Source: Candidatus Sumerlaeota bacterium | GTDB lineage: Bacteria > UBP6 > UBA1177 | Reading direction: 5' to 3' | NCBI GenBank assembly: GCA_007132725.1 | Contig: SLOD01000101.1 | Span: forward strand, 1-42,496 | DNA length: 42,496 bases | Part shown: positions 1 through 42,496 of the stretch, piece after piece | How the letters are laid out: each line of letters begins with the position of its first letter | How positions within the stretch are numbered: position 1 is the stretch's first letter | Notes under the pieces: generated by a model | Database searches by the model: none | The model's input: only the letters and a program-made list of their open reading frames with translations | Told to the model about the DNA's origin: nothing | Made by a program: the position numbers and the translations under genes

Positions 1-284
1 TATAAGGATGTTCCTGTAATATACGCAATTCTTTGTCCATTCTCAAATAAATATGGTTTCAAAAGCTCCTCTTCAGGTGGTCTCAATTCGCCAAAAACAG
101 TAATTTTTGGAATATAAAAAACTCCTGTTGAAACTCTTTTTAAAAGCCCTTCATTTATAAGTCGTTCAATGGCTTTTGAAGCCGCAACATATTCAGACCT
201 TTCAATGAAAAGATCGTTATAAGTAAAAGTTGTTCCTTTGGGAATTTTCTTTATTTTCTTTCTAATTTTTTCTGATACTTTCAT
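1..284 (-). CDS. AbiEi/DUF6088-like antitoxin-type winged-helix protein, C-terminus cut by window edge
   Basis: Reverse strand reads MKVSEKIRKKIKKIPKGTTFTYNDLFIERSEYVAASKAIERLINEGLLKRVSTGVFYIPKITVFGELRPPEEELLKPYLFENGQRIAYITGTSL with AGGAG before the ATG (284-282). Open to the edge, not in the ORF track. Resembles type IV antitoxin/DUF6088 N-termini. Confidence 0.7.
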   Translation of the reverse strand, partial: MKVSEKIRKKIKKIPKGTTFTYNDLFIERSEYVAASKAIERLINEGLLKRVSTGVFYIPKITVFGELRPPEEELLKPYLFENGQRIAYITGTSL

Positions 285-315
285 AAAAAGCTCCTTTTTT
301 ACTTCTCTGTAGTTT

Positions 316-344
316 AATGTATTCAACATAAAAAAAATGTCAAG
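316..344 (-). promoter_or_regulatory. Putative sigma70-type promoter for the DUF6088-like gene
   Basis: On minus strand TTGACA (344-339), 17-nt spacer, TACATT (321-316), about 30 nt before the start codon. Confidence 0.5.
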
Positions 345-411
345 TATTATGTGCAGAAAACTTGACAAAAAACTTTAGTATGGCTGTCAAATTCCCGAAA
401 AAACCGACTAT

Positions 412-493
412 CCTTGTAAAATTACGCCAAAAATGTAAAAATAACCTTGTAAAATTACAAATTATGTGTAAAAATAACCTTGTAAAATTACGC
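412..493. repeat. 33-bp-period tandem direct repeat (about 2.5 copies) with palindromic core GTAA-AA-TTAC
   Basis: CCTTGTAAAATTAC begins at 412, 445 and 478, exactly 33 bp apart. The second copy extends to TTGTAA-AA-TTACAA. Confidence 0.9.
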
Positions 494-516
494 TGAGTGA
501 AAAGGCGAGGTGGTTA

Positions 517-1824
517 ATGAAAAGAAATATTACAGATATTTTAGTCAGTTGGAAAGATTCTGCCCCGAGAAAGCCACTGATCATCAGAGGAGCGAGACAA
601 GTTGGAAAAACCTATTCGGTCAAAGAATTTGGAAATGAACACTTTTTTAATGTTGTTGTCCTTGATTTTGAAAGGGATAGGTCCCTTGCTCCAATATTTG
701 AAAAAGACCTTGATCCAAAAAAACTTGTCATTGATCTTGAAATCCATGCCGGATCGAGAATCGTTCCGGGAGAAACACTTCTTTTTTTTGATGAAATTCA
801 GGCATGTGAACGGGCTTTATTGAGCCTAAGATACTTCTATGAGGAAATGCCTGATCTGCACATAATTGCCGCCGGATCACTTCTTGAATTTGCAATGGGC
901 AACATTTCATTTCCCGTAGGCAGAGTAACATTTGAATGGATGCACCCCATGACATTCAAAGAGTTTCTGAAGGGTTGCAAAAAAGATATCCTTGCAGAAA
1001 ACATCCCTTCCCTTTTTAGTCGCTCCCCGATCTCTGAAACTCTTCACAATTTACTGATGGAGCAGCTCCGCCTTTATTTTATTGTCGGCGGAATGCCTGA
1101 AGCTGTGAAAAAATTCATTGAATCCGGATCGGTAACAGAAGTTAAAAAAGTCCATGACGACATAGTCCATTCATATATTCAGTCACTGGTAAAATACAAT
1201 TCGAAAGTGAACATTGAAAGTATTGAACAGATTGTTCGGGCGATCCCGTCAAAAGTAGGGTCACAGATAAAATACACACATCTTGACCCTGACAGAAGAA
1301 TAGAAGTGACAAAAACTTCTCTTAGCATCCTAGAAAAAGCACTCCTTATCAATCTTGTTCACTCTACGGCTGTTTCCGGTCTTCCACTCGGAGCCGGAAC
1401 CAGCTCAAAGATATTCAAACCTCTTTTCCTTGACATCGGTCTCATGCAGCATATATGCGGAATTGACCCTAAAGAAAGCATAACTGCAACTGATCTTAAC
1501 AATGTCTATAAAGGTTCAGTTGCAGAGCAATTTGTCGGACAGGAACTTCTTGCAGCAGGGGGGTCTGAAAATCATAAACTTTACTATTGGAACAGAACAA
1601 AAAAAAGCAGTACAGCTGAAATTGATTTTGTTTTTGTCAGAAACGGTAAAATTTATCCTGTCGAAGTGAAAAGTGGAGCAAAAGGAAGAATGAAAAGCAT
1701 GCACATCTTTTTTGAAGAACATCCCCGGATCGAAAAAGGATTTGTCCTTTCCTCGACCGTTTCACAGATTCAGCTCATCGAAAAAATGGTCTTTGCCCCT
1801 ATCTATTCAGAAATATCTCTTTGA
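517..1824 (+). CDS. AAA family ATPase with DUF4143 (AAA_14-type)
   Basis: N-terminal RKPLIIRGARQVGKTYSVKEFG Walker A, LLFFDEIQ Walker B, C-terminal nuclease-like EIDFVFVRNGKIYPVEVKSG; typical of AAA_14/DUF4143 proteins. Confidence 0.9.
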   Translation: MKRNITDILVSWKDSAPRKPLIIRGARQVGKTYSVKEFGNEHFFNVVVLDFERDRSLAPIFEKDLDPKKLVIDLEIHAGSRIVPGETLLFFDEIQACERALLSLRYFYEEMPDLHIIAAGSLLEFAMGNISFPVGRVTFEWMHPMTFKEFLKGCKKDILAENIPSLFSRSPISETLHNLLMEQLRLYFIVGGMPEAVKKFIESGSVTEVKKVHDDIVHSYIQSLVKYNSKVNIESIEQIVRAIPSKVGSQIKYTHLDPDRRIEVTKTSLSILEKALLINLVHSTAVSGLPLGAGTSSKIFKPLFLDIGLMQHICGIDPKESITATDLNNVYKGSVAEQFVGQELLAAGGSENHKLYYWNRTKKSSTAEIDFVFVRNGKIYPVEVKSGAKGRMKSMHIFFEEHPRIEKGFVLSSTVSQIQLIEKMVFAPIYSEISL

Positions 1825-1940
1825 TGACACAGAAAATGATGGTTTTAAAAGAGATGTTTCTAAAAATTGCAGGAAAAATCAACTTATGGTATTGTGCTCT
1901 GTTGAAGTTGCTGACTGTTGAAAAATAATGGGGGGGACTG

Positions 1941-2666
1941 ATGAGGAATATCTGTTTTTATGTTGCTGTTACTGCATTTCTTTGCAGTTTTTCTTTTCTG
2001 CACGGTAAAGAAATACACGAAGGAATGAAAATCACTCCTGAAATGTCAGAAAAAATTCTTGAAAAAATAACTGCCAAATACTCAAAAATGTATGAAAAAT
2101 ATGCCGGGGTCAAAAGTGTCAGACATGTGACTGTGGAGTGGAGGCATCCAAGGACGGACAAACTCCTTGAGAAAGAGGAGGTGGTCTATACAAGATACGA
2201 CTACTTTTATGACAACTTGGTATATGAAGTTCACAAATATACTGTTGATGGGGAAGAAAGAAACCCTAAAAGTTATGACCCCAGAGAATCAAAACCGGGG
2301 ATTCCCCATTTTGACAAAAACGGTCATAAAGAGTACGAAAGGGAAGTGGTCGCCATCGAAAAAGTGGATGGAAGGCTCTGTTACAAAATAAAAGCAACAC
2401 CCAGAAGACCTAAAGACGAACATTTTGCCGGATACATATGGGTCACTGTGGATGGACTTGAACTGATACAGAACGAAGGGTCATCAGGGAGAATGAGATT
2501 CGGGGTAAGCGACCTCTATGTCAAATATAAAGCAAAGGATTTCGGAGACTATTTTTTCTTTACGAGCGGTTATGTGAAAGTCACTTTGAATGTCCTTGGA
2601 CTTTACAGAAGGACTCTGATATTTAATTTCGTTAATAAAAACATTGAGCCGATACCGAAAAAATAA
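1941..2666 (+). CDS. Secreted hypothetical protein, possibly LolA-like outer membrane lipoprotein-sorting fold
   Basis: Full ORF with signal peptide (MRNICFYVAVTAFLCSFSFLHG) and GGGGGG-rich Shine-Dalgarno. Family call is weak. Confidence 0.65.
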   Translation: MRNICFYVAVTAFLCSFSFLHGKEIHEGMKITPEMSEKILEKITAKYSKMYEKYAGVKSVRHVTVEWRHPRTDKLLEKEEVVYTRYDYFYDNLVYEVHKYTVDGEERNPKSYDPRESKPGIPHFDKNGHKEYEREVVAIEKVDGRLCYKIKATPRRPKDEHFAGYIWVTVDGLELIQNEGSSGRMRFGVSDLYVKYKAKDFGDYFFFTSGYVKVTLNVLGLYRRTLIFNFVNKNIEPIPKK

Positions 2667-2686
2667 ACGGATTTCGGGAGAGAATA

Positions 2687-3433
2687 TTGAAAAATTTATA
2701 TGAAATTTTACTTGCAGCACAGTTTATAAGTGCTTTTTTTACTTTTATTGCCCTCTATTTCGTAACAGCGGGCTACGGAAGACACACAGGAAAAAAATGG
2801 GGTCCTTCGGTAAGTCCGAGATTTGGATGGCTTTTTATGGAGTCTCCGGTTGTTATAATACCGATTTTACTTGCATGTTCAGGAACCGTTACGACCGTTA
2901 CAGGCATCATGCTTGCGATCTGGCTGACACACTATATCCAGAGAACTTTCATATACCCCTTCCTCATCCGGGGTGAAGAGAAGATGCCTGTTCTCATAAT
3001 CCTTTTTTCCCTGATGTTCAATGGAATGAACGGCTACATCAATGGTTACTATCTGTTCAATATCGCCGATTATTCAGTTTCATGGTTTTCCGATATCCGC
3101 TTTATCGCCGGTGTCGCCATATTTTTTACAGGAATGGTGATCAACATCCATTCAGACCATGTTGTAAGATCCCTGAGAAAAGAAAAAGGTCCCGGATACC
3201 ATCTTCCCGAAAAAGGGATGCACAAGTTCGTTGCAAGCCCCAACTACCTCGGGGAAACAATGGAATGGACAGGCTGGGCGATACTTACATGGTCTCTGCC
3301 CGGACTTGCCTTCATGCTCTTTACCATGGCAAATCTCGTCCCCAGAGCACATAAGCACAGAAAATGGTACAGAGAAACATTTAAGGAAAAATATCCTGCT
3401 TCAAGAAAAAGGATTTTTCCTTTTGTTTACTGA
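2687..3433 (+). CDS. Steroid 5-alpha-reductase-family integral membrane protein
   Basis: C-terminal SPNYLGETMEWTGWAI...NLVPRAHKHRKWYRETFKEKYPASRKRIFPFVY matches the family signature; TTG start with upstream GGGAG. Confidence 0.88.
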   Translation: MKNLYEILLAAQFISAFFTFIALYFVTAGYGRHTGKKWGPSVSPRFGWLFMESPVVIIPILLACSGTVTTVTGIMLAIWLTHYIQRTFIYPFLIRGEEKMPVLIILFSLMFNGMNGYINGYYLFNIADYSVSWFSDIRFIAGVAIFFTGMVINIHSDHVVRSLRKEKGPGYHLPEKGMHKFVASPNYLGETMEWTGWAILTWSLPGLAFMLFTMANLVPRAHKHRKWYRETFKEKYPASRKRIFPFVY

Positions 3434-3461
3434 CTTATTGTAACAATTCACCTTAATTTAG

Positions 3462-3490
3462 TTGAAATATAGTTACTTAATGTATATTAT
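3462..3490 (+). promoter_or_regulatory. Putative sigma70-type promoter of the PqqD/radical SAM operon
   Basis: TTGAAA (3462-3467), 17-nt spacer, TATTAT (3485-3490), 48 nt before the PqqD start. Confidence 0.6.
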
Positions 3491-3537
3491 ATGTTCTTGG
3501 AAATTGAACACCTTTGGTTTAAAAGCGGAGGCATGCC

Positions 3538-3828
3538 TTGGATAAAAGAGTCTTCAAGATCAGAAATGAGGTTGCTTACAGAAAATCGAGTGACGGGAAC
3601 ATGACAATAGTCTCCCCTGTTACAGATAAAATAACAACCATCAACCTGACAGCAACTGAAATATGGGAAATGATAGACGGCCACAAAAATGTCTCTGAAA
3701 TTATTGAACAGTTTTACAGCACCCACTCAAAAGACAGTAACCTCCCCCCTAAAGACATGGTCGGGGAAGATGTGCTGGAAATTTTAAACAGTTTTTTGGA
3801 AAAACAGCTTGTTGAGCTTGTTAAATAA
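3538..3828 (+). CDS. PqqD family peptide-binding (RRE-type) protein
   Basis: 96 aa; ...KITTINLTATEIWEMIDGHKNVSEIIEQFY... matches the PqqD fold signature; TTG start, GGAGG 6 nt upstream. Confidence 0.85.
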   Translation: MDKRVFKIRNEVAYRKSSDGNMTIVSPVTDKITTINLTATEIWEMIDGHKNVSEIIEQFYSTHSKDSNLPPKDMVGEDVLEILNSFLEKQLVELVK

Positions 3829-3863
3829 AATGTTCGCCAATAAAATGATATCCGGAGGATCTT

Positions 3864-6800
3864 ATGAACCATCTTAGCAAAAGTAAATGGTTGTTTTTAT
3901 CCGCTATGTTAATAGCATCCGTCTTGTGGAGCTGTTCATCAAAAGAAACCTGTTCCGCAGACATTGAATGCAAAGAAGGGTTCTATTGCGGAGATGACAG
4001 AAAGTGTACTCAGTTTGAAAGTGATGACTATCAAATAATCTTTGAAAACCTGACAGACGGTATGACCGTTACTACAATAGACGATGTTGACAGATCTACT
4101 GATGACATAAAAATAAATATTGTTGTCCTTCTTAAAGAAACTAAAGATCACCTCCGTGAAAATATGGATGCAACTCTTTCTGTAAAATCTAAAACAGGGA
4201 AAACAACTGTCTTAAATGGGAAATTTATAAAAAACAGGGCCGTTTTTAAAAGTGTCAACCTCCCCGAAGGTGAAGTTACTGTCGAAAGTTGGGTTTCCAG
4301 AAATCCCGCTTTGAAAACTAAGGTAGAGATAAATGTCCGCAAAATGGGAATAGAGGTTTTCTATCTAAAAGGGGGTGAAGGCGGAACAGCGACTGTTCTT
4401 GAAGGAGCCACAATATATGATGATGACAACTATGATATAGAAAGTGATGACGGCATTTCGATTTATCTTACCGGAGAGACATTCGGAATGGAAAAAGGAG
4501 ATGCTGTTGAGATAATAATCCCAGAACTTAAAGAAACTCCGGTAGCAGAATCAATTGTCGGAGAAGATGGTTCTCTGATTTTCGGTCCGGTAGAGATACC
4601 TGTCTGGAAAAATGTAAGGATGTCCCTTGTTTCAGGAGATTACTCAAAAAGTATTTCTTTTTCTGTCGAGTCCTCTAAATACTGCGGTTTTATGCTTAAC
4701 ATAAGTAACGGAGATATTCTCGGCATTGCAAATGATGAAACACCGAACCTTCAAGGATTACAATACAATCTTAAGATCAGTGAGATAACCGGTTGCGGAA
4801 GTGGCAGCAGAGTCTATATTTACACGGGAGATGATGAAGAAAAAGAACCGGAACTTCAAAAATCTTTTTCCATTGCAGGCAGTTCCGTAGAAGAAAGAGT
4901 GACATTCAACCCCAGCACAGACCCCGATGATACAAAAAAGATCACTGTTTTAATAGAAGACGAAGACCTCGATGTTTTCGGACAGAGAACTGTCAGCGGC
5001 ATCATTGTAGACCTCGGTCTTCCGACAGGTGAAATAACATTCCCCGAAGCGGGAGATATCCTGACAATGGCAGATGATATTGACAGTGACACAGATGGGC
5101 TTCAGATAAACTTTCAAGGTGTTGCAAATGATACGGTTACTCCTCCGGTGAGCGTTGTTCTTAAACTTCAGGACAACATTATAGGAACTCTTGATGATGT
5201 CGAAGGACCTTTTTCCGTTCCATACACATTTACCCAGTCAGCACAAAGCGTTGTACTTGATGCTGAAATTACAGACAGAGCCGGGAACAGCTTTACTCTG
5301 TCCCAGCCTTTTTCTGTGGACATTGATTCCGGACTTACTTTTTACAGTATCTGCGGAGTAACAGGTTCCGATGTGGTCAACTTAATGTGGCTGAATTCAA
5401 CTCACGACGAAGATCCTTCCACTGACGAACTTCAATGCAGTGTCATATTAAAAGTTTCTGAAAACTCTTCTGCCGACTCTGTATCTCTTGCCATAGGAAA
5501 AGATGAACCTGTTAAAAAAAGTGTCAGTGCCGATGGTGAAGCATTTTTTGACATAGAGCTGGAAGACAGCAGTGACGGAATACTTCTGAAAGCCGAAGCT
5601 TTTATAGAAGATGATCCAATTGACGAAGTTACTCTCACAGTAAGAGTTGATACTGTTCCTCCAGTCGCCGGTCTTACGAACAACCTTCTCCTTAACAGCG
5701 GAGAAACCACATCTTCCCCCGATATAACATTTAATTTCGAGTGTTCAGAAAACCCCTGCACTTTCAACTCTCAACTTAACGATGAAACAATCGAAGACTT
5801 TACAACTGCCAATTCAAGAGTGATAACCGGACTCTCTGACGGAGAACATACAATTTCAGTCAGGGCTAAAGATGCGGCGGGGAATATAAGTGAAGAAACT
5901 GTCTTTAACTGGACAGTTGACACAGAAAATCCTGAAACGACCATTACTAAGGATCCGGGGGCAGGAACCGCTGCAAGTTTTGCACTTTTTGAATTTGAAT
6001 CTTCTAAAGATCCGTACAGATTTCACTGTAAACTTGAAAAAAATGGAAACAACTTTGTTCCTGACGATGACTCATGGGAAGAATGCAATACCGGAAAGAG
6101 AGACTACTACGGACTTCCCGAAGGAACTTACAGGTTCAGAGTCTCCGCACAGGATGCGGCAGGCAATGTTGATCCTTCTCCTGCCGAACATGTCTGGGTA
6201 GTGGGGTCAGCCGCCCCTGTAACGACAATAACGAACATTGAGCCGTCAGATACAGTTACAAATCAAGATCAAGTGGAATTTGAATTTGAAGCCACAGTTA
6301 CAAGCACTTTTGAGTGTAAACTTGAAAAAAGCGGAACCGTTATTGAGGATTGGACAGATTGCAGTTCAAAAACGAAAAGTTACTCATCACTCGATGACGG
6401 GTCTTATCTATTCCAGGTCAGAGCTACGGCTGCATATGGTGTAAAAGAAAACACCCCGGCTTCTTACGGATGGACAATTGATACTGTTCCTCCTTTTATA
6501 AGGATCAATTCTAAACCCTCAATATCCACTCCTTATGATTCCGGTTCTTTTATCTTTGAATGTGTAGGAGAAGTTTATCCCTGCACATTTGAATGTGAGC
6601 TTGACGGGAGTCCTGTCAACTGCTCAACAGGTCACTACAGTTTTGCCGGACTGGAAGAAGGTTCTCACAGATTTGTCATAGAAGCTACCGATGCTGCAGG
6701 AAATAAATCTATTCCTATAGATACGCCTCCTGATCATTCGTTCCTTAATGATTACTCTTGGGAAATAAATCCTCTTCTGCTTGGAGTAACAATAACTTCG

Positions 6801-9800
6801 AAACCTGATATACATTCGCCATCAAATGATGCCGAGTTTATCTTTGAGTCCAATAAAACAGCATCGTTCGAGTGTAAACTGAATGATGGCAGTTATGAGC
6901 CCTGCTCCTCTCCCTACAGCTACAGCGGTTTGTCCGAAGGAACTCACACATTCACTGTAAAAGCAAGCTTTGCCGAAGAAATCGCCTTTGACAGTCACAC
7001 ATGGACAGTTGACACACTTGATCCCGTAATAACCATTGACTCCGGTCCTGCAGACCCCACCAATCAGACAGGGGCTGTCTTTAATTTCTCCGCAAATGAA
7101 ACCGTCTCTTTTGAATGCAAACTTTCAACAGATGCCGACTGGTCTCCTTGCAGTTCTCCTAAAGTATATCCCGCAGGAACATTCGGTATTGAAGATACTG
7201 AACAGGAATATACTTTCGAAGTCAGAGGAACCGACCAGGCAGGGAACACCGGTACCACTTCATATACATGGACAGTTGACCTTGCTTTCCCTGAAATTCA
7301 GTGGATATCTCCTGTGCCCGGTCCTGACGGAAATGTGGTCGTTGGAAAATCTCATGATGTCTTTTCTGCAGATCCGGATGTTTACGGAATAAATGTTGTA
7401 GTGAGAGTATCCGGCAGCAATTCCGGTCAACCGATAAATGTTACAGGGTTTACAACACCCCCGGAATACCATATCGTCTATGTTGATAGTAGCCAACCTA
7501 AAAACTATACCCTTACAATAGGTCTTCAACATGGTGCAAGAGTTAACAATCCCTTAGTGATTTCCGTTGAAGATGATACCGGATCTTCTGCATCTATCGA
7601 TCAGCTTGTGATAGTGAACACTGAAATGCCCACAATAACTTGGGCATATCCTGGGAACAACCATAAGTTTGTTGCTTCTTCAACTGCTCCTCAGTTTACT
7701 TTCAATGTATGGAATGCGGAGCCTGGTTCAGTAGTCGAACTTATTGACTCCGATACAAACAACGTTGTTGCAACAGAGCTGACTGTTGGCGGAACTACCG
7801 GACTTCAGGAATATGTTCAGATCAACCCCGCTCTTGATGACAGATGTGCTCCTTATAAATTCCATGCAAGATTTTATGATGATCTTGACGGAATGTGGCA
7901 CTATACAAACTCTGTAACCGACGAAGCTCTTAAAACAGTCATATCTGTTACTGTAAACAGGAATCCTGCTGTAATAGATGCCGTTGTGATAGGTGATCCG
8001 ATGGATCCTGCTGTTACTGACACAGACAGAATACTTAACCGTGCAAAAAATATGAATGATGATCCTGACGGAGGGATGCAGATAGATATCACTGTCTACA
8101 TTTCTGACCCTGAAAATCCGGATGATACAAACAGAACAGTAAAACTTTTTACAGGATCAATGCTTCTTGCAACTTTGACAAGCCAGGAAGATGAAGCAGT
8201 TTTTGAAAAAGTTCCACTAAAAGAAGGTGATCACACGCTTAGAGTTGAAATTGCCGACTGCTCAGGGAACATAAGCTCAAAAACTCTTGAAAAAATTACT
8301 GTTGATACAATAAAACCGGAACTCACACTTTCTGCACCAAAAGGCAGTTCTTCCAACTGGAGGTGGCTGGTATTTGCCGATGATCCCGAACTTGGAACAA
8401 TAGACGGAGATGGATACTTTACCGGAATTGAAATGGTAGTGAATTCAAACGAGGAGATAGGTCCTTCTGTTGAAGTTATCCATACGGTCTATGATTATTC
8501 TGATAACCAGACCGATCAGAGCGACATATCTTCAAATGCTGTTGCAGGAGCCAGTAATGTCACCATTGATCTGCCTCCTCTTGAATATGGAAAGCACCGT
8601 TTTCGAGTCACAGTGGAAGATCTTGCCGGTAACAGCTCTACCATAGATGAAACATATGAAGTCAATGTAATTGTACCGCAGATAGAGTTCACAAATATCA
8701 GTGAAGGACAGGTGTTTGATACCGATGAAAACGAATCGGTACCGGGCTTCCAGATACTGCTTGAGATGGCCGTGGAAGATGTCGTGCCTCAAAGCAGTTA
8801 TGTCATAAAAGCCATCCCTGTTCTGTCACAAGGTGGAGATGCGGATGCCTCCAGATACGAAAAGACATGGACAGGATCTGCAACAATGGATGGCCCTGTT
8901 TCAAAATACCTGACCATGGGAGGTGGATGGTGGAGATTGTCCGCAACGATCAAAGATGATCATGGAAACGAATCAGGAAGTGTACACTACTATATAAAAA
9001 TCGAAAATGATGCTCCTTCAATAACTGTTAAAAAAGGTTACGGACACAGTATAGGTGCCGGTCCGGTCATTGATGGCTACTCTGAATCCGATCCTGCATG
9101 GATGCTCCCCGAAGATGTTGATTGTTCGGGGAATGATTGTTATACTGAACTTGAGATATGGACAGATGCTCCTGCCGGGTCAGATGTTTATATTTCAATT
9201 AACGGCGGGGGTGAAATTTCAGAAACAACAACCTCTCATTCAGGACAGTCTTATGCCGATTTCAGTGTGACACTTGACAGCTCCCTTGATTTTAACACCT
9301 TAACTGTTAAAATCATCTCAACGACAACGACCGAAAATGAAGAAACTTACTACATAAAAATTGACGAAACCCTGCCCGGACTGACACTCATCAATCCTGT
9401 TGACTGCTCTGCTCAGGAAGTTTGCAGGAGAATTGACATGATCAACGATCCGGGAACTGACTACATTGAGCTTGTAAAGCTGGGATATGGGTATGATGAT
9501 GACTTGATACCCGGCGGAGCACTTAACTTCAGACCATCAGGAAAAATAATTTTTGAAGTTGACGGAGCAACGGCAGGAACTGTCAAAGTGGAATCAGTAA
9601 CAGGAGACCCTGTTCCCGGCATAACAAACGGAGAAGCGACTATTCTTTATGACAACATAGCGGAAATTTACTATGCCGACTTTTCTAATATGACGGTCGC
9701 GGACACCAATCCTGACGGACAGACAGACTACGATCTTGTTTTTAAAGTTACAGAATCACCTTCAGGAGCAGTCTCTAAATATCTTGTAAAACTTCACCTC

Positions 9801-11435
9801 GACCTCTATCAACCTGAAACCATTGATATTTCAGAAAACCTGACCGTAAATCAAAAAACAGGGGAAGTTTCATTGACATGGAGTGCCGTAAAAGGTAACG
9901 ATTACGCTTTCGGGCCAAACCCCGAAGCTGTTTATCAATACGATATCCGCTATCAGGACTACAACGAAGGATCCTGCACTCTTGCAACAGCTTTTACTGA
10001 AGCGAAGAAACCTCTTGAGACAATAGCAGGGGCAGTTCCGTTACCTGATGAAGAAGGAGAAATAATGTCACATGACTTCTTTGTCAACAGAATCAATAAC
10101 GGTGAAAGCGGTGAAGAATTCAAAGAAGCCGATATTCACAAAAATAGAAACAGATATTGCTTCGCAGTAAGAGCAGTAGATGCGGTATATGACAGCGATG
10201 GAAATGTTCTTGCTGTTAACAATGGAAAAGTATTACCCTATGATGCCGGAAAAGTAAGCATGGAATGGGGAATGATAATGGATGCGCGTTCAGGATTTCA
10301 TAATTTTATAATCAGAAACCTCGGAGATATTGACGGAGACGGTCTTGATGATTTTGTAATCGCAGATTCCTACAGAAGAAATGCTGACGAAGAAGATTAT
10401 GCCGGCAATATCCGCATATATTTTTCAGACCCCGAAGGAGGCATGAATTTTGAACTCAGCGGCGGGGATGATGAATCTCTCGGACAGGGTATCAGCAGCA
10501 AAGCTGATTTCAATGGAGATGGTTTTCTTGACTTTGCCTACACTAACGCTGCGGGAGATGTCTATATTCACTACGGAACATCTCTCGGTCTTAATATTGC
10601 TCATTCCTACAGCTTTATTTCAAAAGACGGTTCCATTCAATACGGCAGAAGTATGGCAACCGGTGATTTTAATGGGGACGGATGTGACGATATCGTAATT
10701 TCTGCTCCGACAGCGAGTGGCGGAGGAACATCAAGAGGAGAAGTTTACATCTATTTTGGGCGTGGAAAAGAATGTTTTTCCAATGATCCGATAGAGGGAG
10801 ATGAGCCTGATGTCATTTTCCAGGGAATGAATAACAATGACCGCCTTGGGAGAGCTGAAATACACTCAGTTGGAGATATAAATGGAAATGGAAAAACCGA
10901 CTTTGCCTTTTCAACATTAAACAGCGTATACATAGCCTATGGTGGGGATCCAGGCGGAACAGTTTCCGCTTATACCATTACAGGACTAAAATCCATGCCC
11001 GGCTACAGAATAGGCCACGGTGATTTTAATGGAGACGGTTACTCCGATCTTGTTATCGGTGATGAAAACAGAATACTGGTCTATTACGGAAGTTCCGAAG
11101 GAATATCAGACTCTCCTTCAATGATAATAGATGACATTTCGCCTATTAATTCAACCTATACCCCCGCCGTCCCTGATTTTGCAATGGCTGTTTCTCATAA
11201 AATGGTTGATATAAACAATGACGGGTTAAGTGATCTGATCATTGCTTCTGACAGAGGGCTTCTGATCTATAACACGATAAACGGTTCCTTGATGGACATG
11301 CCTTCTGTTTTTGATCCGTTCATTGATACCTCTTCAGCAAACCTTAAACTGCTGTTGCTTGATCATGGCATAGTCTACTGTAATAGTGCGACGAATAAAG
11401 GAGACTGTTATTTCTTGAACTATAATGGAGAATAG
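3864..11435 (+). CDS. Giant (2523 aa) lipoprotein with bacterial Ig-like repeats and C-terminal FG-GAP/VCBS repeats
   Basis: Lipobox (VLWSC), EGF-like Cys cluster, repeated FECKLD...C..Y.GL.EGTHTFTVKA.D.AGN...W.VD modules, then about six DFNGDGxxD repeats (aa about 2150 onward). Confidence 0.92.
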   Translation: MNHLSKSKWLFLSAMLIASVLWSCSSKETCSADIECKEGFYCGDDRKCTQFESDDYQIIFENLTDGMTVTTIDDVDRSTDDIKINIVVLLKETKDHLRENMDATLSVKSKTGKTTVLNGKFIKNRAVFKSVNLPEGEVTVESWVSRNPALKTKVEINVRKMGIEVFYLKGGEGGTATVLEGATIYDDDNYDIESDDGISIYLTGETFGMEKGDAVEIIIPELKETPVAESIVGEDGSLIFGPVEIPVWKNVRMSLVSGDYSKSISFSVESSKYCGFMLNISNGDILGIANDETPNLQGLQYNLKISEITGCGSGSRVYIYTGDDEEKEPELQKSFSIAGSSVEERVTFNPSTDPDDTKKITVLIEDEDLDVFGQRTVSGIIVDLGLPTGEITFPEAGDILTMADDIDSDTDGLQINFQGVANDTVTPPVSVVLKLQDNIIGTLDDVEGPFSVPYTFTQSAQSVVLDAEITDRAGNSFTLSQPFSVDIDSGLTFYSICGVTGSDVVNLMWLNSTHDEDPSTDELQCSVILKVSENSSADSVSLAIGKDEPVKKSVSADGEAFFDIELEDSSDGILLKAEAFIEDDPIDEVTLTVRVDTVPPVAGLTNNLLLNSGETTSSPDITFNFECSENPCTFNSQLNDETIEDFTTANSRVITGLSDGEHTISVRAKDAAGNISEETVFNWTVDTENPETTITKDPGAGTAASFALFEFESSKDPYRFHCKLEKNGNNFVPDDDSWEECNTGKRDYYGLPEGTYRFRVSAQDAAGNVDPSPAEHVWVVGSAAPVTTITNIEPSDTVTNQDQVEFEFEATVTSTFECKLEKSGTVIEDWTDCSSKTKSYSSLDDGSYLFQVRATAAYGVKENTPASYGWTIDTVPPFIRINSKPSISTPYDSGSFIFECVGEVYPCTFECELDGSPVNCSTGHYSFAGLEEGSHRFVIEATDAAGNKSIPIDTPPDHSFLNDYSWEINPLLLGVTITSKPDIHSPSNDAEFIFESNKTASFECKLNDGSYEPCSSPYSYSGLSEGTHTFTVKASFAEEIAFDSHTWTVDTLDPVITIDSGPADPTNQTGAVFNFSANETVSFECKLSTDADWSPCSSPKVYPAGTFGIEDTEQEYTFEVRGTDQAGNTGTTSYTWTVDLAFPEIQWISPVPGPDGNVVVGKSHDVFSADPDVYGINVVVRVSGSNSGQPINVTGFTTPPEYHIVYVDSSQPKNYTLTIGLQHGARVNNPLVISVEDDTGSSASIDQLVIVNTEMPTITWAYPGNNHKFVASSTAPQFTFNVWNAEPGSVVELIDSDTNNVVATELTVGGTTGLQEYVQINPALDDRCAPYKFHARFYDDLDGMWHYTNSVTDEALKTVISVTVNRNPAVIDAVVIGDPMDPAVTDTDRILNRAKNMNDDPDGGMQIDITVYISDPENPDDTNRTVKLFTGSMLLATLTSQEDEAVFEKVPLKEGDHTLRVEIADCSGNISSKTLEKITVDTIKPELTLSAPKGSSSNWRWLVFADDPELGTIDGDGYFTGIEMVVNSNEEIGPSVEVIHTVYDYSDNQTDQSDISSNAVAGASNVTIDLPPLEYGKHRFRVTVEDLAGNSSTIDETYEVNVIVPQIEFTNISEGQVFDTDENESVPGFQILLEMAVEDVVPQSSYVIKAIPVLSQGGDADASRYEKTWTGSATMDGPVSKYLTMGGGWWRLSATIKDDHGNESGSVHYYIKIENDAPSITVKKGYGHSIGAGPVIDGYSESDPAWMLPEDVDCSGNDCYTELEIWTDAPAGSDVYISINGGGEISETTTSHSGQSYADFSVTLDSSLDFNTLTVKIISTTTTENEETYYIKIDETLPGLTLINPVDCSAQEVCRRIDMINDPGTDYIELVKLGYGYDDDLIPGGALNFRPSGKIIFEVDGATAGTVKVESVTGDPVPGITNGEATILYDNIAEIYYADFSNMTVADTNPDGQTDYDLVFKVTESPSGAVSKYLVKLHLDLYQPETIDISENLTVNQKTGEVSLTWSAVKGNDYAFGPNPEAVYQYDIRYQDYNEGSCTLATAFTEAKKPLETIAGAVPLPDEEGEIMSHDFFVNRINNGESGEEFKEADIHKNRNRYCFAVRAVDAVYDSDGNVLAVNNGKVLPYDAGKVSMEWGMIMDARSGFHNFIIRNLGDIDGDGLDDFVIADSYRRNADEEDYAGNIRIYFSDPEGGMNFELSGGDDESLGQGISSKADFNGDGFLDFAYTNAAGDVYIHYGTSLGLNIAHSYSFISKDGSIQYGRSMATGDFNGDGCDDIVISAPTASGGGTSRGEVYIYFGRGKECFSNDPIEGDEPDVIFQGMNNNDRLGRAEIHSVGDINGNGKTDFAFSTLNSVYIAYGGDPGGTVSAYTITGLKSMPGYRIGHGDFNGDGYSDLVIGDENRILVYYGSSEGISDSPSMIIDDISPINSTYTPAVPDFAMAVSHKMVDINNDGLSDLIIASDRGLLIYNTINGSLMDMPSVFDPFIDTSSANLKLLLLDHGIVYCNSATNKGDCYFLNYNGE

Positions 11436-11437
11436 TG

Positions 11438-11557
11438 ATGGAGAAAAGTAAAGATTATTTGAAACCCGGGATAATAGAAGAAACCTCTATTGATAGAAAA
11501 ATGGTGTATGCCGAACCTTATGATCAAAGACAAGGCTGTACAACAATTGTAGAGTAA
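11438..11557 (+). CDS. 39-aa small peptide, candidate RiPP precursor
   Basis: MEKSKDYLKPGIIEETSIDRKMVYAEPYDQRQGCTTIVE; GGAG 7 nt before ATG; starts 2 nt after the giant lipoprotein stop; TAATG overlap with the next gene. Absent from the ORF track. Confidence 0.8.
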   Translation: MEKSKDYLKPGIIEETSIDRKMVYAEPYDQRQGCTTIVE

Positions 11558-12111
11558 TGGAAAAACATTTAAAGGTATCCAGGGAATCTACTCTCAGGAA
11601 CCTTTACTCATCAAAAAAAGGACTTATCGTTCATTGTTCAGCACTGTCTGATGATGGGACTGTCTTTGCTGTTGCAGGCATTGCAGATACAGGAAAGTCA
11701 ACTCTTGCAAAAAGACTTAACGGAATAATGACTTCTGTTAACGATGATATGAATATTTTTGAATTTTCCGGCCATAAAAAAATCAAAGTTTCCACCTATT
11801 TTACTCAGGCGGAAAACCAGGGTTATCATTACCTCATAAATGAAAATGTTACAGGTTTCCTTAAAGCAGTACTTTTCCCTGTTAAAGAGTATGAAAAAGA
11901 ATCATGCATTGAGCATGTTAAAGACAAAGGGTATATTTGGAAAAAACTTCTTACTTGCATTGCACCGCCAATAAAAGATGAAGACCATCTTTTTCCGAAC
12001 TATCTGGAGATGATAGACAAACTAACAGTGACTGTTGATTTTTTTCATATTTATCACAATCTCAAAGATCCGGCAGAAAATATAGTAAAACTTCTAAGAT
12101 CAATAAAATGA
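11557..12111 (+). CDS. HPr kinase-like (HprK-related) P-loop protein
   Basis: Walker A AGIADTGKSTLAKRL, followed by TSVNDDMNIF resembling the HprK DD motif; start overlaps stop of the 39-aa ORF. Confidence 0.75.
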   Translation: MEKHLKVSRESTLRNLYSSKKGLIVHCSALSDDGTVFAVAGIADTGKSTLAKRLNGIMTSVNDDMNIFEFSGHKKIKVSTYFTQAENQGYHYLINENVTGFLKAVLFPVKEYEKESCIEHVKDKGYIWKKLLTCIAPPIKDEDHLFPNYLEMIDKLTVTVDFFHIYHNLKDPAENIVKLLRSIK

Positions 12112-13064
12112 AGGCTCTCTCTCTTGAAATAACCAATACCTGCAATGAAAAATGCAGACACTGCTACCAACCGGAAAATAGTGGAAAACAATTTATTTCC
12201 GATCTTGAACTTCTTAATAAAATGTTTGCTGAACTTAGTGAATCTGGATTTATATTTCTTTCTCTTACAGGAGGGGAACCCCTGCTCCATCCGGAGTTTA
12301 AAGAAATTTGTCTGCTCGCTCAAAAAAACAGATATATTATATCTGTCAAAACAAATGGAGTGCTCATAAATAACGACCTGGCTCAATTCTTAAAAAAACT
12401 GAAGCCTTCCTCAGTTGAAGTATCCCTATATTCGGCCGACCCAGAAGAACATGACTTTATAACCTGTGTAAAAGGTAGTTTTAATGCATCTGTTGAAGGA
12501 ATAATGGCACTTAAAAAACACAATGTAAAAGTTTCAGTTATGACACCTGTTTTAAATGGAATAAAAAAATGGAAAGAACTCCTTCCAGTCATGAAGAACA
12601 TGGGCGTTCCATGGAGTTGCTCCCCAAATATCCGCTCTTCCTTTGATGAAAGGGATGAAGTTGAACAGTTCAGGGGTGACTCCAGTTATCACCTCGATTT
12701 TTTTGAATTTATTAACGGTCATGAAAATCAGAAAAAACTAAACCTTGAAAATAAATGTTTTAAAGAGTGCGGTGGCGGAATTTCAACGATATGTGTTGCC
12801 CCCGACTACTCTGTCCGTGCATGTCTATCATACCCCGGATCAGTTGGAATTTATACCGGAGGCAATGCAAAAGAACTTCTTTCAAAAGCACGGAAACAAC
12901 TTGAAGAAAGATTTGCAAAACTTGAGTGTCATCAATGTGGACTTGTAAAATATTGTGATCCATGTCCCGCCCACTTAAAGATCGTTGACGGAGTCGGGAA
13001 ATGCGATCCCGCAAAAAAAGAATTTGTCAAAGCATACCTCAAGTTTTTTGGAGAAAAGGCGTGA
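12108..13064 (+). CDS. Radical SAM protein with SPASM-like C-terminal Cys cluster
   Basis: CNEKCRHC = CxxxCxxC; SLTGGEPLLHPEF; C-terminal CFKECGGGISTICVAPDYSVRACLSYPG...CHQCGLVKYCDPCPAH. Confidence 0.93.
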   Translation: MKALSLEITNTCNEKCRHCYQPENSGKQFISDLELLNKMFAELSESGFIFLSLTGGEPLLHPEFKEICLLAQKNRYIISVKTNGVLINNDLAQFLKKLKPSSVEVSLYSADPEEHDFITCVKGSFNASVEGIMALKKHNVKVSVMTPVLNGIKKWKELLPVMKNMGVPWSCSPNIRSSFDERDEVEQFRGDSSYHLDFFEFINGHENQKKLNLENKCFKECGGGISTICVAPDYSVRACLSYPGSVGIYTGGNAKELLSKARKQLEERFAKLECHQCGLVKYCDPCPAHLKIVDGVGKCDPAKKEFVKAYLKFFGEKA

Positions 13065-13435
13065 TACATCTGCCTGATAAAGTACTGGACAGCTTGCTTG
13101 ATAATGATGATCTTGTTGTAGCATCATCAAGTATGGAACCGGTTCTAAAGCCGGGGGATAAAATTAAAGTTGACAGTATCGATCCCGACAAAATATCCAC
13201 AGGGCAAGTAATTGTTTTTAAAGATAAAAGCGGAAAGCTGATAGTTCACAGAGTTATTAAAAGATCAAACTTTGTTCTCACTACAGCAGGAGACAATATA
13301 CGGAAATTTGATGACCCTGTCCATATCCATGATGTTGTCGGTGTTGTGAAAGATCTTGAAAGAAAAATTTCCCTTTCAAAATATTCAAGGATTTTAAGAG
13401 CTGTCAAAAGAAGATTGCTAAGCATCTGGAATTAA
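13061..13435 (+). CDS. S26-family, SipW/ER-type signal peptidase-like protein
   Basis: GTG start at 13061 with GGAG upstream and 4-nt overlap with the radical SAM gene (the track starts the ORF at 13001). SSSMEPVLKPGD, GQVIVFKDKSGKLIVHRVI, TAGDN motifs (Ser/His type). Confidence 0.8.
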   Translation: MIHLPDKVLDSLLDNDDLVVASSSMEPVLKPGDKIKVDSIDPDKISTGQVIVFKDKSGKLIVHRVIKRSNFVLTTAGDNIRKFDDPVHIHDVVGVVKDLERKISLSKYSRILRAVKRRLLSIWN

Positions 13436-13536
13436 AAAGCAAAAAAACAAGGTTCGCTTTTTGCTAAAATAATTAATGGTTGGTAATGTATTTAATGATG
13501 CCACAGGTTTTAAACATAAACTTTTACCGGAGGGTA

Positions 13537-16083
13537 ATGATGAAAAAATTATTTGTTTTGCTGGCAGTTGCAATGATGTTCTCTACACTTTCTGCTTCTG
13601 CACAAAAGATCTACAGAAGAGACGGTTCTTTTTTTGAAGTAAAAAGGAATCATGGTGTGTTCGCAGAAAAAATAATGCCCGGGGTTTTAAAATCTCCGGA
13701 GTATTATTCGCTCAAGTGGGATTTTAGCGGCAAATTTGTTGTCATACACAAAGATGGAAGAGGTGATCTTCCTGTGTATCTTTATGATGCAAATACTATT
13801 GTTGCCGACACAAATCTTTTTTATGGCGGAGACAAAGATCCCGACTACATAGCTCTCAAGTACAACTTGAAGCTTGTAGAAATATTACCTGTCTACGGGC
13901 TTTACGAGTTTGAAACCTCATGGAACAGTGACAGCGTAAAAGTTGCTCAGTCAATAGTAGAAAACGGTGACGGTTTTGCTTTCCCCAACATCATCAGGAG
14001 AATGGAGCTTAGAACTAACCCTGTAAGATTTCCCATTGAAGATAAATATTACAAAGAAGGCTATCAGTGGAAACTCAAAAACACAGGTCAAGGAATAGCT
14101 CCTCAGGGAACTAAAATTGATACATTGAAAAACGCTGACATACGGTTTGAGCAGGCAATGGAGTTTATCTATAATGCCATTGAAAATAATGAGCTGCCCG
14201 ATTTTGCCATATCAAAAGTGGCAATTATGGACAGCGGGGTTGATATGGACCACCCTGACCTTAAAAACAAACTTGAGCCAGGTTGGAACATGGTTCATAA
14301 CAGAGAAGGCGGTGACCCCGGGGACATAGAAAGCGGAGGGATCATGGGGACATCAGGATACGCTCATGGAACCAACTGTGCCGGTGTTGCGGCGGCTGAA
14401 GGAAATGACATAGGAGTTGTAGGAGTGTGTCCATGGTGTGACATTTATCCGGTTACATACATGGAAGGCGGTTTCGGAGGAGCGGCAGATGAAAAACAGC
14501 TTCTGGTCGTATATCAGAAATATACAGAAGATCCCTCGATCGGTGCTATAAACTGCTCTTTCGGACCAATGGCAGGGTTTGGAATGGTGCCTATAAGTGC
14601 CGCTGAAATGGAAAGCCATGAACTTTTTATGAAAGAAGGAAGGGGCGGTCTTGGCGGAGTTATCATATATGCCAGCGGAAATGATGGGATAGATGCAAGC
14701 TATCACCGTCTTATGGGACACAAATTTCAGTTTGAAAGAAACGGTGAAGATGTTGAAAATAAAGTTGTTGTTGTCGGAGCAACTTCAGCATGGGATACAA
14801 AAGTGGGTTACTCTAATTACGGATACGATATTGATATTGTGGCACCATCACTGTCAAGCAGACCTTTACTTGGAATAACAACTACCTATCTTACAGGATA
14901 CGGTGATCTTGATGACGATTACACACTTCAGTTCAGTGGAACATCTTCTGCAGCTCCTGTAGTTACAGGTCTTTTCGGTGTAATTTTTTCCATCAATCCG
15001 GAACTTACCCTTGAAGAAGCTGTTGAAATAATGCGCCAGAGTTCTGATAAAATAAATCCCGAAACAGGCTTCTGGAGCTCAAACGGTCACAGTGTAAAGT
15101 TCGGATATGGAAGAGTTAATCTTCTTAAAGCAGCAAGACTTGCAGCGGGACTTGAGATGTGCGAAACCATATCGGACGAAACGAACAACAATATGGACGA
15201 CAACTGCGATGGATGGGTTGATGAAGGTTTTGCAAAAAATATTTCGTTCGTTACATCTCCATGTGAGTCTGACTCTGATTGTGTCAACGGTGATTTTTCT
15301 GAGGAAGATGTCGAATGTTTGAAAGGAGATTTCAGAATTTTCAGCTTTTCTGAAGGTTACTGTACCATCAGAAACAGAAATTTTGCATGCCCCGACGGAA
15401 CCCAGACATACTCCGGGTCTCAGAGTGACAGGAACTGCTTCCTTGAGTGCAACGATGAAAACCAGTGTCCTTCAGGGTTTACCTGTGATGACAGTGTTCT
15501 TGGAAAATGTTGGCCTATCTGTGAGTCAGACAGTGACTGCAGCGATGAAGCTTACTGTGACGGAGGTCTTTGCAGAAGAAATCCGTCCGAGCCGGGAGGA
15601 GAGTGTGATGACAGCACTGATTGTAAATACGGAGCTATGTGCATTACACAAATTCCCAACGGTTTTTGTCTTAAAATGTGCAGCAGCGATGCACAGTGTG
15701 GAGATGAAGGAGCAAAATGTGTCAAAGTTGACATGATGGGTCAGGGACAGTATGACATTTGTCTTCCAAGCTGTGAATCCAGTGATGACTGCAGAAGTTT
15801 CGGAACAATGGGATCTATGATGTGCCATGAAGTTTATAGCGGAAAAGAAGGAGTTTGCGGTATGCCTTGTCAAAATGATGCAGGCTGCTTTGATGATGAT
15901 GCCGTATGCAAAAATTCCAAGTGTGTTTTAGATGGCGATGACGAAGATACAGATACTGACAAAGAGGAATCTGACGATGAAACAGCCGACAAAGATGTCG
16001 GTTTTGAAGATGACGAGTTCCCTGATGATGAAGAGGAAAAAGCAGATAAAAAGAAATCGGGCTGCTCTGTTATTTTGATTTAA
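13537..16083 (+). CDS. Secreted S8 subtilisin-like serine protease with Cys-rich repeats and acidic C-terminal tail
   Basis: Asp (VAIMDSGVDMDHPDL), His (HGTNCAGVAAAE), Ser (FSGTSSAAPVVTG) motifs; signal peptide; repeats like CESDSDCSDEAYCDGGLC; ends ...DKKKSGCSVILI. Start set by GGAGG before ATGATG. Confidence 0.92.
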   Translation: MMKKLFVLLAVAMMFSTLSASAQKIYRRDGSFFEVKRNHGVFAEKIMPGVLKSPEYYSLKWDFSGKFVVIHKDGRGDLPVYLYDANTIVADTNLFYGGDKDPDYIALKYNLKLVEILPVYGLYEFETSWNSDSVKVAQSIVENGDGFAFPNIIRRMELRTNPVRFPIEDKYYKEGYQWKLKNTGQGIAPQGTKIDTLKNADIRFEQAMEFIYNAIENNELPDFAISKVAIMDSGVDMDHPDLKNKLEPGWNMVHNREGGDPGDIESGGIMGTSGYAHGTNCAGVAAAEGNDIGVVGVCPWCDIYPVTYMEGGFGGAADEKQLLVVYQKYTEDPSIGAINCSFGPMAGFGMVPISAAEMESHELFMKEGRGGLGGVIIYASGNDGIDASYHRLMGHKFQFERNGEDVENKVVVVGATSAWDTKVGYSNYGYDIDIVAPSLSSRPLLGITTTYLTGYGDLDDDYTLQFSGTSSAAPVVTGLFGVIFSINPELTLEEAVEIMRQSSDKINPETGFWSSNGHSVKFGYGRVNLLKAARLAAGLEMCETISDETNNNMDDNCDGWVDEGFAKNISFVTSPCESDSDCVNGDFSEEDVECLKGDFRIFSFSEGYCTIRNRNFACPDGTQTYSGSQSDRNCFLECNDENQCPSGFTCDDSVLGKCWPICESDSDCSDEAYCDGGLCRRNPSEPGGECDDSTDCKYGAMCITQIPNGFCLKMCSSDAQCGDEGAKCVKVDMMGQGQYDICLPSCESSDDCRSFGTMGSMMCHEVYSGKEGVCGMPCQNDAGCFDDDAVCKNSKCVLDGDDEDTDTDKEESDDETADKDVGFEDDEFPDDEEEKADKKKSGCSVILI

Positions 16084-16115
16084 AGAAGGTCAAAAATCTT
16101 GAAATAAAAAGAAGT

Positions 16116-16191
16116 TGGTGCCCAGGGACAGAATCGAACTGCCCACACGGGGATTTTCAGTCCCCTGCTCTACCGACTGAGCTACCTGGGC
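16116..16191 (-). tRNA. tRNA-Phe(GAA)
   Basis: Reverse complement GCCCAGGTAGCTCAGTCGGTAGAGCAGGGGACTGAAAATCCCCGTGTGGGCAGTTCGATTCTGTCCCTGGGCACCA folds as a cloverleaf, anticodon loop CTGAAAA, encoded CCA, 76 nt. Confidence 0.97.
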
Positions 16192-16204
16192 ACCAGCGAA
16201 GAAG

Positions 16205-16233
16205 TTACTATCAGAGTGTTGAATAATTGTCAA
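16205..16233 (-). promoter_or_regulatory. Putative promoter of tRNA-Phe
   Basis: Minus strand TTGACA (16233-16228), 17-nt spacer, TAGTAA (16210-16205), just upstream of the tRNA. Confidence 0.6.
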
Positions 16234-16369
16234 GAAAAAGATGAACTGTTTAGGGAGAATCTTTATCCGTAATACTGATATATGTTTCAGATCTATTTAA
16301 ATTATACCCACAGATATTTACAATTTTTTTAAATTATGGTAAATAACATATGGTTTAGAGGAGGTTGAA

Positions 16370-16687
16370 TTGAGTTCTGTTTTAGTACCGGACAGTAAAG
16401 TTAAAACAAAAAAACATCTGCGGAAAGAATTTAAAAGACCTTCGATGTATAAAGTCATTATGCTTAACGACAACTATACAACTATGGAGTTTGTAGTAGA
16501 CATTTTGAAAAATATCTTTCAAAAAACTGCTGCACAAGCAAATAAAATTATGTTGAACATACATCATAACGGGAGTGGTATCGCAGGGGTTTACACTTAT
16601 GATATCGCACATACCAAAGTGAAACAGGTTCACGATAAAGCCGAAAAAAGCGGTTTCCCTCTTAAATGTATCCTTGAAAAGGAGTAA
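16370..16687 (+). CDS. clpS: ATP-dependent Clp protease adaptor ClpS
   Basis: YKVIMLNDNYTTMEFVVDILKNIFQKTAAQANKIMLNIHHNGSGIAGVYTYDIAHTK is a clear ClpS signature; TTG start with GGAGG upstream. Confidence 0.95.
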   Translation: MSSVLVPDSKVKTKKHLRKEFKRPSMYKVIMLNDNYTTMEFVVDILKNIFQKTAAQANKIMLNIHHNGSGIAGVYTYDIAHTKVKQVHDKAEKSGFPLKCILEKE

Positions 16688-16690
16688 CCA

Positions 16691-18943
16691 ATGCAACTTG
16701 AAAAAAGACTTAACAGCATCATAATTTCCGCTTTTTATGAAGCAAAACAGGAAAAGCATGAATATATCACACCTGAACATATTTTTTACAGTGCTCTTTT
16801 TAATACAGATACTGTTGAACTTCTTGAAGACCTCGGTGCCGATATTGAGTTTATGAAAAATGAGATTAAAAATTATTTAAGTGAAAACATCCCGAAAATT
16901 GAAAAAGAAGAGGTTATACAGTCAGAAGGTTTTCAAAAACTTCTTAACATGGCTGCGACAAAAGCTGCCAGTTCTAACAGAAGTGTTGTTGAACTTGCTG
17001 ATGTTTTAGTTGCAATATACGACACCCCCGAGTCTTTTGCTTCTTTTGTAATGAAAAATGAAGGAATCGAAAGGTATGATCTTCTTGCAGTGGTTTCCCA
17101 TGGGAACTATGAAAAAGATATCCCCCTTTCAGAACAGGAAGAAGATACAGGGTACGGAGATGAAGTTCCGGAGCAGAAAAGAAAAAGCCTTTCACCAGAG
17201 AAATATCTGAAAACTTTTACTGTAGATCTTACAGAGCTTGCAAAAAAAGGTGCACTTGATCCAGTCATCGGAAGAGAAGACATCCTTGAAAGGACCATTC
17301 AGGTGCTTTTAAGAAGAAACAAAAACAACCCGATACATATTGGAGAGCCCGGTGTCGGAAAAACTGTGATAACTTATGGTCTTGCACAAATGATCGTTTC
17401 AGGAAATGTTCCCCCTAAACTGCTTGACCATACCATCCTGAGCCTTGATATGGGGCTTCTGCTTGCAGGAACAAAATATCGTGGAGATTTTGAAGATCGC
17501 ATGAAAAAAATTCTTAAAGCTTTTGAGAAAATAGAAAAGCTTATTGTTTTTATAGATGAAATTCACTCTCTTGTTGGAGCAGGGAGTGCAGGTAATTCAA
17601 ATATAGATGCATCAACCATGCTCAGGCCTCTTTTAACGGAAGGAAAAATTAAATGCATAGGAGCCACAACTTACGAGGAATACAGAAAATATTTTGAAAA
17701 AGATTCGGCACTTTCAAGAAGATTTCAGAAAATAGATGTTCCGGAACCTGATATTGCTGAAACAATTGAGATCCTTAAAGGATTGTCCTTCAAGTATGAA
17801 GATTTCCACAAAGTAAAATATATTGAAGAATCTTTTCAAGCTGCTGCCGAACTTTCTTCAAGATATATAAATGACAGATTCCTCCCTGATAAAGCAATCG
17901 ACATTATTGATGAAGCCGGGGCGGCAAATGCGATGTCCAAAAAACCAAAAAGAACCATTACTCCCTCACACATTGAAAAAACCATTGCTATTGCAACAGG
18001 GAGAAAGGACAAGGCTGTAAAAGTAAATAGATTTAAAATGCTTAAGAATCTTGAAAAATCTATTTCAAAAAGACTTTTCGGTCAAAAGCAAGCTGTTGAA
18101 GCAGTTTCAAAAGCAGTCAAAAAAAGTTACGCCGGATTCAGACCGGTACAGAAACCTGTAGCTTCATTTCTGTTTGCCGGTCCGACAGGTGTAGGTAAAA
18201 CAGAACTTGCCAGAGTACTTGCTGATGAACTGGGACTTCCTCTCCACCGTTTTGATATGAGCGAATACCAGGAAAAACATTCAGTGGCAAAACTTATCGG
18301 ATCTCCTCCGGGATATGTAGGTTACGAAGACGGAGGATTATTGACAGAAGCTATAAAAAAACAGCCGGCGTCCGTTCTTCTTCTTGATGAAATAGAAAAA
18401 GCTCATTCAGACATTTATAATTCTCTGCTTCAAATAATGGACTATGCCGTTCTGACAGACAATACTGGAAGAAAAGCCGATTTTAAAAATGTAATTATTA
18501 TTATGACATCAAATGCCGGTGCCCGATTTCTTGGAAAATCAAAGGCCGGATTTGGAGAAAGAAGATACGATATTCCGGTTCTTAAAGAAGCTGTCGAAAA
18601 AACTTTTGCTCCTGAATTCAGGAACAGACTGGATACTGTGGTTTACTTTTCATCTCTTACACAGGAAGTTGTAGAAGATGTTGTAAGAAAAAACATTGCT
18701 GAGCTTGCCGAAAGACTCGAATCAAAAAAAATAACCCTTGATGTTTCTAAAGAAGCTGTTAGGTTTTTAGCAGCAAAAAGTTATTCAAAAGAGTTCGGAG
18801 CAAGAGAAACAGCAAGAACAGTTGAAGAAGCTCTGGAAGCCTTGCTCCTTGAAGAAATACTTTTCGGCTCTCTGAAAAAAGGAGGCGCCGCCGCTGTAGG
18901 ATTTTCTAAAGGAGCTTTGGTCCTTAAAAAACTAGAGCCATAA
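16691..18943 (+). CDS. clpA: ATP-dependent Clp protease ATP-binding subunit ClpA
   Basis: Two AAA modules (GEPGVGKT, GPTGVGKT), N-terminal Clp repeats, partner ClpS directly upstream. First Walker A lacks the usual preceding Val (NPIHIGEPGVGKT). Confidence 0.95.
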   Translation: MQLEKRLNSIIISAFYEAKQEKHEYITPEHIFYSALFNTDTVELLEDLGADIEFMKNEIKNYLSENIPKIEKEEVIQSEGFQKLLNMAATKAASSNRSVVELADVLVAIYDTPESFASFVMKNEGIERYDLLAVVSHGNYEKDIPLSEQEEDTGYGDEVPEQKRKSLSPEKYLKTFTVDLTELAKKGALDPVIGREDILERTIQVLLRRNKNNPIHIGEPGVGKTVITYGLAQMIVSGNVPPKLLDHTILSLDMGLLLAGTKYRGDFEDRMKKILKAFEKIEKLIVFIDEIHSLVGAGSAGNSNIDASTMLRPLLTEGKIKCIGATTYEEYRKYFEKDSALSRRFQKIDVPEPDIAETIEILKGLSFKYEDFHKVKYIEESFQAAAELSSRYINDRFLPDKAIDIIDEAGAANAMSKKPKRTITPSHIEKTIAIATGRKDKAVKVNRFKMLKNLEKSISKRLFGQKQAVEAVSKAVKKSYAGFRPVQKPVASFLFAGPTGVGKTELARVLADELGLPLHRFDMSEYQEKHSVAKLIGSPPGYVGYEDGGLLTEAIKKQPASVLLLDEIEKAHSDIYNSLLQIMDYAVLTDNTGRKADFKNVIIIMTSNAGARFLGKSKAGFGERRYDIPVLKEAVEKTFAPEFRNRLDTVVYFSSLTQEVVEDVVRKNIAELAERLESKKITLDVSKEAVRFLAAKSYSKEFGARETARTVEEALEALLLEEILFGSLKKGGAAAVGFSKGALVLKKLEP

Positions 18944-18944
18944 A

Positions 18945-19643
18945 ATGATCGCTGTTCTACCGAAACATAAATATCTTTTTCCGCCTGTTGAGTCGGCTGA
19001 TCCCGATGGATTACTTGCAATTGGCGGGGATTTGACTCCTGAAAGAATTTTAACGGCTTATCGTCACGGTATATTTCCGTGGTACTGTGAAAATTCTGAA
19101 ATAGACTGGCTTGGCAATAAAATACTCTGGTGGTCACCCGATCCCAGATTTGTCCTCTATCCCTCAAAGATCCACATATCTAAAAGTATGAAAAGAATTC
19201 TTCAACAGAAAAGATTCAACATAACAATAAACAAAGCTTTTCCTGCAGTAATAAGCCGTTGCCGTCATGAAGTAAGGGTAAGACAGGAAGGAACATGGAT
19301 AACGGAAAATATGGAAAAAGCCTACAATGAACTTCACAAACTTGGATATGCCATAAGTGTTGAAGCATGGACAGAAAATACTCTTGCAGGCGGTCTTTAC
19401 GGTATCCTCATGGGGAAAGCTTTCTTTGGAGAAAGTATGTTCGCTCTTTTCACCAATGCCTCCAAAGCGGCATTTATTACATTTGTAAAAGTGCTTGAAA
19501 AAGCAGGGTGTCCTCTTATAGACTGTCAAGTTGAAACAGAGCATCTGAAAACTCTCGGAGCTGAGCTTATTCCCAGAAAAAAATTTATAAAAACCATATC
19601 AAAAGCAGTTAAAATGCCCTCTATAGATTTCAATAAAATTTAA
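18945..19643 (+). CDS. aat: Leucyl/phenylalanyl-tRNA--protein transferase
   Basis: GLLAIGGDLTPERILTAYRHGIFPWYCENSEIDWLGNKILWWSPDPRFVLYP and GGLYGILMGKAFFGESMF motifs. Confidence 0.96.
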   Translation: MIAVLPKHKYLFPPVESADPDGLLAIGGDLTPERILTAYRHGIFPWYCENSEIDWLGNKILWWSPDPRFVLYPSKIHISKSMKRILQQKRFNITINKAFPAVISRCRHEVRVRQEGTWITENMEKAYNELHKLGYAISVEAWTENTLAGGLYGILMGKAFFGESMFALFTNASKAAFITFVKVLEKAGCPLIDCQVETEHLKTLGAELIPRKKFIKTISKAVKMPSIDFNKI

Positions 19644-19664
19644 AACACTAACTTTCCGGCAGAT

Positions 19665-19693
19665 TTGACAATACCATTTTAAAAGCTTAGTAT
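19665..19693 (+). promoter_or_regulatory. Putative promoter of LRR lipoprotein gene
   Basis: TTGACA (19665-19670), 17-nt spacer, TAGTAT (19688-19693). Confidence 0.55.
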
Positions 19694-19726
19694 TAATAGT
19701 CAGATTTATTTAACAGGGAGATGGCC

Positions 19727-20695
19727 ATGATCTTAAAAAGGTTTTTAATTGTAATTTGTTCGATTTTGATCGTTCTTTCTTTTGCCGGTTGTAAAAAATG
19801 GTGGCAAAGCTCTGAAGCTGTTACCGAAGCTGAATCAAAACAGGATGTTGATTGTTCAATTTTCACACCCCCATGGAAAGATGAGTACTGGGAAAGTTGG
19901 GGAAAAGCAAATCCGGATCAGTTTGAAGACTGGTATGTTGAAATAATCCCTATAATGTCAAAAGTTACAGAGGATGACATAAGAGCATGCAGCCATCTTG
20001 ATAATTTCTTTCTCGGGTTTTCTAACATCACAACCCTCGAACCTTTTAAAAACATGAAACATTTAAGGAAGCTGGACCTTAGATTTTCTCCTGAAATAAA
20101 AGATCTCTCTCCATTAAAGGACCTTGTAAACTTAGAGTTTTTGAGTATATGGCGCACCGGAGTAACAGATCTTGCTCCCATATCGAAACTGCCTGCATTG
20201 CAAAAACTGGATGCAAAAATGACCGGCATATCAGACATCTCTATGCTCAAAACACTTGAGTCTCTTGAGTACCTTGATCTGCTTCAAACAAAAGTTACAG
20301 ATATTTCTGTCTTAAAAGAGATTGATACCATAAAAGAAATTGTTCTTTGTGATACAAAGATAAATGACATATCCGCAATATACCCGAAAGCAGAACAAAT
20401 GACATATATAGATCTTTGCAAAACACCTTTTACCGACTTTGAAGCATTGAGAAAATTTAAGAACCTTGAAAGGCTGAAACTGTGGGGATTGCCTATAAAA
20501 GATGCATCTCTTTTTTCAGAAATGAAAAACTTGTGGGAGCTTGATCTGTGGAAAACGGAAATTTCCGATCTCAGCCCCCTGTTCAATTTAAAAAATTTGA
20601 AAAGGCTGGTTATCGTTGACCTTGATGTTGATGAACAACAACTTGATATTCTAAGAAAAAACAATCCCGGAATTGAAATTGTAGAACAGCACTGA
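19727..20695 (+). CDS. Leucine-rich-repeat (internalin-type) lipoprotein
   Basis: Lipobox SFAGC; repeated L..L..L..T.ISDIS.L units; start set by spacing from GGGAG (track start is 19721). Confidence 0.85.
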   Translation: MILKRFLIVICSILIVLSFAGCKKWWQSSEAVTEAESKQDVDCSIFTPPWKDEYWESWGKANPDQFEDWYVEIIPIMSKVTEDDIRACSHLDNFFLGFSNITTLEPFKNMKHLRKLDLRFSPEIKDLSPLKDLVNLEFLSIWRTGVTDLAPISKLPALQKLDAKMTGISDISMLKTLESLEYLDLLQTKVTDISVLKEIDTIKEIVLCDTKINDISAIYPKAEQMTYIDLCKTPFTDFEALRKFKNLERLKLWGLPIKDASLFSEMKNLWELDLWKTEISDLSPLFNLKNLKRLVIVDLDVDEQQLDILRKNNPGIEIVEQH

Positions 20696-20703
20696 GAAAT
20701 TTT

Positions 20704-20790
20704 TCAGCAAATAGATCTGCCTACACAGTACTGGCAAGTATCACTACTTTGTTCTGAAGTTTTTGTTCCTTTTGTAATTTGAGGTTTCAT
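20704..20790 (-). CDS. 28-aa Cys-containing small ORF (MKPQITKGTKTSEQSSDTCQYCVGRSIC)
   Basis: AGGAGGAGTG directly before ATG on the minus strand; putative promoter upstream; intergenic. Not in the ORF track. Confidence 0.6.
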   Translation of the reverse strand: MKPQITKGTKTSEQSSDTCQYCVGRSIC

Positions 20791-20825
20791 CACTCCTCCT
20801 GTAAAAAAACAATTGTAACATTAAC

Positions 20826-20853
20826 ATTTTACCAGCTATTAAAATAATTACAA
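20826..20853 (-). promoter_or_regulatory. Putative promoter of 28-aa small ORF
   Basis: Minus strand TTGTAA (20853-20848), 16-nt spacer, TAAAAT (20831-20826). Confidence 0.35.
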
Positions 20854-20863
20854 GCTTATTTGT

Positions 20864-20891
20864 TTGTTTTTACGATCAAACTTCTTATAAT
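20864..20891 (+). promoter_or_regulatory. Putative promoter of ThyX-like gene
   Basis: TTGTTT (20864-20869), 16-nt spacer, TATAAT (20886-20891), about 30 nt before the start codon. Confidence 0.5.
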
Positions 20892-20923
20892 CTTAACAGA
20901 TTTTTACCATTAAGGAGAAAGAG

Positions 20924-22405
20924 ATGAATGTCGTACTTGCAGGCTACAATATTGATGCCGATATTATTGAAGAACTCAAAAAAAAGGCCGGCTGGGAAAA
21001 AGATAATGTTACCCCTGAAACTTTAAGTGCGGCATATGCCCGTATCTCAAGAGACCCTTCTGACATAGGCGAAATCAGAAAAAAAGCACAAAAAGAGACA
21101 GACAAAGCCAGAAAATCGAACGAAACCATTATTTTCGGACTCGGTCATGCAAGCGTTGCCGAACATGCTGTGTTCAACTTTGACATTACCGGTATCTCAA
21201 GACTTGCTGTTGAAGAAATACAAAAATACAGACTTGCATCTTTTACCGAAAAATCTCAACGGTATATTACCCTTGATGGAGATTTCATAATTCCTTCAGA
21301 AATCAGGAACTCTCCTGTGGAAAATGACTTTAAAAACCTGATAGAATTCCAAAACATAGTATATTTAAAGCTTTATGATGGTTTAAAAAAATACTTTTTT
21401 GCAAAATTTTCTGAAAAAATCAAAACAAAAGGGGGGAAAACTGTTGTTGAAGGATGGGCAAAAGAGGATGCAAGATATGTGGTATCTCTTGCTACCCACT
21501 CTCAGTTTGGGATGACAGCAAACGCAAGGACACTCGAACATATGCTTCGCCGCTTCAGAGCTTCAAAGATATCTGAAATAAGAGAACTCGCTGAAAAAAT
21601 ATACATGGAAGTACACGCCCTTTCCCCTTCTGTGATCAAATATACCGAACCTTCCGTTTACGATACTCACAGAGAGGTTCTCGTAGGCAGTAAAATTAAA
21701 AATTACGGAGACAAAATTATTAAGCCCGAATGGGACCAAGTGGATACAAAACTTCGCCAACACACAAAAAACCCTGATACAGTACTTTGTGCATCAATAC
21801 TTTACACTCATAATGAAGGGGATTTTGAAAGCTGCATAAAATCTGCAAATAATCTCACAAAAAAAATGAAGAAAGATCTTATAAAATCATCCCTCAAGAA
21901 TCGTGAGTGCTGGGACAGAGTCGAAAGAGCTTTTGAAATGGTGGAATATGTTTATGAACTTGTTGTAAGTGCTTCAAATTACGCTCAGTTAAAAAGACAC
22001 AGAATGAGCACTCAAATCGTACAGGATTACGATATTTCTTTAAAATATACTGTCCCTCCCTCAATAATTGAAACTGGACAGACACCAATTTTTTCAGAAG
22101 TTATGAAAAGAACCGAGCATGTTTATGATACTCTGAAAAAAACCTATCCATCTTGTAAAAACTATGCTCTTACCAATGCCCACAGAAGAAAAGTTCTTTT
22201 GAAACTTAACGCCAGAGAACTTTATCATTTTATCAGTCTCAGAGATGACGAACATGCCCAGTGGGACATTCGGGAAACTGCAAGATCAATGAAAAAGCTT
22301 TCTGAAGAAGCAGCTCCTTTGACATCAATGATGCTTAGCGGAAAAAGTGATTTCAGCTCCTGCCGTGATAAAATTTTCGGTATGAACATCGATACTGCAA
22401 CATAG
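20924..22405 (+). CDS. thyX: FAD-dependent thymidylate synthase-like protein with two ThyX-like domains
   Basis: First half EIQKYRLASFTEKSQRYI (degenerate RHRxxSxxExSxRY); second half AQLKRHRMSTQIVQDYD; GHASVAEHAVFNFDI. Confidence 0.8.
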   Translation: MNVVLAGYNIDADIIEELKKKAGWEKDNVTPETLSAAYARISRDPSDIGEIRKKAQKETDKARKSNETIIFGLGHASVAEHAVFNFDITGISRLAVEEIQKYRLASFTEKSQRYITLDGDFIIPSEIRNSPVENDFKNLIEFQNIVYLKLYDGLKKYFFAKFSEKIKTKGGKTVVEGWAKEDARYVVSLATHSQFGMTANARTLEHMLRRFRASKISEIRELAEKIYMEVHALSPSVIKYTEPSVYDTHREVLVGSKIKNYGDKIIKPEWDQVDTKLRQHTKNPDTVLCASILYTHNEGDFESCIKSANNLTKKMKKDLIKSSLKNRECWDRVERAFEMVEYVYELVVSASNYAQLKRHRMSTQIVQDYDISLKYTVPPSIIETGQTPIFSEVMKRTEHVYDTLKKTYPSCKNYALTNAHRRKVLLKLNARELYHFISLRDDEHAQWDIRETARSMKKLSEEAAPLTSMMLSGKSDFSSCRDKIFGMNIDTAT

Positions 22406-22406
22406 A

Positions 22407-24005
22407 TCAACTATATTTCAAAGCAAGCTCTACAAGTCGTTCCCCTATTTTATCAACAGGGACAACTATCTTGTCGGTGCTTGAAAAAAAATTACCCCAT
22501 GTGTTGACATTTTTGAGACCTTTGCTGTGAAATTTTTTGAGATATTTTTCATCTTTTTCTTCAAAATATAAAATGTCCTGTTCCGTGAAAGGAAAAACTA
22601 TATCCATTCCCGCACTCTCTCCAAGATACTTTTTCAAAACAAGAATTTTAGAGTTAATGTCTTTATTTGAAACATGACTGCTTTTTGCTTCAAATATATG
22701 GATATAGCCGTTTTTAAATATGACAAGAGTATCAATTTCAATAAGAGAGTTCGCTTTGCCGTCAAGCTTAACATTTTGGTGAACAGATGATATGGTCTCT
22801 TTGAGCAACGGGTTGTCCATAATAGCTTTGTAAACTGCAAAACTGACTATTTTTTCAAAGACTATTGAGATCTGAGACCTTGTATCAAGCCGGCTTTCTT
22901 TTTGAAGATCTTTTACATATTTCTGTTTGAAGCGATCGAACTGTTCTTCCGGAAAATCAATATTGCGGACATCCGAAACCGAGTTTACCTTTTCAGCTAC
23001 CTTTTCAAACAGAATCTCAAGGAAAATAGAAATATCTTTCTTTAAAGCTGTTGTTTCAGACACTAAAGACAATTTTGAAGTTTTATAAAATATAGTACTG
23101 ATCATTGAGCTTTTATATTTTTTGTACTGTCTCCCAAGACCATTGCGGAAACTGTAAGAAAATGACGGGTTACTGAACTCTTTTTTTGACACCATTTCAT
23201 TAAAAAACTGTATCAGACTATCTCTTATATCCTCTCTTGTAGAAACTATCTCTTTTTTAAGGTGAGGCATAACACCGAATATTCTCTGGATGAATTTATC
23301 AACCTGTTCTTTGACATATGATTCAATTAAAAAATCCCGCAGTTCTTTTTTGAGATCTACAAGCAACTTTATATTTTCATAAGAAGAAAAAAAAGCCCTT
23401 AATATCATTGAAGAACAGAGATTGTCATAAAGCTCTTCATATTGACCTGAAGTATCTTTGAAATAATCTGTCCTGTCATCAAATACAGGAACCGTATCTG
23501 CTACAGTTGCACCATAAACAGACAATCTGTCATTAAGATGCCAGTCTATAGAAAACCTGCTTTTATATTGAGAAAAAGCCATCTTATTCATACAAACCCT
23601 GTTGATGATCCGGGTATCGGTGTCAAAATATATGAGGAAATAATCTATTTCCCTTTTTTCAGCAAGATTTTTCAGATAGTTCGCCAAAACTATTCTGTGT
23701 ATTCCTTTGCCTGAAGATGCGTCACAGTAAAGTTCTCTTACAGGAAACCTGTCCAGTATAGCATGAATATGTCTTTTCACTGTTTCAACAAGAACACTTA
23801 GTGAGATATCTTCAGAGATAAAAACATTTGTATAGGAAACACCTCCCCCTTCCTTTTTCTGAATTATCATTGGAATATTTTCATACCAACCGTTTTCTGC
23901 CCCCATAGGTGTAGTAATAAATAAAATATGGTCGGCTCCCGCTTCCTGAAGAACTGCCGTTTGAACAACTGTCTGCCTTGCCACAAAACTCACAAGAAGC
24001 TTCAT
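22407..24005 (-). CDS. CARF-domain protein with C-terminal PD-(D/E)xK nuclease (Card1/Can2-like)
   Basis: C-terminal LIEIDTLVIFKNGYIHIFEAKSS matches the NEID..(x)n..ExK nuclease core; N-terminal Rossmann/CARF-like MKLLVSFVARQTVVQTAVLQEAGADHILFITTP and CDASSGKGIHRIVLANYL. Confidence 0.72.
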   Translation of the reverse strand: MKLLVSFVARQTVVQTAVLQEAGADHILFITTPMGAENGWYENIPMIIQKKEGGGVSYTNVFISEDISLSVLVETVKRHIHAILDRFPVRELYCDASSGKGIHRIVLANYLKNLAEKREIDYFLIYFDTDTRIINRVCMNKMAFSQYKSRFSIDWHLNDRLSVYGATVADTVPVFDDRTDYFKDTSGQYEELYDNLCSSMILRAFFSSYENIKLLVDLKKELRDFLIESYVKEQVDKFIQRIFGVMPHLKKEIVSTREDIRDSLIQFFNEMVSKKEFSNPSFSYSFRNGLGRQYKKYKSSMISTIFYKTSKLSLVSETTALKKDISIFLEILFEKVAEKVNSVSDVRNIDFPEEQFDRFKQKYVKDLQKESRLDTRSQISIVFEKIVSFAVYKAIMDNPLLKETISSVHQNVKLDGKANSLIEIDTLVIFKNGYIHIFEAKSSHVSNKDINSKILVLKKYLGESAGMDIVFPFTEQDILYFEEKDEKYLKKFHSKGLKNVNTWGNFFSSTDKIVVPVDKIGERLVELALKYS

Positions 24006-24066
24006 CTCTTTCCTCCGTTAACTACTCTGAAATGATAATATCCTGTGAATAAAAGGCAAAATATCC

Positions 24067-24095
24067 TTGAAAATAGAGTAAATTTTTTATAGAAT
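24067..24095 (+). promoter_or_regulatory. Putative promoter of MCP gene
   Basis: TTGAAA (24067-24072), 17-nt spacer, TAGAAT (24090-24095). Confidence 0.45.
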
Positions 24096-24125
24096 CATTC
24101 AGTTGAACTATACGTGGAGAAGTTT

Positions 24126-25820
24126 ATGCCAAAGTTTACAGACTGGTATTTAAGATGGAAATTACTGGCTCTCAATATTTTGATAGTAATAGTGTTCTCT
24201 ATCATAACCATATACACTGCACGTTATCTTGTTGCAAGTGTTTCAGGAAACCTTGCAGAGTCAACTTTAAGAAATGTAGTCGAAACCACTTATGAAAACA
24301 TTGAAGCGGTAAGGAGAATTAACTCCAAAGATATTCAGGATCAGAGATCTGCTGTCAGAATTTTCCGAGAAATAGAAACTTCTTTAAGCAACATCTCCAT
24401 TTCAGGAGAAGGCAACATAACAGTTCTTGATTCCACTAACGGCAATTGGGTAGTACACCCCACCTTGAAAGGTCAACAGGCTGGAACAGAAGACTATTTG
24501 ACAGAAATACTTAATGAAGGTGACGGAACAGTACATTTCACATCTCCTGAAACAAACAAAAGAACTGTTGCTTTGTATAAAAGCTACAAACCTTTTAACT
24601 GGATAATCATTGCCAGCGTTCCAGTTGAAAGTGCTTCCGGATTTATTTACTCTTTTGGAATAAATGTTGTTATATTTTTTATTCTTGTCATGGCTTTTTA
24701 TGCGTTTCTCACCTACTTCATATCTGAAAAAATAATAATAGATCCTCTCAGGCAGATAAACGAAGCATTCAGAACAGGTGCGAAAGGAGACCTCAATGTA
24801 ACACTTAAGAAAAGGTTTAACGATGAAATAGGGGAAATGACCGAAAACTTCAATGAATTTATTAATACTCTGAAAAACATCATTTTTTCAATAAAGAATA
24901 CTTCAGAAAGCATCCTTAACAGTTCAAATGAAATATCAGGAGGGAACAACCAACTCTCAAGTGCAACTCAGGAAATGGCATCTTCTCTGGAAGAAACTGC
25001 CGCTTCAGTTGAAGAAATAAGTGCATCTATCCATGATACTGCTGAAAACAGCGTACTGCTGACAGAAGGAATCTCAAAAACATCCGACCGGGCTGAAAAA
25101 GGGAAGAAGTATCTTAATCAAATGGAAAAAGCTATTTTTCAGGTAAAAGAATCAAGTGCAAGGATCAGAGAGATCGTTGACATGGTCAATTCCATAGCGT
25201 TCCACACAAACCTCCTTGCTTTAAATGCCGCTGTTGAAGCCGCAAGAGCGGGAGAACAGGGAAAAGGCTTTGCCGTTGTTGCCAACGAAGTGAGAAGTCT
25301 TGCTCAAAGAAGTGCAGATGCCGCAAGTGAAATAAAACAGATAATTGATTCAAATGAAGAATACACTTCCAATGCTGAAAACATAACAAAAGCCACTTCT
25401 CAAATACTGATGGATGTCGTTTTCAACATTCAGAACAATGCTCAGGAAATGAGAGATATTGAAGCACGGTCAAAAGAACAGGCAAAAGGGATCAAGCAGA
25501 TCAACTCTGCCGTTGTTCAGATGGATGAAGTGACACAGAGAAATGCGGCACTGGTCGAGCAGCTTGCAAGCAGTGCAATGGATATGGCTGCAATATCAAA
25601 AAGTCTTAATGACGAAGTATTAAAATTTAAACTGAACGATTCCGGAACATATACAGCCAGCTTTAAACCTCCGGCGGCTCCGGAAACAGAGACCGTCACT
25701 TTTTCACAGGATAAAACTGAAGAAAAAAAACCGGACGATTTCAATGATTTTTCTGACAGCGACAGTGATTTTGAAAGCTCATCTTCTTTTATGGATGATG
25801 ACCAGTTTGAAGAATTTTAA
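24126..25820 (+). CDS. Methyl-accepting chemotaxis protein (extracytoplasmic sensor, HAMP, MCP signalling domain)
   Basis: Hairpin tip [52 protein letters not shown]; two TM segments; HAMP. ATG at 24126 has GGAG 6 nt upstream. Confidence 0.97.
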
Positions 25821-25821
25821 G

Positions 25822-28089
25822 TTAAGATATTGAGCCTGACTGGTCAATTACTCCGGGAACGATCACAGTTACAACTTGTGTATCAAGTATTGATCCTGTA
25901 GCCGCATCAATGATATTTAGATATACCTTGAAGCTTCTTGCTGATCCATCTTCCGGCTCGAAGCAGGTATCATTTTCTGCAAGAACTTTGAACCTGAGCC
26001 TGGAACCCTGTATGTCCGCACTTGAAGTTCCTGTTGAAAAGTTGTTGAACCCGTTGTTGTAGCCGGCATCGTTAAATTCAGCAGGGGTGGCAACGACGGT
26101 GGCGGCACAATCATCGGCGGGGAGATATTCAAGTGCTTCAACTTTTTTGATAAAGCATGCCGTATCAAAGTCAGTTACATCGGGATCTCCCTGAGGTTCG
26201 ATATACACTGAAAATGTAGCATATTTTACAAGTGCATCAATTCCATTGACAACAGCTTCTCCCAAACCTGATCCGTTTGATGGTATCTCATAAAGAAGTG
26301 TGGTCCTTCCTGCTCCGGCACAACTTGGAACAACAGCTCCGGTAGAATTTGAAATTTCGGTAAGCTGAGTTCTTGCCGTACTGTTAGTGCTGTTTAAAAC
26401 AGTTATTACTTTTGCACCTATGGCATTAAGTCCGTTAATTGCCTGATCTTTTGAATGGGGTGTATAAACATCCGAACAATATGTCTGCGGAGTGTGAGAG
26501 TCTGCATCGGTAATATGGAGAACTATCGGTATCGAACCTTCTCTGAATCCTACGCCTCCTATGCCGGGACCCGTATATGGAGGTATAGACCCACCTTTCC
26601 AGCTTGTACCTGCTCCTGTTGCCAACAAGTACAAAGATTCATAACCCGATTCAGGGCGGTCACCTCCGTACCTCAGGGTTAAGCTATCAACACCGGCCTG
26701 AGCAATGTTCTCATCGGTAGTTGGAGTTTGCAAAAGTCTGAAAGGAAGATCTCCATGAGAAGTGTATCCATGGCCGCAAACAGGGAAATCCTGCCACTCT
26801 GCACACCCGAAAGCACTATTTGTTATTCTTGTTCTGGTTTGAGGGATTATCGTGTTTCTTAAAGAAGATTTAAGATTACTTATAGCTCCACCCATAGAAC
26901 CTGTCGTATCAACACTGAAAAAAACATCTGCCATTTTTACTGATGGTGAAAATATGAGGTCATCTTCTTCTTCATCCCCTTCAAAAGGGAGTTCAAAATA
27001 AAAGTCTATCCCAACATCTTTCGGTGTGATATCGGGATCACAGATATCTGAACCTACCGCAAGTTCAACCATGTCACTATATCCATTACCGTTGCAATCC
27101 CAATAAAGTCTGCAATCTCTTCCGAGATTTTCGCAATATGGCTCAAGTGCATCAGGAACTCCGTCGCCGTCACTGTCAAGATCAAGAAAGTCAGGGATTC
27201 CGTCCCCGTCAGTATCAGGACATTTGTTTTCTAAATGAAAATCCGGGCACTCTACACTGTCAGGAATACCGTCTCCGTCACTGTCAAGATCCAAATAATC
27301 GGGAACTCCGTCCCCGTCAGTGTCAGGACACCCATCTTCCGGATCGAACGGACATTCATACCAGTCAGGAATACCGTCCCCGTCACTGTCTGTATCAAGG
27401 TAGTCAGGAATGCCATTGCCGTTTGAGTCACGACATCCTGTTTCAGGGTCAAATTCAGGACATTCATACCAGTCAGGAATACCGTCTCCGTCACTGTCTA
27501 TATCACGGTAGTCAGGGATTCCATCTCCATCTGTATCACGGCAGTAAGGCATTTCAATAAAATTTCCATCTTCATCCTTTTCACCTAAAAGCTCAGGACA
27601 CTCATACCAGTCAGGGATACCGTCCCCATCACTGTCTGTACTGAGATAATCGGGAGTCCCATCTTCATTGGTATCAACAAGCGCTCCGTTAGGAGCTTTA
27701 ATACAATTGGGGATGTTGTCTCCGCTTGCATCTTGCATACACCATTCAGGATTATTTCTGTATTTTTCAGGAAGCCGGTATTTGAAGCCGAAACAACTGC
27801 AATATCCCGAACCTTCTTTTTTGTCATCGAAACTATCGTCATCCCCTGTTTCATTGTCCCCGTCTCCACCGGGAAGACCTCCGTTCCCCGGCAACTCTCC
27901 ATTGCCCTCTCCGGGACGATCAGGAGAACACCTGCCTGTTTCAAAGTCACAGTGGTATCCCAAAGGACAATCTGCATTGGACTCGCAATTCTGTTTTGTC
28001 ACAGGGTCAATCTTTTCGTTTGAGCATCCGTAAGCAACTGAAAACAAAGCCGCCGCAACAAATGCTATGACATATCTATTCACTTTCAT
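25822..28089 (-). CDS. Lipoprotein with thrombospondin type-3-like DTDGDGIPD repeats and VWA domain
   Basis: Lipobox SVAYGC; repeated DSDGDGIPDWYECP; VWA MIDAS-like FFSVDTTGSMGG. ATG at 28089 has GGAG upstream (track start TTG at 28101). Confidence 0.93.
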   Translation of the reverse strand: MKVNRYVIAFVAAALFSVAYGCSNEKIDPVTKQNCESNADCPLGYHCDFETGRCSPDRPGEGNGELPGNGGLPGGDGDNETGDDDSFDDKKEGSGYCSCFGFKYRLPEKYRNNPEWCMQDASGDNIPNCIKAPNGALVDTNEDGTPDYLSTDSDGDGIPDWYECPELLGEKDEDGNFIEMPYCRDTDGDGIPDYRDIDSDGDGIPDWYECPEFDPETGCRDSNGNGIPDYLDTDSDGDGIPDWYECPFDPEDGCPDTDGDGVPDYLDLDSDGDGIPDSVECPDFHLENKCPDTDGDGIPDFLDLDSDGDGVPDALEPYCENLGRDCRLYWDCNGNGYSDMVELAVGSDICDPDITPKDVGIDFYFELPFEGDEEEDDLIFSPSVKMADVFFSVDTTGSMGGAISNLKSSLRNTIIPQTRTRITNSAFGCAEWQDFPVCGHGYTSHGDLPFRLLQTPTTDENIAQAGVDSLTLRYGGDRPESGYESLYLLATGAGTSWKGGSIPPYTGPGIGGVGFREGSIPIVLHITDADSHTPQTYCSDVYTPHSKDQAINGLNAIGAKVITVLNSTNSTARTQLTEISNSTGAVVPSCAGAGRTTLLYEIPSNGSGLGEAVVNGIDALVKYATFSVYIEPQGDPDVTDFDTACFIKKVEALEYLPADDCAATVVATPAEFNDAGYNNGFNNFSTGTSSADIQGSRLRFKVLAENDTCFEPEDGSARSFKVYLNIIDAATGSILDTQVVTVIVPGVIDQSGSIS
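27160..27690 (-). repeat. Imperfect tandem repeats encoding TSP3-like Ca-binding modules
   Basis: Repeated segments such as tcaggaataccgtctccgtcactgtc across about 0.5 kb, in-frame with DSDGDGIPD units. Confidence 0.85.
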
Positions 28090-28149
28090 TTTATTCTCCA
28101 ACGGTTAAGGTTAAACCTTTACTGCATTCAAATATCCAACACAACTATT

Positions 28150-28177
28150 ATTATACTAAAAATCAACTTTATTTCAA
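28150..28177 (-). promoter_or_regulatory. Putative promoter of VWA lipoprotein gene
   Basis: Minus strand TTGAAA (28177-28172), 16-nt spacer, TATAAT (28155-28150). Confidence 0.5.
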
Positions 28178-28221
28178 TTGAAATGTACGGCAATGTGCAG
28201 AAAATCGAATTTTAGTCAGGA

Positions 28222-30726
28222 TCAGCCTTTATATCCGGTTGACTCAAGTCTGTATTTAATTATATCGGAAACACCGGAATATGTCCTGTAGTCTCCTCTG
28301 CCGTCATCAACGACAAGGGCGGGAACTGTGCGGATACCATACTTTCTTGAAATATCCATATTTTCTTCAGCATCAACAAACTCAACATTGTCATTGTCCT
28401 CTAACTCCACCTTGGCTTTAGGACAATTCGGACAATTTTTTGTTGTAAACAGCATCACTTTATGGCTATGAGGCTTGCTGTGATTTTCCCCAAACCCTGA
28501 ACTGACATGGGATAGATGAGAAATTGCCCTCTTTTCCCTTTGAGAGTTTTCTGAAGATGAAAATCCCGGGATCGAAAGCACTTCAACACCTTTTTCCTCC
28601 TCCCTAACCTTGTTTTCAAAAGGGTTTTCTGATTTAACCCTGGGCTGACTGCCATCACTTGTTTCAACATCGTATTCCACTCTTTTTAAGAATTCCTGCC
28701 TTTTTCCGTCATTCCAGTGTTTTACCGGTCTGTAATATCCTGTAATCCTCGAATAAACCTCGGTTTTAGATCCGCATCCTGGACATATTTCTTTTTCTCC
28801 GGGAATATATCCGCACCTGTCACAGATAGCGTATGTAGGAGATATCGTAAAATAAGGAAGCCTGTATCCGTACGATATTTTTTTCACAAGATCGGCTGCT
28901 ATATCCCATGAAGGAAGCTTCTCTCCAAGGAAAGTATGGAAAACTGTTCCCCCGGTAAACCTCGTCTGAAGATCATCCTGTATCTCAAGTGCTTTAAAAG
29001 GATCGGAAGTATAATCTACCGGAAGATGGCAACTGTTCGTATAGAACGGTGTTTCAGAATCTTTTGCCGCCGTTTTTATTTCAGGCCATCTTTCTCTATC
29101 CATTTTTGCCAAACGATAGGTAGTGGATTCAGCAGGTGTAGCTTCAAGGTTATAAAGATTCCCTGTTTCTTCCTGAAATCCTTTCAACTCTTCTCTCATA
29201 AAATCAAGAACTTCCTGGGCAAACTTTTTGCCGGAAGCTGAAACTATATCGCTGTTCACCCATTTCGCATTCAGGCACATTTCGTTCATACCTATCATTC
29301 CAATCGTAGAAAAATGTGCATTAAAATTACCCAGATACCTCTTTGTGTAAGGATAAAAATTCTGATCGAGCAGCTTTGTACAAACCTCCCGTTTCACCTC
29401 GAGACTTCTTTTAGCAACATTCATAAGATACTTCAGTCTTTTATAGAAATCTGTTTCATCTGATGTATTGTGTGCTATTCTTGGCAGATTTATAGTGACA
29501 ACTCCGACACTTCCGGTCTTTTCTCCACTTCCAAAAAGGCCTCCCGTTTTTTTAAGAAGCTCCCTTTTATCCAGTTGAAGTCTGCAACACATGCTTCTTA
29601 CATCTCCGGGGCTCATATCACTGTTAACAAAATTCTGGAAGTACGGAGTTCCGTATTTTGCAGTCATTTCAAATAAAAGCTTTGCATTTTCAGTTTCCCA
29701 GTTAAAGTTTTTTGTGATGTTGTATGTGGGAATAGGATACTGAAAACCTCTGCCGCTTGCATCACCATCTATCATGATCTCAAGGAAAGCTCTATTGACC
29801 ATGTCCATTTCAACCTGACATTCACCATATGTAAAATTCTGCTCTTTCCCTCCGACAACAGCTCTTTCGTTTCTTAAGTCATCGGGGCACACCCAGTCAA
29901 GTGTAATGTTACTGAAAGGAGATTGAGTTCCCCACCTTGAAGGAATATTGACACCGAACACAAAAGCCTGAACAGCCTGCTTAACCTCTTTGTAGGTGAG
30001 TCTGTCAACTTTTACAAAGGGGGCAAGATAAGTGTCAAAACTGGAAAAAGCCTGAGCTCCCGCCCATTCATTCTGCATTATTCCAAGAAAATTGACCATC
30101 TGGTTAGCTATTGTATGAAGATGGCTTGCCGGAGCAGAAGTTATTTTTCCTGAAACTCCTCCCAATCCAAGCTCTATAAGCTGCTTAAGAGACCATCCTG
30201 CACAGTATGCTGTCAACATTGAAAGGTCATGCAGATGAAAATCTCCCTCCCTGTGAAGTGTCGCCACCTCATCATCATATATTTCACTCAACCAGTAGTT
30301 AGCCGTAACAGCACCGCTGTTGTGCAAGATAAGCCCACCTACGCTGTAGGTAACTGTGGAGTTTTCCTTTACTCTCCAGTCTTCACTTTTAACATAACTG
30401 TTTATTACATTTTTATAGTCAACGACCGTTGACTTCATATTTCTAAGTTTTTCTCTCTGTTTTCTGTACAGAATGTAAGCCTTGGCCACTTCGGTGTAAC
30501 CTGTCTGCTCAAGCGTTTTTTCAACACTATCCTGAACATCTTCAAGAGCCACACTGTCATCTTTGATTTTAGTTTGAAAATTTGCAGTGACCCTTAGAAC
30601 AAGGATATCAAGAATATCCTCATTGTAGATCATAGATGTAGCATCAAATGCTTTTCTGACCGCATTTTTAATCCTTTCCAAATCGAACGACACTAACGTT
30701 CCGTCTCTTTTTTTAAGTTTGAACAT
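28222..30726 (-). CDS. nrdD: Anaerobic ribonucleoside-triphosphate reductase with C-terminal glutaredoxin/thioredoxin-like domain
   Basis: ATP-cone N-terminus (MFKLKKRDGTLVSFDLERIKNAVRKAF), Zn site CDRCGYIPGEKEICPGCG, RITGYYRPVKHWNDGKRQEF, then FTTKNCPNCPKAKVELE...TVPALVVDDG. Confidence 0.94.
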   Translation of the reverse strand: MFKLKKRDGTLVSFDLERIKNAVRKAFDATSMIYNEDILDILVLRVTANFQTKIKDDSVALEDVQDSVEKTLEQTGYTEVAKAYILYRKQREKLRNMKSTVVDYKNVINSYVKSEDWRVKENSTVTYSVGGLILHNSGAVTANYWLSEIYDDEVATLHREGDFHLHDLSMLTAYCAGWSLKQLIELGLGGVSGKITSAPASHLHTIANQMVNFLGIMQNEWAGAQAFSSFDTYLAPFVKVDRLTYKEVKQAVQAFVFGVNIPSRWGTQSPFSNITLDWVCPDDLRNERAVVGGKEQNFTYGECQVEMDMVNRAFLEIMIDGDASGRGFQYPIPTYNITKNFNWETENAKLLFEMTAKYGTPYFQNFVNSDMSPGDVRSMCCRLQLDKRELLKKTGGLFGSGEKTGSVGVVTINLPRIAHNTSDETDFYKRLKYLMNVAKRSLEVKREVCTKLLDQNFYPYTKRYLGNFNAHFSTIGMIGMNEMCLNAKWVNSDIVSASGKKFAQEVLDFMREELKGFQEETGNLYNLEATPAESTTYRLAKMDRERWPEIKTAAKDSETPFYTNSCHLPVDYTSDPFKALEIQDDLQTRFTGGTVFHTFLGEKLPSWDIAADLVKKISYGYRLPYFTISPTYAICDRCGYIPGEKEICPGCGSKTEVYSRITGYYRPVKHWNDGKRQEFLKRVEYDVETSDGSQPRVKSENPFENKVREEEKGVEVLSIPGFSSSENSQREKRAISHLSHVSSGFGENHSKPHSHKVMLFTTKNCPNCPKAKVELEDNDNVEFVDAEENMDISRKYGIRTVPALVVDDGRGDYRTYSGVSDIIKYRLESTGYKG

Positions 30727-30866
30727 CTCCGACACTCCACCGTACAAATTTGTTAGACGATGAAAAAGGTACACTACTGAAATAAGCTTGTCAACAAAAT
30801 TCTACCATATCTTGTGTTTTTCTGACAACACCCTACAATATGTGGAGATTTTTTTCAAAGCCCTAT

Positions 30867-32390
30867 TCACCCTGAATTAAACATCGACCTGTTGTAATAC
30901 TGGATAGCTTCAGCAATATTGGCAGCTTCTATCTTTTCTGAACCTGACATGTCAGCAATTGTTCTGCTCACTTTCAATATCCTGGAATAACCTCTTGTTG
31001 ATATTCCCAATTTTTCCATGGCATTTTTCAGCAGTTTTTCCGCACCTTCATTTAATATACAGTACTTATCTATTTCTGAGGCCTGCATTTTTGCATTATT
31101 GTATATTCCTGACTCTTTCAGCCTTTCCTTTTGTATATTGCGTGCCGTTTCAACTCTGTCTCTTATTTTGCTGCTGGTCTCACACTCTTCTTTTTTCCTG
31201 AGATCGTCATAGGGAACAGAATTCACAACGATGGAAATATCTATCCTGTCAAGAAGGGGTCCTGATATTTTCTGTTGATATTTATGTACAGCGGCCGCAC
31301 TGCAGGAACAGGTGTTCTTTCTGTCAAACAGAAACCCGCAGGGACATGGATTCATAGAGGCGACAAGCATGAAACTTGATGGAAACTTCACTGTATGTGT
31401 CGCCCTTGAAATCGAAACCTCCCCATCTTCCATAGGTTGCCTGAGAACTTCAAGAGCATTTCTGTTAAACTCAGGCAGTTCATCAAGGAAAAGGACACCG
31501 TTGTGTGCAAAACTCACCTCTCCCGGTCTGGGTGGACTTCCCCCTCCGACCAATGCAATATGGGAACATGTGGAATGTGGACTTCTAAAAGGTCTTTCAT
31601 TTACAAGACCCTTCCCTTTCAACATGCTTGAAACACTGAACAGCTTAGTTGTTTCTATACTTTCTTCCCTTGAAAGCTCAGGGAGTATCGTGGGCATCCT
31701 TCTTGCAAGCATTGTTTTTCCGCTTCCGGGAGACCCTATCATCAAGATATTGTGACCGCCTGCCGCCGCTATCTCAATAGCTCTTTTTGCCTGCTCATGT
31801 CCTTTTACTTCTGAAAAATCTATTAAATGCTTTGTAGCTTTCTGGCTTGTGACCGGAGTATGGACATTGATCACACCGTCTTTGAGTATAGAGAAGAGAT
31901 CGTTCAATGTTGCTACCGTAGCAACATTGATCTCTGTGATAGCGGCGGCCTCATCCCCGTTTTCCAAAGGGACTATCATACCTTTCAGCCCGCTTTCCTT
32001 GGCTGTTATTGCAAGAGGCAGAACTCCGCTGACCGGTTTCACTTCACCGTTAAGAGCCAGTTCCCCGACTATCATGTAATCTTTTATCGGATCGGGATCT
32101 ATCGAATATATAGATGTGAGTATTGCCGAAGCAATGGAAAGATCAAACCCTGCTCCCTCTTTTCTTATACCGGCAGGAGCCAGATTTATAGTTATCTTAT
32201 TCTGGGGGAATTTGTGTCCTGAATTTATTATTGCCGTTTTAACCCTTTCTTTCGATTCTTTTACAGCACTGTCGGGGAGTCCCACTATCGAAAAACCGGG
32301 CAAACCCCTTGATATGTCGGCTTCAACATCCACTACATTCCCTTCAACTCCGTAGATCGATCCGCATTTAAGGATTGTAAACATACGCAA
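30867..32390 (-). CDS. comM: YifB/ComM family Mg chelatase-like AAA ATPase
   Basis: GLPGFSIVGLPDSAVKESKERVKTAI, GSPGSGKTMLARRMPTILP, RPFRSPHSTCSHIALVGGGSPPRPGEVSFAHNGVLFLDELPEF. Confidence 0.97.
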   Translation of the reverse strand: MRMFTILKCGSIYGVEGNVVDVEADISRGLPGFSIVGLPDSAVKESKERVKTAIINSGHKFPQNKITINLAPAGIRKEGAGFDLSIASAILTSIYSIDPDPIKDYMIVGELALNGEVKPVSGVLPLAITAKESGLKGMIVPLENGDEAAAITEINVATVATLNDLFSILKDGVINVHTPVTSQKATKHLIDFSEVKGHEQAKRAIEIAAAGGHNILMIGSPGSGKTMLARRMPTILPELSREESIETTKLFSVSSMLKGKGLVNERPFRSPHSTCSHIALVGGGSPPRPGEVSFAHNGVLFLDELPEFNRNALEVLRQPMEDGEVSISRATHTVKFPSSFMLVASMNPCPCGFLFDRKNTCSCSAAAVHKYQQKISGPLLDRIDISIVVNSVPYDDLRKKEECETSSKIRDRVETARNIQKERLKESGIYNNAKMQASEIDKYCILNEGAEKLLKNAMEKLGISTRGYSRILKVSRTIADMSGSEKIEAANIAEAIQYYNRSMFNSG

Positions 32391-32417
32391 CCTCTTTTTA
32401 ATAAAAAAACTGAACCA

Positions 32418-32446
32418 ATATTATTCAATACGGAACAACCTGTCAA
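32418..32446 (-). promoter_or_regulatory. Putative promoter of comM
   Basis: Minus strand TTGACA (32446-32441), 17-nt spacer, TAATAT (32423-32418). Confidence 0.55.
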
Positions 32447-32599
32447 ATTATAATTAGCAATTAAAAATTCTATATTAGTTTTTCGCACACCCGTTTTAGA
32501 AAAAGCGGGATGGTTTAACAATTTTACCTCAAAAACTTGCTTGCAAAAACAGGGGAAATTATAATTGTGCTGCATTTTTTATTTCAGGGGGTCGTCTTT

Positions 32600-33457
32600 A
32601 TGAAAAAAGGACTCAAAGTTTGCACTGCTATCAGAGATGAAAACTATGAAAACAGAACTATTGATATTCTCAAGTCTAAAGACTGGATTCACTCTTTTGT
32701 GGATATTGATGATATTGTAAATGAACACAGGAAAAACTCTCTTTTCTTTATCGTGGAAGACAGCTACACTTCAATTCTTGATCTCATTGAACTTCATAAC
32801 TCATGTGCTTTGAATTTCTTACCGGTAATAATCCTTTCCAACGAAGGATCCAGACACTGCAACTGGGCAAAAAGAGTGCGTTATCCTGAAAAATATTTTC
32901 AAGTTAAAACCGATTGCTTTATCGAATCTGCAGTGCAGATCATTAGCACTATGGATGCTCTTAGAGATACATATCAGTTTAAAAAAACATCTCAGTTTAG
33001 AGAAGATGTTTCTTCATCTTTTAAAAAACATCCTCTTTTTTCCGATTTCCTTAATGACATTCTCCCCAGAATGCTCGACCTTCTGTACGCAGAAAGGGGA
33101 TCCATCATGATCCTGAACAAAAAAAACAATCTTGTAGTTGAAGCATCAACTAAAAAGGAACTTGTCGGACTTGAGGTTGAATACAAACCCGACAGTGTCG
33201 CATGGACAGTCATTAACAGTGAAAAACCTGTTTTTGTCGAAGATATAGAAAATGATCCCCGTTTTAAAAAAGGAACGGGCTACACTAAAGACTATTTTCT
33301 TTCGACACCAATATTTGTAAACGGAAAAATTATCGGGGTACTGAACCTCTCTGATAAAATGGTTTCATTACTTTTTGACGCATCCGACAATGAAAATGCG
33401 AGGAACCTCCTCAAAATGATCGAGCCTTACTTTTATATTGATCTGCTAAGCTCTTGA
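32600..33457 (+). CDS. GAF-domain protein with receiver-like N-terminus
   Basis: ILPRMLDLLYAERGSIMILNKKNNLVVEAST...VAWTVINSEKPVFVEDIENDPRFKK...LSTPIFVNGKIIGVLNLSDK; ATG chosen after AGGGGGT (track start is 32537). Confidence 0.85.
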   Translation: MKKGLKVCTAIRDENYENRTIDILKSKDWIHSFVDIDDIVNEHRKNSLFFIVEDSYTSILDLIELHNSCALNFLPVIILSNEGSRHCNWAKRVRYPEKYFQVKTDCFIESAVQIISTMDALRDTYQFKKTSQFREDVSSSFKKHPLFSDFLNDILPRMLDLLYAERGSIMILNKKNNLVVEASTKKELVGLEVEYKPDSVAWTVINSEKPVFVEDIENDPRFKKGTGYTKDYFLSTPIFVNGKIIGVLNLSDKMVSLLFDASDNENARNLLKMIEPYFYIDLLSS

Positions 33458-33461
33458 TAAT

Positions 33462-34742
33462 ATGACAAACTTTCAAAAAATCACAAAGGTCCTTTTTGTA
33501 ACAATCGTTGTTTTGATGTTCGGACTTCTATTTTTTTATGTGAACATCCAGCAGGAGCGTTACAGATATCTCATTTATTTTTTCGGGGATTCAGTTTATC
33601 CCGGAGCACGGGTGCTTGCAAGAGCCGTATCAGAAGACGGGGAAATCGTTACCGACCCGGAACTTTTTGTAAACGGCAGGCCTCTTGACTCCAATATTCT
33701 TGAACTATATCCCGATCTGAGAGAAGTAAAGGTCAAAGACGACCGTTTTGAAACAGTATTTCCCATAAGATACAAAGATATAGCCGACTTTTCCATAAGA
33801 GTCCGGCCCTTGATACAGTTTTTCAACGATGAACTTTCAACCATTCCTTCTGTTCCCAGGGCCGGGAATCGTTCAATATTTCTTCTTCCCGACTCATTCA
33901 GGATCGTTCCTGAGTTTGAAACCACTGTCCATCTGTTCTGTCTTTCAGACGGAAAGCCATGTAAAGAGAGTTCTATTTTTATAAATGACGCAGAAAAAAA
34001 ACTTCGAAACGGATATACTGCCTATCATACCGTTTTGCAAGCGGATAATCGTGTAAACATCCAATTCAATGACGGATCGTCCGTTGTCACAGCTTACCCT
34101 TTTTACGGGAAGCAGTTCAGGATATCTGAAGAAGAAGGCAGAATAACACTCTCTTCACTCATAGATGCCCGGAACATGCATGTAGACTGCTACCGGTCTG
34201 GAAAATGGAAAAAGACCGATGTGATATCCGTAAATTCATCCGGAATTTTACTTCCCGGAGACTATATTAACTGCGACCGGATACAGGCAAGCTTCAACTC
34301 CAACTATCCCGGAAGGACTTTTGCTGTATTAAGCAGGAACACAACTCTTGAAGCTGAAGTTTCAGACCCTTACTACTCCCGTTTATCCAGACATATTCAC
34401 TTGTTTGATGATCATGCACAGACTAAGTTCGTACAAAGTTACAATGCTTCTTTTTTTATTCCTCTTTCTCTTGTTTTTTCAGGAAATGTCCTTCAAAAGC
34501 GTTTTCTTGAACAAAAACAGAAAAAGCTGAACTTTATATGGTGGTCAATATTTTTTGTCTCTATGCTGAGCCTTCTTCTCTTTATTGCCGTAATGTTTTC
34601 TAAATTTAAGGTGGTAGAAGGTTTGGACGGTGAACTTATAACCCACTCTAAGAACAGACAGAGGGCATTGTTTGCCTTTGCTGTCATTTTTTATACAGTT
34701 GTTGTTGTAATGTTGTTATATTTACTTTTAAATTTGGCTTAA
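33462..34742 (+). CDS. Hypothetical membrane protein (N-terminal and two C-terminal TM segments)
   Basis: Full ORF packed between neighbours; hydrophobic segments at both ends; no family recognised. Confidence 0.75.
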   Translation: MTNFQKITKVLFVTIVVLMFGLLFFYVNIQQERYRYLIYFFGDSVYPGARVLARAVSEDGEIVTDPELFVNGRPLDSNILELYPDLREVKVKDDRFETVFPIRYKDIADFSIRVRPLIQFFNDELSTIPSVPRAGNRSIFLLPDSFRIVPEFETTVHLFCLSDGKPCKESSIFINDAEKKLRNGYTAYHTVLQADNRVNIQFNDGSSVVTAYPFYGKQFRISEEEGRITLSSLIDARNMHVDCYRSGKWKKTDVISVNSSGILLPGDYINCDRIQASFNSNYPGRTFAVLSRNTTLEAEVSDPYYSRLSRHIHLFDDHAQTKFVQSYNASFFIPLSLVFSGNVLQKRFLEQKQKKLNFIWWSIFFVSMLSLLLFIAVMFSKFKVVEGLDGELITHSKNRQRALFAFAVIFYTVVVVMLLYLLLNLA

Positions 34743-34744
34743 AA

Positions 34745-36517
34745 ATGGGCATCATAAAACATCTTTCAGAAAACACCATTAATAAGATCGCTGCCGGGGA
34801 GGTTGTGGAAAGACCTCTTTCTGTTGTAAAAGAGTTGATCGAGAACAGTATTGATGCGAACAGTACAAATATAACTGTAGAGATCGAAAAAGGGGGGAAA
34901 AAGAAGATAAGGGTCAAAGATGACGGATCGGGACTGACTGTCGAAGATCTCTATATGGCGCTTGAAAGACATGCGACCAGTAAAATTTCATCAATAGAGG
35001 AACTTACATCAATTCCAACTATGGGGTTTCGGGGAGAAGCTATCCCTTCTATTGCTTCGGTAACGAAATTTTCGATAGCCAGTGCAGTTGAACATGGCAA
35101 CGGTTTCAAGATATCAATGTCTGACGGCAAGATACTTTCAGACGGGTCTTGTTCCCTCCCCAAAGGGACAGAGGTAAATGCCGACAATATCTTTTTCAAT
35201 GTTCCGGCAAGAAAAAAATTTCTTAAAAGTGATGAAAGAGAGTTTGCTCTTGTACGGGAAATGATCCAGAAGTTTGCGATAATACATTATACCACAACAT
35301 TTTCTTTCTTTCATAACAAAAAAGCTGTTTTCCAATATCCCGCTGTTTCTGACAAGCTTTCAAGAATACTTCATATCTGGAAAGCTGAAGAAAAAGATGT
35401 ACGGACTTTGGCTTCCACCCGTAACGGAGTGACCGTGACAGTATTCATACCATCACCGTTTTCATCTTTCCCCGGCATTTCAGCTACATCGGTAAACAAC
35501 AGGATCGTTTCGGACAGATTTATAAACAGTATTATTTTTAAAACTCTCAGAGAAACCATAGGGGGTGAATTCAAATCCCCCGTAATTCTCAACATAGACA
35601 CAGACCTTAAAGAAGTTGATATCAATGTGCACCCTTCAAAAATGGAAGTGCGGTTTCATGACACTCCATTGATCTTCAGTCTTGTCCGCGAAACTGTTGC
35701 AAATGCTCTTCTTTCTTTCAGGGAAGACAGCAAAGAGGAAAAGTTTCCCGTATACTCACAGAAAGATCTCAAAGAAAAGGAAGATCATCACTACGATTCT
35801 GTCAGAGAAAAACAGCCCGGATATATTACCCGTAAAAATGGACTTGTTCACGGAAAGATAGAAAAACACAGGGAGCTTAACATATTTGACAGGGATTATG
35901 AAACCATTGAACCTTCTCAGGAATCCTTTTATGATCTTCAAATGAAAGACTACCGCATAGTCGGTACGGTTTTCGGGGTATATATTGTTATTGAATCAAA
36001 AGACAAACTCATTTTTCTTGATCAACATGCAAGCCATGAAAGGATAACTTTTAACAGACTGGTAAACAATGCCCGTGATCGAAGCGGCTTGTCACAACTG
36101 CTTATAGTTCCGGTCATTATAAAAATGTCCCCTAAAGAACTTTCAATAATGGAAGAAATTATTTCCTCTCTATCTGAAGCAGGGTTCATTATTGAAAAAT
36201 TTGATGACGAGTCTGCTATTTTAAGAGCTGTTCCCGCTATCGGTTTTGATGCTGACTGGGAAACTATTATAAAAGAGCTTATCGGAGAGCTTGAAAATTA
36301 CGGAGAAGGGCGTGCATTTGAAGAAAAAATACTTTCTCTTTTAGCTGTAACTGCATGTCGTGCTTCCGTAAAATGCAATGATACGCTCAGCGACAAAGAA
36401 ATAAAACAACTCATAGAAGATATCAACAATAGCAAAACTCTGACTTGCCCTCACGGCAGACCTTTTTTCTTTGTAATGAACAGACACTATATTGAAAAGC
36501 AGGTAAACCGGAAATGA
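34745..36517 (+). CDS. mutL: DNA mismatch repair protein MutL
   Basis: IKHLSENTINKIAAGEVVERPLSVVKELIENSIDANST, DDGSGL, RHATSKI, GFRGEAIPSIASV, C-terminal DQHASHERI. Confidence 0.98.
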   Translation: MGIIKHLSENTINKIAAGEVVERPLSVVKELIENSIDANSTNITVEIEKGGKKKIRVKDDGSGLTVEDLYMALERHATSKISSIEELTSIPTMGFRGEAIPSIASVTKFSIASAVEHGNGFKISMSDGKILSDGSCSLPKGTEVNADNIFFNVPARKKFLKSDEREFALVREMIQKFAIIHYTTTFSFFHNKKAVFQYPAVSDKLSRILHIWKAEEKDVRTLASTRNGVTVTVFIPSPFSSFPGISATSVNNRIVSDRFINSIIFKTLRETIGGEFKSPVILNIDTDLKEVDINVHPSKMEVRFHDTPLIFSLVRETVANALLSFREDSKEEKFPVYSQKDLKEKEDHHYDSVREKQPGYITRKNGLVHGKIEKHRELNIFDRDYETIEPSQESFYDLQMKDYRIVGTVFGVYIVIESKDKLIFLDQHASHERITFNRLVNNARDRSGLSQLLIVPVIIKMSPKELSIMEEIISSLSEAGFIIEKFDDESAILRAVPAIGFDADWETIIKELIGELENYGEGRAFEEKILSLLAVTACRASVKCNDTLSDKEIKQLIEDINNSKTLTCPHGRPFFFVMNRHYIEKQVNRK

Positions 36518-37443
36518 GCCTGATCCTGATACTCGGTCCCACAGCTTCAGGGAAAACTTCTCTTTCGGTTGAAATAGCAAAAGAGTTCAACAGTGAAATA
36601 GTTGGAGCAGACTCGGTACAGATATATAAAGACCTTGTCATAGGGTCGGCAGCTCCTTCAGAAGAGGAAAAACAGGGCATACCTCACCATCTTACCGGAG
36701 TTTATCCCCTCAACAGAAAAATTGATGCAGGGAAGTATGTGTCAGAAGCTCTTCCTATCGTTGAGAAAATTTTATCAAAAGGGAAAAGTTGTGTAATAAC
36801 AGGGGGAACAAACTTTTATGTGGAAGCTTTTCTTAACGGACTTTCTCCTGTTCCAAAGATAGAAGACCCTGTAAGAAAACAGATCGAAGATGAGCTTGAA
36901 AAGCATGAAACGGAAGTGCTGTATGAAAGACTGTTACAGACCGACCAGGAGTGGGCAGGACAAATATCATCCCCCAATGACAGACAACGGATAAAAAGAG
37001 GTCTTGAAGTTTACATGGCAACCGGAAAAAAACTTTCACAGTGGAACAAAAACAAAAAAGAAAAAAAATACAGCGGCAAATTCATTGCTTTATCTATTGA
37101 TAAAGATAGAGAAGAGCTTTACAGTGACATAAACAGAAGATCTCTTTTAATGGTACAGAATGGACTGATAGAAGAGGTGAAGGAAATAAACAGGAAAGGT
37201 TTCGGATCACACAATTGCAAAGCCATGAATTCAATAGGCTACAAAGAAACTGAGATGTATTTAAAAGGAGAGATCAAAAGCATCAGTGAACTTACGGAAC
37301 TTATAGCGGCAAATACGAGACACCTTGCAAAAAGACAGCTAACATGGCTTAGAAACAGACATTATGTTAAATGGGCAGAGAAAAAAAACATCCCCCGGAT
37401 AGTAAACAAATACTTTGGGGAATTAAACAATTCTTCATTTTAA
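36514..37443 (+). CDS. miaA: tRNA dimethylallyltransferase MiaA
   Basis: ILGPTASGKTSLSVEIA, DSVQIYKDL, PHHLTG, GGTNFYVEAFLNG; 4-nt overlap with mutL. Confidence 0.97.
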   Translation: MSLILILGPTASGKTSLSVEIAKEFNSEIVGADSVQIYKDLVIGSAAPSEEEKQGIPHHLTGVYPLNRKIDAGKYVSEALPIVEKILSKGKSCVITGGTNFYVEAFLNGLSPVPKIEDPVRKQIEDELEKHETEVLYERLLQTDQEWAGQISSPNDRQRIKRGLEVYMATGKKLSQWNKNKKEKKYSGKFIALSIDKDREELYSDINRRSLLMVQNGLIEEVKEINRKGFGSHNCKAMNSIGYKETEMYLKGEIKSISELTELIAANTRHLAKRQLTWLRNRHYVKWAEKKNIPRIVNKYFGELNNSSF

Positions 37444-37537
37444 TAAATAAGTCCATCCCTTTATTAAGCCAAATAAAGAACAACTTGTGTTGTTTTTACA
37501 AGATGCCGAAATTAGAAAGGTTTTTTCTTAAAACCAC

Positions 37538-37565
37538 TTGACTTTTTATTTCTGTGAAGTATAAT
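37538..37565 (+). promoter_or_regulatory. Putative promoter of carD-like gene
   Basis: TTGACT (37538-37543), 16-nt spacer, TATAAT (37560-37565). Confidence 0.6.
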
Positions 37566-37607
37566 TGTCAGTTGTTGTTCATTTGTTTTAGAGAGGGACG
37601 ATGAATC

Positions 37608-38099
37608 ATGAAAAAATTTAAACCCGGTGACCTTGCTGTCTATCCTAATTACGGAGTTGGTAAAGTTATTTCCATAGAGGCTAAGAACCTTGGGAGTTCT
37701 GAAATAAACTGCTATGTCGTAAGTATGGTTTCAAGCGGCTCAAGAGTTTTTGTGCCTGTAGACTCTGCAGATCAGATGGGACTCAGGGGTATAACTGAAC
37801 CCCGGATGGCTCCCGATGTTTACCGTTGTTTTAAAATAAAAAACAATGAGCTTTTGAAAATGAACTGGAACAAAAGATACAGGTATCTTCAGGATAAAAT
37901 GAAAAGCGGGAAAGCCGGAGATGTTGCATCTGTAATAGCCGATCTTCTTTTTCTTAAAAATAAAAAGGGACTGAGTTACGGAGAAGACAAGCTTCTCAAT
38001 GATGCTGAAGATATCCTTGCAACAGAACTTTCGATCACGGAAAATGTTCCTAAAACAGAGGTAATTTCAAGAATCCACGAAAGTTTTAAATCCCGTTGA
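37608..38099 (+). CDS. CarD/CdnL-family transcriptional regulator
   Basis: FKPGDLAVYPNYGVGKVISIE...CYVVSMVSSGSRVFVPVDSADQMGLRGI is a CarD-CdnL-TRCF N-terminal signature. Confidence 0.92.
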   Translation: MKKFKPGDLAVYPNYGVGKVISIEAKNLGSSEINCYVVSMVSSGSRVFVPVDSADQMGLRGITEPRMAPDVYRCFKIKNNELLKMNWNKRYRYLQDKMKSGKAGDVASVIADLLFLKNKKGLSYGEDKLLNDAEDILATELSITENVPKTEVISRIHESFKSR

Positions 38100-38106
38100 T
38101 CCCTCT

Positions 38107-38454
38107 ATGCTAAGGATAGTATCCAACACTTTCATTTCAGGCATTGATAAATGGCATTTGGAAAACATGGTGGATTTCGATTTTTTCTGGCACTCTCATC
38201 CTTTTGAAAACTCAAAATGCAAAGGTTTCATCCTTCCTGATGTAAAATTGAAAAAAGGTATCGGAATGCCTGTCATAATTGATGTGGCGGAAGTGAAAAA
38301 CATTGATGTTACTTTAATTGATATTGAAAATGCTGTTTTCTACTCTGAATACTGGAGCACTCTATCTGCAATATATGCTACCGTTGCAAAAAATGTGATC
38401 ACTTTTTATGAAAATGTCCCGATGGTGATAAAAGAAAATTATAAAATGATTTAG
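38107..38454 (+). CDS. Hypothetical protein (115 aa)
   Basis: Compact ORF 7 nt after the CarD gene, no recognised domain. Confidence 0.6.
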   Translation: MLRIVSNTFISGIDKWHLENMVDFDFFWHSHPFENSKCKGFILPDVKLKKGIGMPVIIDVAEVKNIDVTLIDIENAVFYSEYWSTLSAIYATVAKNVITFYENVPMVIKENYKMI

Positions 38455-39830
38455 TTTTCATCTTCCGGTTCAGGACATTTTTCAAGCCTTCCCGGGGTTC
38501 CTCCTTCTATTGAAGATGGACAAAAATTACCATCAGTATCAACTGTAAACGAATATCCTCTTGATGTACTTAATTTTTTCGGGTCTTCGTTTGCCTCTGT
38601 CACCATGACACCGTCTCTTTTACATTTTATCTGGACGGTCTCTTTGCTTGTCAACCCTCCGTCAGCAACTGTCGTATCTTTTGTCACAAGCCAGAGAGCA
38701 CTGCCTATAAGATCTCCGAAAGCAGCTTCATTTCCTGTTATTACAGCAATGTCTCCCGGTCTGAGAAGAAGTTCATCATTTTCGTTCCTAAGCAACAGCG
38801 GATCTATTCCCTTATTGTTGTCATTGTCGTCAATAAAGCAGTCTGTGAGGTCGAAATCAAGATTGCCATAGTTGTATATCTCTACAAATTCCCATGATTT
38901 TTCAGGTTGCTGCATCGGAGTATGCATTATCTCTGTTATCATTATTTTGGGTCTCTCTTTTTCCGTTTCAATGACATTTTTTTCAGTTTTTCTCCCTGTC
39001 AGAGTAAAAATCGTTATGTTTGAGTCATATTTTGTAAGAGGCTCCAAACCTTCAATTTCGACAGAACATCTTCTTTCACACATTCTTGCAACTCCATTAA
39101 CATCAACAGCCAAGACTGTTTCTCCGGTAATATTTACAATATAGGAAACATCTGTAACTGAATAACTTACTTCAAGAGGTGCCGTTTCGGGCTTTTCACC
39201 TGAAAGAACGATCATAAAATCATCTATGACGGAATTTCTGTCGGCACACACCCCGTTTTTTACTGTTATTTTTTCAACGGGCTTTGAATATGACAGCACT
39301 ATCCAGTTATCAAGATCAAATGAGATATCAGGCGGAGGATGGATTTGGGCACTATCCATATTGATATCCCCGTCAAATTCGACAGCTACGGTTGCAGAAA
39401 GTCCTGTGTCGGGAATCACTCTTACCAGCTCAGGGATTTTTTTACCAACAGGATATACCAGTTCTATTTTTCCCGTTTTTGAGGGTGATTCAGTATCTAT
39501 AAAAAGCGGTTTGTAGTCAACTGATTTAAGTCCGGAACCTATTTCTATTTCAAGGATATCATCGGAAGGAAGAGGAGGTATGACCATAATGATATTGTTT
39601 TCAACTCTTGTTTCAACATCAATTTTCGACTCAACCCCTTTTGCTTTAAAATGGTGCAAAGTTTCAGGAAGAATTTCCATATTGAAAAGAAACAGCAGTG
39701 TTTCTTCCGGATAATATTTTCTCTCTTCGGGTGTTTTTTCAACAAGAAAAGGTAGATACTGGTTTTTCTCAGGCGGCTCCAAAGAACATGAAAATATCAC
39801 CATAAAAAAAAGTATTGTAAAAATTTTCAT
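38451..39830 (-). CDS. Lipoprotein with lamin-tail-domain (LTD)-like region
   Basis: Lipobox VIFSCS; IMITEIMHTPMQQPEKSWEFVEIYNYGNLDFDLTDCFIDDNDNNKG is LTD-like. ATG at 39830 with GGAGG upstream. Confidence 0.8.
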   Translation of the reverse strand: MKIFTILFFMVIFSCSLEPPEKNQYLPFLVEKTPEERKYYPEETLLFLFNMEILPETLHHFKAKGVESKIDVETRVENNIIMVIPPLPSDDILEIEIGSGLKSVDYKPLFIDTESPSKTGKIELVYPVGKKIPELVRVIPDTGLSATVAVEFDGDINMDSAQIHPPPDISFDLDNWIVLSYSKPVEKITVKNGVCADRNSVIDDFMIVLSGEKPETAPLEVSYSVTDVSYIVNITGETVLAVDVNGVARMCERRCSVEIEGLEPLTKYDSNITIFTLTGRKTEKNVIETEKERPKIMITEIMHTPMQQPEKSWEFVEIYNYGNLDFDLTDCFIDDNDNNKGIDPLLLRNENDELLLRPGDIAVITGNEAAFGDLIGSALWLVTKDTTVADGGLTSKETVQIKCKRDGVMVTEANEDPKKLSTSRGYSFTVDTDGNFCPSSIEGGTPGRLEKCPEPEDEN

Positions 39831-40492
39831 TTTGATCCTCCACATTCATTCAGATCGAAACCTGCAATAGATTTGAACCAGCCGTTATATTTTTTTGCTG
39901 TAAGTTGATAAATTACCATTTTTTCTTCCGGAACTTCCACAGACAAAGCAACAATGGCATTAAGCATCGAGTTGAAAAAGTAAATAAGGCTCAATCTTTC
40001 TATGATCTCTATTTTCAACAGGAACAGTTTCTGCTGCTGATCGCTGAATCTTATCATGTCAGTATTGTAGAGCAGCTTTGAAAGGTCGAATTTCACTCTG
40101 CCCCCCACTTCAAAAGAAGTGAGGTCTCCATAAGTTGAGTTGTTATCATCCGGCCCTACAGAAACATAGTCTCTTCCGACACTGATATTATTTTTCTGAT
40201 AAAGATAAAGTCTTTCATCACTTTTATATCTGCTCCAGGCTGTGATTTCCGGAAGAAGACCGGCAACTCTTGTATTTTTTCTTGCAGAGACAACTGCTCT
40301 CTCAAGGTCATCTATATTTTCAAGACCTTTTTCCAGAACCTGTTCAAGTGTCATGCAACTGTATTTTGTCTCAAGTATTTCGGCACTGATACCATGTCCT
40401 TTCAAATATTCTGCAAGAGATTCAAGATCAGGAGACCTTCCATCAAGAGGTATCACTGCCGTCAACAGAAATAATATGACGGTCATCTTCAT
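39827..40492 (-). CDS. Secreted hypothetical protein
   Basis: Signal peptide MKMTVILFLLTAVIPLDG at 40492; ATGA overlap with the LTD lipoprotein gene. Confidence 0.7.
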   Translation of the reverse strand: MKMTVILFLLTAVIPLDGRSPDLESLAEYLKGHGISAEILETKYSCMTLEQVLEKGLENIDDLERAVVSARKNTRVAGLLPEITAWSRYKSDERLYLYQKNNISVGRDYVSVGPDDNNSTYGDLTSFEVGGRVKFDLSKLLYNTDMIRFSDQQQKLFLLKIEIIERLSLIYFFNSMLNAIVALSVEVPEEKMVIYQLTAKKYNGWFKSIAGFDLNECGGSK

Positions 40493-40802
40493 CAGAACCG
40501 GCACCGTGTTCAGCCGGTGAATTGTCATCCTCATCATCTTCCTCCTCCATCTCAAGCATTTCATCAACTACATTTTTTATTTCCAGAACTTCCATGTTCG
40601 TGAGGTAACTCCTTCTTGTTTCAGCAAAAATAAACGGTATATCCTGAAATCTTTTTCTCATGTCGAAGGAAGATATGGACAACATGCAAAACCAGCTTAC
40701 ATGATGTCTTTCCCTCTCCCTTTTCATACTTGTCTCAAATATAAGTGCCAACCTGAAACCGATCAAAAGCGAAGAAGCCTGCATCAAAAACAAATTAACC
40801 AC
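40443..40802 (-). CDS. Hypothetical small protein with acidic C-terminus
   Basis: ORF directly upstream of and overlapping the secreted protein gene; start codon uncertain. Confidence 0.4.
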   Translation of the reverse strand: MVNLFLMQASSLLIGFRLALIFETSMKRERERHHVSWFCMLSISSFDMRKRFQDIPFIFAETRRSYLTNMEVLEIKNVVDEMLEMEEEDDEDDNSPAEHGAGSDEDDRHIISVDGSDTS

Positions 40803-40870
40803 CTCTTATTCAAAATTGCCAAATACTAATATCTGTTAGAATTATTATAAGTCAAGAATTTTTTGCGGGA

Positions 40871-41833
40871 TCATGCCCGGTTATTTTTCCCGCCAAACAT
40901 ATATCTGAACAATGTCCCTGAAATTATTCTTGATCTGAGAAGTATCGTCTTGTAACCAAAAAGAGCCATCTGTAGTGAAAATTCTTTTTCCACTTTGAAA
41001 GCACAACTTTTTTCATCTCTGTCTATATATTGAAAAGCTTCATCTATATCAAAGTCGCTCTTTTTAAAAAACGGTTCCTCGATCATCGTATATATTAAAA
41101 AAAGATGACAATCAAGCATCTTTCCAAGTCCGAATTTATCTGCGGTTTTTCTAAGTTTGGAAAGGTCGCAGTTATATATTACAACATAAAACTCAAGCAA
41201 TCTTCCGGCAACAAGGTTATAAAAATTTTTCCCCATATGGTCATGTATAAGCATTATAAGTGCCATCTGTTCTATTTCAGGCAGCAACATTTTAAGGTCA
41301 TTATCTATTTTTTTTTCAACAGAGTTTTCAAATACATTTTCTATAAAGTTGCCAAAAGATATAAAGCTCATCTTTGAATGGAGCTCTATTAAAGTTCCAT
41401 TCAGTAAAACAGGGATGTCTTCACAGAAATATCTTCTAAGTAAAGGGTGAAACTGCTTTTTAAGTTTCAACTGAGGACTGTTTTTGACAAGTTCCGGTAT
41501 CTGAGCAAATTCTTCCGGGTGAAAAAGAAGATCTATATCAACCATGGATCTCAAACCGTAGTGATCTTTGAAAAGCGTGTTGAGAAGATACATTCCCTTG
41601 ACCGGGACGAATTTAGTTATCTTGTGTTTTTTAAGCAAGTTAGAAAAAATGACCAGTTGCTTGTACTTTAAAATATTTGAAGCTTCATTGGCTCTATATT
41701 CAGCTTCAAATGAAGGTTCATCCCCTTTCAGATACCGCAGTGCCCTGAAAAAAGGATCTCTTTCAAAATCCTTAAATTCTTTATGAAAACTTATTTCAGG
41801 AAAAATTTCTTTCATCCACCCAAAACCTTGCAA
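40871..41833 (-). CDS. NTP_transf_5-type nucleotidyltransferase family protein
   Basis: FVPVKGMYLLNTLFKDHYGLRSMVDIDLLFHPEEF matches the KG..L....Y...G.R...DIDLLV signature; ALIMLIHDHMG. Confidence 0.75.
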   Translation of the reverse strand: MQGFGWMKEIFPEISFHKEFKDFERDPFFRALRYLKGDEPSFEAEYRANEASNILKYKQLVIFSNLLKKHKITKFVPVKGMYLLNTLFKDHYGLRSMVDIDLLFHPEEFAQIPELVKNSPQLKLKKQFHPLLRRYFCEDIPVLLNGTLIELHSKMSFISFGNFIENVFENSVEKKIDNDLKMLLPEIEQMALIMLIHDHMGKNFYNLVAGRLLEFYVVIYNCDLSKLRKTADKFGLGKMLDCHLFLIYTMIEEPFFKKSDFDIDEAFQYIDRDEKSCAFKVEKEFSLQMALFGYKTILLRSRIISGTLFRYMFGGKNNRA

Positions 41834-41906
41834 CGAAGTTACCTTAGTTTAAGCGTAGAAAAAAACAAGTCCAATTTTTTCCACTCGTTTCACGTCTCAC
41901 GTCCCA

Positions 41907-42099
41907 CCTAATCCCCCCAGCCCCCTTTCACAAGGGGGAGTTGAACAACTCTCCCCAACCCTCTCTTTCACAAAGAGAGGGAGCAATGCATCTCTTATTC
42001 ACGTTTCTCCTAATCCCCCCAGCCCCCTTTCACAAGGGGGAGGGAAGAACTCTCCCCAACCCTCTCTTTCACAAAGAGAGGGAGCAATGCATCTCTTAT
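41907..42099. repeat. Two direct copies (102-bp period) of a compound repeat built from short inverted repeats
   Basis: CCTAATCCCCCCAGCCCCCTTTCACAAGGGGGAG ... CTCTCCCCAACCCTCTCTTTCACAAAGAGAGGGAGCAATGCATCTCTTAT starts at 41907 and 42009. Confidence 0.92.
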
Positions 42100-42212
42100 C
42101 CCCCTCTTTTTAAAAGAGGGGTTAGGGGAGTTATTCAGTTAGAGGAATCAAAGTTATTATTCAAAGTCCCCTTGTCAAAGGGGATTTAGGGGATTAGAGG
42201 GGATTAGAGGGA
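42100..42212. repeat. Related palindromic/low-complexity repeat tail
   Basis: CCCCTCTTTTTAAAAGAGGGGTTAGGGGAG and TCCCCTTGTCAAAGGGGATTTAGGGGATTAGAGGGGATTAGAGGG. Confidence 0.85.
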
Positions 42213-42236
42213 GTTACAGTTGTTCCAAGCTTATTT

Positions 42237-42264
42237 TTGACAATACCTTTTAGCACGCTATAAT
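42237..42264 (+). promoter_or_regulatory. Putative strong sigma70-type promoter
   Basis: Consensus TTGACA (42237-42242), 16-nt spacer, TATAAT (42259-42264). Confidence 0.7.
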
Positions 42265-42305
42265 GACCTGTTTTATGATTTTTAAATGAAAGGATGTGTT
42301 GTGAT

Positions 42306-42496
42306 ATGAAAACACTTCATGCTGTACTGATAGTTGTTTTTTTTATTTTGAATTCCTGTTCTTTCAGTGGAGCGGCAAAACTGAGAGATGTTCCTGAAGA
42401 TGAGTTTGAAGTTGAAGAGATGCCTCTTGAGGATAATTTTCAGGAAGTGATGTCCGGGGAACTTGAATACCGTATAGGGATTGGAGATGAAATAAA
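42306..42496 (+). CDS. Polysaccharide export (Wza-like) lipoprotein, N-terminus only
   Basis: MKTLHAVLIVVFFILNSCSFSGAAKLRDVPEDEFEVEEMPLEDNFQEVMSGELEYRIGIGDEI: lipobox plus Poly_export-like YRIGIGDEI; runs off the window, not in the track. Confidence 0.65.
   Translation, partial: MKTLHAVLIVVFFILNSCSFSGAAKLRDVPEDEFEVEEMPLEDNFQEVMSGELEYRIGIGDEI

Follow-up and report, generated by a model that had tools for sequence, protein, structure and literature searches.

The window is the whole stretch of DNA that was analyzed, 42,496 nucleotides of a contig from a Candidatus Sumerlaeota bacterium. It contains a six gene operon whose product is most likely a small peptide with modifications (RiPP). Sequence comparisons point to a real and conserved RiPP system in three phyla, where a known toolkit is joined to a new partner, a giant Ig-like/FG-GAP lipoprotein. 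The operon probably encodes a small RiPP together with this lipoprotein as its dedicated surface partner. The recurrence of the same set in three phyla suggests an undescribed kind of cooperation between peptide and lipoprotein. The precursor layout, its conservation, the gene sets and their co-occurrence are read directly from the genomes compared here.

Operon organization

The six genes are on the + strand and extend from position 3538 to 13435; they are those described in an earlier reading of the letters alone (the sequence-only reading). The individual features are listed in Table 1. There is a gap of 35 nt between the PqqD and lipoprotein genes and of 2 nt between the lipoprotein and peptide genes. 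The peptide and kinase genes share 1 nt at the junction TAATG, and the kinase/radical SAM and radical SAM/S26 genes overlap by 4 nt each. The sequence confirms this one-strand arrangement, gaps and overlaps included, as it had been described. The same reading had named TTGAAA-17-TATTAT as a good promoter. The site is present, but it does not stand out from chance; the 35 promoter-like sites are no significant excess over the 25.7 +/- 5.6 of shuffles, and the promoter is therefore not counted as evidence.

The operon has as its direct neighbours the genes of an S8 protease and of a protein of the Steroid_dh family. The secreted S8 protease gene (13540-16083) is next after the operon with a gap of 104 nt, and is excluded from it. 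This subtilase displays a Cys-rich C-terminal part, an acidic tail and an unusual C-terminus, KKKSGCSVILI. No transporter gene is found within the six gene operon.

Table 1. Positions of the operon genes and the promoter-like site in the window, and of a protein found at related loci
Feature	Position	Strand	Remarks
Possible sigma-70-type promoter TTGAAA-17-TATTAT	3462..3490	+	10/12 matches; weak
PqqD/RRE-type peptide-binding protein, 96 aa	3538..3828	+	TTG start; PF05402
Giant Ig-like/FG-GAP lipoprotein, 2523 aa	3864..11435	+	lipobox, repeat domains, homologues
RiPP-type precursor peptide MEKSKDYLKPGIIEETSIDRKMVYAEPYDQRQGCTTIVE, 39 aa	11438..11557	+	conserved leader, core Cys
HprK-like P-loop kinase, 184 aa	11557..12111	+	invariant motifs; remote profile match
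Radical SAM enzyme, SPASM-like Cys pattern, 318 aa	12108..13064	+	PF04055; invariant Cys
SipW-like S26 peptidase, 124 aa	13061..13435	+	GTG start; TIGR02228; likely leader peptidase
Spermine_synth-domain protein of g3 genomes	L056 10644-13040; L054 7171-9567; L058 10361-12760		

Precursor peptide

On sequence comparison the 39 aa open reading frame can be taken as a genuine RiPP-type precursor. The leader motif Y-x-[KR]-P-x-[IV]-x-E-E and a Cys in the core are conserved across relatives. The window peptide has YLKPGI in its leader, which fits YxxPx[VLI], and 26 peptides in all carry this motif. In five sister species of genus g3 the leader MKKNYQKPEIIEEIELDRKVVYAS is identical at the protein level; 18 of its 24 codons vary and there are 0 non-synonymous changes. 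The cores of these five species are hypervariable in sequence and length, with the Cys kept. The codon pattern is the classical leader/core signature and points to strict purifying selection on the g3 leader beside a hypervariable core.

A small open reading frame with the motif YxxPx[IVL] is found at most 600 nt past the lipoprotein stop codon in 20 of 20 loci from three phyla, these being all the loci where the 3′ end of the lipoprotein gene could be read; the phyla are few and the count ignores shared descent. As a control, the other PqqD loci, 1.40 Mb in total, contain only five YxxP motif open reading frames, and two of the five are themselves precursor-like. The motif was partly derived from the 20 loci that were tested, and thus the loci in the phylum of genome G154, which were found by lipoprotein or PqqD, provide the cleanest test. 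Here the motif-bearing open reading frame is present in 4 of 4. The occurrence of the lipoprotein gene and the small open reading frame side by side in 20 loci is far beyond chance. The conserved leader with its putative RRE-binding motif and the small open reading frame at every one of these loci bear out the earlier proposal of a RiPP-type operon with a 39 aa precursor. The check suggested with that proposal, whether relatives keep the radical SAM and PqqD genes without a conserved small open reading frame, gave the opposite outcome.

The genome has a second cassette, on contig G000:C68 (locus L033, 5771-7436), with the gene order kinase - radical SAM - peptide and a homologous peptide, MKTYERPQVIEELSIERKLVHANVRIVGNPSHPGCTYCPGTGSPVGS. 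It is situated between the likely uvrA and proS genes without PqqD or lipoprotein, and probably uses the PqqD of the window in trans. In G004 there are two cassettes within one cluster (L032), also with homologous peptides. The kinases of the window and the first G004 cassette are 65% identical and those of C68 and the second G004 cassette 61%, and identities between types are 46-50%. Core types track the cassette type, CTT[IL]V being present in the window and the first G004 cassette and GCxxCPG in C68 and the second. The kinase/radical SAM/peptide cassettes of the two types pair by orthology, and the core types go along.

The giant lipoprotein

The lipoprotein displays a lipobox Cys at position 24, a conserved N-terminal segment with four Cys residues, Big_13 repeats, and FG-GAP repeats at the C-terminal end. 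The C-terminal 422 residues match exactly 12 of the 28 genomes of the phylum, and 12 of the 12 matches are at peptide loci; no case of this C-terminal part without the peptide is found among the 28. The homologues in the 12 genomes adjoin peptide/kinase genes. As the two are so constantly linked, peptide and lipoprotein may have a common function at the surface, with the lipoprotein as a possible receptor, display scaffold or export/immunity partner. Co-variation of core and lipoprotein in four g3 genomes displays no pattern, the sample being too small.

Many bacterial genomes encode FG-GAP and Ig lipoproteins, and PqqD/HprK-like pairs without the lipoprotein are found in many phyla. The cluster could then be an LPP-like RiPP cluster in which the giant lipoprotein is a mere hitchhiker that does something unrelated at the surface. 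The bsf lasso cluster of Bradymonas is bordered by an FG-GAP protein which its authors judged to be uninvolved (PMC10368454). However, a hitchhiker is unlikely in the present case. The lipoprotein gene is between the PqqD and peptide genes in the window with gaps of only 2-35 nt, its place is kept in the phylum and in genome G118 (in the phylum of G154 the gene order is rearranged), and no genome of the phylum has its C-terminal part while lacking the peptide. The Bradymonas protein, set aside by its authors, may be another case of the arrangement, and the link of FG-GAP proteins with peptide clusters may be wider.

Distribution and modularity

The kinase profile matches 14 of the 28 genomes of the phylum and the peptide profile gives the same cluster loci. 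The place of PqqD ahead of the lipoprotein gene is kept in the phylum relatives. G001 and G002 have PqqD and the start of the lipoprotein gene at a contig end. In the three f4 genomes, where the lipoprotein has diverged, PqqD precedes it and a YxKP peptide follows it. G019 is a partial exception, with another gene directly upstream of the lipoprotein N-terminus and a contig that ends inside the lipoprotein gene. PqqD is not seen in G012, where the contig begins inside the lipoprotein gene.

Radical SAM and S26 genes are within the clusters of the window genome (G000), G004 and G020-G023, and neither is present in those of five g3 genomes. The cluster of G026 has the kinase and S26 genes without the radical SAM gene. 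No kinase is beside the peptide in G025, G027 and G118. The set is modular: PqqD/RRE, lipoprotein and peptide form the core, the kinase is usual, and radical SAM and S26 are variable. The kinase is found in five of 15 g3 genomes, several g3 genomes being 97-99% complete. This patchy presence, together with the variable core, points to an accessory trait under diversifying selection and not a housekeeping or cofactor function.

Genome G118, alone in its phylum, was reached via the lipoprotein N-terminal profile. It has PqqD, a 2292 aa Ig/FG-GAP lipoprotein and the peptide MNNELQKNKDTALKDKKPYVKPQINTEPL..., in this order. In a second phylum the six gene set is complete in three genomes (G154, G386 and G387) in the order kinase - PqqD - radical SAM - lipoprotein - peptide - S26, and a fourth (G388) has the same set minus the radical SAM gene. 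The lipoproteins of the three genomes are of Ig/FG-GAP type and 1.1-1.2 kaa in length, and their peptide leaders display YxxPxIx[ST]E. Among 79 PqqD loci surveyed in other phyla, an HprK-like kinase is in the fetched stretch of about one third, thus the PqqD/HprK-like pairing is widespread. Only at G154 among these 79 loci is such a lipoprotein beside the set.

Other open reading frames were observed near the clusters. In G026 a 322 aa Cys-containing protein without a Pfam match (L059 8571-9539) is beside the kinase and S26 genes, on the strand opposite to the lipoprotein, and is possibly an alternative modifying enzyme. In g3 the kinase gene is followed by one for a protein of ~800 aa that has a Spermine_synth domain (PF01564) and, at its N-terminus, apparent membrane spans. 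A weaker Spermine_synth match is downstream of an f3 cluster (L061 10374-12398).

PqqD protein and HprK-like kinase

The PqqD protein matches PF05402 at 35.9 bits, with a cut-off of 23.4. Elsewhere in the genome there is a single further PqqD-like gene (L002, G000:C189, 1354-1683; PF05402 over cut-off). It is between two large multi-membrane-span transporter-like genes, and no RiPP genes are seen there.

In the kinase an alignment of seven homologues (A1) displays H26, GKST at 46-49 and N62-D63 as invariant residues; the P-loop, His and ND[DE] motifs are conserved. No Pfam family, including HPr kinase, matches over cut-off, and ScmC/HprK-related families match below cut-off. The best solved relatives of the kinase profile are ATP-PEPCK chains (E 0.018), and ATP-PEPCK shares the P-loop type of HprK. 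The sequence is therefore assigned as HprK-like on a remote relationship. A single-sequence AlphaFold2 model of the kinase gave a pLDDT of 31 and was discarded.

Within the phylum, Ser is found at 19 residues past the leader Tyr (Tyr+19) in 7 of 7 peptides whose locus has the kinase but no radical SAM gene linked to it, but since these peptides are non-independent (five are from sister species, and the G024 contig ends near the kinase) the pattern is a lead only. Ser is at this position in 0 of 12 radical-SAM-linked peptides, which have Glu, Ile, Asn or Cys instead. The G388 peptide has Ser one residue later, at Tyr+20. In BsfA, Ser3 is 19 residues past the leader Tyr(-17) (PMC10368454). From this comparison, kinase-only lineages probably make phosphopeptides and radical SAM lineages have probably shifted to Cys-based chemistry. 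The window peptide belongs with the radical-SAM-linked type and not with the Tyr+19 Ser type.

The window and first G004 cores have Glu where a Ser (core position 3 equivalent) would be phosphorylated, and this, like the clusters of G025, G027 and G118 with no kinase beside the peptide, would be expected if the kinase acted on the lipoprotein or another protein, or in control of processing. Such a target is decidedly unlikely, as the kinase gene is directly after the peptide gene, each kinase paralogue goes with its own type of peptide, the substrates of such kinases in the literature are YxxP precursors, and Ser at Tyr+19 is invariant where no enzyme other than the kinase is linked. Phosphorylation of the peptide is preferred. 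No support was found for the earlier suggestion that the HprK-like protein serves as a scaffold.

Radical SAM enzyme and S26 peptidase

The radical SAM protein matches PF04055 at 93.6 bits. Residues C12, C16, C19, C217, C239, C274, C277, C283, C286 and C299 are invariant in seven sequences (alignment A2), and the protein displays the CxxxCxxC motif plus C-terminal auxiliary-cluster Cys residues of a maturase. Its best solved relative is SkfB (E 2.8e-11 over 142 residues). A scan of genome contigs with this protein gave remote relatives only, and the distribution of the set was worked out by profile searches of genomes instead. The enzyme had been regarded as the central modifier, a role that does not agree with the absence of its gene from the clusters of the five g3 genomes, G026 and G388, where lipoprotein, peptide and kinase remain, as does PqqD except on the truncated contig of G012. 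As the gene comes and goes among clusters, the enzyme is considered accessory. In L118 and L122 (G011 and G017) a PqqD domain and a radical SAM domain related to that of the window are in one open reading frame of ~500 aa.

Cofactor pathways have a layout of PqqD, radical SAM/SPASM enzyme and protease without a transporter, but a RiPP-derived redox cofactor like PQQ or mycofactocin, made by these proteins, is very improbable as the product. It is rejected because of the hypervariable core, which has insertions even within one genus where the precursor cores of cofactor pathways are fixed; in addition, g3 and G388 can do without the radical SAM enzyme and the operon has no dedicated dehydrogenase gene.

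The S26 protein matches PF10502 and the NCBIfam archaeal-type signal peptidase TIGR02228 (61.8 bits, cut-off 51.85). It has Ser24 in the motif S-M-x-P and His63, a spacing of 39, and no evident membrane segment in its 124 residues. By analogy with described systems it likely removes the leader. Cleavage at a signal-peptidase-like [VL]xA fits the peptides of the window, G004 and C68 (V-Y-A, V-H-A) and not all f3 peptides, some of which have LFTC, LFNC or LFKC. For this reason no cleavage site is claimed.

Relation to known systems

Among described systems the LPP family, the linear polyphosphorylated peptides of Bacillota (LppA/K/B/S/D/N; PMC13381572), comes closest, and the operon would work in a similar way. 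Both have a discrete RRE, a YxxPx[VLI] leader with a variable C-terminus and an archaeal-type SipW-like peptidase, the remotely assigned kinase of the window is the probable counterpart of the HprK-like kinase of LPP, and the Ser-His spacing of 39 in the window S26 protein is that of LppS (S29-H68, PMC13381572). However, the operon is without the MsbA-like LppD transporter and the LppN NTP transferase, and the window peptide stretch YLKPGIIEETSIDRKMVYAE is without the HQxIxFET part of the leader. As the full leader consensus YxxPxVLxHQxIxFETxxS, LppD and LppN were not found, the cluster is not filed as an LPP member. In addition, the window has a radical SAM enzyme and the giant Ig/FG-GAP lipoprotein, and the set is in other phyla.

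Phosphorylated lasso systems such as paeninodin and Bradymonas Bsf (PMC10368454, PMC5067487) are similar in that a PqqD-like B1 protein binds their YxxPxL leader, an HprK-like kinase acts on the precursor and, in bsf, an FG-GAP protein is a neighbour. Unlike these, the window has a radical SAM enzyme and no ABC transporter, and neither the Asn-synthetase-like macrolactam cyclase (C) nor the B2 protease is found among the operon proteins. In SynChlorMet (NCBIfam ScmC/D/E/F), HprK-like, PqqD-like and radical SAM/SPASM proteins also occur together, and ScmF is the best NCBIfam relative of the window radical SAM protein. However, all ScmC/D/E/F matches are far under the curated cut-offs (ScmF 90 of 400 bits), and to our knowledge a lipoprotein and an S26 protein are not parts of SynChlorMet. 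SkfB and other radical SAM/SPASM maturases share CxxxCxxC, a SPASM-like Cys set and a Cys-containing core, but the similarity is only remote.

Within the open literature, most subscription papers being outside its scope, no paper was found that joins FG-GAP, PqqD and lipoprotein, or HPr kinase, PqqD and radical SAM; the Bradymonas paper alone joins FG-GAP, RiPP and precursor peptide. The sequence-only reading knew of no matching system. This is too broad with respect to the kinase, RRE and signal-peptidase-like protease, which are the LPP toolkit, but stands for the lipoprotein link and the radical SAM enzyme, which are unmatched in the literature found.

Proposed mechanism

PqqD, as a discrete RRE, would bind the Tyr-x-Lys-Pro-x-Ile leader and present the precursor to the modifying enzymes. 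PqqD-like RREs are known to bind YxxPxL leaders (PMC12710340; PMC5067487; PMC10368454). The HprK-like kinase would phosphorylate the core and, in the window lineage, the radical SAM/SPASM enzyme may add a second modification, probably at the conserved core Cys. Phosphorylation, Cys chemistry or both would be guided by the RRE. The SipW-like Ser/His peptidase would then cut off the leader, and the freed variable core may act at the cell surface with the giant Ig/FG-GAP lipoprotein.

Precedents in LPP and lasso systems suggest the binding by the RRE, the phosphorylation and the removal of the leader. In LPP, phosphorylation of core Ser3 and loss of the leader are the work of an RRE, an HprK-like kinase and a SipW-like peptidase (LppB, LppK and LppS), and the cleavage requires the RRE (PMC13381572). 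In Bradymonas, BsfK phosphorylates core Ser3 aided by the RRE BsfB1 (PMC10368454). The earlier proposal of SipW-like leader cleavage and HprK-like phosphorylation thus has a direct published precedent in LPP (PMC13381572). The Cys chemistry, the export and the role of the lipoprotein are put forward here as conjecture.

More tentatively, the set could be a new RiPP class of at least three phyla, where a variable modified peptide is carried, displayed or sensed at the surface by its dedicated lipoprotein, as a matched pair for recognition or contact-dependent interaction. We know of no biological role for phosphorylated RiPPs with YxxP leaders (LPP, paeninodin). A version locked to a giant lipoprotein provides a concrete genetic handle on what the peptide acts with or where it acts. 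As the core is hypervariable and is encoded next to a large surface protein, a role in recognition or interference can be tested. The findings also show the RRE-HprK-SipW-like toolkit beyond Bacillota, in several phyla that have been little studied.

Precursor-like sequences at other loci

In G130, of another phylum, L166 has tandem YxKP peptides at 9182-9346 and 9457-9627 (MKRYSKPIIRSEQIFEKTALACDD... and MKKYLKPVVVSERIMERTALKCED...). No lipoprotein or enzyme of the set adjoins them, and kinase, PqqD and radical SAM genes are together elsewhere in the genome (L204). In G041, of another phylum, a Cys-containing small open reading frame with a PxxIxEE-like sequence (L019 1196-1450, RKFSPPRILEEMVIEARAGVCNSPP...) is directly before a radical SAM gene. 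L189 (3952-4152) and L212 (2340-2480), PqqD loci of other phyla, contain likely YxxP precursors, EYSPPKLDSEPVFREALLGCNIRG... and MKRKYVKPEIKSERLEATSLAGTCACSG..., respectively.

Follow-up and report, generated by a model that had tools for sequence, protein, structure and literature searches.

A frame of 39 codons lies hidden between the gene for a giant lipoprotein and a kinase-like gene in a 42,496-nt contig of a Candidatus Sumerlaeota bacterium (SLOD01000101.1, analysed over its whole length and referred to here as the window). This locus raises the question of whether the frame is a gene and, if so, whether it encodes the precursor of a ribosomally synthesized and post-translationally modified peptide (RiPP), as an initial annotation of the DNA had proposed. 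The operon to which it belongs runs in the order pqqD, lipoprotein, peptide, HPr-kinase-fold kinase, radical SAM enzyme, and S26 peptidase (Table 1), with overlapping junctions at 11555 (TAATG), 12108 (ATGA), and 13061 (GTGA), the last formed by the GTG start of the S26-like gene and the stop of the radical SAM gene. No dedicated exporter was noticed beside these genes.

Table 1. Features of the peptide operon in the window
Feature	Position	Strand	Basis
PqqD-family stand-alone RiPP recognition element (RRE)	3538..3828	+	Pfam PF05402 E 9.7e-9; AF2 pLDDT 91.1; Foldseek
Giant lipoprotein, 2523 aa	3864..11435	+	Lipobox-like LWSC, Cys-rich N-terminus, bacterial Ig-like domains, C-terminal FG-GAP repeats
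Shine-Dalgarno-like GGAG	11427..11430	+	Sequence; 7 nt ahead of the ATG of the 39-aa frame
Precursor peptide gene MEKSKDYLKPGIIEETSIDRKMVYAEPYDQRQGCTTIVE, 39 aa	11438..11557	+	Sequence, homologs, codon comparison, profile search
Leader motif Y-L-K-P-G-I-I-E-E, residues 7-15, candidate RRE recognition sequence	11456..11482	+	Y, P, E, E invariant in 18 homologs
Variable core EPYDQRQGCTTIVE, beyond conserved V-Y-A	11513..11554	+	Variability in alignment; boundary and sites inferred
HPr-kinase-fold putative peptide kinase	11557..12111	+	H26, G41, GKST 46-49, ND 62-63; AF2 and Foldseek; invariant motif
Radical SAM enzyme, C-terminal SPASM-type cysteines	12108..13064	+	Pfam PF04055 E 1.9e-26; CX3CX2C; profile
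Small S26/S24-like peptidase, S-M-E-P and V-H-R-V (Ser/His type)	13061..13435	+	TIGR02228, PF10502, sequence

The frame and its signals were found exactly as the initial annotation had described them, as were the positions of the PqqD, kinase, and radical SAM genes. The ATG occupies 11438-11440 and the stop codon TAA 11555-11557, where it overlaps the start of the kinase gene. The GGAG site lies within the final codons of the upstream gene, whose TAG is at 11433-11435, and similar sites precede most of the homologs of the precursor. Starting instead at a GTG at 11435 would lengthen the peptide by a single Met.

Judged from sequence comparison, the frame is a real, conserved coding gene. A search of related genomes with the 39 residues alone, as had been suggested at the outset, matched six further genomes of the family (E 4e-11 to 1e-3). 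A profile detected 18 copies, spread over 12 of 393 genomes and in each case at a locus with a homolog of the kinase; since the profile was built from 18 peptides collected by motif, its E-values are partly circular, a circularity of which the single-sequence matches and the codon analysis are free. Close homologs of the kinase were present in the same 12 genomes, no precursor was found in any of the remaining ones, and a scan of the DNA around all kinase homologs revealed a precursor peptide at every such locus. The first 24 residues do not vary among five species of genus g3, although their codons differ in each of the 10 pairs by 8 to 12 synonymous and 0 nonsynonymous changes. Differences between the A, B, and f3 peptides are likewise concentrated at third codon positions. 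Frameshifts and internal stops, which the initial annotation had named as signs against a gene, were absent among the homologs; the entry “1 TAA” in some profile rows reflects a profile extending beyond the natural stop. The homologs, the co-occurrence with the kinase, the synonymous leader codons, and the single-sequence matches rule out a chance frame. One weak match in a further genome (G010, E 0.57) was rejected as a chance hit, lying in a frame that resembles a HAD-type phosphatase and has no partner genes. No NCBIfam or Pfam model matched the peptides significantly.

The 18 homologs share a constant head. Tyr7, Pro10, Glu14, and Glu15 are invariant, position 9 is Lys or Arg, and positions 12 and 13 are hydrophobic, giving the near-invariant consensus Y-x-[KR]-P-x-[IVL]-[IVL]-E-E. 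The likeness of YLKPGI to the YxxPxL leader motif, pointed out earlier for this one peptide, extends to the whole family, whose leader reads YxKPx[IVL]; YxxP is a motif recognized by RREs (PMC12710340). Approximately 18 residues past the Tyr stands a conserved V-Y/H-A or L-F-x, at which we infer the leader to end, a spacing near that of lasso leaders, in which the Tyr is reported at −17 (PMC10368454). Beyond this point, the Cys-bearing tail is hypervariable and nearly unalignable between clades, and no tail residue is constant across the 18 homologs. Each core contains Cys plus Ser or Thr, as illustrated by EPYDQRQGCTTIVE (window), SNPDCDYTDPDAGC, SECVPTEDEPDKCD, and SEQYDPCKENPRNCGGSD (g3), a Ser or Thr being often expected by chance. 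Thr35 and Thr36 are the sole Ser/Thr residues past the leader in the window peptide, and with Cys34 they are candidates for modification.

The product of pqqD could recognize such a leader. Foldseek placed its predicted model closest to the lasso RRE TbiB1, the structure of which was solved with its leader (TM 0.74-0.84), followed by PqqD (5sxy) and the lasso B1 protein 6jx3. Together, the YxxPx[IL] leader, the predicted lasso-type RRE fold, and an HprK-type kinase like those in paeninodin and BsfA clusters could also speak for a lasso peptide whose cyclase gene lies at another site in the genome, but this explanation is close to refuted. In the own-family genomes searched, no full-length asparagine synthetase domain was found: matches to PF00733 cover only approximately 35-75 residues, and none lies in the operon. 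Matches to PF13471 (Transglut_core3), the domain of the B2 protease, cover only approximately 50-60 residues of unlinked frames of approximately 470 codons, none of them convincing. Moreover, with a core start at VYA or adjacent to it, the window core has no Asp or Glu at position 7-9. The view that this is not a classical lasso peptide, already expressed in the initial annotation, was borne out, and we rejected that assignment.

The kinase gave no match in Pfam and fell below the cutoffs of all curated HprK-related models. Its AF2 model (pLDDT 92.6) retrieved HPr kinase 1knx (E 2.3e-5), 3tqf, and PEP carboxykinases in Foldseek, and this fold search superseded an identity as an ABC transporter P-loop protein, to which only weak sequence matches in the PDB had pointed. 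His26, Gly46-Lys47-Ser48-Thr49, and Asn62-Asp63 are invariant among the homologs, the residue after Asp63 is Asp or Glu, and Gly41 is replaced by Ala in part of family f3. BsfK, an HprK-type kinase, transfers phosphate to a YxxPxL precursor, a reaction that its PqqD-like RRE accelerates; the BsfK residues H148, K169, S170, and D186 matter, and a G166A exchange is tolerated (PMC10368454). By order of motifs rather than direct alignment, these four residues correspond to His26, Lys47, Ser48, and Asp63, and the position of G166 is taken by Asp44. With BsfK as the precedent, the kinase points to phosphorylation of the precursor.

The start/stop overlap with the kinase gene and the constant pairing with the kinase would also fit an unmodified peptide, which would serve the kinase as a small partner, regulatory or structural, or act as a translational-coupling leader frame. 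We regard this as unlikely, however: conservation is seen at the level of amino acids and not of DNA, a hypervariable Cys tail behind an unchanging RRE motif marks a substrate, and no complete lipoprotein-type locus lacks the PqqD RRE. Against a coupling role in particular, the position of the peptide gene varies, as it follows the radical SAM gene at one locus (L018) and lies between the lipoprotein and S26 genes at three others (L025-L027).

The radical SAM enzyme carries the features of a SPASM-type maturase. In 8 homologs, the CX3CX2C cysteines C12, C16, and C19 are invariant, as are seven further cysteines in a SPASM-like order (C217, C239, C274, C277, C283, C286, and C299). Its profile matched SkfB best in the PDB; the Pfam SPASM model did not match the window protein, and nothing in NCBIfam exceeded its cutoff. 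The S26-like protein scored 61.3 bits against a cutoff of 51.85 for TIGR02228, which makes it archaeal/SipW-type by NCBIfam, and it also matched PF10502. No membrane segment is evident in its sequence, and it is the candidate leader peptidase. A set of PqqD, SPASM-type radical SAM enzyme, and peptide resembles the pathways to PQQ and mycofactocin, so that the peptide could be imagined as the scaffold of a protein-derived cofactor; this is very unlikely, since the precursors of cofactors hold their modified residues constant, in contrast to the tails described above, and one genus has no radical SAM enzyme.

Taken together, the conserved leader, the variable core, the linked PqqD with its lasso-RRE-like predicted fold, the HprK-fold kinase, and the SPASM-type radical SAM enzyme uphold the initial interpretation as a precursor. 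We consider it likely that the peptide is a lineage-specific, RiPP-like precursor: PqqD would recognize it, the kinase would add phosphate to Thr/Ser, and the radical SAM enzyme would tailor it further. In such a pathway, PqqD would bind Y7-x-x-P10-x-I12 and deliver the tail to the kinase, which, by analogy with BsfK, would phosphorylate Ser/Thr of the core, here Thr35 or Thr36. Where present, the radical SAM enzyme would modify the peptide by radical chemistry, plausibly at the Cys or close to it, as suggested by its SPASM-type cysteines and the Cys of the core, and the S26-like enzyme may cut the leader off near the conserved V-Y-A.

The bacteria that carry the pathway are uncultured, several come from the rumen, and most of their genome assemblies are in fragments. 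Their loci vary in gene content. Two families show the synteny pqqD-lipoprotein-peptide(-kinase-rSAM-S26); a third family of the phylum shows pqqD-lipoprotein-peptide. In genus g3, the loci L020 and L022-L024, and partly L021, consist of pqqD, lipoprotein, peptide, and kinase only. Neither a radical SAM nor an S26 gene is present there, and a search for radical SAM genes elsewhere in four g3 genomes of 93-99% completeness (G003, G009, G012, and G015) gave no match at E<=1e-8. The radical SAM and S26 steps are therefore not universal, and PqqD, lipoprotein, peptide, and kinase make up the minimal set. That kinase and RRE are constant even without the radical SAM enzyme argues for phosphorylation as the shared step. 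Where complete, the loci of family f3 (L025-L029) have the order lipoprotein-peptide1-S26-rSAM-peptide2-kinase, with pqqD upstream of the lipoprotein gene. In family f4, of the same phylum, a locus (G026, L104:5441-7671) contains pqqD, lipoprotein, and the peptide MKKKYIKPVLETEEILERVVLGCSLQEGACDPKAGTSTS, with convergent kinase and S24/S26-like genes; no radical SAM gene is found at this locus, where a 322-aa Cys-rich (CxxCxxxCC) protein takes its place. Two genomes (G001 and G002) have pqqD on a contig that ends within the expected lipoprotein gene and are uninformative on the locus.

A second module was observed in the genome of the window itself (contig C68, L018:5771-7436). A single-sequence search of this genome found another copy of the peptide gene, encoding MKTYERPQVIEELSIERKLVHANVRIVGNPSHPGCTYCPGTGSPVGS, directly after homologs of the kinase and radical SAM genes, without pqqD or lipoprotein. 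An equivalent module lies in tandem with the first in genome G004.

The link to the lipoprotein is the most unusual feature of the system. In related loci, a precursor gene is immediately preceded by a homolog of the lipoprotein gene (at the f4 locus, L104, judged by position), and we guess from this linkage that the product of the pathway probably acts together with the giant lipoprotein of the same operon. It is very improbable that PqqD, kinase, and radical SAM enzyme act mainly on the lipoprotein, with the peptide as an adaptor. In three families of the phylum, the lipoprotein gene separates pqqD from the peptide gene, a placement that would suit such an arrangement, but the lipoprotein, which bears a signal peptide, would be expected to be exported in an unfolded state, it is the peptide that carries the RRE motif, and the paralogous module at L018 combines kinase, radical SAM enzyme, and peptide without a lipoprotein.

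Returning to the precursor, the family is apparently undescribed so far, and the system appears to be a lipoprotein-linked variant of RRE-dependent RiPPs. A search of the open-access literature found no paper combining HPr kinase, PqqD, radical SAM, and a precursor peptide. More speculatively, and with a rather low probability, the system may constitute a distinct RiPP class with an RRE and an HprK-type kinase as minimal machinery and an optional radical SAM enzyme and protease, the product of which works with or is displayed on the lipoprotein and has a hypervariable core shaped by diversifying selection during contacts with other cells. Through the operon, a poorly characterized area of RiPP biosynthesis, in which HprK-type kinases and radical SAM enzymes share one RRE, gains a precursor family that gives each enzyme a defined substrate. 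It also offers a natural experiment, in which the same type of leader, kinase, and RRE occur with and without a radical SAM enzyme. Should the link with the lipoprotein prove functional, the result would be an unusual pairing of a modified peptide and a surface protein in uncultured bacteria.

Several known systems share parts of this machinery. The bsf cluster of Bradymonadales (BsfA/BsfB1/BsfK) and clusters with paeninodin-type kinases (PMC10368454) have in common with the window the YxxPx[IL] leader, the stand-alone PqqD RRE, and an HprK-type kinase with H...G...GKS...DD residues. The window operon differs in having neither cyclase C nor protease B2, in encoding a SPASM-type radical SAM enzyme, an S26-like peptidase, and the giant lipoprotein, and in cores that carry Cys, with no lasso ring acceptor in that of the window. 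The SynChlorMet (SCM) cassette comprises the same enzyme types, ScmC (kinase-like), ScmD (PqqD), and ScmE/ScmF (radical SAM), and SCM models were among the best weak NCBIfam matches for the kinase, PqqD, and radical SAM enzyme (18.4/125, 16.1/100, 85/400, and 90.4/400 bits against cutoff). As every score was far below its curated cutoff, membership was rejected; in addition, the window has one radical SAM enzyme instead of two, and the SCM model names mention no lipoprotein. The sactipeptide and ranthipeptide maturases SkfB, CteB, and StsB likewise combine radical SAM and SPASM-type cysteines with Cys-containing cores, and a comparable W/Y/LxxP motif has been reported as the target of the StsC RRE (PMC12710340). 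Compared with these, the RRE of the window is a separate protein, a kinase is present, the core has one or few Cys, and scores remain below the family cutoffs.

The closest parallels are uncurated. In at least 6 of the 9 loci inspected from other phyla or families, a relative of the kinase adjoins PqqD and/or radical SAM genes; YxKP peptides occur at L104, L109, and L110, and a related peptide at L105. In other phyla, PqqD-rSAM-peptide-HprK-S26 clusters with “GCK” cores were observed at L109:4096-7228 and L110:3709-6799. These clusters (and partly L105 and L108) share with the window the enzyme set and the YxKP peptides; they differ in their gene order (pqqD-rSAM-peptide-kinase-S26), in a core of the form A/GVL.GCK..., and in having no homologous lipoprotein. 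An apparent surface protein of 1177 aa is encoded just upstream of the L110 cluster. Against curated NCBIfam models, none of the L109 enzymes reached a cutoff, except for a generic signal peptidase model.

Further genes were observed around the operon and in related contigs. In the window, a nucleotidyltransferase gene of the NTP_transf_5 family (PF14907; 40871-41833, minus strand) is possibly of the BsfN type found in kinase-bearing lasso clusters; at 27 kb from the operon and near the contig end, it is probably unrelated. The operon is followed by a subtilase gene (13480-16083, plus strand) whose product terminates in ...EEKADKKKSGCSVILI; a Cys stands a few residues ahead of the last one, and this C-terminal end may be a truncated sorting signal. 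A different, PqqD-fused radical SAM/SPASM enzyme is encoded in genome G017 (contig C5, L080:9496-11662), with the peptide MPYQKPVFYAQTAPQGSYAATCSPKDRGPAGSARVNPERACNSTLQKCLNCERTK upstream. Finally, contig C112 of the window's own genome (L081:1899-3233) encodes another radical SAM/SPASM protein, with an N-terminal extension of approximately 120 residues, followed downstream by 113-aa and 469-aa secreted or lipoprotein-like genes.
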